DNA of 64,000 bases from Hyphobacterium sp. CCMP332 (GTDB taxonomy: Bacteria; Bacteroidota; Bacteroidia; Cytophagales; CCMP332). Both the position numbers and the translations under genes were made by a program. The DNA lies in assembly GCA_014323545.1 (NCBI GenBank), contig CP058647.1:1652001-1716000 (forward strand), written 5' to 3'. Positions 1-64,000 of this stretch are shown here, piece after piece (position 1 is the stretch's first letter; each line of letters begins with the position of its first letter). The notes beneath the pieces were generated by a model. It ran no database searches, was not told the DNA's origin, and saw only the letters and a program-made list of their open reading frames with translations.

Positions 1-297
1 CAAATAATTTCCGTTTTTTCTTTTTATACTATAATGTGGGGTCTTGCCATCATAATTAAAACTCTCCCAAATCTTATTTCCCATTGGATCCATCCTGGCA
101 AAATAGGAACCATTGTCATGTCTGGCGATTACAAAATAATTTCCTGACTCTAATTGATAAGCCGCAACAGCTTCAAGATTAACTCCATTTGGCTTAGGAT
201 AAATTTTGTTGAAAAGGACACTTTGTGAATGTGCCTCAATATTTGATTGAAGAAGAATAAATAGTACAGAAAGGTGTATAAGTAATTTATTTCTCAT
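1..297 (-). CDS. Secreted protein, N-terminal part (runs off window)
   Basis: An open frame starts at an ATG (297) and runs off the left edge, so only the first 99 codons are present. It begins with a clear signal peptide (MRNKLLIHLSVLFILLQ, cleavage probably near IEAHSQS). The mature start reads like one blade of a beta-propeller: residues about 45-80 alternate short strands ending in a GNKIWE-like turn, as in PQQ or delta-60 type repeat proteins exported by Bacteroidota. Inference: an exported repeat protein, possibly a T9SS cargo. The C-terminus, where a sorting domain would lie, is outside the window, so the function cannot be named. Confidence 0.6.
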   Translation of the reverse strand, partial: MRNKLLIHLSVLFILLQSNIEAHSQSVLFNKIYPKPNGVNLEAVAAYQLESGNYFVIARHDNGSYFARMDPMGNKIWESFNYDGKTPHYSIKRKNGNYL

Positions 298-350
298 AAA
301 ATGCAGTCTTCTTTTATGAAAATTAAGAAAAATAGTCTACAAAGGATGAA

Positions 351-458
351 GATTCCAAGAACTCACTTCATTCGTCTTGGAATGACGTTCTAAAGATAGA
401 GGCTGGACCAAAAAGTAGCCGACAATCCAAGATTTCAATTTTTTGAAATTCTTGGAAT
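351..458. repeat. Two related hairpin repeats in an intergenic gap
   Basis: Two inverted repeats lie between minus-strand genes. The first has perfect 9-bp arms ATTCCAAGA (352-360) and TCTTGGAAT (375-383) around a 14-base loop. The second has arms CCAAGATTTCAA (427-438) and TTGAAATTCTTGG (443-455), with one bulged base. Both contain a TTCTTGGAATCT-like arm, so they look like two copies or halves of one dispersed palindromic element. Neither has the T-tract of an intrinsic terminator. Confidence 0.6.
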
Positions 459-513
459 CTCACTCCTTAATAAACTTCCCTATGGAAGTAAAACCTGAAG
501 TCTGACGATAAAC

Positions 514-1389
514 TCAAAATGTATAGGCAATTCCAATTCCCTGATTTGTGTTCATAGAAATTCGTTTTTGATCCATCATTCCTTCTTTAATTAAATTGTT
601 GTTTCCAGTCACATTTAATATTAAAGAGATCAAAGTAGAACCTCCAATTGCAATAAGGGCTAGTTCTGGTGAATCAATTCCAATTGCAATGCCACCAATT
701 AACCCTCCAACAAGACTTACACCCAGAGCTGCATTATAAGCTTTTCCTGCTTTTATGAGATAATTACCAGGGACATTGGAAGGAGTTAATATCTCAACAG
801 ATTGAGTTTTTGCTGGAGTGTATGTATTGTTATCTCCATTTATATTAGAGGAGCTCTCATTAGCCAATGCAGATGGTGTATAATCAAGGACTAAAAAAAA
901 TCGATCCATTTTTTCGGTCAAATGTAACTCGGTTCTGGTATAGCCATCATTCCAAATCAGTGATATCCCTTTTGGTAACGAATTATTTATAATATACCTG
1001 GCATCCTTGTTTTTAATTTCTTCAAGGTCTTTATTTAAAAAATCATAAGGGGTTATGAACGTTTGATAGCTGCCCAATTCGTCCTTTAATACTTCATAAA
1101 ATTCGATAAATTCCATTAATTCTGCTTTATGGCTTGTTTTAGCCACTGCGGGTTGAATTTCCAGTTTTTCGAATTGTCCTTCTGAATCAAAGAAATATGA
1201 TTTAATAATCTTCTTTCCATAAATCGAAGAGCTGTATTGTAAAACGGAGCTTCTTGAAAGCATCTATACGCCCATCTCCTTCGACTTAATTGACTCCATA
1301 TCTGAACCCCAGTTGGCCTTAGGTTTCAATTGCGCAAATGTGAGTGAATAAACTAACACAAAGAATATAGATAAGCTTAAACTTTTCAT
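514..1389 (-). pseudogene. Secreted protein interrupted by an in-frame TAG
   Basis: One reading frame runs from an ATG at 1389 to the stop at 514 (292 codons), but codon 42 is TAG (1264-1266). The part before it is a textbook signal peptide (MKSLSLSIFFVLVYSLTFAQ) plus about 20 residues. The part after it opens at once with an ATG and gives 249 residues without a signal peptide. That larger part has a basic/aromatic N-terminal half and a glycine-rich hydrophobic stretch around residues 175-215 that may be membrane-embedded. I do not recognise the family. A secreted protein split exactly here is best read as a nonsense mutation, a compensated indel pair or a sequence error. An independent cytosolic 249-residue protein starting at 1263 is the alternative. 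Confidence 0.6.
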
Positions 1390-1457
1390 TCAAGAATTTT
1401 TTGTCCAAAATAAGATTTGAAAATGAAAAAATTGAGTTTTCTGATCGCGTTTTTCAT

Positions 1458-1925
1458 TTAATCGACATGCGATACCCTCCAATTCTGAATCTCAATAATA
1501 TTCCCCTCGGGGTCCCTGGCATAAAAAGCTTTTAAAAATCCTTTTCCAGGAATTTCTGCTTCAACTACTTTTCCATACATGGAACCGCCATTATCAATTA
1601 GCTTTGCTAAAACAGCACCCACATCTTCTACATGAAAAGCAATATGTCCAAATCCAAAATCATTGATCTGAATATTCTTGTTCCGGCCTTTTTGATTGTA
1701 TTCGAAAATTTCCAGGGTAGGGCCTTTTTCAAATCCTGGTAATTGTAAATGCACACCTCTCAAATGCACATCTTCCAATGCACACATATCATCAATCCAT
1801 TTACCCTTAATATCTCTTTCAGGAAATGTAGGTACACAATCAAAAACCTCAATGTAGAATTCAGCCAACCTCTTCCAATCCTTTGCAATAAGGTTTGTAT
1901 GACTAAATATTATCGACCTTTTCAC
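1458..1925 (-). CDS. VOC-fold (glyoxalase/dioxygenase-like) protein
   Basis: A 155-residue protein of the vicinal oxygen chelate superfamily. It has two beta-alpha-beta-beta-beta modules: the first begins IIFSHTNLIAKDWKRLAEFY, and the second is centred on GFGHIAFHVEDV with the closing strand ARDPEGNIIEIQNW. The His near the start, the His in HIAFHV and the Glu in IIEIQ are positioned like VOC metal ligands. The substrate cannot be told from sequence; members include glyoxalase I, extradiol dioxygenases and antibiotic-binding proteins. The start is a GTG two bases after the TAA of the upstream methyltransferase gene, so the two are probably co-transcribed and coupled. Confidence 0.85.
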   Translation of the reverse strand: MKRSIIFSHTNLIAKDWKRLAEFYIEVFDCVPTFPERDIKGKWIDDMCALEDVHLRGVHLQLPGFEKGPTLEIFEYNQKGRNKNIQINDFGFGHIAFHVEDVGAVLAKLIDNGGSMYGKVVEAEIPGKGFLKAFYARDPEGNIIEIQNWRVSHVD

Positions 1926-1927
1926 TC

Positions 1928-2464
1928 TTAATTTTTAACTTTTAACATTTTCCAGAACTCCCAAAGCACCACACCTGCACAAACGGAGATATTCAAAGAA
2001 TGCTTGGTTCCAAACTGAGGTATCTCCAAACTTAAGTCCAGTTCAGGTAAAATTTCATCGCTAAGGCCAAAAGCTTCATTGCCGAATACCAGTGCATATT
2101 TCTTTTTATTGTCGATTGTAAATGAATTTAAATCCACGCTTTCATTGGTTTGTTCTATTCCAATAATTTTGAAATTATCCTTTTTCAAAGCTTTAATCGC
2201 TTCTAAGATGCTTTCATGGTATTCCCAGTCTACCGATTTATCCGCACCCAAAGCAGTTTTATTAATGTCCCTGTGCGGTGGCTTTGCAGTTATTCCACAG
2301 AGTAGAATTTTCTCAACTCTGAATGCATCTGATGTTCTGAAAACCGAGCCTACATTGTTCATACTTCGGATATTATCCAGAACAACAATAACAGGAATCT
2401 TTTCTGAATTTTTGAATTCCTCAATACTAATTCGATTGAGTTCAGGCATTTCTAACTTTCGCAT
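1928..2464 (-). CDS. TrmH/SpoU-family RNA 2'-O-methyltransferase
   Basis: A 178-residue SPOUT-class methyltransferase that would transfer methyl from S-adenosylmethionine to a ribose 2'-OH of tRNA or rRNA. Motif 1 is seen in LDNIRSMNNVGSVFRTSDAF, motif 2 in ALVFGNEAFGLS and motif 3 in IPQFGTKHSLNISVCAGVV. These form the trefoil-knot SAM site; the motif 1 Asn and Arg are the catalytic-type residues. The open frame extends upstream to 2524, but that extension overlaps mutS and its promoter. The start MRKLEMPELNR at 2464 is typical of Bacteroidota homologues and is chosen here. It is divergent from mutS. The RNA target is unknown. Confidence 0.88.
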   Translation of the reverse strand: MRKLEMPELNRISIEEFKNSEKIPVIVVLDNIRSMNNVGSVFRTSDAFRVEKILLCGITAKPPHRDINKTALGADKSVDWEYHESILEAIKALKKDNFKIIGIEQTNESVDLNSFTIDNKKKYALVFGNEAFGLSDEILPELDLSLEIPQFGTKHSLNISVCAGVVLWEFWKMLKVKN

Positions 2465-2473
2465 ATCTTGAGA

Positions 2474-2504
2474 TTGAATATCCACACAAATTTGAACATA
2501 TTTG
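2474..2504 (+). promoter_or_regulatory. Probable mutS promoter
   Basis: A TTG (2474-2476) is followed after 20 bases by CATATTTG (2497-2504), a 7-of-8 match to the Bacteroidota -7 element TAnnTTTG. Transcription would start near 2511, only about a dozen bases before the mutS ATG at 2523. This rules out the upstream TTG at 2502 as the start codon. Confidence 0.5.
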
Positions 2505-2522
2505 CAGAGACCTGCCAAGCAC

Positions 2523-5153
2523 ATGCCTAAGACTAAGGATAAAAAAGAAACTCCGTTAATGAAACAGTACTATGCCATCAAGGCAAAGCACCCCGGTGCA
2601 ATACTGCTGTTTAGGGTCGGAGACTTCTACGAAACCTTTGCCGAGGATGCCGAGATTGCCAGTAAAATACTGGGTATTGTACTTACCAAAAGAGCCAACG
2701 GCTCTGCTTCTGAAGTGGCATTGGCCGGATTCCCTCATCATTCACTTGAATCTTACCTTCCCAAGCTTGTCCGTGCAGGTCAAAGAGTCGCCATCTGCGA
2801 TCAATTGGAAGACCCCAGTACAGCCAAAGGAATAGTCAAACGCGGTGTTACTGAATTGGTGACACCCGGTGTTTCTTTTAATGATAATGTCCTTGATCAA
2901 GATAAAAATAACTATCTCGCTTCAATTTACAATGATGCTGATTTAAACGGAATTGCATTTTTAGATATTTCAACCGGTCAGTTCATGTTGGCACAGGGAA
3001 GTAGTGATTACATTGAAAAATTGCTACAGGGTTTTCAACCAAGAGAGGTTTTGTACAGAAAAAGTGATAAAAAAGTCTGGCAAAATAAACTTGATGAAAA
3101 ATATCATGTGTATTACATGGATGACTGGATTTACACTTTTGATTTTGCCAATGAAACGCTGATCAACCACTTTCAAACACAAAACCTTAAAGGCTTTGGA
3201 ATTGAAAATCAGAAACTGGGAATAACAGCGGCCGGAGCCATTCTTCAGTATCTGGATGAAACTGAACATCGCAATATTGATCATATCAATTCCATTTCGA
3301 GAATAGAAGAAGAGCATTATGTTTGGCTGGATAAATTCACCATCAGAAACCTTGAGCTGATTTATGCACAAAGAGAAGATGGTATCCCCTTGGTTGAAAT
3401 TTTGGATAAGACCCAAACGCCTATGGGTTCGCGCTTACTTCGAAACTGGATGGTGCTTCCTCTGAAAGATGAAGTTAAGATCAAAGAACGACTTTCCATG
3501 GTAAGAATTTTTGTCGAGGAATCGGGTTTGAGAGAAAACATTGTTCGACATTTAAAGGCAATTGGTGATCTGGAAAGAATTATTGCCAAAGTGGCGGCAA
3601 GAAGAATTAATCCGCGGGAGATGTTGCAACTTAAAAAAGCACTTCAAAGCAGCCTGCCGGTTATTGATTACTTAATCGATTCCGAAGAACCGCTTCTCAT
3701 TCAATTGGCCGATTCTTTCAATAAATGTGAAACATTACTTGAAAAAATAGAAAATGAACTTTTGGATGATGTGCCAATCGTTTTCAATCAGGGAAATTTG
3801 TTCAGGGATGGTATTGATGAGGAAATTGATGAGTTGCGCAAAATAGCCAGAAGCGGAAAGGACTATTTGGTTGAAATACAACAGAGGGAATCGGAGCGTA
3901 CCGGAATTCCAAAACTGAAAATTGCTTATAATAAAGTCTTTGGTTATTATCTTGAAGTAAGCAATGCGCAAAAGGATAAAGTGCCCGATGAGTGGATTAG
4001 AAAACAAACGCTCGTTAATGCAGAGCGCTACATCACCGAAGAATTAAAATCCTATGAAGAAAAAATTCTTAATGCTGATGATCGTCTGAAAGTCATTGAA
4101 CACAATTTGTATATAAAACTTGTCGAGGTCGCCGGAGAATACGTTCAACAGATTCAAAAAAATGCCAAATTGCTGGCCCAGCTTGATTGTCTGATTTCCT
4201 TTGCCCATGCAGCGGTGGAAAATAATTATGCTCAGCCTGAAATTAATAGCGGGAAGGCATTGAATATAAAAAATGGTCGGCATCCCGTCATTGAAAAGCA
4301 AATGCCTCCCGGTGAGAGCTATATTCCCAATGATATTTTTTTAGATGATGAATTGCAGCAGATAATAATTATCACAGGACCGAATATGTCGGGTAAATCT
4401 GCGCTTCTAAGACAAACAGCATTGATTGTTTTGATGGGGCAGATGGGAAGTTTTGTTCCTGCTTCAAAAGCAGAAATTGGTCTGGTCGATAAGGTATTTA
4501 CAAGGGTCGGTGCTTCGGATAATTTATCCAAAGGTGAATCTACTTTTATGGTAGAAATGACTGAAACCGCCAGCATTCTAAATAATTTATCCGACCGCAG
4601 CCTGGTTCTAATGGATGAAATTGGCAGAGGTACCAGTACCTATGACGGCATCTCAATAGCCTGGTCCATTGTAGAATTTCTTCATAACAAAAGTGATAAA
4701 AAAGCCAAAACACTTTTTGCCAGCCATTACCATGAACTTAATGAATTGGCCAATGATTTGGAGAGGGTTAAGAATTATAATGTCTCAGTAAAAGAAGTTG
4801 CTGACAAAGTCATTTTTATGCGAAAGCTCAAGCCCGGGGGCAGCGAACATAGCTTTGGAATTCACGTAGCACAAATGGCCGGAATGCCAAATGAAGTGGT
4901 TTTAAGAGCACATGAAATAATGATTGGTCTGGAACAGGAAAAAGTTAGTGCTCATAACAAAGAGAAACTTAAGGAAATTCCGAAAAGTGCTGAATTCCAA
5001 ATGAGCATGTTTGAAGCCAATGATCCAAATTATGTCCAAGTCAAGGAAATTCTTGAACAGCTTGATATAAACCGCATTTCACCTGTTGAAGCCTTACTAA
5101 AGCTAAATGAGATAAAAACCGTTATGCAGGCATCGCTTAATAAGAAAAAGTAA
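2523..5153 (+). CDS. mutS: DNA mismatch repair ATPase MutS
   Basis: An 876-residue MutS1 protein, close to the usual 850-880 residues. It recognises mismatches and small loops and starts repair with MutL. The mismatch-reading GDFYE motif (Phe and Glu of F-x-E) is near residue 38. Connector, core and clamp domains follow. The ATPase has Walker A GPNMSGKS at about residues 619-626, then the signature LSKGESTFMVEM and Walker B VLMDEIGRGTSTYDG. The C-terminus is the short SPVEALLKLNEI helix. The start ATG at 2523 is preferred over an in-frame TTG at 2502 because the latter lies in the predicted promoter. The gene appears intact and monocistronic. Confidence 0.97.
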   Translation: MPKTKDKKETPLMKQYYAIKAKHPGAILLFRVGDFYETFAEDAEIASKILGIVLTKRANGSASEVALAGFPHHSLESYLPKLVRAGQRVAICDQLEDPSTAKGIVKRGVTELVTPGVSFNDNVLDQDKNNYLASIYNDADLNGIAFLDISTGQFMLAQGSSDYIEKLLQGFQPREVLYRKSDKKVWQNKLDEKYHVYYMDDWIYTFDFANETLINHFQTQNLKGFGIENQKLGITAAGAILQYLDETEHRNIDHINSISRIEEEHYVWLDKFTIRNLELIYAQREDGIPLVEILDKTQTPMGSRLLRNWMVLPLKDEVKIKERLSMVRIFVEESGLRENIVRHLKAIGDLERIIAKVAARRINPREMLQLKKALQSSLPVIDYLIDSEEPLLIQLADSFNKCETLLEKIENELLDDVPIVFNQGNLFRDGIDEEIDELRKIARSGKDYLVEIQQRESERTGIPKLKIAYNKVFGYYLEVSNAQKDKVPDEWIRKQTLVNAERYITEELKSYEEKILNADDRLKVIEHNLYIKLVEVAGEYVQQIQKNAKLLAQLDCLISFAHAAVENNYAQPEINSGKALNIKNGRHPVIEKQMPPGESYIPNDIFLDDELQQIIIITGPNMSGKSALLRQTALIVLMGQMGSFVPASKAEIGLVDKVFTRVGASDNLSKGESTFMVEMTETASILNNLSDRSLVLMDEIGRGTSTYDGISIAWSIVEFLHNKSDKKAKTLFASHYHELNELANDLERVKNYNVSVKEVADKVIFMRKLKPGGSEHSFGIHVAQMAGMPNEVVLRAHEIMIGLEQEKVSAHNKEKLKEIPKSAEFQMSMFEANDPNYVQVKEILEQLDINRISPVEALLKLNEIKTVMQASLNKKK

Positions 5154-5242
5154 AAATATCTTTTGAATTAGTTTATTTGGAAATTATCTGATATCCTTTA
5201 ATCCGCTCAGATTAAAAAAGGACTAATAATTCGAATCCTAAT

Positions 5243-5659
5243 CTAGAGGTCAATTCTTCTGAATAAATCCAACCATTCCAAGGCTTTATTTTCATCCATA
5301 AAAAGTCTGCTCTGAAACAAAGCACCCGGGCTGGGTGAAAAATAAAAGCTGACCAGGCCTTTTTCAACGGGCCGGTGTGCCAAATAGGCCAGGACTTTTG
5401 TGATTTGTAATTTGCTATTATCCTGAGTAAAATCCCAGGCTTTTGGGTCCGAGCTTCGAACTTCTCTCGCATCTACCAAAACACGCTGTGGTTGTGATTT
5501 ATACAATTCCATTCTTGCGCTCAAAATCTCTGAACTCTCTTCTTTTCCTAAGTGGATTTTAGGTTTGATTTGGATAACTACTACGCCATCCTGCCTCGAC
5601 CACAGCCTTGCAGCAGTAGTGTCTATAGCGTTTATATTATCGAGCACAGTCTTATTCAT
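5243..5659 (-). CDS. Conserved hypothetical protein, STAS/SpoIIAA-like fold possible
   Basis: A 138-residue soluble protein with no signal peptide. It alternates strands and helices (VVVIQIKPKIHL, then a helix, RVLVDAREVRSSD, a helix, ITKVLAYLAHRP, VSFYFSPSPG, and a last helix). This order resembles STAS/SpoIIAA-like proteins found in many Bacteroidota, with RVLVDAR in the place of the usual VLLDLS strand. That assignment is an inference from pattern only. It is preceded by a TAnnTTTG promoter element about 18 bases upstream of its ATG, so it is probably transcribed alone. No specific function can be assigned. Confidence 0.65.
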   Translation of the reverse strand: MNKTVLDNINAIDTTAARLWSRQDGVVVIQIKPKIHLGKEESSEILSARMELYKSQPQRVLVDAREVRSSDPKAWDFTQDNSKLQITKVLAYLAHRPVEKGLVSFYFSPSPGALFQSRLFMDENKALEWLDLFRRIDL

Positions 5660-5676
5660 AATTCGTAGTACTTATA

Positions 5677-5684
5677 CAAAAGTA
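5677..5684 (-). promoter_or_regulatory. -7 promoter element (TACTTTTG)
   Basis: On the minus strand TACTTTTG matches TAnnTTTG exactly. It lies 18 bases upstream of the ATG at 5659, predicting a leader of about 10 bases. No good TTG is seen at the ideal distance, so the -33 box is weak. Confidence 0.45.
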
Positions 5685-5791
5685 TTATTTATTTGAAAAC
5701 TTGACTTTAAATAAAACGTTTTCTTTAATTATATATATTACATTTTGAATATACAACATTTAAGGAATTCCTGTCCTTATCTACAATAAAA

Positions 5792-6712
5792 TCAATCTCC
5801 TTTGAATATTGCATCAAAAAGATCAAAATTTTCACCCGGCATCTTGTGTATCCAAATTGGCGATTCAATTTCTTTCATCAATACCTTTTCAGTGACACTG
5901 CCAAGTAAAAATGAGGAGCTGGCTGTTTTGCCTTTTGAACCTATAAAAATAATTGGTTCATTCATTTCAGAGCCCTTTAATTTTACATAATGGGATACAT
6001 CGTTCTTTTCATTTTCGGTAATGTCGAAATCAACGTTCTCATATCTTGGATGCAATTCCACTTCTTTATTCCATTTTTTACTGAGATTCTTTTTTTCCGA
6101 TTCCACAAAATCCTTGTGCAATCTGCCGGTTTTAAAATAACCTGAAGGACTGGCAAGAATATTTAATGCTTTAAAATCCTTAATTCCAAATGTTTTTGCG
6201 AATGATAGTCCCACATTCATTGTTGCTTCTGAATGTTCAGAAAAATCATAGGCGCACAAAATAGATTGCGGTATATTCTGATAACCTTCAGGAACAAATA
6301 AAATGTCACACAATGCAGATCTTGCAATATGATGTCCTGCAATTCCAAGGCCGTTTTTTTTCTTTTTATTCCCTACAATCACCAAATCCACCGCCTCGGA
6401 TTTGCTTTTTGTGTTGATCACTTCCAAAGGGCTGCCACCTCTAACAATTACTTTAATATTATCGGAATTTTTGAAAATAGTTTTAATATTCTTTCTAATA
6501 TCCTTTCTTATTTCTTCCTTGAAATCATTCCAGGCATCATTATCTGTATATTGTCTTGCTTTTTCCTCTAATTCACTGTCAACTACATGCAGGGCCTTAA
6601 TATTTTGAATCAACCCACTTTCCCTTAATTGATTGGCAAAGATCAAAACATTTTCATCCACCGCGCTTCGGTCGAGGCAACAAAGTACATTTTTAAATGA
6701 CGTCGCGGACAT
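5792..6712 (-). CDS. Tandem universal stress protein (UspA-like)
   Basis: A 306-residue cytoplasmic protein made of two Usp domains. Domain 1 begins KNVLCCLDRS and ends with the nucleotide-loop type sequence VDLVIVGNKKKKNGLGIAGHHIARSA (split GxxG...S). Domain 2 begins SILCAYDFSEHSEATM and closes with IIFIGSKGKTASSSFLLGSVTEKVL, which fits the ATP-binding consensus G-2x-G-9x-G-(S/T). The start ATG at 6712 is used; an in-frame TTG two codons upstream is unlikely. It is divergent from another tandem Usp gene. Family members help survival under starvation, oxidative or anaerobic stress; no specific partner is visible here. Confidence 0.9.
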   Translation of the reverse strand: MSATSFKNVLCCLDRSAVDENVLIFANQLRESGLIQNIKALHVVDSELEEKARQYTDNDAWNDFKEEIRKDIRKNIKTIFKNSDNIKVIVRGGSPLEVINTKSKSEAVDLVIVGNKKKKNGLGIAGHHIARSALCDILFVPEGYQNIPQSILCAYDFSEHSEATMNVGLSFAKTFGIKDFKALNILASPSGYFKTGRLHKDFVESEKKNLSKKWNKEVELHPRYENVDFDITENEKNDVSHYVKLKGSEMNEPIIFIGSKGKTASSSFLLGSVTEKVLMKEIESPIWIHKMPGENFDLFDAIFKGD

Positions 6713-6743
6713 ATTCAAAATTTTTTATAAAAATACTGATAGA

Positions 6744-6770
6744 TTGTGATACAAATCAATTCTAATTTTG
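6744..6770 (+). promoter_or_regulatory. Promoter of the plus-strand Usp gene, with a Crp/Fnr-like box
   Basis: TAATTTTG at 6763-6770 is an exact -7 TAnnTTTG element. A TTG at 6744-6746 is 16 bases upstream, shorter than ideal. The segment TTGTGATACAAATCAA (6744-6759) resembles an imperfect Crp/Fnr half-site pair (TGTGA-N6-TCAat). It lies between the two divergent Usp genes and could serve both. Confidence 0.4.
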
Positions 6771-6818
6771 AAATTAGTCATATGGAAATATCACTAAAAA
6801 TATCATTTTTAAGGGAAT

Positions 6819-7667
6819 ATGAAGGAAAGCTATAATATATCGAAAATATTAGTGCCGGTTGATTTTAGTGAACGCTCTGCAAACGCAGTAGTTCAAAGCA
6901 CAGCTATTGCAAAGTCAAATGGGGCCAAACTATTATTGTATCATGCATATTCAAGACCCGCAGACATTGCTGATTTAAGTAATTATGAACAGGAGCATCG
7001 TTTAAATCAAAAGACAGAAAAAGTTAAAGAACAATTTGAAGTTTTTGTCAATAATATTTCTGAATTGAAGGAATGCGAATTCGAAATCATATACGAGCTC
7101 GGAATTTCACTTCAAAATATCGAAAAGGCATTTAAGAATTTAGAAATAGATCTAATGGTGCTTGCCACCCATGGGGCTAAAGGCGTTGAATTAATGTGGG
7201 GAAGTAAAACCACCAACCTGATCAATAGACTTAAAGGACCAATATTGGTAATTCCCGATGGATCAAAAGTTGAAAACCCCAAACGTTTTTGCCTGGCTTA
7301 CGATTTTCACAAACAAGGGCAAAATGTTTATTCATTGAGCACGTTAAAACAATTGGCGATGGCATTTAATACTCATATCAGAATTATTGATGTCAGAGCC
7401 CATAATTACCCTAAGGGAGAAGAGCGAATTAAAGAAGAGAATAAAATTTCCAATTATCTCGGAAATGATGTTCCACATGACTTCGAAACTGTAATTGGAA
7501 AAGACGTGGAACATGAATTGATTAATTATGTCCATGCGTACGAAATTGACATGCTGGCAGTGATGCCAGGCGAGCATAGCTTCTTTGAAAAACTTTTTCA
7601 TCAGAGTATTTCTGAGCTAATGGCAGCAGAGATTGATATACCATTATTGACCTTGGTAGATAAATAA
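6819..7667 (+). CDS. Tandem universal stress protein (UspA-like)
   Basis: A 282-residue protein with two Usp domains. The first is well conserved: KILVPVDFSERSANAVVQS at residues 9-27, and LMVLATHGAKGVELMWGSKTTNLI with the G-2x-G-9x-(S/T)-type ATP loop. The second, from about residue 150, is more divergent: it starts RFCLAYDFHKQG and ends MLAVMPGEHSFFEKLFHQSISELM, where the glycine loop is degraded. Such pairs usually keep nucleotide binding in one half. It diverges from the 5792-6712 homologue and precedes the V-ATPase operon by 72 bases on the same strand. Whether it shares that transcript is not clear. Confidence 0.9.
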   Translation: MKESYNISKILVPVDFSERSANAVVQSTAIAKSNGAKLLLYHAYSRPADIADLSNYEQEHRLNQKTEKVKEQFEVFVNNISELKECEFEIIYELGISLQNIEKAFKNLEIDLMVLATHGAKGVELMWGSKTTNLINRLKGPILVIPDGSKVENPKRFCLAYDFHKQGQNVYSLSTLKQLAMAFNTHIRIIDVRAHNYPKGEERIKEENKISNYLGNDVPHDFETVIGKDVEHELINYVHAYEIDMLAVMPGEHSFFEKLFHQSISELMAAEIDIPLLTLVDK

Positions 7668-7739
7668 TAACAAATTCTTGTTCAGGCCTAAATTTTAATT
7701 GTAATTTAAATCCGCGAATCAGGTTTAAACCCTTTTTCA

Positions 7740-8336
7740 ATGAGCGATAAAATCAATGTAATAGCCCGAAAGATTTATGAAGAAGGGCTTGAAAAAGCAC
7801 AACAAGAAAGCGAGAACATTTTAAATTCCGCCAACACAGAAGCCGATCGGATAATTAAATCCGCCAAAGCCCAAGCTGATCAAATTATTAAAGAAGCTGA
7901 AAATAAAGCTAAAAAGGAAAAAAAGATCATTTCCTCTGAGTTGAAACTAGCTTCAGAACAGGTTATTGAAAGCTTAAGGCAAAGGATAAAAGATCAGGTA
8001 TCCCTAAAACTACTTGATGACAACTTAAAATCAATTTTTAAAGACCCGGACTTTATTAAAAGTTTAATACTGGAAATAGCAGGTAGCTGGTCTTCGAATA
8101 ATGGCTTTGATGTCAAAGTAGCAGATTCCATAAAAAGCAAAGTAGAACAAGCCCTTAAACCGAGTTTGAAGGATGTATTAAAAGATATGGAAATCAGATC
8201 GGCAATAGGTCTTGAAACCGGCTTTATAATTGAAGATAAAAAAGACCATTACGAAATTACCTTTACTGAAGAGCAGTTTCGTGAATTTTTAAAACCTTTT
8301 TTAAAAGAAAAAACGCAAAAACTTATTTTTGAATAA
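7740..8336 (+). CDS. atpE: V/A-type ATPase subunit E (peripheral stalk)
   Basis: A 198-residue protein. Its first 90 residues are a highly charged alanine-rich coiled coil (repeats of the type AQADQIIKEAENKAKKEKK), followed by a mixed alpha/beta C-terminal domain. This is the layout of subunit E, which forms the outer stator stalk linking the catalytic head to subunit I. It opens the operon E, DUF2764, A, B, D, I, K, which fixes the identity despite low sequence conservation. No subunit G partner gene is next to it. The gene ends 3 bases before the next start. Confidence 0.88.
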   Translation: MSDKINVIARKIYEEGLEKAQQESENILNSANTEADRIIKSAKAQADQIIKEAENKAKKEKKIISSELKLASEQVIESLRQRIKDQVSLKLLDDNLKSIFKDPDFIKSLILEIAGSWSSNNGFDVKVADSIKSKVEQALKPSLKDVLKDMEIRSAIGLETGFIIEDKKDHYEITFTEEQFREFLKPFLKEKTQKLIFE

Positions 8337-8339
8337 TCC

Positions 8340-9170
8340 TTGAGCAGGCTCTACTACCTGATAGCGACATTACCTGAGTTTGATCCTCTTGATACCAAAA
8401 CCCCATTGGATGTTGAGGGAATCGTGCGAATCATCATGGACAATGTAGATGAGGAAGGTCAAATACAGATAAAGATGATTCTTGTAAAAAATGATATAAG
8501 GAATATCGTCAACTTCTATTCCAATAAAAATGGTACGATCACAGGCAATAAAATGCCATATCTGCCTGCACTTATAAATCCACAGGAATTAGAAGAATGG
8601 ACACTATATAAAGACCAATGGCCTGAATTTTTAAGGGTTTTGATGGAGGACTTTCAGGCAGAAATAACGAGTATGAGCGAAAAGGAACTCACGCGGTTTT
8701 TTTGGGGTGCTTATTATAATGCCCTTGAAAATATGAATCCCTATTTAAAGGAGGTCATGCAGAATTACGTGATCATGCACGATATTCTTGGCCTTATTCG
8801 AAGTAAAAATCTTGGGTTGGGACTTTGGGATCACTGGATTGGTTATGAATCTCAGTTAGAAGATTTAAAATCAGGGCGGCTAACATTATCCGGAATGTCG
8901 CATGAACATGAAAATTTTAACAATCTTAAAACCAAGACTTTAGATTCGGAACCCTGGGAGGCTGAATCCTGGTGCGATGACCTGCTAATAAGAAAAAGTC
9001 AGGAATTATTGAGTCGTAATCCCTTTGATATGGAACATTTGCTCTTCTACACTTTCAAACTTTTAGTCGGGGCTAAATGGAGAGAAATGACATCAGATTA
9101 TGGTAGTAAACGTTTTGATTTTTTGAAAAAACAGCTAATAAGTGAAATTGAAATACCTTCGGTGATATAG
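8340..9170 (+). CDS. V-ATPase operon DUF2764 family protein
   Basis: A 276-residue, mostly helical soluble protein starting MSRLYYLIATLPEF, matching the DUF2764 family known from the V-ATPase operons of Bacteroidota, Chlamydiae and spirochaetes. The start codon is TTG, three bases after the stop of subunit E; no closer ATG exists. It sits where other A/V-ATPases encode subunit C, and its early helices have the acidic, aromatic character of that central-stalk socket. A role as the C (d-type) subunit replacement is inference. It ends two bases before subunit A. Confidence 0.85.
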   Translation: MSRLYYLIATLPEFDPLDTKTPLDVEGIVRIIMDNVDEEGQIQIKMILVKNDIRNIVNFYSNKNGTITGNKMPYLPALINPQELEEWTLYKDQWPEFLRVLMEDFQAEITSMSEKELTRFFWGAYYNALENMNPYLKEVMQNYVIMHDILGLIRSKNLGLGLWDHWIGYESQLEDLKSGRLTLSGMSHEHENFNNLKTKTLDSEPWEAESWCDDLLIRKSQELLSRNPFDMEHLLFYTFKLLVGAKWREMTSDYGSKRFDFLKKQLISEIEIPSVI

Positions 9171-9172
9171 AT

Positions 9173-10924
9173 ATGACTAAAGGAAAGATTATAAATATTG
9201 TTGCCAACCTCATTTCAATAGAAGTGGAAGGGAAAGTAGGGCAAAATGAAATTTGTCATGTGATTGCAAGAGATACAAAATTGCGTTCCGAAGTTATAAA
9301 AGTGATAGGCAATACGGCTTTTGCCCAGGTTTTTGAGTCGACACGCGGTGTAAAAATTGGCGATGCGGTTGAGTTTAGCGGACACCTACTCGAGATTGAA
9401 TTAGGACCGGGTTTGCTATCTCAAAACTTTGACGGACTTCAGAACAATCTTGACAAACTCGACTCTACTTTTTTAGAAAGAGGGGTTATTTCCGATGCAT
9501 TGGATCGAAGTAAAAAATATGAGATAACACCTCTTGTCAGTACCGGCGATACGGTTTTAGCCGCCGATTGGTTGGCAGAGACCATTGAAAACAATTTATC
9601 GCATAAAATAATGGTCCCCTTTGCCTATGAAGGCCATTTCAAGGTTAAAAAAATTGCGAAAAAAGGAAATTATAGCATTGAAGATGAAATTGCAGTATTG
9701 GTAGACACGAAAGGCAAGGAGCACTCTGTAAGTATGATCCAAAAATGGCCGGTTAAAATACCAATCAAAACTTATGATCATAAACCGCGTCCATTTAAAA
9801 TATTGCAAACCGGAATGCGCGTCATTGATACCATGAACCCAATTACAGAAGGGGGAACAGGATTTATCCCGGGACCTTTCGGTACTGGAAAAACAGTACT
9901 ACAACACGCCATTGCAAAAAATGGTGATGCAGATATCATTATTGTTACTGCCTGTGGTGAAAGAGCCAATGAAGTGGTTGAGATTTTTACTGAGTTTCCA
10001 CATCTGATTGACCCGAGAACAGGACGTACATTACAAGAAAGAACCTGTATTGTATGTAATACATCTAGTATGCCGGTATCATCGAGAGAGGCATCAGTTT
10101 ATGTAGGAATGACGATTGCCGAGTACTATCGTTGCATGGGATTAAAAGTCCTGTTATTAGCGGATTCAACATCCCGATGGGCACAGGCTTTGAGAGAAAT
10201 GTCGAACAGACTGGAAGAACTTCCCGGACCGGATGCTTTCCCTGTTGATCTTCCGGCCATCATCGCAAATTTTTATGCGCGTGCGGGATTTGTATATCTC
10301 AACAATGGAAAAACAGGATCGGTAACATTTATTGGAACAGTTTCCCCGGCAGGAGGTAATCTCAAAGAACCGGTTACGGAATCCACAAGCAAAGTTGCAC
10401 GATGTTTTTATGCCTTAAATCAGGGCAGAGCTGATTCAAAAAGATACCCTGCTATCGAAACCGTCGATTCTTATTCCAAGTATATCGACTATGATGAATT
10501 TAAGGAGTATGCCAACGAAAATATTCAGAAAGGCTGGACAGGCCTGGTGAATCAGGCAAAAGATTATTTAATACGCGGAGCAGAAGCCAGAGATCAAATT
10601 GCCATTTTGGGTGATGATGCTGTGCCTATTGAGTATCACAGACAATTCTGGAAAAGTGAACTTTTGGATTTTGTGTTTCTACAGCAGGATTCATTTGACA
10701 AGGTGGATATGAATTGTGAGATGGACAGGCAAAAATATATGTTTAACAAAGTCATGTCAATTTGCAAAATGGAACCGGATTTTGAAGTTTTTACAGAGGT
10801 GAGTGATTATTACAAAAAAATGATCAACCTTATGAGACAGATGAACTATTCAGAATACAATTCCGGGGATTTCAAAAAGTATGAATCCGAATTGAAAGTA
10901 TTATTGGCCCAAAAAGAAAATTGA
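9173..10924 (+). CDS. atpA: V/A-type ATPase catalytic subunit A
   Basis: A 583-residue catalytic subunit, the usual length. An N-terminal beta-barrel (residues 1-70) is followed by the A-specific non-homologous bulge (about 110-185). The nucleotide-binding domain has the P-loop GPFGTGKT near residue 234, where most relatives have GPFGSGKT; the Gly-Lys-Thr is intact. Further landmarks are CGERANEVVE with the catalytic-type Glu, LLADSTSRWAQALREMSNRL, and the C-terminal helical domain. With subunit B it forms the A3B3 head that couples ATP hydrolysis or synthesis to rotation. It is followed after one base by atpB. Confidence 0.97.
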   Translation: MTKGKIINIVANLISIEVEGKVGQNEICHVIARDTKLRSEVIKVIGNTAFAQVFESTRGVKIGDAVEFSGHLLEIELGPGLLSQNFDGLQNNLDKLDSTFLERGVISDALDRSKKYEITPLVSTGDTVLAADWLAETIENNLSHKIMVPFAYEGHFKVKKIAKKGNYSIEDEIAVLVDTKGKEHSVSMIQKWPVKIPIKTYDHKPRPFKILQTGMRVIDTMNPITEGGTGFIPGPFGTGKTVLQHAIAKNGDADIIIVTACGERANEVVEIFTEFPHLIDPRTGRTLQERTCIVCNTSSMPVSSREASVYVGMTIAEYYRCMGLKVLLLADSTSRWAQALREMSNRLEELPGPDAFPVDLPAIIANFYARAGFVYLNNGKTGSVTFIGTVSPAGGNLKEPVTESTSKVARCFYALNQGRADSKRYPAIETVDSYSKYIDYDEFKEYANENIQKGWTGLVNQAKDYLIRGAEARDQIAILGDDAVPIEYHRQFWKSELLDFVFLQQDSFDKVDMNCEMDRQKYMFNKVMSICKMEPDFEVFTEVSDYYKKMINLMRQMNYSEYNSGDFKKYESELKVLLAQKEN

Positions 10925-10925
10925 C

Positions 10926-12269
10926 ATGCAGACACAGGCATTTCAAAAAAAATATACCAATCTAAGTCAAATCACAAAAGCCACCTGTAGTTTAAAAGCT
11001 AAGGATGTAGGTTATGAGGAGTTGGCCTATGTTGATGGCCGGCCAGCCCAGGTTGTGAAAATGCTAGGTGATAATGTTACGCTTCAGGTATTTAAAGGGA
11101 CTGAGGGTCTGCATACTAAGTCTGAAGTGATTTTTACCGGACAATCACCGACAATGAAAGTGAGTGAACAACTCGCGGGGAGATTTTTCGATGCTTATGG
11201 CGCTCCATTGGATAATGGCCCTGAAATTGAAGGAGAAGAAAGGTCTATTGGAGGGCCTTCGGTAAATCCTGTAAAGAGAAAACAACCTTCGGACTTCTTA
11301 GCAACTGGTATTGCCGGAATTGATTTGAACAATACATTGGTAACAGGTCAAAAAAATACCATTTTTGCCGATGCAAATCAGCCCTACAATCAGGTACTAG
11401 CGGAGGTGGCATTGAGAGCAGATGCCGACAAGATTATTCTTGGTGGCATGGGTTTATCCAATGATGACTATCTTTTTTTTAAAGACACTTTCACCAATGC
11501 AGGTCAGCTTGATAAGATAATCTCATTTATAAATACCACCGAAGATCCGCCTGTTGAGCGTCTGTTGGTCCCTGACATGGCCTGTACAGCAGGTGAGTTT
11601 TTTGCCAACGATAAGCAGGAAAAGGTTTTGGTGTTATTGACTGACATGACACTTTATGCCGATGCCCTGGCCATAGTGGCCAATAAAATGGATCAAATTC
11701 CTTCAAAGGATTCCATGCCCGGCTCCTTGTATAGCGATCTTGCAAAAATCTATGAAAAAGCTGTTCAGTTTGACCATGGTGGGTCATTAACCATCATTGC
11801 AGTTACCACTCTCAATGAAGGTGATATAACGCATGCTATTCCTGATAATACTGGTTACATTACCGAAGGCCAGTTGTTTTTGCGTCGTGATACTGATATC
11901 GGAAAAGTAATTATCGATCCATTTCGCAGTCTTTCAAGATTGAAACAAAACGTAATTGGAAAAGTGACAAGAGAAGATCACCCTCAGGTGATGAATACAT
12001 TAGTGCGATTATACGCCGATGCAATGGCCGCCAGAACTAAAAAAGAAAATGGATTTGATTTAACGGATTACGACCAGAGATGCCTTGATTATTCAAAAGA
12101 ATATTCAAACAGGCTTCTTGCCGTGGATGTAAATATCAGCACAGATGAAATGCTCGATACTGGATGGGAACTGATGGCTAAATTTTTTGAAAAACACGAA
12201 GTCGGTGTGAAAGAGTCGCTAGTGCAAAAATACTGGGTGCAAAAAGAAACCGCAGACAGTTCGGAGTAA
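10926..12269 (+). CDS. atpB: V/A-type ATPase regulatory subunit B
   Basis: A 447-residue subunit B. It has the beta-barrel start (TNLSQITKATCSLKAKDVGY), then a nucleotide-domain scaffold in which the Walker A lysine is absent (LVTGQKNTIFADAN instead of a GxxxxGKT loop), as expected for the non-catalytic subunit. It keeps VLLTDMTLYADAL, PSKDSMPGSLYSDLAKIYEKA and EGQLFLRRD. It alternates with A in the head and supplies an Arg finger at the interface. It is tightly packed in the operon, one base from each neighbour. Confidence 0.97.
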   Translation: MQTQAFQKKYTNLSQITKATCSLKAKDVGYEELAYVDGRPAQVVKMLGDNVTLQVFKGTEGLHTKSEVIFTGQSPTMKVSEQLAGRFFDAYGAPLDNGPEIEGEERSIGGPSVNPVKRKQPSDFLATGIAGIDLNNTLVTGQKNTIFADANQPYNQVLAEVALRADADKIILGGMGLSNDDYLFFKDTFTNAGQLDKIISFINTTEDPPVERLLVPDMACTAGEFFANDKQEKVLVLLTDMTLYADALAIVANKMDQIPSKDSMPGSLYSDLAKIYEKAVQFDHGGSLTIIAVTTLNEGDITHAIPDNTGYITEGQLFLRRDTDIGKVIIDPFRSLSRLKQNVIGKVTREDHPQVMNTLVRLYADAMAARTKKENGFDLTDYDQRCLDYSKEYSNRLLAVDVNISTDEMLDTGWELMAKFFEKHEVGVKESLVQKYWVQKETADSSE

Positions 12270-12270
12270 T

Positions 12271-12866
12271 ATGGCACTAAAGGTTCAATACAATAAAACA
12301 TTTTTAACCTATCTCAAACGCCAACTTGCGATACGAAAAAAAGTATTGCCTACCCTTAAAAGTAAGGAAACCGCACTTCGATTGGAGGTGAAAAAAATCT
12401 CAGAAAAGCTCAAAGAACTCAGACAGGAAAAGGATTTGTTTAACTCCGAAATCAAAGAATTTTCTCCACTTTGGACACGATACCCTCAGGTGCTGAAAAT
12501 TGATTCCATTGACATCAGTATTAAAAATACTGCAGGGACAAAAATTCCAGTATTGAATGATATACAATTCAAATTGACAGAATTTATTGATTTTGATCAG
12601 CCTGTTTGGTTGCTTAAAGGAATAGACATCCTAAAAAATATTATTAGTCTTGAAACCAAAGAACAAATATTACAGCAACAACACGACGTTTTATACCTGG
12701 CGAGAAAAAAGACTACCCAAAAAGTCAATCTTTATGAAAAGGTTCAGATACCTGCTTTTGAAAGAGGAATCAATCAAATAAAACGGTTTTTAGAAGACAA
12801 GGATAATATTGCAAAGGCGGCGCAAAAAATTGTGAAAGAGAGAAATCAAAGAAAGGAGGTGGCACA

Positions 12867-12870
<4 letters not shown>
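12271..12870 (+). CDS. atpD: V/A-type ATPase subunit D (central rotor shaft)
   Basis: A 199-residue protein with long amphipathic helices at both ends (residues about 10-65 and 125-195) and a short beta hairpin region between. This is the architecture of subunit D, the coiled-coil axle inside the A3B3 head. The start LKVQYNKTFLTYLKRQLAIR and the closing helix QIKRFLEDKDNIAKAA match the family pattern. Its stop overlaps the atpI start by ATGA, so the two are translationally coupled. No subunit F gene follows, which is normal for this operon type. Confidence 0.93.
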
Positions 12871-15154
<2,284 letters not shown>

Positions 15155-15198
15155 AGCACAAGACTCAATAAGATAAATTATCATCCGTTTAACATGAT

Positions 15199-16089
15199 AT
15201 GAAGAATAACTGGAAATTTATTTCAGTAGTGTTTCTGTTGACCCTTTTTCAAACTGTAACTGCACAGGTTAAGGACAAAGGGAAAATATTTATCAGTGAA
15301 GAAGCTAAACCTACTCTTGATTTAAACCCCGACGAAGAAAAAGAAGAGGAGGAAAAAAAGGATAAAAAGAAAAAAAAGAAAAGGGTTTTTTACGGTCTGA
15401 AAACCAAAAAAGCTTTTACACCAGCAGTTAAAAGAGGCAGAAAGGTTACCATTGAAACTTATCATGTTCTTAAAGAATTTATTGAACCCAATCCTTATGT
15501 GAAGGAAGTGTTTTGGTTTGATGTGCAAAAAAGAAAAATCGGGACCGGTAGAGCTTCCAAGGTTGTAAATGATAAAAAGGTCATGAGAATTTTACACGGC
15601 CCTTACAAAAAATATGTCAATAAAATGGTTGTCGAAGAAGGTAATTTTTATATCGGAACCAAACATGGAAGGTGGGTAAAATACGATTTAGATACCATTC
15701 TGGTCGACAAAGAATATTATTACAAAGGCTGGCCTAAAGAATCGGATATCACATATTATGATATTGAAAGGACAAAAATAAAAGAAGTAGTGCCAATTGT
15801 ATGGGGAAGAAAAGAAGGTGATTATGTCTATTTTAATGAGAATGGAACACTGCGCGTAACAGGAACTTATAAAGAAAATAGAAAAGTAGGTAGATGGAGA
15901 ATTTATCATCCCGGATCCCAGCGAAGAAAAATGGACATTAGTTATCCGAGGGTAAAGAGCGAACAGGCTTTTATTATGTACGAGTGGGATAAAAGGGGAA
16001 ACATGCTTTTTGACTATAGAAAAGCAGATGAACAACGAATAGTAAAAGATGATAAAATAATAGAATCAGCTACCGCCTCAAATCGCTAA
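15199..16089 (+). CDS. Secreted MORN/YwqK-like repeat protein
   Basis: A 296-residue protein with signal peptide MKNNWKFISVVFLLTLFQTVTA, then a very charged Asp/Glu/Lys linker (residues about 40-60) with a run of lysines. The rest is beta-rich and repetitive: blocks such as GNFYIGTKHGRWVKYD, KEGDYVYFNENGTLRVTG and KENRKVGRWRIYH repeat every 25-50 residues. They resemble the MORN-like repeats of YwqK-type proteins, common as exported proteins in Cytophagales. It starts 44 bases after atpK and might share its transcript, but nothing ties it to the ATPase functionally. The role is unknown. Confidence 0.75.
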   Translation: MKNNWKFISVVFLLTLFQTVTAQVKDKGKIFISEEAKPTLDLNPDEEKEEEEKKDKKKKKKRVFYGLKTKKAFTPAVKRGRKVTIETYHVLKEFIEPNPYVKEVFWFDVQKRKIGTGRASKVVNDKKVMRILHGPYKKYVNKMVVEEGNFYIGTKHGRWVKYDLDTILVDKEYYYKGWPKESDITYYDIERTKIKEVVPIVWGRKEGDYVYFNENGTLRVTGTYKENRKVGRWRIYHPGSQRRKMDISYPRVKSEQAFIMYEWDKRGNMLFDYRKADEQRIVKDDKIIESATASNR

Positions 16090-16151
16090 ATTTCGAAATT
16101 TATTACCTTGCACGGAGTTTATAATTCACAATTTGAAATTCAATTTTCAGA

Positions 16152-16931
16152 ATGAAGCTAAAAATTTACCAAATTGATGCCTTTGCATCAGAAGTATTTA
16201 AAGGAAATCCGGCTGCGGTTGTCCCTTTGGAAAAATGGCTATCGGATGAAGTCATGCAAAAAATTGCGGAAGAAAATAATTTAGCGGAAACAGCATTCTT
16301 TGTAAAAAAAGATGAGATTTTTGACATTCGCTGGTTTACGCCAAAACTTGAAGTCGATCTTTGTGGCCATGCTACGCTTGCATCTGCGCATGTTATCATT
16401 AATTATTTAAATAATAATTCAAAGACTTTAAAATTTTCTTCAAAAAGTGGTGAATTGATGGTGAGAAAGGAAAAAGATGGTCTCGTGCTCAATTTTCCGG
16501 CAAAGAATTTTAACATAGCGAAATTACCGGATGGATTATTTGAAGGTTTGGGTGCTCTGCCTGTTGAGCTTTATAAGAATGATGATTATATGATGATTCT
16601 GGATTCTGAGAAAGAAGTAAAAGATATAAATCCGGATTTTAATCTTTTAAACAAAGTCGATACAAGAGGAATTATTGTCACTGCCAAAGGCGACAAAGTA
16701 GATTTTGTTTCGCGCTTTTTTGCGCCAAGGGTGGGAATAAATGAAGATCCTGTGACCGGTTCTGCCCATACCATGTTAATTCCCTATTGGTCTAAACGCT
16801 TACATAAAAAAGAAATGTCGGCGCAACAGATATCAGCCAGAGGTGGCCATTTACATTGTGTAGATTTGGGTGAAAGAGTAGAGATTAAAGGTACAGCTGT
16901 CACCTATCTTGTAGGAGAGATCAAAATTTAG
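16152..16931 (+). CDS. PhzF-family isomerase
   Basis: A 259-residue PhzF/diaminopimelate-epimerase-like protein. The N-terminal domain has QIDAFASEVFKGNPAAVVPL and the catalytic-type Glu in NNLAETAFF (near residue 45). The middle has the LCGHATLASAH loop. The second domain has NEDPVTGSAHTML around residue 200, which binds substrate carboxylate. Family members isomerise small carboxylated metabolites; the phenazine enzyme itself is only one case and no phenazine genes are here, so the substrate is unknown. It converges with the lycopene cyclase gene, overlapping its 3' end by 11 bases. Confidence 0.9.
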   Translation: MKLKIYQIDAFASEVFKGNPAAVVPLEKWLSDEVMQKIAEENNLAETAFFVKKDEIFDIRWFTPKLEVDLCGHATLASAHVIINYLNNNSKTLKFSSKSGELMVRKEKDGLVLNFPAKNFNIAKLPDGLFEGLGALPVELYKNDDYMMILDSEKEVKDINPDFNLLNKVDTRGIIVTAKGDKVDFVSRFFAPRVGINEDPVTGSAHTMLIPYWSKRLHKKEMSAQQISARGGHLHCVDLGERVEIKGTAVTYLVGEIKI

Positions 16932-17619
16932 AATCAACTGGAGAATTTCTGAATTTCTCAAGTACATGAACATTGATTAAAATCAAAAGCATCCCATAAA
17001 TGCTGTCTTCTATTGGAATGGTAAATATTCGAATTCCAAGATTTTCGGCATTGTTATACCAGACAATTTGCTCCTCAATAGCAGTCCCCGTTAAAATTCC
17101 ATTCACGATAAAAAATGGTATAAGTATTACAACATAAGCTCTGAAAAATTTACTGAGCCATTTCTCTTTTAAAACATATGACAGATAGAAAAGATAAAGG
17201 CCTGTAGATAAAAAAGTGATAGAGGTATACCATTTGTCAAGATTTAAGATTCCAAAGGCAATAAGTATTAATGATAAACTAATTCCAAATGGATGTTTGT
17301 CTTTAACGGAATGATCCGGGCCCAGAAAATAATTGAGTACTTCATAAATAAATACACTTGCAAAAGGGACCGTAATAAAAAACATCCATTCCTCAATGGG
17401 CAAATGAAACACCGTGATTCCCGTCAAATATTTAGAATTAAAGCCCCAAAACCCATTAATTGTAAAAAATATATCCCAAATAATAAATATTGTTCCTGCT
17501 ATTAGAATCCCAAGAAATAGCGCTTTAAAATTTTTGTAGTAGTGAATTTTTGGTTCAAAACTGCGTATTAAAGGAATAGATATTGTGAAAATATTGATGA
17601 GTAGATAGAGGTAGTTCAT
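16921..17619 (-). CDS. crtY: Lycopene beta-cyclase, fused CrtYcd type
   Basis: A 232-residue integral membrane protein with about seven helices. It is a fusion of the two small cyclase domains that are separate CrtYc and CrtYd proteins in Gram-positive bacteria. Each half has the conserved acidic signature: FHLPIEEWMFF near residue 75 and FTIPIEDSIYGM near residue 205. It would close both ends of lycopene to beta-carotene. The ATG at 17619 is used; the TTG one codon upstream is less likely. It lies 9 bases after crtZ and forms with it the distal part of the carotenoid locus. Confidence 0.9.
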   Translation of the reverse strand: MNYLYLLINIFTISIPLIRSFEPKIHYYKNFKALFLGILIAGTIFIIWDIFFTINGFWGFNSKYLTGITVFHLPIEEWMFFITVPFASVFIYEVLNYFLGPDHSVKDKHPFGISLSLILIAFGILNLDKWYTSITFLSTGLYLFYLSYVLKEKWLSKFFRAYVVILIPFFIVNGILTGTAIEEQIVWYNNAENLGIRIFTIPIEDSIYGMLLILINVHVLEKFRNSPVDSKF

Positions 17620-17628
17620 CAATAGCTA

Positions 17629-18090
17629 TTATTTTTTCGCACTTTTAGAAGCTTCTTTAAAATATTTCATTGGAACCAGAAGCATTCCAAAACATTCGCC
17701 CTCTTCTTTTTGTAAATGTTTATGATGAACCTTGTGCGCTTTTCTAATTGCTCTGAAATATACATTATTGGTTCGCTTAAACCATGGCAACCTTTGATGA
17801 ATTAAAACTTCATGAACAAGAAAATATGCAATGCCATAGAGTAGTATTCCCAATCCTATAAAAAATCGGTAATCAAGCGCATTTATGGATCCAAAAATCA
17901 TTAGCAAGGAACTAGGGATGGCAAACATTAGAAAAAAAGCATCGTTTTTTTCGAAAGTACCTTTTTGAGGTACATGATGATCCTCATGTAAGACCCACAG
18001 GAATCCATGCATTACATATTTGTGTGTAAACCAGGACATGAACTCCATAAATAAAAAAGTTACAATCGTTATAAGAGCAAATAATATCAT
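17629..18090 (-). CDS. crtZ: Beta-carotene 3-hydroxylase CrtZ
   Basis: A 153-residue membrane di-iron hydroxylase of the fatty acid hydroxylase superfamily. The histidine clusters are all present: FTHKYVMHGF, LHEDHHVP, VHEVLIHQR and HKVHHKH. It would hydroxylate the rings of beta-carotene at C3 and C3', giving cryptoxanthin and zeaxanthin. It directly precedes the lycopene cyclase gene. A strong hairpin terminator lies 42 bases upstream, so crtZ and the cyclase may form their own unit or depend on read-through. No ketolase gene is in the window. Confidence 0.93.
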   Translation of the reverse strand: MILFALITIVTFLFMEFMSWFTHKYVMHGFLWVLHEDHHVPQKGTFEKNDAFFLMFAIPSSLLMIFGSINALDYRFFIGLGILLYGIAYFLVHEVLIHQRLPWFKRTNNVYFRAIRKAHKVHHKHLQKEEGECFGMLLVPMKYFKEASKSAKK

Positions 18091-18131
18091 TTATGAGGCA
18101 TTACTTATAAAGCTTAATAACAAAACTAAAT

Positions 18132-18164
18132 AAAAAAAGTCTCCGGAAGCCGAAGACTTTTTTT
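18132..18164. terminator. Bidirectional intrinsic terminator between photolyase and crtZ
   Basis: A-rich and T-rich arms AAAAAGTCT and AGACTTTTT enclose a CGG-AAG-CCG core, so the hairpin is flanked by a T-tract on either strand. It would end the photolyase transcript before crtZ. Confidence 0.8.
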
Positions 18165-18303
18165 CGCAATTAAAAGTATGGAATTGAAACTATTAGTATG
18201 AGAAACTTATTACGTTCAATTAATAAACCTGAGTGTTATAGAATTGTTTAACTTTTTGTTAAAAAAATTTCACAATTTTTCTAAATGATAAAAATTTGGA
18301 AAT

Positions 18304-19605
18304 TTAACCGTTTAATGCGCTTTTATAAGTATCCAAGGCTCTTTCTCTGGCCATTTTGTGTTCAACAATAGGTTTTGGATACGCATTGCTTTTAAATTCA
18401 GGAACCCATTTTTTGATATATTTCATTTCGGGATCGAATTTCTTAGTCTGTAGTTCAGGATTGAAAACCCTAAAATAAGGTGCTGCATCACAACCGCTTC
18501 CTGAGGCCCATTGCCAACCGCCATTGTTTGAAGCCAGTTCATAATCCATCAATTTTTTTGCAAAATAGGCTTCGCCCCAGCGCCAATCGATAAGTAAATG
18601 TTTGGTAAGAAAGCTGGCGGTTATCATTCTGACCCGATTGTGCATATACCCGCTTTGATTTAATTGTCTCATTCCGGCATCTACAATCGGATAGCCGGTT
18701 TTTCCTTCGCACCAGGCCTCAAATTCTGATTCATTGTTCCGCCATTTAATTTTATCGTAAGCAGGCTTGAACGATTGATCCACAACACGGGGATGATGCC
18801 ATAAAATAACCATATAAAAGTTTCGCCAGATCAATTCGTTGAGCCATGTAGAACTGTATTGATCGGCCAATTGGGTCATCTCCCTAATGCTAATGGTTCC
18901 AAATCTGAAATGAATACTCAATCTGCTGGTGCCCTTTTCAGCAGGTAGATTCCTTTTATTTTTATATTCTTTTATTAAATCCTTATCAACTGTTCTATCT
19001 GGAAATTCAAAATTGAATTTTTTAAATCCCATTTCTTCCAGTGGAATTATTTCCTGTGCCTCAATTTGTGAATAAGAGTCCATGAATTCTTCGGAAGGAA
19101 AGAATTCCATTTCAGAATTTCTAAAAGCCTCCAACCATTTTTTAGAGTAAGGTGTAAAAACTGAATAAGGCTCGCCATCATCTTTTTACGATCTCGTCTT
19201 TTCAAATATGATTTGATCTTTGAAACTATGAAAGGCTATTCCTCGGTAAACAAGTTTGTCCTTAATTTTTTGATCTCTTTCTCTTGCATAGGGTTCATAA
19301 TCCTGATTTGTATAAACTGCTTTTACCTCTATGCCCTGGAAAAAGTCTTCGGGATTACCATAATAGGTAATTAATGAACTGCCATATTTTTGAAGTTCAT
19401 TATTGATTTTTTCAAGTTCCTGATGAATAAACAGAAGTCGTTTATCTTCCTCATCTTCTAGCTCGTCAAGAATATTTTTGTCAAATATGAAAAGAACCAA
19501 CACATTTCCTCTATCTTTTAATGCACGATATAGACCGTGATTATCAAATAACCTTAGATCTCTTCTCATCCAAAAAATTGTGGTGTCTGAAGAAAAGTTA
19601 TACAA
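18304..19605 (-). pseudogene. phr: DNA photolyase/cryptochrome with internal stop (compensated indels)
   Basis: A class I photolyase-type gene of 434 codons in one frame, interrupted by TAA at 19186-19188. The first 139 residues are the antenna domain (FWMRRDLRLFDNHGLYRAL). The rest is the FAD-binding helical domain with TSRLSIHFRFGTIS, WRNFYMVILWHHP, GMRQLNQSGYMHNRVRMIT and NNGGWQWASGSG. Around the stop the +2 frame reads K-D-E-I-V-K, the family consensus linker. The A-run near 19199-19202 is thus one base short and the A-run at 19183-19187 one base long, which restores frame but creates the stop. If real, the enzyme is lost; if an error, it is intact. The start is TTG at 19605, needed to keep the WxRRDLR strand. 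Confidence 0.85.
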
Positions 19606-19770
19606 TTATGACAGGGCTTTTATTTGATCTGCAATTTTATCGGCCTCTTCAGATTTAACAGCGTAAGCTTTTATATCGCCTTTTCTTTGTAAATCTCTGG
19701 CTTCTTCCAAAAGCTTTTGATACTTTTTTTCCAATTTCTTTTTTTCTCCTCCTCCAAAAATTCCAAACAT
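19606..19770 (-). CDS. Small Lacal_2735-type (DUF6435-like) protein
   Basis: A 54-residue ORF starting MFGIFGGGEKKKLEKKYQKL and ending in a charged helix (ADKIADQIKALS). The glycine-rich MFG-F start followed by one basic and one amphipathic helix matches the small Lacal_2735-type proteins of Bacteroidota. It sits between idi and the photolyase. It starts just downstream of idi, and its TAA abuts the photolyase TTG start, so it is inside the operon and translationally coupled. The function is unknown; its position suggests a link with light or photodamage response. Confidence 0.75.
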   Translation of the reverse strand: MFGIFGGGEKKKLEKKYQKLLEEARDLQRKGDIKAYAVKSEEADKIADQIKALS

Positions 19771-19771
19771 G

Positions 19772-20299
19772 TTATACAAATATTGGTGAATAATATAAAC
19801 TTATTTTAGGCATGATTATTTTAAACCATTCAGTCCACATTTCAGGCTTTTTCATTATGCTTTCCTGAATATCATTAAGTTTCATGTATTTCCAATCCTC
19901 AACCTCGGCCAGGTTAATGTTTGGTTCTTCATTGTACTTTCCGATTAGTACATGATCCAATTCGTGTTCTATCATGCCTTTTTCAAGACGGGTCTTGTAT
20001 AAAAATGAAAAAGCCTTTTCAATTGTGGTTTGAATACCCATTTCCTCTTCCAACCTTCTTTTGGCCGCCTCGTGAATATTCTCGCCTTTTCTGGGATGGC
20101 TGCAACAAGCATTTGTCCAAAGCCCGGGTGAATGATACTTATCAGCCGCTCTTTTTTGAATCAGCATTTCGCCCTTGTCATTAAAAATGCAAACTGAAAA
20201 AGCCCTGTGTAACACCCCTTTTTTATGAGCTTCTATCTTTTCCATTGTGCCCAATTCATTATCAGACTCATCTACCAATATGACATGCTCTTGAATCAT
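19772..20299 (-). CDS. idi: Isopentenyl-diphosphate delta-isomerase (type I)
   Basis: A 175-residue Nudix-fold enzyme that interconverts IPP and DMAPP, supplying the starter for carotenoid synthesis. The active-site features are visible: the Cys in WTNACCSHPRKGE near residue 67, the Nudix-type helix AAKRRLEEEMG, and the Glu pair in KGMIEHELDHVLIG. The length is standard. Its ATG overlaps the crtB stop (ATGA), so translation is coupled, and it is part of the sigma-crtI-crtB-idi transcript. Confidence 0.95.
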   Translation of the reverse strand: MIQEHVILVDESDNELGTMEKIEAHKKGVLHRAFSVCIFNDKGEMLIQKRAADKYHSPGLWTNACCSHPRKGENIHEAAKRRLEEEMGIQTTIEKAFSFLYKTRLEKGMIEHELDHVLIGKYNEEPNINLAEVEDWKYMKLNDIQESIMKKPEMWTEWFKIIMPKISLYYSPIFV

Positions 20300-21132
20300 A
20301 TTAGGCCTATTTGATGACGAACATAAGAACTGACCAAAATCGCATACTTTCTTTCATTGGGTATTCTGATTCTGGATTCAATTACTTTGGAAGAATGGGT
20401 GTTCTTTATTTTTTCAAATAATGCCAGATAATAAACATAAGCCAGATAGACGCCAAAGCGCGCCTTTTTGGGCAATTGGACTATTCCTTCATAGGCTTTT
20501 TTGAAGTCATTGGAAATTTCATCTTCGATCAGCTTTTTACTGTTTTCATCAAAATTTTCAACTTCCAAACCGGGAAAATAGGATCTGCCCAAATTTTTGT
20601 AATCGGCGTTAAGGTCTCTTAAGAAATTTATTTTTTGAAAAGCAGAACCCAAAGCCATCGCGAAGGGCTTAAGTCTTTCGTATTCGGATGTATTACCATT
20701 GACAAATACTTTTAAACACATCAATCCAACAACTTCAGCTGAACCCAAAATGTATTCTTCATAATCCTCTCTATTGCAACTGTCCAAATCCAGATCCATT
20801 TCCATGCTGTGAAGAAACTGATCAATAAGTTGAATGGGGATTTCGAATTCATTTACTGTTTTCTGAAAAGAGTTTAAAATGGGGTTTAAACTAATTCCGT
20901 TTTCAATCGCACGGTATGTGTTTTTAGTAAATTCTTTAAGAAGTTCCTCCTTATTGTAATCGTGGAAGGTATCAACAATTTCATCCGCAAATCTGACAAA
21001 TCCATAAATTGAATATATCGGGCCACGAATTTCTTTGCTTAAAAGTCGAATACCCATTGAAAATGATGTGCTATAGGATCGGGTAGTAAGTTGACTACAT
21101 TTGAGTGATACTTCGTCAAAGAGCTGTTTCAT
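20296..21132 (-). CDS. crtB: Phytoene synthase
   Basis: A 278-residue trans-isoprenyl diphosphate synthase of the squalene/phytoene synthase family. It would join two geranylgeranyl diphosphates to phytoene. The two Mg2+-binding aspartate motifs are present: RFADEIVDTF near residue 65 and NFLRDLNADYKNLGRSYFP near residue 190. The conserved SRSY-type start appears as TRSYSTSFSMGIRLL. It lies 4 bases downstream of crtI and overlaps idi. GGPP synthase is not in the window and must be elsewhere. Confidence 0.95.
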   Translation of the reverse strand: MKQLFDEVSLKCSQLTTRSYSTSFSMGIRLLSKEIRGPIYSIYGFVRFADEIVDTFHDYNKEELLKEFTKNTYRAIENGISLNPILNSFQKTVNEFEIPIQLIDQFLHSMEMDLDLDSCNREDYEEYILGSAEVVGLMCLKVFVNGNTSEYERLKPFAMALGSAFQKINFLRDLNADYKNLGRSYFPGLEVENFDENSKKLIEDEISNDFKKAYEGIVQLPKKARFGVYLAYVYYLALFEKIKNTHSSKVIESRIRIPNERKYAILVSSYVRHQIGLI

Positions 21133-21136
21133 GTTT

Positions 21137-22612
21137 TTAAGCCTTAAATGCCTTATTAATCTCTTTCGCCACTACCTGTCCGGATATAATAGAAGGCGGT
21201 ACCCCCGGACCCGGAACCGTCAATTGTCCTGTATAAAATAAATTATTTAACTTTTTGTTCTTTAAAGCTGGTTTTAATATTGCTGTTTGCCTAAGTGTAT
21301 TTGCCAAACCATAGGCATTCCCCTTAAACGCATTGTAATCTGAGATAAAATCCTTATGAGCAAAACTCCTCTTATAAATGATATCTTCTTTAATTTTTTG
21401 ACCAATAATTTTTTCCAATCTACCGATTACCATATTATAATAATGCTCCCTTATCTCTTCATTATCTTCCAAATCCGGAGCCACCGGTACCAAGATGAAC
21501 AAGTTTTCTTTTCCTTCCGGTGCCACGGAGGGATCCGTTTTTGATGGACAACATACATAAAAAAGTGGATTTTCCGGCCATTTCGGCGATTCATAAATTT
21601 CCTTGGCATGCTCAACAAAATCCTGATCAAAGAAAAGATTATGATGTTGCAATCCTTCTATTTTTTTATTGACGCCTAAATAAAATATAAGGGACGAAGG
21701 GGCCATAACTCTTTTTTGCCAATAGTCATCGGAATACATTCGGACATTAGGTGCAAGTAAATGCTGATCTATATGATGATAATCCGCACCTCCCACGACA
21801 ATGTCGGCTTCATAAAAGTGATCTCCGGCAAATACACCTTTTACATTTCGGCCTTCTGACTTTATGGCTTCAACATTGATTCCGGTTTTGAAAACAACAC
21901 CTTGTTCTTCAGCAATATCTTTCATTGCCTTTACTATATTGTGCATTCCGCCCATAGGGTACCAGGTCCCCAAAGCCATGTCGGCATAATTCATTAAACT
22001 GTAAAGAGCCGGGGTTTTCCAGGGCGTTGCCCCAAGAAAAAGTACAGGAAATTCAAGTAATTGTATTAAGCGCGGATGGGAAAAATATTTTTTTATATAA
22101 TTAGAAATGCTTTGGAATACGTGCATTTTAAGCATCCCCTTTAAGAGACGTAAATCAGCAAACTCCAAAATAGACTTCGCTGGCTTATGCACCAGGTCGC
22201 GCATGCCTACTTCATATTTATACGCCGATTCACTGATAAATTTTTTAAGGTTTTTAGAAGACCCGGGTTCAAGCTGTTCAAATAAATTTTCCAACTCTTC
22301 CATTTTAGCGGGGATATCTAAAAAATCCTTCTCACCGAAATAGACGCGGTAAGAAGGATCGAGTCTGATTAAATTGTAATAATCAGATGCTTTTTTCTTA
22401 AATGACTGATAAAAATTCTCAAACACTTCGGGCATCCAATACCAGCTGGGGCCCATGTCAAACAGGAAGCCATTCGATTCAAAAGATCTTGCCCTGCCAC
22501 CCGGTTGTTCATTTTTTTCAAGTACTGTTACTGAAAAACCTGACTTCGCAAGGTTAGCTGCTACGGATATGCCGGCAAATCCGGAACCAATGACTATTAC
22601 CTTTTTTGACAC
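21137..22612 (-). CDS. crtI: Phytoene desaturase CrtI
   Basis: A 491-residue flavoprotein desaturase, the typical length. The N-terminal dinucleotide fold reads VIVIGSGFAGISVAANLAKSG, followed by VLEKNEQPGGRARSFE. The C-terminal carotenoid-oxidase signature is NLFYTGQLTVPGPGVPPSII. It would convert phytoene to lycopene by successive desaturations, acting at the membrane. The start is a GTG directly after the TAA of the sigma factor gene, with no spacing, which implies coupled translation from the sigma factor mRNA. Confidence 0.95.
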   Translation of the reverse strand: MSKKVIVIGSGFAGISVAANLAKSGFSVTVLEKNEQPGGRARSFESNGFLFDMGPSWYWMPEVFENFYQSFKKKASDYYNLIRLDPSYRVYFGEKDFLDIPAKMEELENLFEQLEPGSSKNLKKFISESAYKYEVGMRDLVHKPAKSILEFADLRLLKGMLKMHVFQSISNYIKKYFSHPRLIQLLEFPVLFLGATPWKTPALYSLMNYADMALGTWYPMGGMHNIVKAMKDIAEEQGVVFKTGINVEAIKSEGRNVKGVFAGDHFYEADIVVGGADYHHIDQHLLAPNVRMYSDDYWQKRVMAPSSLIFYLGVNKKIEGLQHHNLFFDQDFVEHAKEIYESPKWPENPLFYVCCPSKTDPSVAPEGKENLFILVPVAPDLEDNEEIREHYYNMVIGRLEKIIGQKIKEDIIYKRSFAHKDFISDYNAFKGNAYGLANTLRQTAILKPALKNKKLNNLFYTGQLTVPGPGVPPSIISGQVVAKEINKAFKA

Positions 22613-23113
22613 TTATGCTACTTTGAGATGTTTTTGAATTTCTTTTCTAGCGTAAAATATTCTCGTTTTTACTGTTCCCAAAGGAATGCCAAGTTTATCT
22701 GCTATCTCGTTATATTTATATCCTTCTACATGCATTTCAAATGGCACTCTAAATTCCTTTTTAACCTTTTGTATATTTTTCTTAATTTCTTTAAACTGAA
22801 GCTTCTGATCCGGAGTAGAGAAATTGCTCTTGTCTTCTACACTAAGATAATACAGTTCCTGGTCCGTATCAATTGTAGACTTCATTTTGGAAGCTTTTCT
22901 GTAATTATTTATAAAGGTATTTCTCATTATAGTAAACAACCATGCCTTCAGATTGGTATTATGAGTGTACTTATCTCTGTACTTGAAGGCTTTTAAAACA
23001 GTTTCCTGAACAAGGTCCAATGCTTCATCTCTGTCGTTGGTAAATCTTCTAGTAAATAATTCTAAAGTTTTATAAAGACCTGTTACTTGAGAGTTAAATT
23101 CTATCGCAGTCAT
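22613..23113 (-). CDS. ECF-family RNA polymerase sigma factor
   Basis: A 166-residue sigma-70 family protein of the extracytoplasmic type. Region 2 is ALDLVQETVLKAFKYRDKY with NLKAWLFTIMRNTFINNYRK near residues 32-78. Region 4 is the helix-turn-helix YNEIADKLGIPLGTVKTRIFYARKEI near 130-155. The ATG at 23113 is chosen over a TTG at 23140 because the latter lies inside the predicted promoter. It is the first gene of the crtI-crtB-idi-photolyase operon and no anti-sigma gene is adjacent. It probably amplifies carotenoid or stress gene expression, under the upstream MerR regulator. Confidence 0.92.
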   Translation of the reverse strand: MTAIEFNSQVTGLYKTLELFTRRFTNDRDEALDLVQETVLKAFKYRDKYTHNTNLKAWLFTIMRNTFINNYRKASKMKSTIDTDQELYYLSVEDKSNFSTPDQKLQFKEIKKNIQKVKKEFRVPFEMHVEGYKYNEIADKLGIPLGTVKTRIFYARKEIQKHLKVA

Positions 23114-23115
23114 GA

Positions 23116-23282
23116 TGTTTAATTTTGGTTTGTTTAACAAATGTAGTCAAACATTAAACAAAAAACCAAACATTTAATCAATTATTTTTGCCAGATAAGC
23201 AATTATACTTTAATAAATGACTTTAAAATGGGCATTGTGCTGTATTTAAGCGTGTTTAACGTTTAAAATATATATTTAAACA
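23116..23282 (-). promoter_or_regulatory. Carotenoid operon promoter with clustered TGTTTAA boxes
   Basis: The minus strand carries TACATTTG (23138-23145), an exact -7 TAnnTTTG element, with a TTTG 21 bases upstream (complement of 23167-23169). The predicted transcript starts about 18 bases before the sigma factor ATG. TGTTTAA or its complement occurs at 23116-23122, 23131-23137, 23154-23160, 23253-23259 and 23276-23282. Two copies flank the -7 box. This is the natural operator region for the adjacent CarH-like repressor. The binding site assignment is inference. Confidence 0.55.
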
Positions 23283-23297
23283 AAATAGTAATTAGTC

Positions 23298-24197
23298 TTA
23301 GGAAAGGTAAAGATCTGCCTGTTGTTGAAGGCTTTCTTTTAATGCGATTGCATTGTTCACTCTGTGGATGTTATCAAATGAGGCAACGACCTTATCGCTT
23401 ATCTGATATCCGGAAATGAATATTTCTGAATTTGAGAATTGCTCAGAGACTTGGCTTAGGTAATTTTTTAGTGAGGATACCGGTATTGGAGTACTTATAC
23501 TTGTGATAATTATTTTAGGAGTTCTGATTTTGACCACAGATTTTAAATCATTAAAAGGAACGGTCTGTCCAAGATAGACAACATTAAAGCCCATTTTTTT
23601 GGCTAAATAGGAATAAAACAATAAGCCAATCTCATGTAATTCATTTTCCGGTAAATACAGCAGAACTGCCGGTAGTCTGCTATTAGAATGATTGGGTAAG
23701 CTGTCGATGGCTACAATTAGCTTTTGTCTGATGAGATTTGAAATGAAATGTTCCTGGGCTGGATTTATTTTACCGGTCTGCCAAAGTATTCCTATTTTAT
23801 CAAGAAAAGGGTAAAGAACTCCTGTTACAGTGTTTTCAAAGCCCATTCTTAAGGTAACAACGGATAGAATTCTTTCAAATTTACCTTCATCCAGTTCGAT
23901 CATTGCTATGGTCAATTGATCGATGAAGTTAGATGATTTATCCGATGCCTGGCTGATTGACATCACACGCTCATTGAGTTCTTCCTCATCAAGGTCAGCA
24001 ATGGTGCTTATCTTGAAACCATTATTATTTAAAATAGAAATATTTAAAATTTTCTTAAGATCATCATCAGAATAGTACCTGATGTTTGTAGGCGTTCGCT
24101 TAGGTTCGATTATGGTATGTCTCTTTTCCCAAATTCTCAAAGTATGAGCTTTAATACCAGTTAATCTCTCCAAATCCTTAATCGAATACTCCGCCAT
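23298..24197 (-). CDS. CarH/CarA-like B12-dependent MerR light regulator
   Basis: A 299-residue regulator. Residues 3-70 are a MerR winged helix (YSIKDLERLTGIKAHTLRIWEKR). Residues about 90-165 are the four-helix cap with W139-x9-E149-H150, the motif that embraces the adenosyl group in CarH photoreceptors. From about 175 a cobalamin Rossmann fold carries E186-x-H188-x-x-G191, whose His would be the lower axial ligand. The usual C-terminal GG is SG here. In CarH, dark adenosylcobalamin tetramers repress carotenoid genes and light releases them. It lies 157 bases upstream of the sigma-crt operon, the target expected from this family. Confidence 0.88.
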   Translation of the reverse strand: MAEYSIKDLERLTGIKAHTLRIWEKRHTIIEPKRTPTNIRYYSDDDLKKILNISILNNNGFKISTIADLDEEELNERVMSISQASDKSSNFIDQLTIAMIELDEGKFERILSVVTLRMGFENTVTGVLYPFLDKIGILWQTGKINPAQEHFISNLIRQKLIVAIDSLPNHSNSRLPAVLLYLPENELHEIGLLFYSYLAKKMGFNVVYLGQTVPFNDLKSVVKIRTPKIIITSISTPIPVSSLKNYLSQVSEQFSNSEIFISGYQISDKVVASFDNIHRVNNAIALKESLQQQADLYLS

Positions 24198-24318
24198 GCT
24201 TAAACTAAATATTTATGTCTCTTTTAACTATTTGAGGTGTGTTTCTGAATCGTTTTTCTTTGAAATATGGAACTAATACCATTTATTAATACTAAAAAAA
24301 CCAAATTTGTTTTATGCA

Positions 24319-25059
24319 ATGAAAATTAATTCATTTCAAAAATATAAACAGAACTATTTTAGATTTAAAAGATTTGGACTTTTTCACGGGGGGCCATCAT
24401 TTAAGATAGGTACCGATGCTGTAATTTTAGGTGCCTGGGCCGGGAGGAAATGCCATCTGAAAAAAATATTAGATATAGGAACCGGTTCCGGCATTATAGC
24501 TTTAATGCTCGCTCAAAGATTTGAAAAGGCAGATGTCTATGCACTTGAAATAGATGGCGATACTGCTTTACAAGCTAAAAATAACTTTCAATCCAGCCCT
24601 TTTAAAAACAGACTGTTTTTAATCAACCAGGCCTTAAAAAATTTTGAAATCAAAGAAAAGTTTAACTTGATTGTTTCCAACCCACCTTATTTCAGTCGTG
24701 CCTTGCTCCCACAGAACAAGACTAACAGCCGTAGCAAACATTCAAATTCATTAAGTCCGGAAGATTTATTTCTTTTTGCATCCAAGAGTCTGACGGCTAA
24801 TGGCAAAGTCACTATTATTTATCCAGTGGAGCAGATGAATCAATTGTTTTCTCTTGCGGAAGATTACGGTTTGTTTTGCAGTTCAAAATTATACATCCGC
24901 CCAACTCAAAATCATGAGGTCCATCGAATTATTTTGGAATTTACAAATTCCTCAGAAGTAAATGAAAGTGAAAATAACCTGATTATTGAAGAAAATATGA
25001 GACATCAATATCACCCTTCCTATATCAATTTATGTAAAGAGTTTTATCTTAATTTTTAA
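24319..25059 (+). CDS. trmN6: tRNA1(Val) A37 N6-methyltransferase TrmN6-like
   Basis: A 246-residue class I SAM methyltransferase. The SAM loop is ILDIGTGSGIIALMLAQRF around residues 48-66 and the catalytic NPPY motif is VSNPPYFSRALLP near 125. The pre-domain RFGLFHGGPSFKIGTDAVILGAW is typical of YfiC/TrmN6, which methylates adenine 37 of valine tRNA. A TTG four codons upstream is open, but the ATG at 24319 gives the usual N-terminus. It begins the plus-strand run trmN6-rdgB-udk-trkA with 2-base and overlapping junctions. Confidence 0.9.
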   Translation: MKINSFQKYKQNYFRFKRFGLFHGGPSFKIGTDAVILGAWAGRKCHLKKILDIGTGSGIIALMLAQRFEKADVYALEIDGDTALQAKNNFQSSPFKNRLFLINQALKNFEIKEKFNLIVSNPPYFSRALLPQNKTNSRSKHSNSLSPEDLFLFASKSLTANGKVTIIYPVEQMNQLFSLAEDYGLFCSSKLYIRPTQNHEVHRIILEFTNSSEVNESENNLIIEENMRHQYHPSYINLCKEFYLNF

Positions 25060-25061
25060 TA

Positions 25062-25649
25062 ATGAAAGAATTGGTGTTTGCCACAAACAATCAAAATAAG
25101 GTTTTTGAGATTAAATCTCTTTTCAAAAATCTTCCCTATAATATTATGTCCCTAAAAGACATCAATTGTGTTGAAGAAATACCCGAACCCTTTGAAACAC
25201 TCAAGGAAAATGCCATGGCTAAAGCCAAATTTGTTTACAATAAATTTAATCTAAATTGTTTTGCAGACGATACCGGATTAGAAATTTACGCATTGGATGG
25301 GAAGCCGGGGGTTTATTCTGCCCGCTATGCCGGCAAGCCACCTAACAGTGAAAAAAATATGGCCAAAGTTTTAGAAGATCTCAAAGGTGAAAATAACAGG
25401 GCGGCACAATTTAAAACCATCATTGCCTTAATATTAAATGGCAAAGACTACTATTTTGAAGGGATTGTTAAAGGTGAGATTACTAATGAAAGAATTGGCG
25501 TTAAGGGCTTTGGATATGATCCGATTTTTTTGCCCTATGGAAAAACCATGACCTTTGCAGAAATGCCGGTAGAAGATAAAAATAAAATTAGCCATAGGGC
25601 AAGGGCAATTGATAAATTAGCGGGATTCTTAAAATTACAATCAACTTGA
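25062..25649 (+). CDS. rdgB: Non-canonical purine NTP pyrophosphatase (RdgB/HAM1)
   Basis: A 195-residue Ham1-fold house-cleaning enzyme that hydrolyses dITP, ITP and XTP to monophosphates. It begins ELVFATNNQNKVFEI, the substrate loop with Asn and Lys. It has CFADDTGLEIYALDGKPGVYSARYAG with the metal-binding Asp pair, then GFGYDPIFLP and the final KNKISHRARA. The length is standard. Its TGA overlaps the TTG start of udk, so the two are coupled. Confidence 0.95.
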   Translation: MKELVFATNNQNKVFEIKSLFKNLPYNIMSLKDINCVEEIPEPFETLKENAMAKAKFVYNKFNLNCFADDTGLEIYALDGKPGVYSARYAGKPPNSEKNMAKVLEDLKGENNRAAQFKTIIALILNGKDYYFEGIVKGEITNERIGVKGFGYDPIFLPYGKTMTFAEMPVEDKNKISHRARAIDKLAGFLKLQST

Positions 25650-26260
25650 AAAAACCATATCTCATAGGGATCACGGGAGGAAGCGCTTCAGGCAAAACAT
25701 TATTTATAAATGAATTAATAAACCGATTCACTTCTAAAGAAATTTGTCTGGTTTCTCAGGATCACTATTATCTGGACCGTGAAAATCAGCCAAAAGATAA
25801 AAACGGTATCGAAAACTTTGATCTGCCTCAATCCATAGATCATGAGGCTTTTTATAAGGACTTAGGTGAGTTGCGCTCGGGCCGTATTGTTCGGCGAAAA
25901 GAATACACTTTTAATAACCCTGATAAAATCCCTGATACCCTAACTTTCTCCCCTGCTCCTATTATAGTAGCTGAGGGTCTTTTTGCATTTTATAAAGCAG
26001 AATATCTAAAATTGTACGATTTAAAATTATTTATTGAAGCCAGTGAACCTGTGAAGCTTATCAGAAGAATAAACAGAGATAATAATGAAAGGGGATATGA
26101 TATCAATGATGTTTTATATCGCTATGAAAATCATGTTTATCCAACCTATGAAAAATATGTAAAGCCTTTTCAATCTGAAGCCGATATCATCATTCCTAAT
26201 CACACTTCTTTCGAAAAGGCTTTGAATGTGCTAGTTTCGCATCTTAAAACTTTTTTATAA
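25646..26260 (+). CDS. udk: Uridine kinase
   Basis: A 204-residue P-loop nucleoside kinase of the uridine kinase/phosphoribulokinase family that phosphorylates uridine and cytidine in pyrimidine salvage. The Walker A is GITGGSASGKT at residues 8-18. Substrate residues follow in SQDHYYLDR, FDLPQSIDHE and IIVAEGLFAF. The Arg-rich lid is LIRRINRDNNERGYD. The start is TTG (25646), overlapping the rdgB stop; no ATG lies between it and the P-loop. The stop overlaps the next ATG by one base. Confidence 0.95.
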   Translation: MKKPYLIGITGGSASGKTLFINELINRFTSKEICLVSQDHYYLDRENQPKDKNGIENFDLPQSIDHEAFYKDLGELRSGRIVRRKEYTFNNPDKIPDTLTFSPAPIIVAEGLFAFYKAEYLKLYDLKLFIEASEPVKLIRRINRDNNERGYDINDVLYRYENHVYPTYEKYVKPFQSEADIIIPNHTSFEKALNVLVSHLKTFL

Positions 26261-26955
26261 TGGCCTCTCAAAAGTTTGCTGTTATCGGTTTGGGAATATT
26301 TGGAACCTCTATCGCAAAAACTCTTGCTGCTCGTGGGGCGGAGGTACTAGCCGTAGATTTCGATCATGATAAAGTAGAATCACTTAAGGATGACGTTGCG
26401 CATGCCGTTACCATGGATTCAACTGATTTAAAATCTTTGTTGTCACAGAATCTTCAGGATATGGACGCTGTGGTTGTCGCCATTGGTGAAAATTTTGAAG
26501 GTTTGCTTATGACGACAGTGCTTTTACTGGAATTAAAAGTAAAGCGGGTTATAGCAAGGGCGGCCAATGCTCAACAATACGCGATACTCCAAAAAGTAGG
26601 TGTTCAGGAAATTTTATCTCCGGAAGGAGAGGTTGGTAAAACCGTGGCAGAAATGTTATTGCAACCTACCATGAAATCTTTTCTTCAATTGCCTGATGAG
26701 TACGAAATTGTTGAAATCAAAACACCAAAAAAAGTTGTGAATAAAACCCTGGGCCATCTTGGACTTCGTGAAAACTATCACTTAAATCTCATAACGGTAA
26801 AACGAACCTTTGAAGAAAAGGTGAAAGGCAAGTTTCAGGAAGTACAACATATAGTAGGTGTTCCCCATGGAGAAACACTTCTTTACGACACCGACATTTT
26901 AATTATAATGGGTAAACACAATGATATAGCACGCTTTGTTGAAATAAATACCTAA
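26260..26955 (+). CDS. ktrA: TrkA/KtrA-type potassium uptake regulatory protein
   Basis: A 231-residue RCK protein. The N-terminal Rossmann fold is FAVIGLGIFGTSIAKTLAARGAEVLAVDFD, with GxGxxG near residues 9-14 and a terminal Asp for the nucleotide ribose. The RCK_C domain (about 145-225) begins SFLQLPDEYEIVEIKTP. It would bind NAD(H) or ATP/ADP as a ring and gate a membrane TrkH/KtrB K+ channel, which is not encoded in this window. It is the last gene of the trmN6 run; a new promoter follows. Confidence 0.93.
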   Translation: MASQKFAVIGLGIFGTSIAKTLAARGAEVLAVDFDHDKVESLKDDVAHAVTMDSTDLKSLLSQNLQDMDAVVVAIGENFEGLLMTTVLLLELKVKRVIARAANAQQYAILQKVGVQEILSPEGEVGKTVAEMLLQPTMKSFLQLPDEYEIVEIKTPKKVVNKTLGHLGLRENYHLNLITVKRTFEEKVKGKFQEVQHIVGVPHGETLLYDTDILIIMGKHNDIARFVEINT

Positions 26956-26965
26956 GTTAAAATGC

Positions 26966-26995
26966 TTGTATGCTAAATAATATTACATACTTTTG
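26966..26995 (+). promoter_or_regulatory. Consensus promoter for the secDF leader ORF
   Basis: TTG at 26966-26968, a spacer of exactly 19 bases, and TACTTTTG at 26988-26995 give a full match to the Bacteroidota TTG-N19-TAnnTTTG promoter. Transcription should start around 27000-27003, leaving only a few bases before the ATG at 27006, so the mRNA is nearly leaderless. Confidence 0.75.
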
Positions 26996-27005
26996 CAAGC
27001 CCTAA

Positions 27006-27347
27006 ATGAAAAGATTAACTCTTTACATATCAATTCTTTGTCTCATTTCGTTGAGTGTTTCCATGGCCGTGCCCGAATTGCACGTCCAAAAGGAAAAGGT
27101 ACAGTCTGAAAAAGAGACTTTACCACAACAAGAAGAATCTGATACGGAAAATCTTGATATCAGTACATCATCAGAAGCCATAATTTCTTCTTTTCAATTT
27201 AGTGTTTCGCAGACATTCTCCCTTTCCCCAAAATTATTTCTGGTTTCTAAAATCGACAGGACCAGCATTTCTTTTATCTTAAGAGACTTTTCAATTCTTA
27301 CCTGGAAAAAGCTTTTTACTAAAATCATACAGGTACATGGGCCATAA
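27006..27347 (+). CDS. Small secreted leader ORF upstream of secDF; candidate arrest peptide
   Basis: A 113-residue ORF that matches no family I know. Residues 1-21 are a signal peptide (MKRLTLYISILCLISLSVSMA), then an acidic Gln/Glu/Ser linker to about 58 and a beta/hydrophobic stretch. The C-terminus is basic and aromatic: F95-S-x-x-x-W100, then KKLFTKIIQVHGP, with Gly112-Pro113 directly before the stop. It has its own consensus promoter and lies 57 bases upstream of secDF with no terminator between. Secreted short ORFs ahead of Sec genes (SecM before secA, VemP before secDF2) stall the ribosome and sense export. This one has that layout, and its FSxxxW and final GP recall SecM. Function as an arrest peptide is inference. 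Confidence 0.6.
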   Translation: MKRLTLYISILCLISLSVSMAVPELHVQKEKVQSEKETLPQQEESDTENLDISTSSEAIISSFQFSVSQTFSLSPKLFLVSKIDRTSISFILRDFSILTWKKLFTKIIQVHGP

Positions 27348-27404
27348 GCGTCTTTTCTAAGCCCCGCTCTTAAAAATATTTTCTCAAAAATTTAATAGAA
27401 TAAA

Positions 27405-30400
27405 ATGAAAAACAAAGGATTTGTGGTCGCATTGACCATTGTTATCACATTACTGTGTGTATATTATTTATCATTCACATTTGTTTCCAGAAATGTAGCG
27501 AAGGAAGCAACAGAATTTGCCAAAGATTCAACCGGAACAGTTGATTTTGGCCGCAAGCAAAAATACCTTGACTCACTATGGACAGCACCGGTATACAATT
27601 TGTTGGGCTTGGAATTCACCCTTAAGGAAGTTAAACAAACCGAGTTAAATTTTGGACTTGACCTTCAGGGAGGAATGCATGTCACGCTTGAGGTTTCACC
27701 CATAGAAATCATCAAGACCATGGCGGGAAATAGCACCGATCCCAAATTTAATGAGGCACTTAAAAATGCTCGTGAAGCCCAAAGAAACAGTCAGGATAAG
27801 TTTATAGATTTATTTTATACCGAGTATCAGAAAATTAATCCGGGTATAAAGCTTAGTTCTTATTTTTCCAATACGGCCAATAGAGGTCGAATCGACTATT
27901 CATCAACAGATGATGAAGTATTGAAAGTTGTTGGCGCTGAAATAGATGATGCCATCGACAGAACTTTTACAATTCTTCGCACGCGTATTGACAAATTTGG
28001 CGTAACGCAGCCAAATATTCAGCAGCTTGAAGGGACCAACAGAATACAGGTTGAGCTTCCGGGCGTTGACAACCCGGAAAGAGTAAGAAAATTATTACAA
28101 GGTGTTGCAAAATTGGAATTTTTTGAGGTTTATGAACCCAATGAATTCTTAGAATTTTATGCACAAGCTAATGACTATCTCGTAGAAAAGGAAAAAGCAG
28201 AAAAGGCTTTGGAAAAAGGTAACGATTCTGAAGGGAGTGATCTCAGCACTGAATCAGGCGACTTAGAAATCTCTGATGAACCTTTGACCTTAGATATTGA
28301 CGAGGATTTGGATGAAAATCTGGCATTGTTGGAAGAAGATACTACTGAGTCAGTTACAGATGGATTGGGTTTTGAAGAAGACAGCAGTTCTGATGCACTT
28401 GCTTTGGACTCGGGCATATCAGCTCAAGACAGCCTTGCTCAACAGGAATATTCTATTTTGTTAACCGGGGTGGATCCGAACAGCGGGAGATTATTTTTTC
28501 CTGGAAAAGATACTGCCGAGATTAATGAAATAATGCGCAGTCCAAAAATCAAAGCATTTTTTCCGCCCAATTTGGAATTTCTTTGGTCGGTTAAACCCAT
28601 TGGCACTTCACAGGCAGGAGAAGAAATATTTGAACTCTTCCCAATTAGAAAAGGCAGAAACGGAAAAGCGCCTTTGGAAGGTGATGTTATTACTAATGCC
28701 AATAGCGATATATCTCAGGACGGAAGAGGATATGAGATCAATATGCAAATGAATTCCCGTGGAGCGAAAGTCTGGAAGCGATTGACTGCGGAAAATATCG
28801 ATCGCAAAATTGCTATTGTCCTCGATAACAGAGTTTATTCTGCTCCAACTGTACAAAATGAAATTCCTGGTGGACGATCGGCAATTTCAGGGGCTTTTAC
28901 TCTGGAAGAATCAAAAGATCTTGCCAACATCTTAAAAGCAGGGGCATTACCAGCACCGGCCAGGATTGTGGAAGAAGCTATTGTTGGATCCACATTGGGT
29001 GATGAATCCATTCGTCAGGGCATTACATCCATTTTAGCCGGTCTTGTGCTGGTGATTTTGTTTATGGTGCTATATTATAACAAAGGTGGTTTTGTAGCAG
29101 ACATTGCGCTTTTTATAAATATATTTTTCATTCTTGGAATACTGGCTCAGTTAAACGCAGCACTTACGTTACCAGGTATTGCGGGAATAGTATTGACTAT
29201 CGGTATGTCTATTGATGCCAACGTGCTCATCTTTGAAAGAATCAGGGAAGAACTGCGGGCTCAGAAATCACTTTTAAATGCCATCAAACTGGGTTATGAA
29301 AAAGCATTTAGCTCTATTCTGGATTCAAATGTAACCACTTTCCTTACCGGGGTAATTCTGTATACTTTTGGTTCAGGGCCAGTTAAAGGATTTGCAGTTA
29401 CTTTAATGATTGGTATTGCTTGTTCTTTCTTCTCCGCTGTTTTTATAACAAGAGTTATCGTGGAATGGATGACAAGAAAAAATAAAGAGGGGGGGATTAA
29501 TTTTTCAACCTTTATTTCTAAAAACCTTTTGTCCGATTTGAACCTGAATATTATTGGAAAAAGAAAAATGGCTTATATCGGTTCAACTATTCTCATTATT
29601 TTCGGATTATCCACTATTTTCCTTCAGAATGGATTGAATCTTGGTGTGGATTTTACAGGAGGTAGGTCTTTTGTTGTTCAATTTGATGAGCCGGTTTCAG
29701 TTCCTGATGTTCGGACCAATTTGTCGAATAGTTTTGATAATTCCAGTGTGGAAGTAAAGACATATGGTTCAAATAATACTATCAAGATAACCACAGGTTA
29801 TTTAGTTGATGATGAATCTGCGGAAGCGGATGAAAAGGTGAATGCCTCTTTGATGTCTGGCCTGGATGAATACAAAGATCAGAATCCTCAGGTTTTAAGC
29901 TCATCGAAAGTGGGCGCAACCATTGCTGATGACATCAAAAATACCGCACAGGAGTCGGTTATATTTTCTCTGATTGTCATCTTCCTTTACATTTTAATAA
30001 GGTTTAGGAAATGGCAATTTGGTCTGGGTGCAATCGTGGCATTATTTCACGATGTACTTGTGGTGCTCTCAATGATGTCTATTATGCGGCTTTTAGGTGT
30101 GGCTTATGAAGTTGATCAGGTTTTTATTGCCGCCATGTTGACTATTATTGGTTATTCCATCAATGATACCGTGGTTGTTTTTGACCGTGTAAGAGAGTAT
30201 TTGCAGGAGCATTTTAAATCAAACCTTGCAGAAACACTGAACTTGTCAATTAACAGTACTTTAAACAGAACTGTGATGACTTCATTAACAACATTATTGG
30301 TGGTATTGATTCTTTTCATATTTGGTGGTGAAGCCTTAAGAGGATTTTCATTTGCGCTTTTGATTGGAATCTTAGTTGGTACATATTCTTCCATATTTAT

Positions 30401-30470
30401 AGCTACACCGATTGTTGTTGAAACTTCTAAGAAACAATTGATTGCCGATGCTAAAAAGGCAGCTAAATAG
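27405..30470 (+). CDS. secDF: Fused protein translocase subunit SecDF
   Basis: A 1021-residue fusion of SecD and SecF, the normal form in Bacteroidota. The SecD half has a first membrane helix (residues 8-28), FGLDLQGGMHVTLEV near 80, a long periplasmic domain with an acidic low-complexity insert (about 265-345), and five helices from 540 with IAGIVLTIGMSIDANVLIFERIREEL. The SecF half begins at about 720 (ISKNLLSDLNLNIIGKRKM), with LGVDFTGGRSFVVQF and GYSINDTVVVFDRVRE. It uses the ion gradient to pull proteins across the membrane. It is preceded by a candidate export-sensing leader ORF and followed by a strong terminator. Confidence 0.97.
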   Translation: MKNKGFVVALTIVITLLCVYYLSFTFVSRNVAKEATEFAKDSTGTVDFGRKQKYLDSLWTAPVYNLLGLEFTLKEVKQTELNFGLDLQGGMHVTLEVSPIEIIKTMAGNSTDPKFNEALKNAREAQRNSQDKFIDLFYTEYQKINPGIKLSSYFSNTANRGRIDYSSTDDEVLKVVGAEIDDAIDRTFTILRTRIDKFGVTQPNIQQLEGTNRIQVELPGVDNPERVRKLLQGVAKLEFFEVYEPNEFLEFYAQANDYLVEKEKAEKALEKGNDSEGSDLSTESGDLEISDEPLTLDIDEDLDENLALLEEDTTESVTDGLGFEEDSSSDALALDSGISAQDSLAQQEYSILLTGVDPNSGRLFFPGKDTAEINEIMRSPKIKAFFPPNLEFLWSVKPIGTSQAGEEIFELFPIRKGRNGKAPLEGDVITNANSDISQDGRGYEINMQMNSRGAKVWKRLTAENIDRKIAIVLDNRVYSAPTVQNEIPGGRSAISGAFTLEESKDLANILKAGALPAPARIVEEAIVGSTLGDESIRQGITSILAGLVLVILFMVLYYNKGGFVADIALFINIFFILGILAQLNAALTLPGIAGIVLTIGMSIDANVLIFERIREELRAQKSLLNAIKLGYEKAFSSILDSNVTTFLTGVILYTFGSGPVKGFAVTLMIGIACSFFSAVFITRVIVEWMTRKNKEGGINFSTFISKNLLSDLNLNIIGKRKMAYIGSTILIIFGLSTIFLQNGLNLGVDFTGGRSFVVQFDEPVSVPDVRTNLSNSFDNSSVEVKTYGSNNTIKITTGYLVDDESAEADEKVNASLMSGLDEYKDQNPQVLSSSKVGATIADDIKNTAQESVIFSLIVIFLYILIRFRKWQFGLGAIVALFHDVLVVLSMMSIMRLLGVAYEVDQVFIAAMLTIIGYSINDTVVVFDRVREYLQEHFKSNLAETLNLSINSTLNRTVMTSLTTLLVVLILFIFGGEALRGFSFALLIGILVGTYSSIFIATPIVVETSKKQLIADAKKAAK

Positions 30471-30492
30471 TTGGAGATAATTATTGTTTAAT

Positions 30493-30524
30493 AAAAGCCC
30501 CTTTGGATTACATTGGGGTTTTTT
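30493..30524. terminator. Intrinsic terminator after secDF (bidirectional)
   Basis: Arms AAAAGCCCC (30493-30501) and GGGGTTTTTT (30515-30524) enclose a 13-base loop. T-tracts follow the stem on both strands, so it serves secDF and the convergent transglycosylase gene, whose stop is at 30528. Confidence 0.85.
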
Positions 30525-30527
30525 GTT

Positions 30528-32039
30528 TTATAACGCGACAGAGTCCGAATCAATTTTTTTGTCTCTTTGAGTTAATTGCAAATAAGATTTGTATCGCTGA
30601 AAAATTTCTCTTACATAGTTGTAAGGTTCATAGCAACGGCAATAACCGTGTTTTACAGACGGGTCTGTATAATACTTTTTATAGGCTTTCTTTAATAGCA
30701 TTACCTCTACATTTTCATCCCAAATTGTTGGGTCCTTGTCGAATTTTCTTGCCAGATTTCGTGCGTCAATGACATGACCGGGACCAACATTATAAGAAGC
30801 TAAAACAAATTTTATTCTCTGAACTGAGTCTTTTACTGTCTTAGACCACATTTTATCCAATTTTCGAATATACTTTGTGGCCATTTGAAGATTCTGCTTT
30901 GGATCGTAAAGTGACTCTCCTGAATATCCAAAGCCTTTTGCCGTTGCCGGCATGACCTGCATTAAGCCTCTTGCTCCTACCCATGATTTGGCTTTGGGAT
31001 CAAATCGCGATTCCTGATAAGCCATAGATGCCAATAGAAGCCAATCCCAGTTAAGGCTATCAGCTGATGCTTTCAATATTTCATCATAGCGCGATATTTT
31101 TTTCTCGTAATAACTGTAAAGTAATTTTTTAACATCCTTCCTGTTAACACTATTGAAATATTTTCGATATAAGACATTAAAAGTCGCTTGTTGTTTTTTC
31201 CGATTAATAAAATTATTGATCGTATCCAATAATTCATTGGCGTTTTTTCGGACGGCCCATGCTATCATTTGGGAAGTGCTCAACTCTACACTTATATCGA
31301 TATCGGGTATTTCATTGGCGATGATCATGGCCACATTTTTATCCGCAACGGTGTATTGTATTTCTCCCTCCACTACACGCATAATTAATTCATCTGTTTC
31401 TACATCAGCATCTGCCTCAATTATATTAATATCACCACCTATTTCATCAGATAGGTTATCTAAGCGCTTACTAAATGAAGAATTCTTGCGCACGACAACA
31501 TCCTTACCGATCAACTCCAGAGGTGTGCTTATTAATTTGTTTTTTATGTTATGGACTTTCATTTGTCTCCAACCCTGAGGTTTACGTTGAACCAATACCT
31601 GTTTTGTTAAAACCAAATGCCTGGTAAAGTCTACATACTCTTTTCTTTCTCTGGTTACAGTCAAATTATGGGCGATGATGTCTCCTTCTCCTTCGTTCAG
31701 CATTCTGAACATTTTGTCTATGTCCTTTACAATTTTTATTTCCAATTCGACTTTTAATTCTTCAGACAGCATCTTCAGAAGTTCATATTCAAAACCCATT
31801 GGCCGTCCCTTATAAAGAAAATAGCTAAATGAGTTATTATCGATCAGAGCGATTATCTTACCGCGTTCTTTAATTTTTTGAAGTCCGAAATCGATGGGGT
31901 CCGGAATGTTTAATTGCACTTCTTCAACAAGGTCGGTTTGATTTGATTCACTGCTGCAGGCAATTAAAAAGAAAGTAAAAAAGATGCTTAAAACCAGCGC
32001 ATGATATTGCCTTATGGTATTTTTAAGGATATACATCAT
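30528..32039 (-). CDS. MltF-like lytic transglycosylase lipoprotein
   Basis: A 503-residue protein. The ATG at 32039 gives a lipoprotein signal (LSIFFTFFLIACSS, Cys lipidated). Residues about 50-290 are a periplasmic solute-binding (SBP_bac_3) domain: GKIIALIDNNSFSYFLYKGRPMGFEYELL and IVKDIDKMFRML. Residues about 320-480 are an SLT lysozyme-like domain with the catalytic Glu in LLASMAYQESRFDPKA and the following GARGLMQVMPATAKGFG and LASYNVGPGH motifs. This is the MltF layout: it cleaves peptidoglycan glycan strands to 1,6-anhydro-MurNAc, regulated by the sensor domain. An upstream TTG start at 32072 is open but would bury the lipobox. Confidence 0.93.
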   Translation of the reverse strand: MMYILKNTIRQYHALVLSIFFTFFLIACSSESNQTDLVEEVQLNIPDPIDFGLQKIKERGKIIALIDNNSFSYFLYKGRPMGFEYELLKMLSEELKVELEIKIVKDIDKMFRMLNEGEGDIIAHNLTVTRERKEYVDFTRHLVLTKQVLVQRKPQGWRQMKVHNIKNKLISTPLELIGKDVVVRKNSSFSKRLDNLSDEIGGDINIIEADADVETDELIMRVVEGEIQYTVADKNVAMIIANEIPDIDISVELSTSQMIAWAVRKNANELLDTINNFINRKKQQATFNVLYRKYFNSVNRKDVKKLLYSYYEKKISRYDEILKASADSLNWDWLLLASMAYQESRFDPKAKSWVGARGLMQVMPATAKGFGYSGESLYDPKQNLQMATKYIRKLDKMWSKTVKDSVQRIKFVLASYNVGPGHVIDARNLARKFDKDPTIWDENVEVMLLKKAYKKYYTDPSVKHGYCRCYEPYNYVREIFQRYKSYLQLTQRDKKIDSDSVAL

Positions 32040-32082
32040 TAGATAAATATATCTAATTAATGCATAAATCAAAATTTAGTTC

Positions 32083-32751
32083 TTAGCCCTGAGAACCTTC
32101 GTATAGGAAATCACAAACCGGTTTGCCTGTTTTATAGCAGTCCAGCCAAATCTCATCGAGATTTTCTTTAACAATAACTTCTGGTTTAAAATTGCAACGG
32201 TAGTAAAAGCTTTTATTGTAAATCAGTGCTTGAGTTTTTGCATCCGCTTTGAATTCTGCCGGTATAATTTTGTTCTTCTCTCCTTCAATGGCTCCAAATT
32301 GCTTTTTAAATTTTGGATCATTGATTAGATCTTCAAATATTTTCAGATTATAACTTATATGTTGTCTTATATTGTATAATTGCGTTTTATCGGTTTGATA
32401 AAGGCCTCCATAAATTTCCATACCATTTAATCCCAAAGAAAAATATTGCCCGGGGATGGACATATTCTTTCTCCCACGGGCAGAAATCACCGCTGCTGCT
32501 TGTGTTTTATATGGTGTCTTGTCTTTTGAAAATCGGATGTCCCGGTTGATTCGCATAATGGCATCTTTTGCGTCTATGTTTACATTGGGATCAATGTTAT
32601 GCACTTTTGAAATCAAATGTTCCACGAATTTTTTAAAGGGATTTTTAACTTCTATTTCGTAGCGTTTACGATTTTTATCAAACCATTCCTTGTTGTTGTT
32701 TTTGCTGAGTTCAGTAAAAAAGGCGTGGAAATCTTCACTAAAAAATGCCAT
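32083..32751 (-). CDS. DUF2461 family protein
   Basis: A 222-residue soluble protein matching the DUF2461 (TIGR02453) family. It begins FFSEDFHAFFTELSKNNNKEWFDKNRKRYE and carries AIMRINRDIRFSKDKTPYKT and YFSLGLNGMEIYGGLYQ, the three blocks that define the family. Members are widespread and uncharacterised; no catalytic mechanism is established. It is immediately upstream (43 bases) of the transglycosylase gene on the same strand and may be co-transcribed with it. Confidence 0.9.
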   Translation of the reverse strand: MAFFSEDFHAFFTELSKNNNKEWFDKNRKRYEIEVKNPFKKFVEHLISKVHNIDPNVNIDAKDAIMRINRDIRFSKDKTPYKTQAAAVISARGRKNMSIPGQYFSLGLNGMEIYGGLYQTDKTQLYNIRQHISYNLKIFEDLINDPKFKKQFGAIEGEKNKIIPAEFKADAKTQALIYNKSFYYRCNFKPEVIVKENLDEIWLDCYKTGKPVCDFLYEGSQG

Positions 32752-32787
32752 AAGTTTGATTAGTTTGGTATTAAATACAAATGCGTA

Positions 32788-32976
32788 ATGAATTTAATTA
32801 AAATGGCCGTAGGAATGAATTTTTTGGCCGCAATACTTTTTGTCTTTAATAGTATCTACGCCTATTTTAATGGAGATCCGGGATATTGGAAACAACTCGT
32901 ACTGGCCTTACTTTTTATCGGACTTGGTTTATTTTATAGAAGAAAGCTGAAAAAAAAGGACTCGGAGATTCAATGA
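32788..32976 (+). CDS. Small two-helix membrane protein
   Basis: A 62-residue ORF with two hydrophobic helices (about 5-27 and 33-49) and a basic tail (YRRKLKKKD). It sits between the divergent DUF2461 gene and a convergent OmpA-family gene, so it must be transcribed alone. Clean hairpin topology and a basic C-terminus support a real inner membrane protein, but I do not recognise a family and cannot assign a role. Confidence 0.6.
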   Translation: MNLIKMAVGMNFLAAILFVFNSIYAYFNGDPGYWKQLVLALLFIGLGLFYRRKLKKKDSEIQ

Positions 32977-32981
32977 ATTTA

Positions 32982-35729
32982 CTAATTCAAAAATTCGAAC
33001 TCTACTCTCCGGTTTAGCTGCCTACCTATGTCCTTGTCATTGCTTGCAATGGGTTGGTCATCACCCACAGGGTCTACCTGAATTCTAGAAGCTTCGACGC
33101 CCTGACTCATTAAGTATCTTTTTACGCTTTCACCTCTGCGTCTCGCCAGGTGGTCATTTATTTCATCACTCCCCAATGCGTCTGTATGGGCTCTTACCAC
33201 CACTTTTTTGTCTTTTTCTTGCTTCAATACATCCGCCATCTTTTTTAAAATGTCTATTGCCTCCTTGCGAATTACATCTGAGTTAAAGTCAAAATAGATA
33301 TTATCAAATTTATTCCCTTGGCCTCCTGCATTGAGATCTCCGCCTAGCATGCCTTCATCTATCATTACCGTATATTTTCGATTGTCATCCGGTACCACAA
33401 ACATTGCAATGCCCTCTGAATTAGTAATTCCCTTTTTCAACACGACTCCATTTTCATCAACTAACATGACAGGAACGTCAGCAGCAGGGTCTTCAGAATT
33501 TGTATAGGCTAAGCGCGATAATACAGTGAGTTGCTCAAAATTTTCTAAAATCCTTTTGGTGTCAATTGTAATTACTTTCCCGTTTAATTTTACATCGACA
33601 TTAAGGGATGGGTGGTTTTTATCAATTATTACACGATAGCTCTTGTCCTTTTCCAATTCCTCAAAAAATGCGATTCCTTCGCTATTGGTTTTCCCTTTTT
33701 TTAACACGTATCCATTCTCATCCAAAAGCAATACGTAAACCTCTGAAGCAGGCTCTGAGGATTCCTTAAATTCAATATGAGACAGCAATGCATAACCACT
33801 AACTTTGTCAATAAATTCTTTCTTTTTTAGAGCGATTTCTTTTCCTGATTTTTGTACCAAAGATTCTAATTGAGGGTCATTCTTATCAATTACCACGTTG
33901 TATGTCAGGTCGGGGTCGAGCATTTCAAATTTAGCTTGCCCAGCCGAATTTGTTATCCCTCTTTTTAAAACCATTCCGTTTTCATCCAGTAATAGCACAT
34001 TGACATTTGCAGCTGGTTCATTAGTGCCATTAAATTTCAAATTAGACAACACAGTTAGCCCTTTAAATTTTTGAACGATCTCTTGGGTGCTGGCTGCAAG
34101 CGATCGGTTGTTTCCCAATTGGATAATGCGAAAATCATTGACCGTACCCGGTTTTACATTATTTACCTGTACTTTTTTCATGGAAACCTGCTCCAGTTCT
34201 GCCTGTCGAACAAATATTTCAATCTCAGCTTCTGCATAACAGCCATCCGAGTTTCTGCCTTTTACTTTGTACTTATCCGTTTTTGTTGGCCTGAAAGAAA
34301 TATTATTTTTAACCTCAGAATTCCATTCATAATAATCTGCGCCTGAAGCCGAAAGAATTACATCATCCCCGTATTTTATAAATTCATGAGAGGCAGAAAT
34401 TTTTAAATCGGGTTTGTGACATTTTGCAAATATAAATGCAGCACCAGCCCAGCTCATTTCAGTATCTTTTTCCTTAGGGTCAAAACCCCAGGCCCCGCCA
34501 ATGGCATATTCACCGTCGATGGCCACAGATATACCGAATTGATCACCGATTCTTCTTTTGCCCGGTGTCAGTTTATCTTTTTCAACCCAATTCCCGTTGC
34601 CAGAATCTTCAAAAATGTACATTGCTCCGGCTGTGTCAAGCGAATTTTGTCCTTTCCCGTCTAATTGCTGACCCCATGCTCCAATTATACATTTACTACC
34701 ATCCGTATAAACCGACTCCCCAAAAAAAGCATCCTTTTGTCTGTCGAGAGGGGTGAGTTTCTGACTTTGTTCCCATTCTGTTCCGTTATTTTTAAAGATA
34801 TAAGCAGCACCACTTCCTCTTAAACTACTTCCTCCGTGAACATCCAGCTTATGTTCCTGAGCACCAATGAGTGCCAATTGGTTTTTTAATGAAACCGAGT
34901 ATCCAAAAAATGAACCTTCTGTCCTGTTTTTTGCTGTTAACTTTTGTTTTTCCTCCCATATGCCCTCTGTATTTTTATTAAACACATATGCCGCACCGGC
35001 AAATTCAACATAATCTTTATTATTTGAATTAAATCCTTGTCTATAAGCTCCGATCAAAGCTAAATCACCATCAATACTCACAGATACCCCAAATAAGTCA
35101 AAGGGTTTTCGGTCCTTGTGTACAAGTTTTTGTTTTTGAGCCCAATTCCCATTCTGATTTTCAAAAATATATGCTGCTCCCGCGTCCTGTCTTCTCTTTT
35201 TTCCATTTTCATCAAGATCATTCCAAATGGCTCCTACAAGAATTGTGTTACCGTCAACATCTACACTGATCCCAAATTGATCTTCATTGAAGGGGTCATT
35301 CGCCTGGATTTTTTTAATCTCTTTCCATTGATTGCCTTCTCTTTTAAATACATAAGCAGATCCCGCATCTTTATATGTATATTCTCCTTTTTTTATGTCA
35401 GACCAGGCCGCTCCTACAACAATTATATCTCTGTCAATCGAAACAGAACCTCCAAATTGATCCAGGTCTTTGGTATCTGAGCCTTTGAGTTTATGTATTT
35501 CTTTCCAGGTGCCATTGCTTTGTTTTTCAAATACATATGCTGCGCCACCTTCAATTCCATTGGCCCCTACTACTGCATAATTACCGTCGATATCCACAGA
35601 ATATCCAAATTGAAGATCATTTCGGCCATCAATTGCAGAAATTCTAAGCACCTCACTCCAGTCCTGACATAAACTGTTAAAACTTATAGAAAGAAGTATA
35701 AAGAAGATTTGTAAGGTCCTGAAAGTCAT
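32982..35729 (-). CDS. FG-GAP repeat / OmpA-family outer-membrane protein
   Basis: A 915-residue exported protein. After a signal peptide (FFILLSISFNSLC), residues about 25-435 hold some seven FG-GAP-type repeats of about 55 residues. Each pairs a FGxSVxxDGxxAxVGA strand with a GAAYVFxxxxxxWxExxKL strand, forming a beta-propeller. A short Ig-like segment follows. Then come three repeats of about 75 residues (near 560, 645 and 730) with PAAxVxVLLxDENGxVLKxGxTNSxGxAxF, carboxypeptidase-regulatory-like modules. The C-terminus (about 800-915) is an OmpA peptidoglycan-binding domain (YFDFNSDVIR, VRAHTDALGSDEIN, LARRRGESVKRYL). It likely anchors a surface structure to the wall. It is probably monocistronic. 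Confidence 0.88.
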   Translation of the reverse strand: MTFRTLQIFFILLSISFNSLCQDWSEVLRISAIDGRNDLQFGYSVDIDGNYAVVGANGIEGGAAYVFEKQSNGTWKEIHKLKGSDTKDLDQFGGSVSIDRDIIVVGAAWSDIKKGEYTYKDAGSAYVFKREGNQWKEIKKIQANDPFNEDQFGISVDVDGNTILVGAIWNDLDENGKKRRQDAGAAYIFENQNGNWAQKQKLVHKDRKPFDLFGVSVSIDGDLALIGAYRQGFNSNNKDYVEFAGAAYVFNKNTEGIWEEKQKLTAKNRTEGSFFGYSVSLKNQLALIGAQEHKLDVHGGSSLRGSGAAYIFKNNGTEWEQSQKLTPLDRQKDAFFGESVYTDGSKCIIGAWGQQLDGKGQNSLDTAGAMYIFEDSGNGNWVEKDKLTPGKRRIGDQFGISVAIDGEYAIGGAWGFDPKEKDTEMSWAGAAFIFAKCHKPDLKISASHEFIKYGDDVILSASGADYYEWNSEVKNNISFRPTKTDKYKVKGRNSDGCYAEAEIEIFVRQAELEQVSMKKVQVNNVKPGTVNDFRIIQLGNNRSLAASTQEIVQKFKGLTVLSNLKFNGTNEPAANVNVLLLDENGMVLKRGITNSAGQAKFEMLDPDLTYNVVIDKNDPQLESLVQKSGKEIALKKKEFIDKVSGYALLSHIEFKESSEPASEVYVLLLDENGYVLKKGKTNSEGIAFFEELEKDKSYRVIIDKNHPSLNVDVKLNGKVITIDTKRILENFEQLTVLSRLAYTNSEDPAADVPVMLVDENGVVLKKGITNSEGIAMFVVPDDNRKYTVMIDEGMLGGDLNAGGQGNKFDNIYFDFNSDVIRKEAIDILKKMADVLKQEKDKKVVVRAHTDALGSDEINDHLARRRGESVKRYLMSQGVEASRIQVDPVGDDQPIASNDKDIGRQLNRRVEFEFLN

Positions 35730-35803
35730 TTAAGTTTTTTAGATGGTTGAATAAATTTCAGTTAAATATCAGGTTTTTCAAAATATGTGAATGGCATTTT
35801 ATA

Positions 35804-36385
35804 TCACGACTTGCCAATTCTTTCTCTTACCCTAGGAATATACGATTTTTCGAACCATGGGTTTTTTTGCAACCATATTCGATTTCTGGGAGAGGGATGC
35901 ACCAAGGGAATAAACTTAGAATCCGCATTTTTTATAAAAAACTTAATCGTTTCAACCAATGTCTGTTTTTGGAATTCCGGTAAATAATACCTTACCGCAT
36001 AGCTGCCTGCCAGTACAAAGAGTTTAACAGAAGGCATTTTTTTAAAAAGCTGCTCATGCCATTCCGGAGCGCATTCAGGTCTTGGTGGTAAGTCGCCTGA
36101 TTTTCCTTTGCCCGGATAACAAAAACCCATTGGAATAATAGCAATTTGATCTTCATCGTAAAATAATGACCTATCCATATTTAACCATTCCCTTAGTTTA
36201 TCACCGCTTGGATCATTCCATGGAATGCCTGTTTTATGAACTCTTGTTCCCGGTGCCTGGCCGATAATTGCAATTTTAGATTTTGTGCTTGCTCTCAATA
36301 CCGGTTTTGGGCGAAGAGGTAAATGAGCTTCACAGATTGTACATTTTCTGATTTTAAGTAATAATTGTTCTAATTCCTGTGACAT
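35804..36385 (-). CDS. Uracil-DNA glycosylase family protein
   Basis: A 193-residue member of the uracil-DNA glycosylase superfamily. Motif A is IAIIGQAPGTRVHKTGIPWNDPSGDKL (near 38-63) and motif B is LVHPSPRNRIWL (near 165-175), whose His and Ser-Pro follow the family pattern. The CTICEAH sequence near residue 15 has two cysteines; the four-cysteine Fe-S cluster of families 4 and 5 is not complete. It resembles the short Bacteroidota branch of unknown specificity rather than classical Ung. It diverges from the alkB-like gene. Confidence 0.85.
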   Translation of the reverse strand: MSQELEQLLLKIRKCTICEAHLPLRPKPVLRASTKSKIAIIGQAPGTRVHKTGIPWNDPSGDKLREWLNMDRSLFYDEDQIAIIPMGFCYPGKGKSGDLPPRPECAPEWHEQLFKKMPSVKLFVLAGSYAVRYYLPEFQKQTLVETIKFFIKNADSKFIPLVHPSPRNRIWLQKNPWFEKSYIPRVRERIGKS

Positions 36386-36451
36386 ATATCTTCAAATTGC
36401 CATTTTAATTGCTTTTAATTTAAGCATTACTGAAATTTATAATCTGATTTT

Positions 36452-37498
36452 ATGAAAAGGGCAAAGGCACTAAAGTATTTATCTGTTTTCAGTATTCCGG
36501 TGGCAGTCTATATTTCACTGACTTCTAATGGCTGGTGGACCTATATCACTTTAATAGAGGCCTTTCTTCTAATTCCTTTTCTTGAACTATTCATTAGTGC
36601 TGATGATTCCAATTTGTCGGAACTCGAAGAGGAAATGATAAGCAATGATCCAATATTTGACTTGATGCTTTATCTGGTTGTTCCTGTACAGTATGCTTTT
36701 CTAATATTCTTTTTATTTTCAATTCAGGAGTCGTTGCTTTGGTGGGAAACAGCCGGAAGGATTTCAGCCTTTGGAATTTTATGTGGAGTTCTGGGTATTA
36801 ATGTGGCCCATGAATTAGGACATAGAAGTTCAAAAATTGAACAATTCCTTTCAAAATCTTTACTTCTGACTTCTCTTTATATGCATTTTTATATTGAGCA
36901 TAACCGAGGGCATCACAAAAATGTTAGCACCCATCAAGACCCTGCATCCTCGCGATATAATGAATCGCTATACAGTTTTTGGATACGATCCATTGTGTAC
37001 AGCTATATTTCAGCCTGGAAAATTGAATTTGAACGGATGAAACGAAAGGGACTTGCAAAATTCTCTTTGCAAAATGAGATGTTGCAATTTCAATTCATTC
37101 AACTTTTTCTAATTGGCCTTATTGCTTTAATATTCAGTTTTGATGTGATGCTGTATTTCATCGCAGCTGCCACAATCGGATTCCTACTTCTTGAAACCGT
37201 AAATTATATTGAACATTATGGATTGAGTAGAAATAAAGTAAATGATAAGCTTTATGAAAGGGTTAAACCCATTCATTCCTGGAATAGCAATCATGTTATT
37301 GGACGTATAATGCTTTTTGAATTATCGCGTCATTCAGATCATCATTTTAAGGCTAGTAAAAAATACCAATTGTTAAAACACCACGAAAATTCTCCACAAA
37401 TGCCAACAGGATATCCGGGAATGATGTTACTATCTGCTTTTCCCCCATTGTGGTTTATGATAATGAATAAAAGAATAGAAAATTTACCTCGTGAATAG
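36452..37498 (+). CDS. alkB: AlkB-type membrane alkane/fatty acyl hydroxylase
   Basis: A 348-residue di-iron membrane monooxygenase. Six hydrophobic segments are seen, and all four histidine motifs of the alkane 1-monooxygenase family are present: HELGHR (near 122), HNRGHHKN (near 151), NYIEHYG (near 251) and RHSDHHFK (near 291). It would hydroxylate the terminal carbon of an alkane or alkyl chain using electrons from rubredoxin, which is not encoded nearby. Length is slightly under the Pseudomonas AlkB. Other members of this clade act on different substrates, so alkane use by this organism is not proven. The next small ORF overlaps its stop. Confidence 0.92.
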   Translation: MKRAKALKYLSVFSIPVAVYISLTSNGWWTYITLIEAFLLIPFLELFISADDSNLSELEEEMISNDPIFDLMLYLVVPVQYAFLIFFLFSIQESLLWWETAGRISAFGILCGVLGINVAHELGHRSSKIEQFLSKSLLLTSLYMHFYIEHNRGHHKNVSTHQDPASSRYNESLYSFWIRSIVYSYISAWKIEFERMKRKGLAKFSLQNEMLQFQFIQLFLIGLIALIFSFDVMLYFIAAATIGFLLLETVNYIEHYGLSRNKVNDKLYERVKPIHSWNSNHVIGRIMLFELSRHSDHHFKASKKYQLLKHHENSPQMPTGYPGMMLLSAFPPLWFMIMNKRIENLPRE

Positions 37499-37664
37499 GC
37501 TAAAACTGGGGTTTATTCTAAATCTTTTGGCGGGTTTTGCCATTCTGATAGCATCCGCATTTCGTTCCAGCCTTGCCGAAAGTTGGGCCTCATGGTACCC
37601 CCTGGCTTTTTTCTTTTTTGCTCTGTCGGGTTTGTATTATATACGTTGGAAAAGGGGAAGGTAA
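37491..37664 (+). CDS. Small membrane protein overlapping alkB stop
   Basis: A 57-residue ORF starting at GTG (37491), 8 bases inside the end of alkB. It has two hydrophobic helices (about 5-25 and 37-50) separated by RSSLAESWASW and ends with a basic tail (RWKRGR). The overlap implies translational coupling with alkB, so it may be a small accessory or assembly partner of the hydroxylase. The family is not recognised. Confidence 0.55.
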   Translation: MNRLKLGFILNLLAGFAILIASAFRSSLAESWASWYPLAFFFFALSGLYYIRWKRGR

Positions 37665-38087
37665 TTAGTTTCCAATTGCTGTCAGCACTACTATTCTTCT
37701 ACCCCCATTATTTCTATGCTCACAAAGATAAATCCCCTGCCAGGTTCCTAAATTGAGTCTGCCATTTGTAATAGGAATTGTCAAAGATGAATCGAGCAAA
37801 GATGCTTTAATATGAGCGGGCATGTCATCCGAGCCTTCAAAAGTATGTCGATAATAAGGAGCATTTTCCGGCACCATATTGTTAAAATGACTCTCGAAAT
37901 CTGTTCGAACGGTAGGATCGGCATTCTCATTAATACTGAGTGAAGCAGAAGTATGTTTTATAAACACCTGCAAAAACCCCGCATTAATGTTAGAAATCTC
38001 CGGAATGGATTTTAATATCTCATTTGTGATCAAATGAAACCCACGGGTTCGGCCATCCAGCGCTATTTCATTCTGAAATACTTTCAA
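37665..38087 (-). CDS. yjbQ: YjbQ/UPF0047 family protein
   Basis: A 140-residue protein of the YjbQ (UPF0047) family, described as having secondary thiamine phosphate synthase activity. It has the family's FIKHTSASLSINENADPTVRTDFE block (near 45-68, with the invariant His), the middle GSDDMPAHIKASLLDSSLTIPI and the final GTWQGIYLCEHRN. The real physiological substrate remains uncertain. The start is TTG at 38087, immediately after the TAA of the upstream OmpA gene, so the two are probably coupled. It is convergent with the small ORF after alkB. Confidence 0.92.
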   Translation of the reverse strand: MKVFQNEIALDGRTRGFHLITNEILKSIPEISNINAGFLQVFIKHTSASLSINENADPTVRTDFESHFNNMVPENAPYYRHTFEGSDDMPAHIKASLLDSSLTIPITNGRLNLGTWQGIYLCEHRNNGGRRIVVLTAIGN

Positions 38088-39248
38088 TTAATCTTTTGGA
38101 ATTCTTCTGAGTATGGTGAACTCAACTCTTCTATTATGTGCACGTCCTTCAATGTCGGCATTACTTGCCAGGGGAAATGCATCTCCTAGGCCATTGCAAA
38201 AGATTCTGTCTTCCTCAATTCCCTTTCTAGATAAATACGTTTTGACAGCTTCAGCTCTTGCCAAAGACAAATCAAAATTGTGTTTTTTATCCCCTGAATC
38301 ATCGGTATAGCCAACAAGGCTTAAATAAAAAGTTGGATTATTGTTTAGAATTTCAAGGATTTTATTAATCTGTTCTTCCGCATTGACCTCAAAATGACTG
38401 GAGTCTATGGCAAATTCAATATTTTCAATGATTAGAGGCTCATTCAATGGAAGAGAAAATGAATCAGCAGAGATTTGTTCATGTGTCCTGTAATCATAAC
38501 TATTTTCACAATCACATTCCTGCAAATTGCTTACTTCTTCCAGGCTGATGTCATCGATATAATAATAGGCAAAGTTTTCCCGCTCTTTGAAACTTCTCGG
38601 AGCTACTATTAATTTATCTGTAAAATCTACGGGTTGAAAATTTCCAATGGTGAGATAACGGGCACTTTTTTGAGCCGGCAATGGCAAACAAATTTGCATC
38701 CATTGGTTTTTGAGGTTTAAAAAATTTCCTGAATCCAGTTTTATTTGCGCTTCTTCCCGAATGGTAAATGCATGATCTTCTTTTATTCGCGATTTACTTA
38801 GAACAACTTCAAAATTGGATGTGGCATAATTCGAAAACTCTGAAAGTTTTACATAGGCTTTAAAACAATAATCTCTTTTCTTCTTGACTTTTGAATTAAG
38901 CTTTATTTGCAAATATTCTTTCCAGGGAACAAGGCCGTTTTCTACTTTGTGAAGATAAAATCCCGCCATCGCTTTGCCACTATGCGTTTTGCTTATCCCC
39001 ATATAACTTACAGGTATACCCGCACCATCCCGTCGCATGACAACTGGATTGGTAGTGCTGTAACATTCGTGAAAAAAATCCGGGTTTCCCGTATTGGGGC
39101 TGGTCCAGTTTTCAGCCAATTCGATCTGCCCTTTTTCTCCCGGACAGGAAGAATAGATTTCAAAACCACCATTGGGTACTAGGTTCTGAGAAAAAGCAGG
39201 AAAGAATCCGAAACTTATAGCCAGGCATAGATGGATTATTTTTCCCAT
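38088..39248 (-). CDS. OmpA-family secreted protein
   Basis: A 386-residue protein with signal peptide MGKIIHLCLAISFGFFPAFSQ. Residues about 22-240 look like a beta-sandwich carbohydrate-binding-like domain starting NLVPNGGFEIYSSCPG, common in exported Cytophagales proteins. Residues about 270-385 are an OmpA C-terminal domain: NIEFAIDSSHFEVNAEEQIN, VGYTDDSGDKKHNFDLSLARAEAV and SNADIEGRAHNRRVEF, which binds peptidoglycan. Its start overlaps the 3' end of the small coiled-coil gene by 13 bases. Confidence 0.9.
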   Translation of the reverse strand: MGKIIHLCLAISFGFFPAFSQNLVPNGGFEIYSSCPGEKGQIELAENWTSPNTGNPDFFHECYSTTNPVVMRRDGAGIPVSYMGISKTHSGKAMAGFYLHKVENGLVPWKEYLQIKLNSKVKKKRDYCFKAYVKLSEFSNYATSNFEVVLSKSRIKEDHAFTIREEAQIKLDSGNFLNLKNQWMQICLPLPAQKSARYLTIGNFQPVDFTDKLIVAPRSFKERENFAYYYIDDISLEEVSNLQECDCENSYDYRTHEQISADSFSLPLNEPLIIENIEFAIDSSHFEVNAEEQINKILEILNNNPTFYLSLVGYTDDSGDKKHNFDLSLARAEAVKTYLSRKGIEEDRIFCNGLGDAFPLASNADIEGRAHNRRVEFTILRRIPKD

Positions 39249-39439
39249 AAAATTTCCTTTAAATCATCGTTGTGCTGGATCAACCATTCGCTTATGTTAT
39301 CGAGGGTATCCAGTTCTTCCTCGTCTTCTTCAGAAATGGCTTCTTCTTTTTCTTCAGAAAGCAGATCCTTGAGACTTTCAGAGATCTTCTCAATTTGATG
39401 AGTGATTGATCTAAGCTTTTGTTTTCCTTCGGAAGTCAT
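39236..39439 (-). CDS. Small acidic coiled-coil protein
   Basis: A 67-residue protein, predicted as two amphipathic helices: residues 5-30 (LRSITHQIEKISESLKDLL) and 43-65 (LDNISEWLIQHNDDLKEIL), joined by a Glu-rich linker. There is no signal peptide. The gene overlaps the OmpA gene start by 13 bases, so it leads that operon. No family is recognised; it may be a small adaptor or regulatory protein. Confidence 0.6.
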   Translation of the reverse strand: MTSEGKQKLRSITHQIEKISESLKDLLSEEKEEAISEEDEEELDTLDNISEWLIQHNDDLKEILWEK

Positions 39440-39580
39440 TTTGTATTATTAATTGATTGTAAAGTAGCTAAATGAAACAATTGCTTGCAATAAGGATTCC
39501 AAATTATAATAATTTTGTTTTTAACGCATTATCTCTTTGTATTTCCGTGTATAGCAATCTATTATTTCAGCTAAAAACCA

Positions 39581-39588
39581 TAGTTTTG
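39581..39588 (+). promoter_or_regulatory. secA -7 promoter element (TAGTTTTG)
   Basis: An exact TAnnTTTG match 20 bases upstream of the secA ATG predicts a leader of about 12 bases. No clear TTG is present 19 bases further upstream. Confidence 0.45.
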
Positions 39589-39607
39589 CACTCCAAAATC
39601 GATTTTA

Positions 39608-42600
39608 ATGATCAATTTAATTACCAAAGGACTTTCTAAAATTTTCGGAACCAAATCCGAAAGAGATATAAAGGAAATTCTTCCCCTTGTTGAAAAAATT
39701 AACGAGGAATATTCAAAACTGGATAAACTAAGTCACGATGAGCTAAGAGGCGAAACGGAAAAGTTAAGAAGCTATCTTGAAAAAGCGCTTTCCGGGATTG
39801 ATAAACAGATTGAAGATCTTAAGCAAAAAGTCGCCGACAACCCCGACCTGGGCATTCATGAAAAAGAGGACATTTTTAATCAGGTAGATGGCCTGGAAGA
39901 AAAGCGTTTTGAAGCACTTGAAAAGGAACTTTTAGAAATTCTACCCAAAGCCTTTGCGATTGTCAAGGAAACGGCCAATCGATTTAAGTCCAACGAAACC
40001 ATCAAGGTAAAAGCGAGTTTTTTTGATAAACAAATAGCCCAAAACAATGACTATGTTTCAGTAGAAGGTGATTATGCCCTATGGTCAAATTCGTGGGAAG
40101 CAGCCGGAAATAGAATCACCTGGGATATGCTCCATTACGATGTTCAGCTTATAGGAGGAATTGTATTGCATCAGGGAAAAATAGCTGAAATGGCTACCGG
40201 TGAAGGAAAAACGCTTGTTGCAACACTGCCGGCCTTTTTGAATGCCCTTTCAAAAAGAGGTGTTCACATTGTAACGGTAAACGACTATCTGGCGCGCAGG
40301 GATTCAGAATGGATGGGTCCGATTTTTGAATTTCACGGTATGAGCGTGGATTGTATCGATAAGCACGAACCTCATTCGGATGGAAGAAAAAAAGCATACA
40401 ATTCTGACATCGCATACGGCACGAATAATGAATTTGGTTTTGATTATTTGCGCGATAATATGTCGAGGAACCCCGAAGATCTTGTGCAAAGAAAATTGCA
40501 CTATGCAATGGTCGATGAGGTGGATTCGGTGCTTGTGGATGATGCAAGAACGCCTTTAATAATTTCCGGGCCGGTTCCTGAAAGCGAAGCAAAACACGAA
40601 TTTCATGAACTAAAACCGAGGATTGCCAAGCTTGTAGATGCCCAGAGAAAGTTGGTAAGTGATTATCTCAATCAGGCTAAAAAGTCAATTAAGGAAAACA
40701 ATGAAAAAGAAGGCGGATTGCCTCTTTTTCGTACCTACCGAGGTATGCCTAAATACAAGCCTCTGATAAAATTTCTCAGTGAAACAGGCATGCGTCAGAT
40801 TCTTCAGAAAACGGAGAATTTCTATTTACAAGACAACTCAAAAATGATGCCTGAGGCTGATGAGCCTTTGTATTTCACCATTGATGAAAAAAACAATAAT
40901 ATCGAGCTTACTGAAAAAGGTATTGATTTAATAACCGGAGAAGGTGAAGACGCTTCATTTTTTATTCTTCCTGACATAGCCATAGAAATTGGAAATATCG
41001 AGAATGCAGATGACCTCGACCCTAAAGAAAAAGCCAAACAAAAAGAAAAACTGATCAAGGATTACGGTGAAAAAACCAAAAGAATTCACACCATCAATCA
41101 ACTTCTGAAAGCCTATACCTTATTTGAGAAAGATGTTGAATACATCATACAGGAAAACAAAATCATGATCGTCGATGAACAGACCGGTCGTGTTATGGAT
41201 GGCAGAAGGTATTCTGATGGATTGCATCAGGCCATTGAAGCTAAAGAGAATGTTAAAGTTGAGAAAGCCACCCAAACTTATGCAACTGTAACACTCCAGA
41301 ATTATTTCAGGATGTACAACAAACTGTCGGGGATGACAGGTACTGCCGAAACAGAAGCCGGAGAATTTTGGGAAATCTACAAACTTGATGTGGTCGTAAT
41401 ACCAACCAATGTTCCAATTGTCCGTGACGACAGACAAGACAAGGTCTTCAAAACGGTTCGTGAAAAATACAATGCTGTAATTGATGAGATATCTGAATTG
41501 GCAGATGCCGGAAGACCGATACTGGTCGGTACCACATCGGTGGAAAATTCAGAAATAATTAGCCGAATGCTGAAGTTGAGAAACATCAAGCACCAGGTAC
41601 TCAATGCAAAACAACATCAAAAAGAGGCTGAAGTTGTTGCTGAGGCAGGAAAACCATCGACTGTTACTATTGCCACCAATATGGCGGGTAGAGGTACAGA
41701 TATTAAGCTGACTCCCGAATCAAAACAAGCAGGAGGTTTGGCCATAGTCGGTACAGAAAGGCATGAATCCAGAAGGGTTGACCGTCAGCTTAGGGGCCGG
41801 GCAGGTAGGCAGGGTGACCCAGGGTCTTCACAATTTTTTGTGAGTTTGGAAGATAATCTGATGCGACTCTTTGGTTCGGATAGAATTGCAAGAGTGATGG
41901 ACCGACTGGGGCTTGAAGAGGGAGAGGTTATTCAACATTCAATGGTTTCCAGTAGCATTGAAAGAGCACAGAAAAAAGTTGAAGAAAATAATTTTGGAAT
42001 TCGAAAAAGATTGCTCGAATACGATGATGTGATGAATTCTCAAAGAGAGGTGATTTATTCGAGAAGAAAAAATGCACTTTTTGGTGAAAGATTGGCCTTC
42101 GATATCATGAATATGATTTATGATATTTCCGAAGAATTAATTATTTCCTATGGTGGTTCCGAAAATTATGAAGGGTTTAAACTGGATTGTATTACGCTAC
42201 TTTCCATCGATCCTTCTATAAGCGAGGATGAATTAAAAAAAGCAAATCTTCCGGAATTGACCGAGAAATTGTATGATCAGGCCTATTCGCATTATTTGGA
42301 AAAAAACAAACAAATTGCCGAGAAGACCTTCCCGGTAATTAAAGATGTTTTTGATACTAAAGGCGCTACCGTTGAAAATATAGTTGTTCCATTTACAGAT
42401 GGAAATAAACAAATACAGGTTGTCAGTAATTTAAAGCAGGCCGTCAATACGAAAAATAAAGACCTTGTACTTTCGCTGGAGAAGTTTTCCACACTTGCTA
42501 TAATTGATCAGGCCTGGAAGGAACATTTAAGAGAAATGGACGACCTGAAACAGTCTGTACAAGGGGCTGTCTATGAGCAAAAAGACCCATTGCTGATTTA

Positions 42601-42973
42601 TAAGTTTGAAGCATTTGAATTATTCAAGGCATTCCTTTCGAGGATTAATAGAGAGATCTCTTCATTCCTTTTAAAAGCTGATTTGCCAAAAGAGAGCGCC
42701 CAGGATGTAAGAGAAGCAAGGGAGGTTCGCAGAAGACAAGAAAAATTAAATACAAAGAAAGAAGAGGCCGGTTCCCTTCTGTCCGGTGGTGGCGGCCAGG
42801 CGAATAGAACTCAGGCACCAAGCATTACTGCACCTGTGAAATCAAAAAAGGTTGCCGGAAGAAATGATCGTGTCACGGTTCAGTATGCCGATGGCAGTAT
42901 TAAAAAAGATGTTAAGTTTAAAACCGTCGAACAAGACGTATTAAATAATAAATGCGTTTTACTGGAAAATTAA
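39608..42973 (+). CDS. secA: Preprotein translocase ATPase SecA
   Basis: A 1121-residue SecA, longer than the 901 of E. coli but normal for Bacteroidota, which carry insertions (here about residues 340-395 and 430-500). The Q motif region precedes Walker A MATGEGKT (about 196-203). Walker B is AMVDEVDSVLVDDA. NBD2 has TNMAGRGTDIKL and RQLRGRAGRQGDPGSSQF. The C-terminus lacks the zinc-binding CxC motif and instead ends in a Bacteroidota-type tail (VTVQYADGSIKKDVKF). It drives preproteins through SecYEG. It is followed after one base by a SPOR lipoprotein gene. Confidence 0.97.
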   Translation: MINLITKGLSKIFGTKSERDIKEILPLVEKINEEYSKLDKLSHDELRGETEKLRSYLEKALSGIDKQIEDLKQKVADNPDLGIHEKEDIFNQVDGLEEKRFEALEKELLEILPKAFAIVKETANRFKSNETIKVKASFFDKQIAQNNDYVSVEGDYALWSNSWEAAGNRITWDMLHYDVQLIGGIVLHQGKIAEMATGEGKTLVATLPAFLNALSKRGVHIVTVNDYLARRDSEWMGPIFEFHGMSVDCIDKHEPHSDGRKKAYNSDIAYGTNNEFGFDYLRDNMSRNPEDLVQRKLHYAMVDEVDSVLVDDARTPLIISGPVPESEAKHEFHELKPRIAKLVDAQRKLVSDYLNQAKKSIKENNEKEGGLPLFRTYRGMPKYKPLIKFLSETGMRQILQKTENFYLQDNSKMMPEADEPLYFTIDEKNNNIELTEKGIDLITGEGEDASFFILPDIAIEIGNIENADDLDPKEKAKQKEKLIKDYGEKTKRIHTINQLLKAYTLFEKDVEYIIQENKIMIVDEQTGRVMDGRRYSDGLHQAIEAKENVKVEKATQTYATVTLQNYFRMYNKLSGMTGTAETEAGEFWEIYKLDVVVIPTNVPIVRDDRQDKVFKTVREKYNAVIDEISELADAGRPILVGTTSVENSEIISRMLKLRNIKHQVLNAKQHQKEAEVVAEAGKPSTVTIATNMAGRGTDIKLTPESKQAGGLAIVGTERHESRRVDRQLRGRAGRQGDPGSSQFFVSLEDNLMRLFGSDRIARVMDRLGLEEGEVIQHSMVSSSIERAQKKVEENNFGIRKRLLEYDDVMNSQREVIYSRRKNALFGERLAFDIMNMIYDISEELIISYGGSENYEGFKLDCITLLSIDPSISEDELKKANLPELTEKLYDQAYSHYLEKNKQIAEKTFPVIKDVFDTKGATVENIVVPFTDGNKQIQVVSNLKQAVNTKNKDLVLSLEKFSTLAIIDQAWKEHLREMDDLKQSVQGAVYEQKDPLLIYKFEAFELFKAFLSRINREISSFLLKADLPKESAQDVREAREVRRRQEKLNTKKEEAGSLLSGGGGQANRTQAPSITAPVKSKKVAGRNDRVTVQYADGSIKKDVKFKTVEQDVLNNKCVLLEN

Positions 42974-42974
42974 A

Positions 42975-43520
42975 ATGAGCTTTTTTTCAAAGTGGATATT
43001 GGTAATTTTGATGCCTTTCTTGGCCTGCAAAAGTGTGCAGAGCCAGAAAAATCCACTGAGTCAAAGACAGTATATTAATTTCGATAGTTTACGGCCCACT
43101 TTCCCTGCTTTTCATTTGGATTCTATAATGGTCAGGGAAGACCATTTAAAAAAAGACTCTGTTTTTCTGGAAAATTCTGATTTTTTCATGAGCAATAATC
43201 GTTTTTCAGATAGTTTGCTTGTCTTAATGGATACCTTATCCAAACTCAACAAATCCGTCCCTTATTATGGTTATCGAATTGTTTTATACAATGGTTCAGA
43301 TAGAAAAAAAGCCATTTTTGAAAGAGGAAAAGCCCTGAAAATTCTGGATGACAAAACGGAGGTATATATGAATTACCAAAGGCCTTACTTCAAAGTAAAG
43401 GTGGGCAATTATTATGATCGGATAACGGCATATTCAACCTATTTAAAACTAAAAGCCGCTATCCCAACAGCACTATTGGTTCCGGAAGTTATAGACTTGG
43501 ATAAAATTCAATTTCATTAA
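42975..43520 (+). CDS. SPOR-domain-like lipoprotein
   Basis: A 181-residue exported protein with a lipoprotein signal (ILVILMPFLACKS, Cys lipidated) and a polar linker. Residues about 95-175 show a SPOR-like fold: YGYRIVLYNGSDRKKAIFERGKAL, then VYMNYQRPYFKVKVGNYYDRITAYSTYLKLKA. SPOR domains bind denuded septal peptidoglycan, so a link to cell division or envelope is plausible. It lies between secA and an M20 hydrolase with 1-base spacing and a 1-base overlap, so the three genes form one transcript. Confidence 0.75.
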   Translation: MSFFSKWILVILMPFLACKSVQSQKNPLSQRQYINFDSLRPTFPAFHLDSIMVREDHLKKDSVFLENSDFFMSNNRFSDSLLVLMDTLSKLNKSVPYYGYRIVLYNGSDRKKAIFERGKALKILDDKTEVYMNYQRPYFKVKVGNYYDRITAYSTYLKLKAAIPTALLVPEVIDLDKIQFH

Positions 43521-44710
43521 TGGATATTAAAAATGAAATATTAAAGCTGGCTGCAGAAAACAAACAAAGGGTCATTGAATTTAGACATTACCTTCACGCC
43601 CATCCGGAATTGTCTTTTCAAGAATACGATACAGCTAAATTTATTTCTAAAGTTTTAGAAAAATACGGCATTGAACATCAAACAGGTGTTGCGGATACAG
43701 GAATAGTCGCATACGTGCGTGGAAAAAATGCAGATAAAAGAACCATTGCCCTAAGAGCTGATATAGATGCCTTGCCAATCAAAGAAGAAAATGAGGTCCC
43801 CTATAAATCAAAAAATGAAGGTGTTATGCATGCTTGCGGCCATGATGTCCATTCTTCTTCGTTATTGGGAACGGCAATAATTTTAAATAACCTTAATGAC
43901 CATTTTGAGGGAACAGTAAAAATGCTTTTTCAGCCCGGAGAGGAAAAAATACCGGGTGGTGCCACTTTAATGATCAAAGCCGGAGCTCTTGAAAGCCCAA
44001 AACCAAAAAGCATTCTTGGACAACATGTGATGCCTTACCTTCCTGTAGGAACAATAGGTTTCAGAGAGGGTATGTATATGGCCAGCGCTGATGAAATTTA
44101 TATTACGATTATCGGTAAAGGAGGCCATGCAGCGATGCCTGAAAACCTTGTGGATCCTGTTGCCATTCAGGCGCAAATGATTACTGCATTGCAACAGGTG
44201 ATTTCAAGAAATGCTCCACCTAAAATACCGAGTGTATTGTCTTTCGGCAAGATTGAAGCCAATGGAGCTACCAATGTTATTCCCAATGAAGTTTATATTG
44301 AAGGCACATTCAGAACTATGAATGAGGAGTGGCGAAATAAAGCGCATACACTCATTAAAAAAGTAGCTTCAGGAATTTGCGAAAGCTTTGGAGCCGAATG
44401 TAAAATTGAAGTGCGCAAAGGTTACCCTTATCTGGAAAATGAACCCGGACTGACCAAAAGAATGAAAGAAGCCGCTATTGAGCTTTTGGGAAAAGACAAA
44501 GTAGTGGATCTGGATATTTGGCTTGCCGGAGAGGATTTTGCTTTTTACTCTCAAATAATGGATGCCTGTTTTTATAGGCTCGGCGTAGCAAATGAAGCTA
44601 AGGGCATTACCTCAGGAGTCCATACACCCACCTTTAATATCGATGAGGATGCGCTTGAGATAGGTTCTGCATTGATGGCCTGGCTGGCGGTTAAAGAATT
44701 GGAATGCTAA
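43520..44710 (+). CDS. M20D family amidohydrolase
   Basis: A 396-residue metallo-amidohydrolase of the IAA-amino acid hydrolase/N-acyl amino acid amidase type. Visible landmarks are LRADIDALPIKEENEV, MHACGHDVHSS (metal Cys and His near 103-107), FQPGEEKIPGG (Glu near 138), GQHVMPYLPVG and the last metal His in SGVHTPTFNIDEDAL. It would remove an acyl group from N-acyl amino acids, with two metals. Its ATG overlaps the stop of the SPOR lipoprotein gene. A paralogue lies at 56823. The natural substrate is unknown. Confidence 0.93.
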   Translation: MDIKNEILKLAAENKQRVIEFRHYLHAHPELSFQEYDTAKFISKVLEKYGIEHQTGVADTGIVAYVRGKNADKRTIALRADIDALPIKEENEVPYKSKNEGVMHACGHDVHSSSLLGTAIILNNLNDHFEGTVKMLFQPGEEKIPGGATLMIKAGALESPKPKSILGQHVMPYLPVGTIGFREGMYMASADEIYITIIGKGGHAAMPENLVDPVAIQAQMITALQQVISRNAPPKIPSVLSFGKIEANGATNVIPNEVYIEGTFRTMNEEWRNKAHTLIKKVASGICESFGAECKIEVRKGYPYLENEPGLTKRMKEAAIELLGKDKVVDLDIWLAGEDFAFYSQIMDACFYRLGVANEAKGITSGVHTPTFNIDEDALEIGSALMAWLAVKELEC

Positions 44711-44776
44711 TTATTAGCCAAAAACTATCATTAAATAACATAGCAAGAGATTACATTAGTCGTTTAATATAGATTA

Positions 44777-45769
44777 TTATTTAACAACTAACTTCTTTTT
44801 GTGTATTTCTTCAGAGTGCAATTTCAACTCTATAATGTAGACCCCAGACTTTAAATTTAGATTATTAGGATCGTTGCTTGAGTTTCGAACTTCTTTCGAA
44901 TTTAAGTCCAAAATCCTCCAGTTTTTTACCTTTTCAGAAATCTTAATAGAATTTATCAGAGGGTTTGGAAAAACCAAAACTTCCTTATTGTTTAATTCTG
45001 AAATTGCACTGATATTGGATAATATTTCACCCACCCACATTGAATATTGCAATGCCGATGGATGAAGGCCATCATTGGCAACCAATTGCGGATTAACCAG
45101 CCCAAGTCGTGAAATGCTTGTTACATTGATGTACCGAACACCCAGGCTATCGCATACTGATTTTTTCACCAGATTGAAATCATCAATTTCCGAGCTTATT
45201 TGCGCTGAAGCTAGAGATGCCTGGCCAAAAGGTGTGTAGGCATAATCGGGTATGCTCAAAACCAATACATTATCAAATGATTGTTTTGCCTTTTCTTTGG
45301 CTTTACTTATCAAAATGATCAAGTCTCTTTTATAGTCAGAAATACTTGCTCTTTGAAATTGATTATTCACTCCTATACATAGGCTCACCAAATCAAAATC
45401 ATTAGGAGGGTTTACATTTTGTATGTTTTGTATCAATTCAGTGGTTTTCCACCCCGTTTGTGCAATGTATGTGAGATTGCTATTTGATATTCCTCTGGAA
45501 GCCAATGAGTCTACAAATTGTAGTGGCCATCGCTGGGTGATTGAAACTGATTGCCCTATTGTATAAGAATCTCCAAGTGCTAAAAATTTATAATTGATAG
45601 GTAATTGATTTAACTGAGCAAAACTTATCCCATGAGTTATCAGAATAGTCAAAAAACTAAAAAAGAGATAACTTTTTGTTTTCTTTAGGTGTAATAATGT
45701 TTCGACCCGTGCTATTTTAATGTGTTTGAGTTTACCTGAATGAGCTGAGAAAATTTCCTTTTGATACAT
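44777..45769 (-). CDS. SGNH/GDSL hydrolase with T9SS sorting domain
   Basis: A 330-residue exported esterase-like protein. The signal peptide is KSYLFFSFLTILITHGISFAQ. The SGNH blocks follow: FLALGDSYTIGQS (catalytic Ser, near 65), a Gly in QTGW, VSLCIGVNNQF (Asn) and NDGLHPSALQY (Asp and His, near 240). From about 258 there is a T9SS type A C-terminal domain (VFPNPLINSIKIS to the Lys-rich end). The only ATG is at 45769, giving an unusually long leader before the hydrophobic core. Its 5' end overlaps the divergent kinase start by 9 bases. Confidence 0.88.
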   Translation of the reverse strand: MYQKEIFSAHSGKLKHIKIARVETLLHLKKTKSYLFFSFLTILITHGISFAQLNQLPINYKFLALGDSYTIGQSVSITQRWPLQFVDSLASRGISNSNLTYIAQTGWKTTELIQNIQNVNPPNDFDLVSLCIGVNNQFQRASISDYKRDLIILISKAKEKAKQSFDNVLVLSIPDYAYTPFGQASLASAQISSEIDDFNLVKKSVCDSLGVRYINVTSISRLGLVNPQLVANDGLHPSALQYSMWVGEILSNISAISELNNKEVLVFPNPLINSIKISEKVKNWRILDLNSKEVRNSSNDPNNLNLKSGVYIIELKLHSEEIHKKKLVVK

Positions 45770-47548
45770 AACTATAAAATAAGTCTAACTGTTCTTTTAC
45801 TATTATTTAGTTTCAAACATTGCTTTGCACAACAAGTTGAAAAAGAAAAAGACAGTCTTTTAAAGATAATATCTAATGCCGATAAGGCGCGTGCTTATGA
45901 TGCTTTGATACACCTTTCGCAGATCTATGACTTCGAGAATTTTGACTCTTCGCTTCACTATGCTTTCTCGGCACTCAATTATGCAAAAGATATTAAGGAC
46001 AGCAGCTCAGTGATTCTAGCCCATAGAAGTATTGGTGTAAGCTATAATGTTGGCGGTTTCTATGATCAGGCGCTGAGTCATTATGATACAGCATTATTTC
46101 TCCTTGAAAAAATTAATTCCATCCAAAATAAAGATTTTGAAAAAGCGCATCTCATGCACAACATAGGCATGATAAAGCAAGAATTACGAGATTATACTGA
46201 AGCAAAAAAGTTTCTGCATAACAGTCTTAGTTATTATAGAAACCTGGAAGATTCTTTAGAACTAATAACCTCTTTTTATGCCATTGGCTCTCTTTGCTGG
46301 GAGATTGGTGAATATGATAGTTCATTACTTTATTTAAACAGCGCATTTAAGTTAACGAAACAGACAAGTAATTACACCGATGATGGGCTGGTACTTATTC
46401 TGGCTGAAATAATACAGGTTTATATAATGAAAGGTGAAATAGAGAAAGCCAGATCTTTAATAGAACAAACTGAATTATTGTATCCGGATGAAAATTTATC
46501 TTTTTATTCAAAAGGGTACCTGTTTTTTGACAAAGCACTCATTTATGGAATTGAGAAAAAATATCAAAAGGCCTTTAGCGCTTTTGATTCTGCACTCTGG
46601 TATAGCGATCAAATTGGTCTTGCTGAAGAAGGGATAAATATTTTTATCGAGTACGTTAGAGTTGCTGAGAAAAGCGGAGACTTTGAAAAAGCATTTTTTG
46701 TTCAAAATGAATTGTTAAACAGAGAAAGGGAATGGTTTGATGATAAAAAAGTAAGTTATACTAAAGCAAAAGAGACTGAACTTGGTACCCGTGAGAAGGA
46801 ACAAAAACTTGTTGAGCAAAAAGAAGAACTTTCAAGGAAAGAATTAATAATCCTCTGGATTTCAGTACTATCAGCTTCAGTATTAATGTTTTCTTTTATT
46901 CTTTTCAGAAATAATAAAGTTATTAGAAACAAAAATGAACGTATTGAAGCACTAATTCGTGAATTGCATCATCGTGTGAAGAATAACTTACAAGTGATTT
47001 CGAGCCTGTTGAGTTTGCAGTCCATGCGCTTAGATGAAGGAGAAGTAAAGGAGGCTGTGGAAGAAGGCCGTAGCAGAATTAAAGCTATGGCGATGATTCA
47101 TCAAAACTTGTACCTTCAGGAAGATACAGCTGAAATAGATGCTGAGAAATATTTACGTGAACTATTGTTAAACCTGAGCGAAAGTTATGGGGTTGACCAG
47201 GGTGCCTTATCCATGAATATTAATAAATTAAAGCTGGACATTGATACAATATTGCCAGTTGGCCTAATCGTAAATGAATTGGTAAGTAATTCATTCAAAT
47301 ACGCTTTTCCGGAAACTGAAAAACCCAAATTGGAAGTCAATTTTGAAAATATTGGGAAGGAATTACGATTGATTATCAAGGACAATGGCAAAGGTTTGGA
47401 CGCTCAAAAAAATAATGAAAATAGCACGGCATTTGGGATGTCACTGGTAAATTTACTTGTAAAACAATTACACGGAACTATGGAAGTTAACTCATTGAAG
47501 GGTTTAGAATATAATTTGCGTTTTAGTTATAAAAGCCTTTCTGCCTAA
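45761..47548 (+). CDS. TPR sensor histidine kinase (HisKA_2 type)
   Basis: A 595-residue kinase. A signal peptide (KISLTVLLLLFSFKHCFA) leads to about 330 periplasmic residues built of TPR-like helical repeats. A coiled coil and one membrane helix (LIILWISVLSASVLMFSFILF, near 365-385) follow. The cytoplasmic part has the phosphoacceptor LIRELHHRVKNNLQVISSLL (His near 405) and an ATPase with VNELVSNSFKYAF and DNGKGLD. This HisKA_2/HWE-like class pairs with the response regulator directly downstream (start overlaps the stop by 1 base). The start is TTG at 45761; no ATG is available. Confidence 0.9.
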   Translation: MIHNYKISLTVLLLLFSFKHCFAQQVEKEKDSLLKIISNADKARAYDALIHLSQIYDFENFDSSLHYAFSALNYAKDIKDSSSVILAHRSIGVSYNVGGFYDQALSHYDTALFLLEKINSIQNKDFEKAHLMHNIGMIKQELRDYTEAKKFLHNSLSYYRNLEDSLELITSFYAIGSLCWEIGEYDSSLLYLNSAFKLTKQTSNYTDDGLVLILAEIIQVYIMKGEIEKARSLIEQTELLYPDENLSFYSKGYLFFDKALIYGIEKKYQKAFSAFDSALWYSDQIGLAEEGINIFIEYVRVAEKSGDFEKAFFVQNELLNREREWFDDKKVSYTKAKETELGTREKEQKLVEQKEELSRKELIILWISVLSASVLMFSFILFRNNKVIRNKNERIEALIRELHHRVKNNLQVISSLLSLQSMRLDEGEVKEAVEEGRSRIKAMAMIHQNLYLQEDTAEIDAEKYLRELLLNLSESYGVDQGALSMNINKLKLDIDTILPVGLIVNELVSNSFKYAFPETEKPKLEVNFENIGKELRLIIKDNGKGLDAQKNNENSTAFGMSLVNLLVKQLHGTMEVNSLKGLEYNLRFSYKSLSA

Positions 47549-48264
47549 TGGATCAGGTGGTAAAAGTTTTAATCGTTGAAGATGATTTCATAATTTCAGA
47601 AGAATTAAAGCAACGCTTGTTGGGTTTTGGCTATAAAGTTCTAGGGCCAGTGGACAATACGCAGGAAGCTGAAAATCTTATCCGCACTGAATCCCCTGAT
47701 GTACTTTTACTCGATATTAATTTAAATGGTAAAGAAGACGGAATAAGTCTTGCCGAAAGAATATTGGCTTCTCATCAAGTTGCAATTATTTTTTTAACTG
47801 CACTTTCAGATGAAAAGACTTTGATTCGCGCAAAAAAAATTAAGCCTGCAGCTTATATAATTAAACCTTATGAAGAAAGGAATCTCGCAATAGCCATTGA
47901 CGTCGCTTTTTCAAACCTCTCCGATCAAAAACTGGATAATGGTTATTTGATCAAAGATTCATTTTTTATAAAAGATGCCAACAGGTTCACAAAAATACGC
48001 TTAGTAGATATTTTGTTCATCGAAGCAAAAGGAAGTTATAGCATAATTACAACAGAGAATAAGAGCTATACCCTAACTATAAATTTAAAAAATCTCCTTT
48101 CCAAATTTTCCGGTTCTGCTTTGTATCGAATACACCGCTCTTACGTTGTTAATATCAAACAAATTGAAGCTTTCGATGGCCATCAGGTTATTATCGGCAA
48201 ATACAAACTTCCTGTTGCAAACAGCTACAAAGAGGCTTTCTTTAAAAGGTTCAGATTTATTTAA
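47548..48264 (+). CDS. LytTR-family response regulator
   Basis: A 238-residue two-domain regulator. Residues 5-120 are a receiver: KVLIVEDDFIISEEL with the acidic pair, phosphoacceptor Asp in DVLLLDINLNGKEDG (near 53), the Thr in FLTALSDEK and the Lys in YIIKPYEE. Residues about 140-235 are a LytTR DNA-binding domain: ILFIEAKGSYSIITTENK and IHRSYVVNIKQIEAF. It is the partner of the histidine kinase encoded 1 base upstream. The lipoprotein gene at 48380 follows after 115 bases and might be a target, by position only. Confidence 0.95.
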   Translation: MDQVVKVLIVEDDFIISEELKQRLLGFGYKVLGPVDNTQEAENLIRTESPDVLLLDINLNGKEDGISLAERILASHQVAIIFLTALSDEKTLIRAKKIKPAAYIIKPYEERNLAIAIDVAFSNLSDQKLDNGYLIKDSFFIKDANRFTKIRLVDILFIEAKGSYSIITTENKSYTLTINLKNLLSKFSGSALYRIHRSYVVNIKQIEAFDGHQVIIGKYKLPVANSYKEAFFKRFRFI

Positions 48265-48379
48265 TCACTTACAAAAAAATTCCCTCCATTCACAAAAGAC
48301 ATTCTGTTATCTACAAAAGAAATTTTTTTTTGAACAGACATATCTAATTGTTTACACTCCATTTTAAATATTTTAAACT

Positions 48380-49477
48380 ATGAATGCGAAAAGTATCTTA
48401 TTAGTTATGATGACGTCTTTTTTCATCTTTTCATGTGGAGATGATAGCGAAGACAGCCCAGCAACACCGAATCCTGGCACACCAGCCGATGCAAATAAGT
48501 ATTCGGGATCTGCATCTTATGGAGACCTTGTTACGTTTTCAATAGATCAGGTAAATCAGTCTTACGTGTTGGACAATGAAACAACAGGAGAAACCGAGTC
48601 GGGAAATTATGATGTTATGAGCCTTAACGGTTTGGAAGGTGTTTATAAAGTTAGTGCTGATGGAAGTAATTTCTTTGGTGTTGAATTAGACGACAAAATA
48701 GTTGTCGGAAACTTCCCTTCGGGAAATGCGCAAAACGATATTAGTTTTGGAGTCAGTTCTGAAATTGACAATTCAACAAGACTAAATGAAATCGCCGGCG
48801 ATTATATATATATCCGACTGGGAAATGTAAATATTAACGGAAGTACTTCTTATAAAGAATATGGCGTTTTCTCTTTGACAGCTGATGGAAACATACACTT
48901 AATTGACCTGGCTTCAGGTGGAGATGGCAGTGATTCGCAAGTATTATCTGTTGAGGATTTAGCATCTGCCGGATTGGAATGGCCAATAGATGAAAGCATT
49001 TCAAATCTCGACGGTACCTGGTCCCTAAACGGTTCAAAAAGCGACAGGTTTGATATCTCATTAGATGGAAGTAATTATACCGGTTATGCTTATGCGGCAG
49101 GCACAACCACTGTTTTCCTTATGGATTTAGGAACAGGAAATGGCTTTGCTATAGGCTTCAAAGTAACCGAGCCTGGCAATACCACCGGTGATTACAAATA
49201 CATTGATACATGGGCAGACGGAAGTAAGGGTGCCGGTAATTTCACGGTTAGCTCAGAAGGCAATATCGACTGGACTTATACAGAAGATGGTGCAGAGATA
49301 GAATCCGGTAGTTTTGGTCCTGTAGAACAAGTAGATCTATTGCCTAATGTTTTCTACTATTACGATTATGATGGTGAAAATGATATCTACCTGGTTGTGG
49401 CAGGTGATGCATATATGCACTTTATTTTTAATGATTTAGGAGAGCTGCAATCTTATGGCTGTGGTGCTCAGATTTAG
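48380..49477 (+). CDS. Lipoprotein of unknown function
   Basis: A 365-residue exported protein with lipobox LVMMTSFFIFSCGDDSED and a Pro/Asp-rich linker to about residue 38. The rest is beta-rich, rich in Gly, Asn, Asp, Ser and Thr, with strands about every 12-15 residues (YSGSASYGDLVTFSID, SGNYDVMSLNGLEGVY). It has an internally duplicated feel (SLNGLEGVYKV near 75, SNLDGTWSLNGS near 210). I know no family. The acidic stretch after the Cys is typical of surface-exposed Bacteroidota lipoproteins. A strong terminator follows. Confidence 0.7.
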   Translation: MNAKSILLVMMTSFFIFSCGDDSEDSPATPNPGTPADANKYSGSASYGDLVTFSIDQVNQSYVLDNETTGETESGNYDVMSLNGLEGVYKVSADGSNFFGVELDDKIVVGNFPSGNAQNDISFGVSSEIDNSTRLNEIAGDYIYIRLGNVNINGSTSYKEYGVFSLTADGNIHLIDLASGGDGSDSQVLSVEDLASAGLEWPIDESISNLDGTWSLNGSKSDRFDISLDGSNYTGYAYAAGTTTVFLMDLGTGNGFAIGFKVTEPGNTTGDYKYIDTWADGSKGAGNFTVSSEGNIDWTYTEDGAEIESGSFGPVEQVDLLPNVFYYYDYDGENDIYLVVAGDAYMHFIFNDLGELQSYGCGAQI

Positions 49478-49508
49478 AATCTAACTTGTTTTTATTGGTT
49501 ATGTTAAT

Positions 49509-49538
49509 AAAAAGGCAGTGATATTACTGCCTTTTTTT
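49509..49538 (+). terminator. Intrinsic terminator
   Basis: Stem GGCAGT/ACTGCC with A-rich extension, a 6-base loop and a run of seven T. It ends the lipoprotein transcript. Confidence 0.9.
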
Positions 49539-49558
49539 AATGCATCAGCTTTTATCCG

Positions 49559-49566
49559 TATCTTTG
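49559..49566 (+). promoter_or_regulatory. -7 promoter element (TATCTTTG) of the desaturase gene
   Basis: An exact TAnnTTTG match just after the terminator and 61 bases before the desaturase ATG. The -33 region is T-rich without a good TTG. Confidence 0.45.
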
Positions 49567-49626
49567 CCACTTAATTTTAGTCGGGGTCTGAGACTTTTGG
49601 CTTTTTAATAGTGAAAATTAAGCATA

Positions 49627-50724
49627 ATGAGTAATATTTCAGCAGTTAGATTTTTAAAAGCAGAAAAGGGTGGGTTTTACGATGTATTAAAAGCTCGTGT
49701 TAACGATTATTTTGATTCTAATAATATTTCGCGTCATGCAAATGGTGCAATGATCTTTAAAACAGCATTGATATTAAGTGTTTTTTGGGGGTCTTATTTA
49801 TTGCTTTTGAGCAATATGTTTTCTGTCTGGCAAATGCTGCTTTTAGCCATGTTAAATGGTTTTGCTGCAGCCTTAATTGGACTGAATATTGCGCATGATG
49901 CTATTCACGGTTCTTATTCATCAAAAAAATGGGTAAATAAAAGTCTGGCTGTAATATTTAATATCATTGGTGCAAATGATTATATGTGGAATATTTCACA
50001 TAATATCGTTCACCACAGTTTTACCAATATTCCTGATCATGATGAGGACATTGAACAAATTCCTATTATCAGATTAAATCCCAAACAGGAACTATGGAAA
50101 ATTCACAGGTATCAGCATATCTATACTTTTTTCCTTTATGCATTGACGTCTATTTCCTGGGTCTTCATTAAAGATTATAAGAAATTCTTTCAGGATAAAA
50201 TAGGAAGTTATACAATGAAAAATCCTACTGTAGAATATATTAGACTTTTTGGGTTTAAAATTCTCTATTATATTCTTTTCCTGGCTGTGCCATTGCTCGT
50301 AATTGAATTGGCATGGTGGCAAATTTTAATTGGTTTTGTTATTCTCCACTTTGTGGAAGGGTTAACACTCGCTTTAATTTTCCAGTTGGCCCACGTGGTG
50401 GAAGGCACTCAATTTCCGGAACCCGATGAAAAAGGTAAAATCCAGGACGATTGGGCTGCGCATCAAATGAGGACAACTTCAGATTTTGCAACCGGATATC
50501 CAATTATTAACTTCTTGTTTGGGGGCCTCAATTTTCAGGTAGAGCATCATCTCTTCCCAAAAGTTTGTCATATACATTATACCAAACTCGCTCCAATTGT
50601 AAAGCAAACTGCAGAAGAATACGGCTTGCCATATCATTCCCATAAAACTTTCATAGGAGCAATAAAGTCTCATATGTTTATGCTTAAGCAGTTTGGAACT
50701 CAGAAAAACCTTAAGGTTGCATAG
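49627..50724 (+). CDS. Membrane fatty acid desaturase (front-end type)
   Basis: A 365-residue membrane desaturase with two hydrophobic pairs (about 45-90 and 190-250). The three histidine boxes are present: HDAIHG (near 95), HNIVHH (near 121) and QVEHH (near 305), whose Gln marks front-end desaturases of the linoleoyl-CoA/delta-5,6 class. No cytochrome b5 domain is fused, so an external electron donor is needed. It would add a double bond to membrane fatty acyl chains, a typical cold or fluidity response. The gene follows a terminator and its own promoter element. Confidence 0.92.
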   Translation: MSNISAVRFLKAEKGGFYDVLKARVNDYFDSNNISRHANGAMIFKTALILSVFWGSYLLLLSNMFSVWQMLLLAMLNGFAAALIGLNIAHDAIHGSYSSKKWVNKSLAVIFNIIGANDYMWNISHNIVHHSFTNIPDHDEDIEQIPIIRLNPKQELWKIHRYQHIYTFFLYALTSISWVFIKDYKKFFQDKIGSYTMKNPTVEYIRLFGFKILYYILFLAVPLLVIELAWWQILIGFVILHFVEGLTLALIFQLAHVVEGTQFPEPDEKGKIQDDWAAHQMRTTSDFATGYPIINFLFGGLNFQVEHHLFPKVCHIHYTKLAPIVKQTAEEYGLPYHSHKTFIGAIKSHMFMLKQFGTQKNLKVA

Positions 50725-50756
50725 AAACTTATTCCTAAAGTTTTAGTTATCAAAGC

Positions 50757-51302
50757 ATGGAAAAATTGGAAAGCGCCACACTTGGTGCAGGATGCTTCTG
50801 GTGCATTGAAGCTGTATTTCAAAATTTAAAAGGCGTTAAAAATGTTATCCCCGGTTATTCCGGAGGTCATATAAAAAATCCGGCATACAGGGAAGTTTGC
50901 ACGGGAAGAACCGGTCATGCAGAAGTAGCACGAATTGAATTCGATGCTGAATCCATTTCTTTCAAAGAGATATTAGAAGTTTTTTGGCAAACGCATGATC
51001 CCACCACATTAAACAGACAAGGTGCCGATGTTGGTACGCAATACAGATCCGCAATATTTTATCATAACGATGATCAAAATAAGATTGCCAATCGCCTTAA
51101 AGCTGAACTTGACAAAAGCGGTGCTTTTAATGGCCCCATTGTAACAGAAATATCTCCACTTGATAATTTTTATGAAGCCGAAGAATATCATAAAAATTAC
51201 TTCAATAATAATTCTGAGCAGCCTTATTGCAATTTGGTGATCAAACCAAAGCTCGATAAATTCAAAAAGGTTTTTGCTGATAAGCTGGCTCAAGCAAATT
51301 AG
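50757..51302 (+). CDS. msrA: Peptide methionine sulfoxide reductase MsrA
   Basis: A 181-residue MsrA that reduces methionine-S-sulfoxide in proteins. The catalytic motif is GAGCFWCIEAVF (near 11-22; the first Cys of GCFWC is the nucleophile). Further blocks are GYSGGHIKNPAY, EVARIEFD, FWQTHDPTTLNRQGADVGTQYRSAIFYH and the final EEYHKNYF. The length is standard. No MsrB domain is fused and none is adjacent. It follows the desaturase by 32 bases and may be co-transcribed with it. Confidence 0.97.
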   Translation: MEKLESATLGAGCFWCIEAVFQNLKGVKNVIPGYSGGHIKNPAYREVCTGRTGHAEVARIEFDAESISFKEILEVFWQTHDPTTLNRQGADVGTQYRSAIFYHNDDQNKIANRLKAELDKSGAFNGPIVTEISPLDNFYEAEEYHKNYFNNNSEQPYCNLVIKPKLDKFKKVFADKLAQAN

Positions 51303-51352
51303 AAAACAGTTTCGGAAATTTTTTTTTGACTGAAAATATCTACTTTTATTAG

Positions 51353-51586
51353 ATGTTTAAGCTCTTCAAAAAAAGGTCTAAGAAATTAAGCTCGCTTGAG
51401 GATTTAAATGGTGAACCATTAAAAGATGGCTCAAAAGTCAAATCCCTTAGATACGAACTCGATGTTTGCACACTGGTCAGGGAAGGAGAAGATTGGCTTT
51501 ATGTATCCGAAAAATCGGGCCAAAAAGTTAGTTATATAAAAATGATAGATGCCTCAACAAAAAGACAAAAAGTTCTTTTGATATGA
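51353..51586 (+). CDS. Small conserved-looking hypothetical protein
   Basis: A 77-residue soluble protein with a very basic N-terminus (FKLFKKRSKKL) and then a compact beta-rich domain (DGSKVKSLRYELDVCTLVREGEDWLYVSEKSG). No signal or membrane segment is seen. The family is not recognised. Its stop overlaps the start of the DUF1028 gene by ATGA, so it is translated in one operon with it. Confidence 0.6.
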   Translation: MFKLFKKRSKKLSSLEDLNGEPLKDGSKVKSLRYELDVCTLVREGEDWLYVSEKSGQKVSYIKMIDASTKRQKVLLI

Positions 51587-52593
51587 GATTTATTAATAAA
51601 CTGGCTTTTATCATTGGATTTTTTCTCTTTCATGCAATAATTGTAAATGCTCAGGATACTTTTTCTATTGTTGCCGTGGACTCGGCAAATTCTGAAGTTG
51701 GAAGTGCTGGAGCTTCCTGTGTTGATTTAACATCATTTCCCCAATATTCAACTGATTTTTTAGCTGAGCTTTTACCCGGTTTAGCGGCTATCAACACTCA
51801 GGCTTTTTATTTGGAAAACAACCAAATCAATGCTCGCAATCAGCTACTATTAGGAAATTCGCCTGCTTCGGCTATTCAATGGTTACAAAACAACGATGAC
51901 CAATCCAATCCGGAAATAAGACAATACGGTATTGCAGCACTTATTAACGGTTCCCCCGAAACGGCGGCTTTTACAGGTTCACAAACTAATGCCTATACCG
52001 GACATCGATTGGGAAAAAATTACGCAATACAAGGAAATATACTATTGGGCCCCGAAATTCTCGATTCTATGGAATCCCGCTTCCTGCGGGCCAAAGGCGA
52101 TTTAAAATGCAAATTAATGTATGCTATGCAGGGAGCGAATGTCATTGGTGCTGATTCCAGATGTGCGGCAAACGGAACATCTTCTCTTTTCGCTTTTCTG
52201 AAAGTTGCACAGGCCAGCGATACATTTGGAAATCCTTCATTTTTAATTTCGGTTCAGACCCAAAACGGATCCGCTATTGAACCGATTGACTCACTTCAAA
52301 AACTCTTTGATAATGCGATTACTGCAAATTGCGATAGTTTTCCTAGCCCTCTCAGGTCTTTTGAGAATGGTAATTCTATCGATATCTTGCCTAACCCGGT
52401 TAAAGATCAGCTTTTAATTAAAAATATTGAGCTTGAAGTCGACTTTAAAATCTACAATATGTTAGGAACACTGATCAAGAAAGGTAAAACTGAAAACAAT
52501 ACTATTGATGTCCGTAGGCTAAAACGCGGTGCGTATATGTTAATTATACCGGAAATTGAATATCCAATTCACAAGCATTTTATTAAATACTAA
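51583..52593 (+). CDS. Secreted DUF1028 protein with T9SS sorting domain
   Basis: A 336-residue exported protein. Signal peptide: LAFIIGFFLFHAIIVNA. Residues about 25-245 are a DUF1028 (Ntn-hydrolase-like) domain beginning DTFSIVAVDSANSEVGSAGASCVD, with NQLLLGNSPASAIQWL, YGIAALINGSPETAAFTGSQ and YAIQGNILLG, all typical. The conserved Ser after FSIVA is retained. From about 260 there is a T9SS type A C-terminal domain (DILPNPVKDQLLI to YMLIIPEIE). DUF1028 proteins are thought to be hydrolases or peptidases of unknown substrate. Confidence 0.88.
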   Translation: MRFINKLAFIIGFFLFHAIIVNAQDTFSIVAVDSANSEVGSAGASCVDLTSFPQYSTDFLAELLPGLAAINTQAFYLENNQINARNQLLLGNSPASAIQWLQNNDDQSNPEIRQYGIAALINGSPETAAFTGSQTNAYTGHRLGKNYAIQGNILLGPEILDSMESRFLRAKGDLKCKLMYAMQGANVIGADSRCAANGTSSLFAFLKVAQASDTFGNPSFLISVQTQNGSAIEPIDSLQKLFDNAITANCDSFPSPLRSFENGNSIDILPNPVKDQLLIKNIELEVDFKIYNMLGTLIKKGKTENNTIDVRRLKRGAYMLIIPEIEYPIHKHFIKY

Positions 52594-52616
52594 ATTGGAA
52601 TTACACATTCAATGCA

Positions 52617-53075
52617 ATGCAATACAAATTCAAACTAAAATCAATAATAGGAATGCAAAGTACGGTCCTTGGGCTTATTTTGACCCTCTCAGCTATTTAT
52701 CTAGCAATAAAATCATTCTTCATTCCGGCAGTCTTTTTTGCATTGATCTCAATTCCATTTTTCTTATTGAAGAAATACATTCTGTTTGCGCCCATTGAAA
52801 AATTCACTTTGACCTATTACAATTTTCTCGGAATACCTCTTGGCTTCAAAAAAAAATATGACGAAGTAAAAGGAATAAAAATCACCAGGGTCATCAGCAC
52901 ACAGAGGGTTAATTCCAGGGTCAATTTTGCCGATATAAAAGAAACCGGATATGCTGCTTTTTTATTTGTTGATAATAGTAGAATCATGTTAAAATTTGAT
53001 CAGGATAAAAAAAATTTAGCAGAAGAAATGGAATCTATATCTAAAAATCATTCGATCCCTTTAAAAATCTCATAA
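52617..53075 (+). CDS. Two-helix membrane protein with PH-like domain
   Basis: A 152-residue protein. Two hydrophobic helices (about 15-30 and 33-49) precede a cytoplasmic beta-rich domain: FTLTYYNFLGIPLGFKKKYDEVKGI and GYAAFLFVDNSRIMLKFDQDKKNLAEEM. That resembles the bacterial PH-like proteins with a two-helix anchor. The family is only suggested by layout. It is followed after 3 bases by a frameshifted small gene, so both probably share a transcript. Confidence 0.6.
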   Translation: MQYKFKLKSIIGMQSTVLGLILTLSAIYLAIKSFFIPAVFFALISIPFFLLKKYILFAPIEKFTLTYYNFLGIPLGFKKKYDEVKGIKITRVISTQRVNSRVNFADIKETGYAAFLFVDNSRIMLKFDQDKKNLAEEMESISKNHSIPLKIS

Positions 53076-53078
53076 TCG

Positions 53079-53323
53079 ATGAAAATTATCATTTGGGTCT
53101 TAATTATCTCTTTTTTCATCCGAGGATAATGGCCCAGAATGGAAAAATATACAGTGTTAAAATTGTCTGTAGCATTGCGGGGCAAACAGAAGAACCTATT
53201 TATTTCTATGAAAACAATTGGAAAGTCTTCAGGGAAAAAGCAATAGAACTGAACTACATCAGTGTTTATAAATTGCTGATTAGTGAAAAAGACAGTAGCA
53301 ATAATATTGAAATCCTCCTTTAA
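53079..53323 (+). pseudogene. Small secreted protein with a 1-base frameshift in its signal region
   Basis: An ATG at 53079 opens a signal peptide (MKIIIWVLIISFFIRG) that meets TAA after 16 codons. The next frame, open to 53323, reads IMAQNGKIYSVKIVC and continues for about 60 residues. One extra G in the run at 53124-53125 would join them as FFIRGIMAQNGKIYS, a normal signal-peptide cleavage region. The restored protein would be about 81 residues: an N-terminal beta-rich part and SVYKLLISEKDSS. The family is unknown. The natural reading is a single-base deletion or sequence error rather than two genes. Confidence 0.65.
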
Positions 53324-53548
53324 CGGAATATGAGAATTTATCTCAGTTCAATGAATAAGAAAAGATTTTTGTAGCGATCATTGACTCTTTCCATAGGAAG
53401 GGGCCTGATTTAATGAATCACTTAAAACCAAATGAATTTCGAAAACGCATTTACAGCAATGATCTAAGCCGTATTGAATGACAAATATATAAATGGACTT
53501 ATGCTTATAATTTCATATTATTATACTTCATTAAAACAATAATAAAAC

Positions 53549-53995
53549 ATGAAAAAATTAATGCTTGCATTGGCTGTTATAATGGCCGCATTTACATTTG
53601 GCGAAGCCCAAACCGAATACAAGGTTGTTACCATTGTTGAATCAATTGTTCCAGGTGGCTTGGGTAGATCAAGATTAATTGAAAGTAAAACGGCTTTGAA
53701 TATCGATGATTTCACAACCGAAAGAACAGACGGCAAAAAAAGTGGCATGGGAAATGTTAAAAGAGGTGATGCTAAAATTGATCAGTTTACAGAAGCAAAA
53801 CTTTTAAATTTTTACAGTGTTGTTGGTATCAATTTTCAAAACATAGCTTCAAATGATGCGCTGATGACTTCAAAAATCAATGCTTTGGTGGCCGAAGGAT
53901 GGGAATTGGTGTTTGTGACCAGTGCCGCAGAAAGCGATGCCGGAAAACAAGATGGCGATGGAATCTATATTACACGATTAATTTTTAAGAAATAA
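53549..53995 (+). CDS. Small secreted protein, DUF4177-like
   Basis: A 148-residue exported protein with signal peptide MKKLMLALAVIMAAFTFGEA. The mature part begins QTEYKVVTIVESIV and ends with a pattern seen in DUF4177-type proteins: DALMTSKINALVAEGWELVFVTSAAE, then YITRLIFKK. Such proteins pair a YKVV strand with a GWELV strand. This identity is by pattern and is not sure. A strong terminator follows 24 bases after its stop. The 225 bases before it hold no intact gene, only a short open remnant. Confidence 0.65.
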   Translation: MKKLMLALAVIMAAFTFGEAQTEYKVVTIVESIVPGGLGRSRLIESKTALNIDDFTTERTDGKKSGMGNVKRGDAKIDQFTEAKLLNFYSVVGINFQNIASNDALMTSKINALVAEGWELVFVTSAAESDAGKQDGDGIYITRLIFKK

Positions 53996-54019
53996 TCTAA
54001 AATTCATTTGAAAAATAAG

Positions 54020-54047
54020 CCCTGTTGATAAATCAACAGGGTTTTTT
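54020..54047 (+). terminator. Intrinsic terminator
   Basis: Arms CCCTGTTGAT and ATCAACAGGG form a 10-bp stem with inner pairs opening to a short loop, followed by six T. It ends the 53549 gene. Confidence 0.88.
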
Positions 54048-54359
54048 ATGCATTTAATTTAATTCTAAATGGATTTTAGCCCTGATAACCACTATTTTAT
54101 CGATTGAACAATTTATCCTTTATTGAATAAATACGGTAAACAGGCCATTTATCTCTGCCATTTAAACATTAGAATAATTCATGAATTTACTTTTTATTAG
54201 CCTTTCTGCCCTGTATTGATAAAATATTGTCTATTTTTACCATGATCGGTAATTTGACTCCACAGAAATATTTTCTACAAGGCTCTTTACTTATTCAAAA
54301 TTTTACATATATAATCCTATTATTACGTCTTCAATAAATATTTATATAATAATTTTCAA
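54048..54359. other. Gene-free 312-base region upstream of the RRM gene
   Basis: I find no ORF of note, tRNA or rRNA here. The sequence is very AT-rich, and no clean TTG-N19-TAnnTTTG promoter is evident; GGTAATTTG near 54248 is one base short of the -7 form. A long leader for the RNA-binding protein gene, as seen in some cold-induced genes, would fit, but no conserved structure can be shown. Confidence 0.4.
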
Positions 54360-54623
54360 ATGAACATTTTCGTAGCTCAGCTGGATTATGCTATCCAGGA
54401 ATCAAAATTACAGGACCTTTTCGAACAATTCGGTGAAGTGAGTTCTGTAAAAATAATTATGGATAAATTCACAGGCCGTTCCAAGGGTTTTGGATTTATC
54501 GAAATGCCTGATGACTCTGAAGCGCAAGCGGCCATTAATGAATTAAATGGTAAAGAGGTAGAAGGCAGAGCAATTGTAGTAAAAAAAGCAAATCCACGTG
54601 AAGGTGGAGGAGGCAGATATTAA
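54360..54623 (+). CDS. RRM-domain RNA-binding protein
   Basis: An 87-residue protein that is a single RNA recognition motif. RNP2 is NIFVAQL (residues 2-8) and RNP1 is SKGFGFIEM (about 42-50), with ELNGKEVEGRAIVVKKANP closing the fold and a short Gly-rich tail (EGGGGRY). Such small RRM proteins in Bacteroidota and Cyanobacteria bind single-stranded RNA and are often cold-induced. Replacement of the usual RNP1 aromatic by Met at the last position is minor. It is monocistronic, with a long gene-free upstream region and a weak terminator after it. Confidence 0.95.
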   Translation: MNIFVAQLDYAIQESKLQDLFEQFGEVSSVKIIMDKFTGRSKGFGFIEMPDDSEAQAAINELNGKEVEGRAIVVKKANPREGGGGRY

Positions 54624-54945
54624 TATAATCATTCATACTGAAACAGTATAAACCGGGCTAAATGTCCGGTTTTCATTTCATTTGAATATCTATTTTCACA
54701 CTCCATTGAATCAAGGGAGATTCTAATTTAATTGTATTCAGTAAAGACAAGGATTAGGTCAAATCTCTATTGATTAGGCCATCAAATACTTTTTAATACA
54801 ACATCTCAATTAGCGTTTGCTTAGCTCCTCAAATTCCTAAGGAGTAACAAATTTTTCGATTTCAATTCAGTTCTTAAATCAGAAATCTCAATTTTTTTTT
54901 TGATACTTAAATAAATTCTATAAGATATAGGATAAATCATTTTAT
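54624..54945. other. Gene-free 322-base region with a weak terminator
   Basis: No supported ORF or RNA gene is seen. At 54651-54674 the arms AACCGG and CCGGTT with TTTTCATTT form a plausible terminator of the RRM gene. A small hairpin (CTCCT/AGGAG, about 54826-54848) lies further down. The promoter of the GNAT operon should be in the last 100 bases but no clean -7 box is visible. Confidence 0.4.
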
Positions 54946-55386
54946 ATGTCAGACATAAAAGTATATAACGCACTAGAAAGGCCAACAACCTTACAAAAAA
55001 ATGAGATTATTGATTTTCTTTATGATAATCTGGAGGAATACGGAGATCCTAAAGAACACATACTCAAAGCAATCAATTACTCCGTTAAAGAGTCCACTTC
55101 TTTTGGAGGCTTTACCTTGGTATTGTCAGAATCCAACAAAATTCTTGGCGCGGTAATCGTAAATCAAACGGGAATGGGCGGATACATTCCTGAAAATATT
55201 TTAGTATACATTGCAACACACAAAGAACATCGAGGTGAGGGAATTGGTAAAAAACTAATGGAAGCAACCTTACTTCATGCCAGTGGGGATATCGCCCTTC
55301 ACGTTGAGCAAAACAACCCGGCAAAATTTCTTTATGAAAAATTTGGTTTCACAAATCCTTATTTGGAGATGAGACTAAAACGTTAG
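54946..55386 (+). CDS. GNAT family N-acetyltransferase
   Basis: A 146-residue GCN5-related acetyltransferase. Motif A, the acetyl-CoA pyrophosphate loop, is seen in HKEHRGEGIGKKLMEATLLHA (near 91-112, Q/RxxGxG/A form), and motif B is HVEQNNPAKFLYEKFGF. It would acetylate an amine; the substrate is not predictable. It starts a five-gene plus-strand run, followed after 7 bases by a sodium symporter gene, then an amidohydrolase and two racemases. Acetylating an amino acid or peptide that the M20 enzyme could deacylate would fit this setting, but that is inference. Confidence 0.9.
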   Translation: MSDIKVYNALERPTTLQKNEIIDFLYDNLEEYGDPKEHILKAINYSVKESTSFGGFTLVLSESNKILGAVIVNQTGMGGYIPENILVYIATHKEHRGEGIGKKLMEATLLHASGDIALHVEQNNPAKFLYEKFGFTNPYLEMRLKR

Positions 55387-55393
55387 TCAGGCT

Positions 55394-56821
55394 TTGGACA
55401 TTCACTGGATAGACCTAAGTATATTTATTGTATACCTGCTTTTTATGCTTGGAGTGGGGGTGTATTTTTTAAACAAAAATGAATCGGACGATGATTATTA
55501 TGTCGGTGGACGAAAGATGTCGGCCGGTCATATTGGTTTGTCAGTAGTGGCCACAGATGTAGGTGGCGGTTTTTCAATTGGCCTCGGTGGCTTGGGATTT
55601 GTCATGGGTATTTCGGGAAGTTGGATGTTGTTTACCGGATTAATCGGTGCATGGCTAAGCGCAGTATTTTTAATCCCTCGAATATATCCAATTGCTAATG
55701 AGAAGAATTTTTTAAGCTTCCCTCAGGCCTTATCACATTTCTATAATGATCGTGTTGCATTTATTGCCGGTATTATTTCCTTAATCGGATACATCGGCTT
55801 TACGAGTTCTCAAATTCTCGCCGGAGCTAAACTGGCTTCGTCAACCTTCCCTTCAATAAGTATTCAAAACGCCGTTTTAATTATGGGGGTGATTGCGGTG
55901 GCCTATACGGTGATTGGTGGAATTAAAGCAGTGATTCATACCGATACAATCCAATGGATAATTCTAATGGCAGGTCTTGTCCTCATTGGTATTCCCATAG
56001 GTTATATGAAGCTGGGTGGCTGGGCTGGTATTAGGGATTTTCTCAGTCCTGGAGACCTTTCATTAAGCAATATTTCGATAAGTCAATTTTTTAATTGGGC
56101 GATTACGATTATTCCTATTTGGTTTGTAGGAATGACCCTTTACCAAAGGATTTATGCCTGTAAGGATGAAAAAACTGCAAAAAAGGCCTGGTTTATAGCC
56201 GGGGTCTTCGAGTGGCCGCTAATGGCATTTATGGGTGTAGTGCTCGGGTTTTTTGCAAAGATTGCATTTCAAAAAGGCATGTTTACCGCATTGGGCTTTC
56301 CTCCTGGTTCTGAAATCGATGCCGAGTTGGGCTTGCCCATGTTTTTAAGAAATATACTTCCTATTGGAATGATGGGCCTCATGATGTCGGCCTATTTTTC
56401 TGCAATAATGTCCACAGCGGACTCATGTTTAATTGCCGCTTCCGGTAATTTTATTACCGATATCATGGGAAGTATTTCAAAAAAGAAAAAGAAGAATAGT
56501 ATAAAATTCTCACAGCTTATTACGCTAGTCATTGGAATTCTGGCAATTTTATTGGCCACCATGATGCAAAATGTTCTGGAGTTAATGCTTTATTCCTATG
56601 CTTTTATGGTTTCCGGTCTTTTTGTCCCGGTTCTCGGCTTATTGGTATTAAAAAAACCGAATTCATTGGCCGCATTGTACGCCATGATTTTTGGAGGATT
56701 AACAACTCTGGTGTTAATTCTTTCTGATATCGACCTGCCTTGGGGTTTGGATGAAAACTTTTTTGGGATTAGCCTATCTGCATTAATTTTTATTATCATA
56801 TCACTTGTAAATAACAAATAG
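55394..56821 (+). CDS. Sodium:solute symporter (SSS family)
   Basis: A 475-residue transporter with about 13 membrane helices, the normal size for the sodium:solute symporter family. The first helices carry DLSIFIVYLLFMLGVGVYFL and YYVGGRKMSAGHIGLSVVATDVGGG, a signature-like region, and IGMMGLMMSAYFSAIMSTADSCLIAAS is the conserved helix-8 Na+-site segment with two Ser. It would import an organic solute driven by Na+, in keeping with a Na+ economy. The start is TTG at 55394, needed to include the first helix. It is followed one base later by an M20 hydrolase gene, so its substrate is probably an amino acid derivative or peptide. Confidence 0.93.
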   Translation: MDIHWIDLSIFIVYLLFMLGVGVYFLNKNESDDDYYVGGRKMSAGHIGLSVVATDVGGGFSIGLGGLGFVMGISGSWMLFTGLIGAWLSAVFLIPRIYPIANEKNFLSFPQALSHFYNDRVAFIAGIISLIGYIGFTSSQILAGAKLASSTFPSISIQNAVLIMGVIAVAYTVIGGIKAVIHTDTIQWIILMAGLVLIGIPIGYMKLGGWAGIRDFLSPGDLSLSNISISQFFNWAITIIPIWFVGMTLYQRIYACKDEKTAKKAWFIAGVFEWPLMAFMGVVLGFFAKIAFQKGMFTALGFPPGSEIDAELGLPMFLRNILPIGMMGLMMSAYFSAIMSTADSCLIAASGNFITDIMGSISKKKKKNSIKFSQLITLVIGILAILLATMMQNVLELMLYSYAFMVSGLFVPVLGLLVLKKPNSLAALYAMIFGGLTTLVLILSDIDLPWGLDENFFGISLSALIFIIISLVNNK

Positions 56822-56822
56822 A

Positions 56823-57944
56823 GTGAAGGACATTATAAAACACAGAAAACATCTTCATCAACATCCGGAATTATCAGGACGGGAATACAAAACCGCTGAT
56901 TATATTTCTAATGTCATGAATTCCTTTTCGCCCGATGAGGAAATAGAATTAGCTGAAACAGGAAAAGCTTATATTTTCCGCGGCAATGAAGAAGGCCCTT
57001 GCGTATTATTTAGAGCTGAACTGGATGCATTACCCATAAATGAAGAAGATAACTTAGAACACAAATCAAATAATGCCGGGATTGCCCACTCATGCGGCCA
57101 TGACGGTCATATGGCCATTTTACTTGCTTTGGCTAAATACATTTCTGAAAAAAGACCGAAAAAAGGTAGAATTATAATCCTTTTTCAACCGGCCGAAGAA
57201 ACAGGCCAGGGCGCTAAAAATGTAATTGCTGACAAGGCCTTTTCAAAAATAAAACCAGATTTTGCTTATTCACTTCACAATATTCCGGGGAGACCCAAAC
57301 ACAGTATAATTGTAAAAGACAGAAGTTTCGCTTCCGCTTCAAAAGGCCTAACTCTCAAATTATATGGAAAAACATCTCATGCAGCAGAACCAGAAAATGG
57401 AGTTAACCCTTCAGTTGCCATTTCAAAAATAATATTACAACTGGACGAAATTCTCAAAGCAAGTGTTTATGAAAAGCTTGTTTTAATAACAATTGTGAAT
57501 ATTCATGTCGGTGAAATTGCTTTTGGTACATCCGCGGGTTATGGTGAACTTAGAATGACATTGCGAGCATTTCGCGATAGAGACATGAAAATCCTCACTG
57601 AAAAAACCGAATTTTTGATCAAGGATATAGCCAAAGATGAAAGTTTGCGTATTGATATTTCTTATTCTGAAGTTTTTCCTGCCACTACCAATAATGACGA
57701 TTGCCTCGAAATCATAAAAAATGCAGCTGAATTTTATAACTTAAGCCTTATTGAGCGTTCAGAACCATTTAAATGGTCAGAGGATTTTGGCTACTTCTCT
57801 GAAATATGTGATTGTGGATTTTTTGGATTGGGATCAGGAGAAAATCAGCCATCTCTTCACAACCCCGACTACGATTTCCCTGATGAAATTATTGAAACCG
57901 GAGCTAAAATGTTTTTAAAAATTAGTGAAAATTACAATTATTAA
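56823..57944 (+). CDS. M20 family amidohydrolase
   Basis: A 373-residue metallohydrolase of the M20D group, paralogous to the one at 43520. It keeps FRAELDALPINEEDN, AHSCGHDGHMAILLALA (metal Cys and His near 88-92), FQPAEETGQGA (Glu near 123), SLHNIPGRP (His) and the final SLHNPDYDFPDE (His). It is shorter than the paralogue in the dimerisation domain. The start is GTG at 56823, one base after the symporter stop. It lies between a symporter and two racemases, so an N-acyl or dipeptide-like substrate taken up by the transporter is a reasonable guess. Confidence 0.92.
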   Translation: MKDIIKHRKHLHQHPELSGREYKTADYISNVMNSFSPDEEIELAETGKAYIFRGNEEGPCVLFRAELDALPINEEDNLEHKSNNAGIAHSCGHDGHMAILLALAKYISEKRPKKGRIIILFQPAEETGQGAKNVIADKAFSKIKPDFAYSLHNIPGRPKHSIIVKDRSFASASKGLTLKLYGKTSHAAEPENGVNPSVAISKIILQLDEILKASVYEKLVLITIVNIHVGEIAFGTSAGYGELRMTLRAFRDRDMKILTEKTEFLIKDIAKDESLRIDISYSEVFPATTNNDDCLEIIKNAAEFYNLSLIERSEPFKWSEDFGYFSEICDCGFFGLGSGENQPSLHNPDYDFPDEIIETGAKMFLKISENYNY

Positions 57945-57946
57945 TA

Positions 57947-59098
57947 ATGCGGGGTACATCTAACATTCTGCTTTCAAAAAGTGCAGTTGAAACCAATGTA
58001 AACTTTGTTCGGCAAAAAATGGGTGCTGACATTCGAATTTCAGCAGTGGTAAAAGCCAATGCCTACGGTCATGGAATAGAACACATGGTCCCACTTTTTG
58101 AACAAAATGGAATTGATCATTTTTCTGTGTTTGATTATACCGAAGCCATGAGGGTGCGATTGGTTACTAAATCCAATTGTGACATAATGATCATGGGTTG
58201 GATATCTGATGAAGACATCCACGATACACTTGTGCAGGGATTTGAATTTTTTGTTTTTAATCCTAAAAGATTAAAACTGGCTGTTAACCATGCAAAAGAA
58301 TTGCAATGCAAAGCGAAAGTCCACCTGGAAATTGAAACCGGTATGAATCGAGTCGGTCTTTTAAAAGAAGAAATCGATGAAGTGGTTGAAATCATTCAGG
58401 AGAACAAAAAACATATAGAAATCAAAGGGCTTTGTACACATTTGGCCGGTCCTGAGAGCATTTCCAATTACAAAAGAATTATACGTCAATTAAAAAAATA
58501 CAATGCTGTTTTGAGCAATATGAAATCACTCTCGATTGTGCCGGATTATCGTCATGCTGCTTGTTCTGCTGGTGCATTTAATTATTCTAAGGCCCGCTTT
58601 GATTTAGTTAGAATGGGAATTATGCTATATGGATTTTGGCCAAGCAATGAATCGCTAATTCTCTATGTGCAAAACAGAAAAGATAAAACGGACCCACTTA
58701 AAAGAGTAATTACCTGGAAAAGTAAAGTGATGTCTGTTAATCATATCGGAGAAGGGGAATTTGTCGGTTATGGGGTTTCCTACCTTACGCAAAGAGATAT
58801 TAGTACAGCTATAATTCCCATTGGTTATTCCATGGGTTATAATCGATCGCTTAGCAATAAAGGCAGAATTTTAATTCACGGACATTCCTGTGATATTATC
58901 GGTGTCATAAATATGAATATGATAATTGCCAACATAACTGACGTTCCAGATGTTCAAATTGGAGATGAAGTTGTAATAATAGGAAATCAAGGTGATCAGG
59001 AGATCAAGGTGTCAGCATTTACAAATTACAGTGATGAATTAAATTACGAAGTTTTGGCCCATTTGCCCGAAAATATTAAAAGAGAGGTAGTCAAATAA
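57947..59098 (+). CDS. alr: Divergent alanine racemase-like PLP enzyme
   Basis: A 383-residue fold-type III racemase. PLP lysine is Lys36 in ISAVVKANAYGHG; substrate residues include GMNRVG, the Arg in VRMGIMLYGF (222) and the catalytic-type Tyr275 in VGYGVSY. Two hallmark motifs are changed: GYADG is GYSMG (293-297) and the MDQ/MDM loop is MNM (323-325). These sites help shape the Ala pocket and hold the substrate, so its substrate may not be alanine. It is followed 4 bases later by a second racemase gene. A housekeeping Alr, if any, is elsewhere. Confidence 0.9.
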   Translation: MRGTSNILLSKSAVETNVNFVRQKMGADIRISAVVKANAYGHGIEHMVPLFEQNGIDHFSVFDYTEAMRVRLVTKSNCDIMIMGWISDEDIHDTLVQGFEFFVFNPKRLKLAVNHAKELQCKAKVHLEIETGMNRVGLLKEEIDEVVEIIQENKKHIEIKGLCTHLAGPESISNYKRIIRQLKKYNAVLSNMKSLSIVPDYRHAACSAGAFNYSKARFDLVRMGIMLYGFWPSNESLILYVQNRKDKTDPLKRVITWKSKVMSVNHIGEGEFVGYGVSYLTQRDISTAIIPIGYSMGYNRSLSNKGRILIHGHSCDIIGVINMNMIIANITDVPDVQIGDEVVIIGNQGDQEIKVSAFTNYSDELNYEVLAHLPENIKREVVK

Positions 59099-59102
59099 AA
59101 AT

Positions 59103-60170
59103 ATGGCTTTTATCACATTAGATAAAGAAAAACTAAAAAAGAATTATACGGCTTTGGAGAATGTTTTCAGTCCCCGAAACATAAAGTGGGCCGTTGTTTC
59201 AAAACTGCTTTGTGGTGAAAAAATATTTCTTGAACAGCTTTTGGAACTTGGGATAAGAAACTTTTGCGATTCACGTGTTTCGAATCTTAAAACCATAAAA
59301 TCGCTCAATCCCGATACCGAAACTATTTATATAAAACCACCACCCAAACGCTCAATTCCCGCTGTGGTCAAATATGCGGATATCAGTTTTAATACCGAAA
59401 TCGATACGATTGAAATGTTGTCTGAAGAGGCCAAAAAACAAGACACGCTTCATAAAATCATTATTATGATAGAACTGGGGGAGTTGAGAGAGGGTGTCAT
59501 GCGGGATGATCTTTTAGAATTCTATGAACGTATTTTTAAACTGCCGAACATTAAAGTAGTTGGCATCGGAACCAACCTTACCTGTATGTATGGCGTTCTG
59601 CCAAGTCATGATAAATTAATTCAATTATCACTTTACAAACAATTAATTGAAGCGCGATTCGATAGAAAGATAGATTTTGTGTCAGGGGGTTCATCTGTTT
59701 CCATTCCATTAATTTTTGAAGGGTTGCTCCCTGCAGGAGTCAATCACTTTAGAGTTGGTGAAACGCTTTATTTAGGCACGGATGTTTATCATAACCGCAC
59801 ATTTAAAACCATGGAACACGATGTGTTTCAGTTATATGCAGAAATAATTGAGCTCATTGAAAAACCCAAAGTTCCGCTCGGAGAATTCGGTGAAAATCTT
59901 TTGGGTGAAACTAAAAAATTTGACGATGCCTATTCCGAAACATCTTATCGAGCCATCATCGATTTGGGCCTTTTAGATATTGATGAAAACCATATTAAAA
60001 TCAAAAACAAAGAATTAAAGATTGTCGGAGCTTCCTCGGATATGCTGGTAATTGATTTAGGTAAAAATGAGCAAAACTATCAGGTAGGCGATCTGCTCGA
60101 ATTTGAAATGGATTACTTTGGTGTGCTCAGAATAATGAATTCCAAATACATTGAGAAAAGGGTAAAATAA
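59103..60170 (+). CDS. Alanine/ornithine racemase-family PLP enzyme
   Basis: A 355-residue fold-type III PLP enzyme of the alanine/ornithine racemase (Orr/YhfX-like) family. It starts FITLDKEKLKKNYTALE and has the PLP lysine in WAVVSKLLCGEKIF (near 34). Substrate-side blocks are IMIELGELREGVMRDDLL and VSGGSSVSIPL; a C-terminal beta domain has LGLLDIDENHIKIKN. The length fits the family. It ends the GNAT-symporter-M20-racemase operon. Two tandem racemases imply that the cell interconverts L and D forms of one or two amino acids. Confidence 0.9.
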   Translation: MAFITLDKEKLKKNYTALENVFSPRNIKWAVVSKLLCGEKIFLEQLLELGIRNFCDSRVSNLKTIKSLNPDTETIYIKPPPKRSIPAVVKYADISFNTEIDTIEMLSEEAKKQDTLHKIIIMIELGELREGVMRDDLLEFYERIFKLPNIKVVGIGTNLTCMYGVLPSHDKLIQLSLYKQLIEARFDRKIDFVSGGSSVSIPLIFEGLLPAGVNHFRVGETLYLGTDVYHNRTFKTMEHDVFQLYAEIIELIEKPKVPLGEFGENLLGETKKFDDAYSETSYRAIIDLGLLDIDENHIKIKNKELKIVGASSDMLVIDLGKNEQNYQVGDLLEFEMDYFGVLRIMNSKYIEKRVK

Positions 60171-60228
60171 AATTCAATTATTGCTCAAAATTGTATTTCT
60201 AGCCAAAAACATTAATGTTATAAGGCAA

Positions 60229-60265
60229 TAAAAAAGGTGTTTTCGAAACACTATCAAAAACACCT
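60229..60265 (-). terminator. Intrinsic terminator of the FKBP gene
   Basis: Arms AGGTGTTTT and AAAACACCT (9 bp) enclose a 13-base loop. The T-tract follows on the minus strand, so it terminates the FKBP gene ending at 60288. Confidence 0.75.
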
Positions 60266-60287
60266 CTTCAAAAAAATGCTGTTAACT

Positions 60288-60716
60288 TTATTTAATTTCA
60301 ACCATTTCAATATCAAAAATTAACTTTTTCCCTGCCAATGGATGATTGGCATCCAGGGTTATCGATTCGGCGTCTGCATCTGTAATTACCGCGGGAATTT
60401 GCTGTCCGTTTGATTGGTTAATAGATAGCTGTGTTCCTATTTCGGTTGGAATATCATTGGGCACATCTGACTTTGGAACCTGTAATATTCTTTCTTCTGA
60501 TCTTTCACCATAAGCTTCCTTTGGTTCCAATGAAACTGTCGTTTTATCTCCAATAGCCATGCCCATGACTGCATTTTCAAATCCTTTTATCATCTGACCT
60601 TCACCTAACTTAAATGAAAGAGGTTCTCTGTTTTCTGAGGAATCAAATACAGTTCCATCTTCTAATTTTCCCGTATAATGAACTGCAACTGAATTTCCTG
60701 TTTCTGCTTTTGACAT
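60288..60716 (-). CDS. FKBP-type peptidyl-prolyl isomerase (SlyD-like)
   Basis: A 142-residue peptidyl-prolyl cis-trans isomerase of the SlyD/FkpB type. FKBP strands are YTGKLEDGTVFDSSENREPL and GEGQMIKGFENAVMGM, then the insert-in-flap domain (about 65-120) typical of SlyD chaperones, and a closing LAGKKLIFDIEMVEI. There is no His-rich metal tail, unlike E. coli SlyD. It catalyses proline isomerisation and assists folding in the cytoplasm. An exact -7 element (TAACTTTG, 60739-60746 complement) lies 22 bases upstream of its ATG. Confidence 0.93.
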   Translation of the reverse strand: MSKAETGNSVAVHYTGKLEDGTVFDSSENREPLSFKLGEGQMIKGFENAVMGMAIGDKTTVSLEPKEAYGERSEERILQVPKSDVPNDIPTEIGTQLSINQSNGQQIPAVITDADAESITLDANHPLAGKKLIFDIEMVEIK

Positions 60717-60738
60717 AATTTATCTTTTTATTAAACCA

Positions 60739-60746
60739 CAAAGTTA
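60739..60746 (-). promoter_or_regulatory. FKBP gene -7 promoter element (TAACTTTG)
   Basis: An exact TAnnTTTG on the minus strand, 22 bases before the ATG at 60716, predicting a leader of about 16 bases. Confidence 0.5.
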
Positions 60747-60847
60747 AGGCAATTCAAAAGGGCATAAAAAAATAAATGAAATTATGTAATTTATAGCTAT
60801 CTCTTTTTGAAAGACTTATATCTTACATAAGAATTAAAAGAACAACT

Positions 60848-61489
60848 ATGAAAAAAGTAGGAATTATCGGATCCGGAATTGTAGCAAAAACATTGGCTGC
60901 AGGATTTTTAAAATATGACTATGATATAATGATGGGTACCCGAAATCCCGAAAAACTGGAAGATTGGAATTCCAAAGAAGGTAATGGAGCACAAATAAGC
61001 AATTTTAAAAATGCCGCAGAATTTGGAGAACTATTGGTACTTGCGGTCAAAGGAAGCGCTGCAGAAAGCATGATTAAAGATCTTAGAAATGAGATAAAAG
61101 GTAAAACAATTATTGATACTACGAATCCAATTGAAGATGTCCCTCCTGTAAACGGTGTTTTAAAATTCTTCACTAATCTTGATGCCTCCCTGATGGAAAA
61201 TTTAAAATATATTGCTCCAGAAGCCCATTTTGTTAAAGCCTTTAATTCTGTAGGAAGTGCGCTAATGGTAAATCCTGAATTGAGTTTAAAACCAAGTATG
61301 TTTATCGCCGGAGATAATGAGAATGCAAAAGAAGAAGTGAAAACTATATTGGATCAGTTTGGATGGGAAAGCGTAGATATGGGAAAAGCCGAAGCAGCAA
61401 GGGCTATAGAACCCTTATGTATTTTATGGTGTATTCCCGGTTTTATTGATAATCAATGGACACATGCATTTAAGCTTTTGAAAAAATGA
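60848..61489 (+). CDS. NADP-dependent F420-type oxidoreductase-like protein
   Basis: A 213-residue Rossmann-fold protein of the NADPH:F420 oxidoreductase family as found in bacteria. It begins KVGIIGSGIVAKTLAAGFLKYDYDIMMGTRNPEKL, with GxGxxA and a Thr-Arg-Asn pair suited to NADP. It continues ELLVLAVKGSAAE and TIIDTTNPIED. Cytophagales are not known to use F420, so the enzyme probably acts on another hydride acceptor or is a NADPH-dependent reductase. It converges with the YceI gene, 11 bases away, with no terminator seen between them. Confidence 0.88.
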   Translation: MKKVGIIGSGIVAKTLAAGFLKYDYDIMMGTRNPEKLEDWNSKEGNGAQISNFKNAAEFGELLVLAVKGSAAESMIKDLRNEIKGKTIIDTTNPIEDVPPVNGVLKFFTNLDASLMENLKYIAPEAHFVKAFNSVGSALMVNPELSLKPSMFIAGDNENAKEEVKTILDQFGWESVDMGKAEAARAIEPLCILWCIPGFIDNQWTHAFKLLKK

Positions 61490-61500
61490 AATTTCCGATT

Positions 61501-62073
61501 TTAATTTTCCTGGAATAATGCGTACACCTCTACATCCACAATTTCTGCAATTTTACCTTCTACTGCTTTTGGGATCTTAATATTATAATCTGCAAGGGCT
61601 ACTTTGAAGTTCGACCTGACGCCCACAATGCCATGTTTGATGACAAGGTTAACCGGAATATTTTGTTCCACTGAAATGCCGTGAATTGTAAGCTCTCCTT
61701 TGGTCATTATTTCAGTTGAACCTTCTTTCATTAAATCATAATTCCCAACAATTTTGCCCGAATAGGTTGCCTTCGGAAAACTATGTGATTCCATATAGTT
61801 TTCATTAAAGTGCTCTCTTTGCAATGGGCTATTAAAACCTAAAAATGAAATCATAGGAATTGATATTGCAAATTGATTTGTTTTCCTGTCCAGTATTCCC
61901 GCAAGTTCTGTTGAATGGGCTCTGATTACTTCAAGTTCGGCATTGGAGTGAAAATCCACTCTTCCTTTGGTAAGCCTTATCTTACTCTTGTCAATGCTCT
62001 GAGCTGTGCTTTCAATAGGCTGGAATAAATTGAGACAAAATAGTATGAATATAAGAAATCTTAATACTGGCAT
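61501..62073 (-). CDS. YceI family periplasmic protein
   Basis: A 190-residue exported lipocalin-like protein of the YceI family. The ATG at 62073 gives the signal peptide MPVLRFLIFILFCLNLFQPIESTAQ; an upstream TTG at 62091 would only lengthen the leader. Family blocks are GRVDFHSNAELEVIRAHS, FAISIPMISFLGFNSPLQREHFNENYME and GELTIHGISVEQNIPVN. YceI proteins bind polyisoprenoids or other lipids in the periplasm. Given the carotenoid genes in this window, an isoprenoid ligand is conceivable, but nothing links the two. Confidence 0.9.
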   Translation of the reverse strand: MPVLRFLIFILFCLNLFQPIESTAQSIDKSKIRLTKGRVDFHSNAELEVIRAHSTELAGILDRKTNQFAISIPMISFLGFNSPLQREHFNENYMESHSFPKATYSGKIVGNYDLMKEGSTEIMTKGELTIHGISVEQNIPVNLVIKHGIVGVRSNFKVALADYNIKIPKAVEGKIAEIVDVEVYALFQEN

Positions 62074-62273
62074 GTTTGTAGGGTTTTCCAATTTATTAAA
62101 AATAAAGCCATTAATTTAGAATGTTGCAATGATGTTTGATATTTTAATAAATTGAGATGTTTGTGTTTTATATCATTACTCAACTAAGCGCAATCAATTA
62201 AAATTAAAAAATCCATTTTTGAAATGAACAGCAGTACATATACTGGTGTTATTTCTCTCAGACTGGGATACTC

Positions 62274-63689
62274 ATGAAAATAGGTTTTTACGGAGCAACA
62301 AGACAAGTGACGGGCAGCATGTTTCTATTGGAATTTGAAAATGATTTTAGATTGTTGATTGACTGTGGGCTTGATTTTGATAAAAACAGGGACAAGAATC
62401 AGAACAAACGTCTTTTTGAATTTGAAGCTTCGATGATCAATGCAGTAGTTCTTACGCATGCTCATTTAGATCACAGTGGGAATTTACCAAATCTCCTTAA
62501 AGAAGGATTCGAGGGCAAGATTTACAGCACTCATGCAACATTTGACCTTTGTGACATTCTATTAAGAGACAGCGCTTCATTAAACAAAAAAGCCTATGAC
62601 AGATTTAAAAAAGCGCAGTTCAAGCCCAAAAAGAAAATAATTTCCCTCGACCCTTATGCTTTGTATTTTGAAAAGGATGTTGAAAGAACACTTGATCATT
62701 TTCAAACAATAGACCCGGATAAAAAAATTAAAATCAACGACTCCATTTATCTAACTTTTCACACGGCAGGCCATTTGCTCGGTGCGGCTCATGTAGAAGT
62801 GGAATTTGAAGAGAAAGGCCAGAAAAAAACCATGGGCTTTTCAGGGGATATAGGCAGAAAGAATTACCCATTGCTTCAGGACCCTGTCAATCTTCCCGGC
62901 TCTCTGGATTATTTAGTCTGTGAATCAACTTATGGCAATAGGGAGCACAGCGACATGGAAAGCCCGGAAGAGGTTCTCAAAAAAATTATCTGCGAAACCT
63001 GTGTTGAAAAATCGGGAAGATTGGTTATCCCCGCATTTAGTATCGGCAGGACCCAGGCACTATTATATACGCTTCACAAACTTTCGGAAAGAGGTGACCT
63101 TCCTGAAATAAAAGTGTTTACTGATAGTCCTCTCGCTATGAAAAGCACAAAAATTTATGAATACTATACTTCATGGTTAAATGAAGAAGCAAGAGCATTT
63201 AAAAAAGAAAATGAATTTTTATTCGATTTTGATAATCTTATATATCTGGCGAGTACAGAAGAAAGCAGGGCTTTAAATAATCATACGGAACCCTGTATAA
63301 TTATTTCTTCATCTGGTATGATTGATGGTGGAAGAGTGACTCAACACGTTTTGGCCAATATTACCAATCCCTATTGTACTATTATGATAATTGGCTATTG
63401 TACACCGGGAACTCTGGGCTATGATCTTATCATGGGACGAAAAATGGTTTATAATAATGGCCGCTCCTATCCGGTAGAGGCAAAAATATTTGTAACTGAT
63501 GTTTTCAGTGGTCATGGCGATTTAAATGACTTAAAATCATTTGTTCAAAATCAATCGAAGGATTCTTTAAAGCAGATTTTTTTGGTTCACGGTGAACAAA
63601 AAGCCATGGATGATTTTAAAGATTCTCTTGAGGCAGCAGGCTATGACCAGGTAGTGATTCCTGAGAAATACCAAGAATTTGAAATTTAA
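62274..63689 (+). CDS. Metallo-beta-lactamase/beta-CASP nuclease
   Basis: A 471-residue protein of the beta-CASP RNA-processing metallo-hydrolase family (CPSF73-like), a likely RNA endo/exonuclease. The zinc motif is VVLTHAHLDHSGNLP (near 60-74). Further ligands lie in FHTAGHLLGAAHVE and GFSGDIGRKNYPLLQ. The beta-CASP motifs are RLVIPAFSIGRTQALLY, ISSSGMIDGGRVTQH and a final VHGEQKAMDDF. It is followed 6 bases later by a LON-domain gene. Full-length and intact. Confidence 0.93.
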   Translation: MKIGFYGATRQVTGSMFLLEFENDFRLLIDCGLDFDKNRDKNQNKRLFEFEASMINAVVLTHAHLDHSGNLPNLLKEGFEGKIYSTHATFDLCDILLRDSASLNKKAYDRFKKAQFKPKKKIISLDPYALYFEKDVERTLDHFQTIDPDKKIKINDSIYLTFHTAGHLLGAAHVEVEFEEKGQKKTMGFSGDIGRKNYPLLQDPVNLPGSLDYLVCESTYGNREHSDMESPEEVLKKIICETCVEKSGRLVIPAFSIGRTQALLYTLHKLSERGDLPEIKVFTDSPLAMKSTKIYEYYTSWLNEEARAFKKENEFLFDFDNLIYLASTEESRALNNHTEPCIIISSSGMIDGGRVTQHVLANITNPYCTIMIIGYCTPGTLGYDLIMGRKMVYNNGRSYPVEAKIFVTDVFSGHGDLNDLKSFVQNQSKDSLKQIFLVHGEQKAMDDFKDSLEAAGYDQVVIPEKYQEFEI

Positions 63690-63695
63690 CTGGAT

Positions 63696-64000
63696 ATGAA
63701 TCAAGTACCAATGTTCCCCTTATCCATAGTTCCTTTTCCTGGAGAACAGGTTAACCTTCACATATTTGAGGAGCGCTACAAACAATTAATTCTGGATTGT
63801 CATACTGAAAACAAAAACTTTGGTATCATTCCATACATAAAAGACATGCTTATGGATTATGGTGTTGAAATGAATCTCACTAAAATACACAAAGTGTATC
63901 CAAATGGAGAAATGGATATTCGCAGCGAAGGCTTGAGAGTATTTCGTGTAATTGAATTTTTTAAAGAAGCCAAATCAAAATTATATCCGGGGGCGATTGT
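63696..64000 (+). CDS. LON peptidase substrate-binding domain protein (N-terminal part)
   Basis: An ATG at 63696 opens a frame that runs off the window, giving 101 residues. It begins MNQVPMFPLSIVPFPGEQVNLHIFE, the classic start of the LON N-terminal (PUA-like) substrate-binding domain, followed by YKQLILDCHTENKNFGIIPYI and SEGLRVFRVIEFF. In bacteria such stand-alone proteins of about 190-220 residues are common and of unclear role. Its 6-base distance from the beta-CASP gene suggests one operon. A full Lon protease cannot be excluded because the rest is outside. Confidence 0.85.
   Translation, partial: MNQVPMFPLSIVPFPGEQVNLHIFEERYKQLILDCHTENKNFGIIPYIKDMLMDYGVEMNLTKIHKVYPNGEMDIRSEGLRVFRVIEFFKEAKSKLYPGAI

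Follow-up and report, generated by a model that had tools for sequence, protein, structure and literature searches.

Judged by sequence comparison, the open reading frame directly upstream of secDF in the window (the whole 64,000-nucleotide stretch of Hyphobacterium sp. CCMP332 DNA analysed here) is a natural His-Gly-Pro (HGP) member of an already published class of leader peptides, uDF_NAP-stop (Fujiwara et al. 2024, Nat Commun 15:2711; PMC10987492), and it very probably encodes a stalling, export-monitoring arrest peptide of secDF. The ORF itself, its position, its family-wide tail and its promoter are established directly here, while stop-codon stalling and the dependence on residues -3 and -1 (counted back from the stop codon) have been established by others for relatives. 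A sequence-only reading of this DNA had proposed that such a sensor would be new for the fused secDF of Bacteroidota, a claim overtaken by the publication in 2024 of 396 secDF uORFs from 400 Bacteroidota genomes, grouped by their shared C-terminal proline (PMC10987492).

The leader ORF and its transcript

The 113-residue ORF and the positions of F95, W100, G112 and P113 described by the sequence-only reading were recovered exactly (Table 1), as were a signal-like N-terminus, MKRLTLYISILCLISLSVSMA, recognized by hydropathy alone, and the lack of a known family, with no match above cutoff in a Pfam and NCBIfam scan of the 113 residues. The linker is rich in Glu and Gln, and the peptide ends in W100-K-K-L-F-T-K-I-I-Q-V-H-G-P113. 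Among the 195 window ORFs of at least 50 residues, this leader is the single one that ends in [NQHKR][AG]P. The product of the downstream gene also matches SecD_SecF_C, SecDF_P1_head, SecD_1st and Sec_GG, as a Bacteroidota-type fused SecDF; in this genome its N-terminal periplasmic region is interrupted by a long acidic insertion (window 28140-28440, EKGNDSEGSDLSTESGDLEISDEPLTLDIDEDLDENLALLEEDTTESVTDGLGFEEDSSSD).

Table 1. Positions of the leader, its parts and its neighbours in the window, with leaders found away from secDF in other genomes
Feature	Positions	Strand	Basis or remarks
TrkA-type gene upstream of leader	26260-26955		
Bacteroidota (sigma-ABfr type) promoter	26966..26995	+	sequence; TTG 26966-26968, 19 nt, TACTTTTG 26988-26995
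Leader ORF, 113 aa, natural HGP-stop member of uDF_NAP-stop class	27006..27347	+	ATG, TAA; sequence and family comparison
N-terminal signal-peptide-like segment, residues 1-21	27006..27068	+	hydropathy maximum 2.42 over 15 residues
Central segment S-E-A-I-I-S-S-F-Q-F, residues 56-65	27171..27200	+	alignment of leaders
Putative arrest tail L103-F104-T-K-I107-I108-Q-V-H111-G112-P113-stop (TAA)	27312..27347	+	C-terminal position-specific conservation
Gap between leader stop and secDF, 57 nt	27348..27404	+	rich in A and U; neither a Shine-Dalgarno nor a terminator-like site
secDF, fused protein translocase subunit, presumed regulated gene	27405..30470	+	NF009585, 1301 bits
Leaders away from secDF, family f10			L172, L173, L257-L262, L265, L267-L270, L273-L275, L279, L280, L296
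Leaders away from secDF, family f5 (G006 and G054)			L168-L171, L186, L187

The promoter lies right before the uORF, with TACTTTTG starting 18 nt before the leader ATG. This placement recurs: a TAnnTTTG -7 element is found 12-30 nt before the ATG of 66/92 leaders collected across the order (see below), before none of the 92 secDF starts and before 1.4% of other ATGs. When the published numbering of the -7 element, with its T at -12 (PMC6847099), is applied to TACTTTTG, transcription is predicted to begin around 27000, which leaves six bases ahead of the ATG and would make the mRNA nearly leaderless (a 5' UTR of ~6 nt); this is unusually short, since the leader exceeds 10 nt in 87% of the transcripts predicted for F. 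johnsoniae (PMC6847099). No promoter was found before secDF and no terminator-like site in the 57-nt gap; because of this arrangement, we infer that leader and secDF share one message. The earlier statement that the ORF directly precedes secDF on one transcript is correct as to position, 57 nt upstream of the fused gene, and as to the transcript is supported by the promoter placement.

Tail conservation and class membership

We found secDF N-termini in 190/194 genomes of the same order (Cytophagales) and read the upstream DNA of 110 loci, 92 of which have a leader before secDF, with the tail in gapless register. These leaders are same-strand ORFs of 110-200 aa that stop 57-295 nt upstream of secDF and end in [N/Q/K/H]-[A/G]-P-stop, the terminal triplet being preceded by L-F-x-x-x-I. 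As this count was filtered on the tail, with residues -1, -2 and -3 part of the selection, the test was redone with a tail-blind set (ORFs 100-205 aa long, hydrophobic at the N-terminus and stopping at most 320 nt from secDF): a Pro-ending ORF is present at 90/91 loci, compared with 4.7% in other frames of the same DNA. The importance that the sequence-only reading gave to the terminal Pro is borne out. P-1, A/G-2 and N/Q/K/H-3 each occur in 92/92 leaders, all three having been used for selection; outside the selected triplet, I-6 (73/92), F-10 (68/92) and L-11 (60/92) stand out, and both I-6 and F-10 are present in the window leader.

The contrast between tail and linker proposed earlier as a check came out clearly. 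Family-weighted information at -1, -2 and -3 amounts to 4.3, 4.0 and 2.9 bits, and at -6, -10 and -11 to 3.1, 3.4 and 2.2 bits, whereas positions -16 to -40 have about 0.4-1.1 bits, with a further aromatic or hydrophobic tendency at -14 (F 37, L 20, W 5) and -19 (F 21) of the 92 leaders. In the alignment most leaders are 10-20% identical to the window leader overall. Such a combination, a body that drifts and a tail anchored at the stop codon, is the signature of arrest peptides. The window tail matches a family tail kept across 15 families of the order. The two nearest relatives, which belong to the same family (G001, G002), have a leader at the same place, ending in TLFRQIISRNAP-stop (LFRQIISRNAP), which, aligned ungapped with the window end KKLFTKIIQVHGP-stop (LFTKIIQVHGP), has L-11, F-10, I-7, I-6 and P-1 in common. 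A check on DNA only, for F...I..NAP-stop, gave about 110 matches in the 194 order genomes, the majority directly upstream of secDF, compared with about 15 for the reversed pattern. The central motif [DE]A[VIFLAT][VIFLAT] occurs in 47/92 leaders.

The loci without a leader are 11 of family f8, five of f21 and one of f3, those of f8 and f21 being in reduced genomes (0.9-1.9 Mb), so some lineages can do without the leader; another locus (G028), ending in RAP, was left out of the 92. A phylum-wide profile search with the leader alignment gave clear matches inside the order only, and class-wide the tail pattern F...I..NAP-TAR is near control level outside the order, so that the tail in this form does not extend to other orders. 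The search for a further HGP or NAP leader in the window's own genome returned none that was convincing. In genomes with two secDF copies each copy has its own leader (L216/L225 in G054, L271/L272 in G593, L263/L264 in G574). The leaders stop at TAG in 43/92 cases, compared with 34/165 long ORFs in the fetched loci (p 2e-5), and at TGA in 6/92; a preference for RF1-read stops is possible, weakened by the many f10 leaders that end in TGA.

In the published work, about 30-50% of uDF_NAP-stop product stayed as peptidyl-tRNA in E. coli PURE translation, and more than 50% when B. subtilis ribosomes were used (PMC10987492). A toeprint of the tested representative placed the stop codon in the A site; direct fusion to lacZ-alpha yielded chiefly full-length product, and mutating -3 and -1 of the Asn-bearing representative weakened the arrest (PMC10987492). 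The in-frame lacZ fusions in that paper's main text (PMC10987492) are an assay that does not suit a stop-codon arrest. The window leader shares the following features with the class: a small uORF with no family match, 57 nt 5' of a Bacteroidota SecDF; an N-terminal localization signal (by hydropathy alone, 2.42 over 15 residues); P113-TAA at a C-terminus conserved among homologues (92 in register); and a spacer longer than 30 residues, here 93 after the hydrophobic segment. A further point of agreement with the class is the F-x-x-x-I-x-x-N-A-P tail of the relatives surveyed here. What differs is the literal label, with H-G-P in the window in place of N-A-P, and stalling of this variant is a prediction. 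Two residues call for caution, Gly at -2 and also His at -3, where the published member has an Asn whose mutation weakened stalling; yet natural leaders repeatedly have H, Q or K at -3 and G at -2 (-3: N 58, Q 22, K 7, H 5; -2: A 85, G 7 of the 92 leaders), and since departures at -3 are this common, His is probably tolerated in the window leader.

Comparison with other arrest peptides separates what was right in the earlier proposal from what was not. The idea of an arrest peptide, carried by an exported secDF leader with a conserved tail, is very likely right, whereas the SecM-style reasoning behind it fails. F-x4-W within the last 30 residues occurs in the window leader alone of the 92 (0/91 relatives), so F95-x4-W100 is not a SecM-like element, and the conserved residues are L-11, F-10 (F104), I-6, -3, -2 and P-1 rather than F95 and W100. 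Similarly, the SecM-type Gly-Pro elongation stall gives way to an expected termination arrest like that of the published class, with the stop codon in the A site. SecM (E. coli, secA) is alike in being an exported leader with a Gly-Pro near its end and a stall relieved by pulling, the last a prediction for the window; it differs in that it arrests elongation through FxxxxWIxxxxGIRAGP, a motif absent from the window leader, and lies upstream of secA. Membership of the SecM family was rejected, since beyond F95-x4-W100 the window has Lys at the Ile position, no GIRAGP, a spacing two residues longer, and secDF as its downstream gene. VemP (Vibrio, secDF2) is also an exported leader that regulates a secDF gene; its arrest motif, HRIxGWKETNAMYVxLNxx as quoted in PMC7897499, is absent from the 113 residues, which have no similarity to it, and this membership was rejected too. 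The same holds for the RQH family (RAPP-like; a four-residue motif, R/Q/H-A/G-P-P or similar, close to the C-terminus), as the window HGP is followed by a stop and not by Pro or Gly. A further parallel, uA_NSP-stop (Sphingobacteriaceae, secA; PMC10987492), shares with this class an exported leader, Asn at -3, Pro at -1 and a stop codon in the A site, and is set apart by its position upstream of secA and by other tail residues, among which a Lys at -5 matters.

From the predicted stall to SecDF

By analogy with the published members, we infer that the HGP variant stalls, that export pulling releases it and that secDF is induced when it does not. A nearly leaderless mRNA would carry leader and secDF, and the signal peptide would target the leader to Sec. 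Once Ile-Ile-x-x-His-Gly-Pro has been read and the A site holds the stop codon, peptide release would be blocked by the nascent tail inside the exit tunnel; pulling by Sec on the chain would relieve the block and let the ribosome leave. Where export is slow, the ribosome would stay just upstream of secDF and SecDF synthesis would rise. How it would rise may be through TnaC-like shielding from Rho or through a direct effect on initiation, which we rate about equal.

TnaC (E. coli tnaCAB) arrests at termination: its C-terminal Pro occupies the P site while the A site holds the stop codon. The window leader has no homology to TnaC, which senses tryptophan, is not exported and acts by transcription attenuation. 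A transcriptional output, in which the ribosome at the Pro-stop shields the RNA from Rho or blocks a terminator, is nonetheless a tentative possibility, given the like arrest at a stop codon after a C-terminal Pro. C exceeds G in 67/92 gaps (window gap UCUUUUCUAAGCCCCGCUCUU), and the 60 nt after the leader stop are the most structured of six stretches tested (mean z -1.15); this base bias, however, increases further immediately upstream of secDF and may there have a role in initiation, and Rho dependence is not readable from sequence. Terminator-like hairpins occur in 7/92 gaps compared with 0.7 in shuffles, and the conserved k-mers of the gaps are AU-rich and terminator-arm words only. An intrinsic terminator as a general feature was rejected at this frequency, most gaps, the window's included, having none.

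An output by translation only, in which the stalled ribosome opens RNA that hides the secDF start as for SecM and VemP, we hold to be just as doubtful. The arrest peptide of Alteromonas secDF2 works in this way (PMC10987492), and in the minimum-energy fold of the window the HGP-stop codons are base-paired to the first codons of secDF, in the region of its start. Nevertheless, the window gap folds no better than its shuffles (z=+0.45), masking the ribosome footprint raises accessibility of the secDF start no more than in shuffles (gain 0.008 vs 0.010, p=0.42, 89 loci), the footprint pairs with the gap no more than it does in shuffles (5.28 vs 5.85), and Bacteroidetes are without Shine-Dalgarno sequences (PMC6847099). 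Sequestration of a Shine-Dalgarno or start region freed by the stalled ribosome was rejected, the folding tests having given no signal.

Leaders before other transporters

Leaders of the same kind, judged by sequence, were also found away from sec genes. In family f10, 19 genomes have a leader away from secDF that is 117-166 aa long, begins with a hydrophobic segment and ends in a tail like FEHQIAINAP or FGHHIAINAP; 18/19 precede a YitT and/or MMPL gene, the exception (L270 in G630) having no clear downstream gene in the stretch read. Family f5 (G006, G054) has leaders with tails like LFSSLILINAP located 284-603 nt before NhaD-like, CPA (Na/H exchanger), NDH-2/NhaD and MFS/Na-Ca exchanger genes. 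The central EAVV-type motif of secDF leaders is also present in some of these non-secDF leaders. Single NAP-stop leaders before an RND adaptor and pump (G163, L152/L176) and before an MFS transporter (G584, L277) may be chance or further cases. In the literature searched, NAP-stop leaders outside sec genes were not found, and reuse beyond sec genes has been published for RAPP-type peptides (PMC12992588).

These leaders also bear on the alternative that the window ORF encodes a small exported protein of an ordinary kind, such as a periplasmic or membrane peptide associated with SecDF, which lies in the secDF operon by coincidence and does not stall. It has a signal peptide, and the EAVV-like central motif kept in some leaders could reflect a folded or membrane function, yet there is hardly any conservation in the body, in contrast to the last 11 residues, which run right up to the stop codon; stalling of the class is published; and the same tail stands before unrelated transporters on different bodies, which together make such a protein improbable. 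A spurious ORF, to which the missing database family match might point, is practically negligible and already contradicted by the comparative data, with position, promoter, signal and tail conserved in 92 loci.

On the preferred reading, an export-monitoring arrest peptide, the fused secDF of Cytophagales would carry such a leader nearly order-wide, in a class already published. New here are the natural variation at mutation-tested residues (N/Q/K/H at -3, A/G at -2), the conserved promoter that would make the leader nearly leaderless, and the same leader kind before non-Sec transporters. We lean towards the view that NAP-stop leaders are not limited to secA and secDF, and that export-coupled termination arrest may monitor membrane transport or energy state more widely, with the window HGP leader as one variant. 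If the transporter placement is true, termination-arrest leaders would have been reused across membrane homeostasis.
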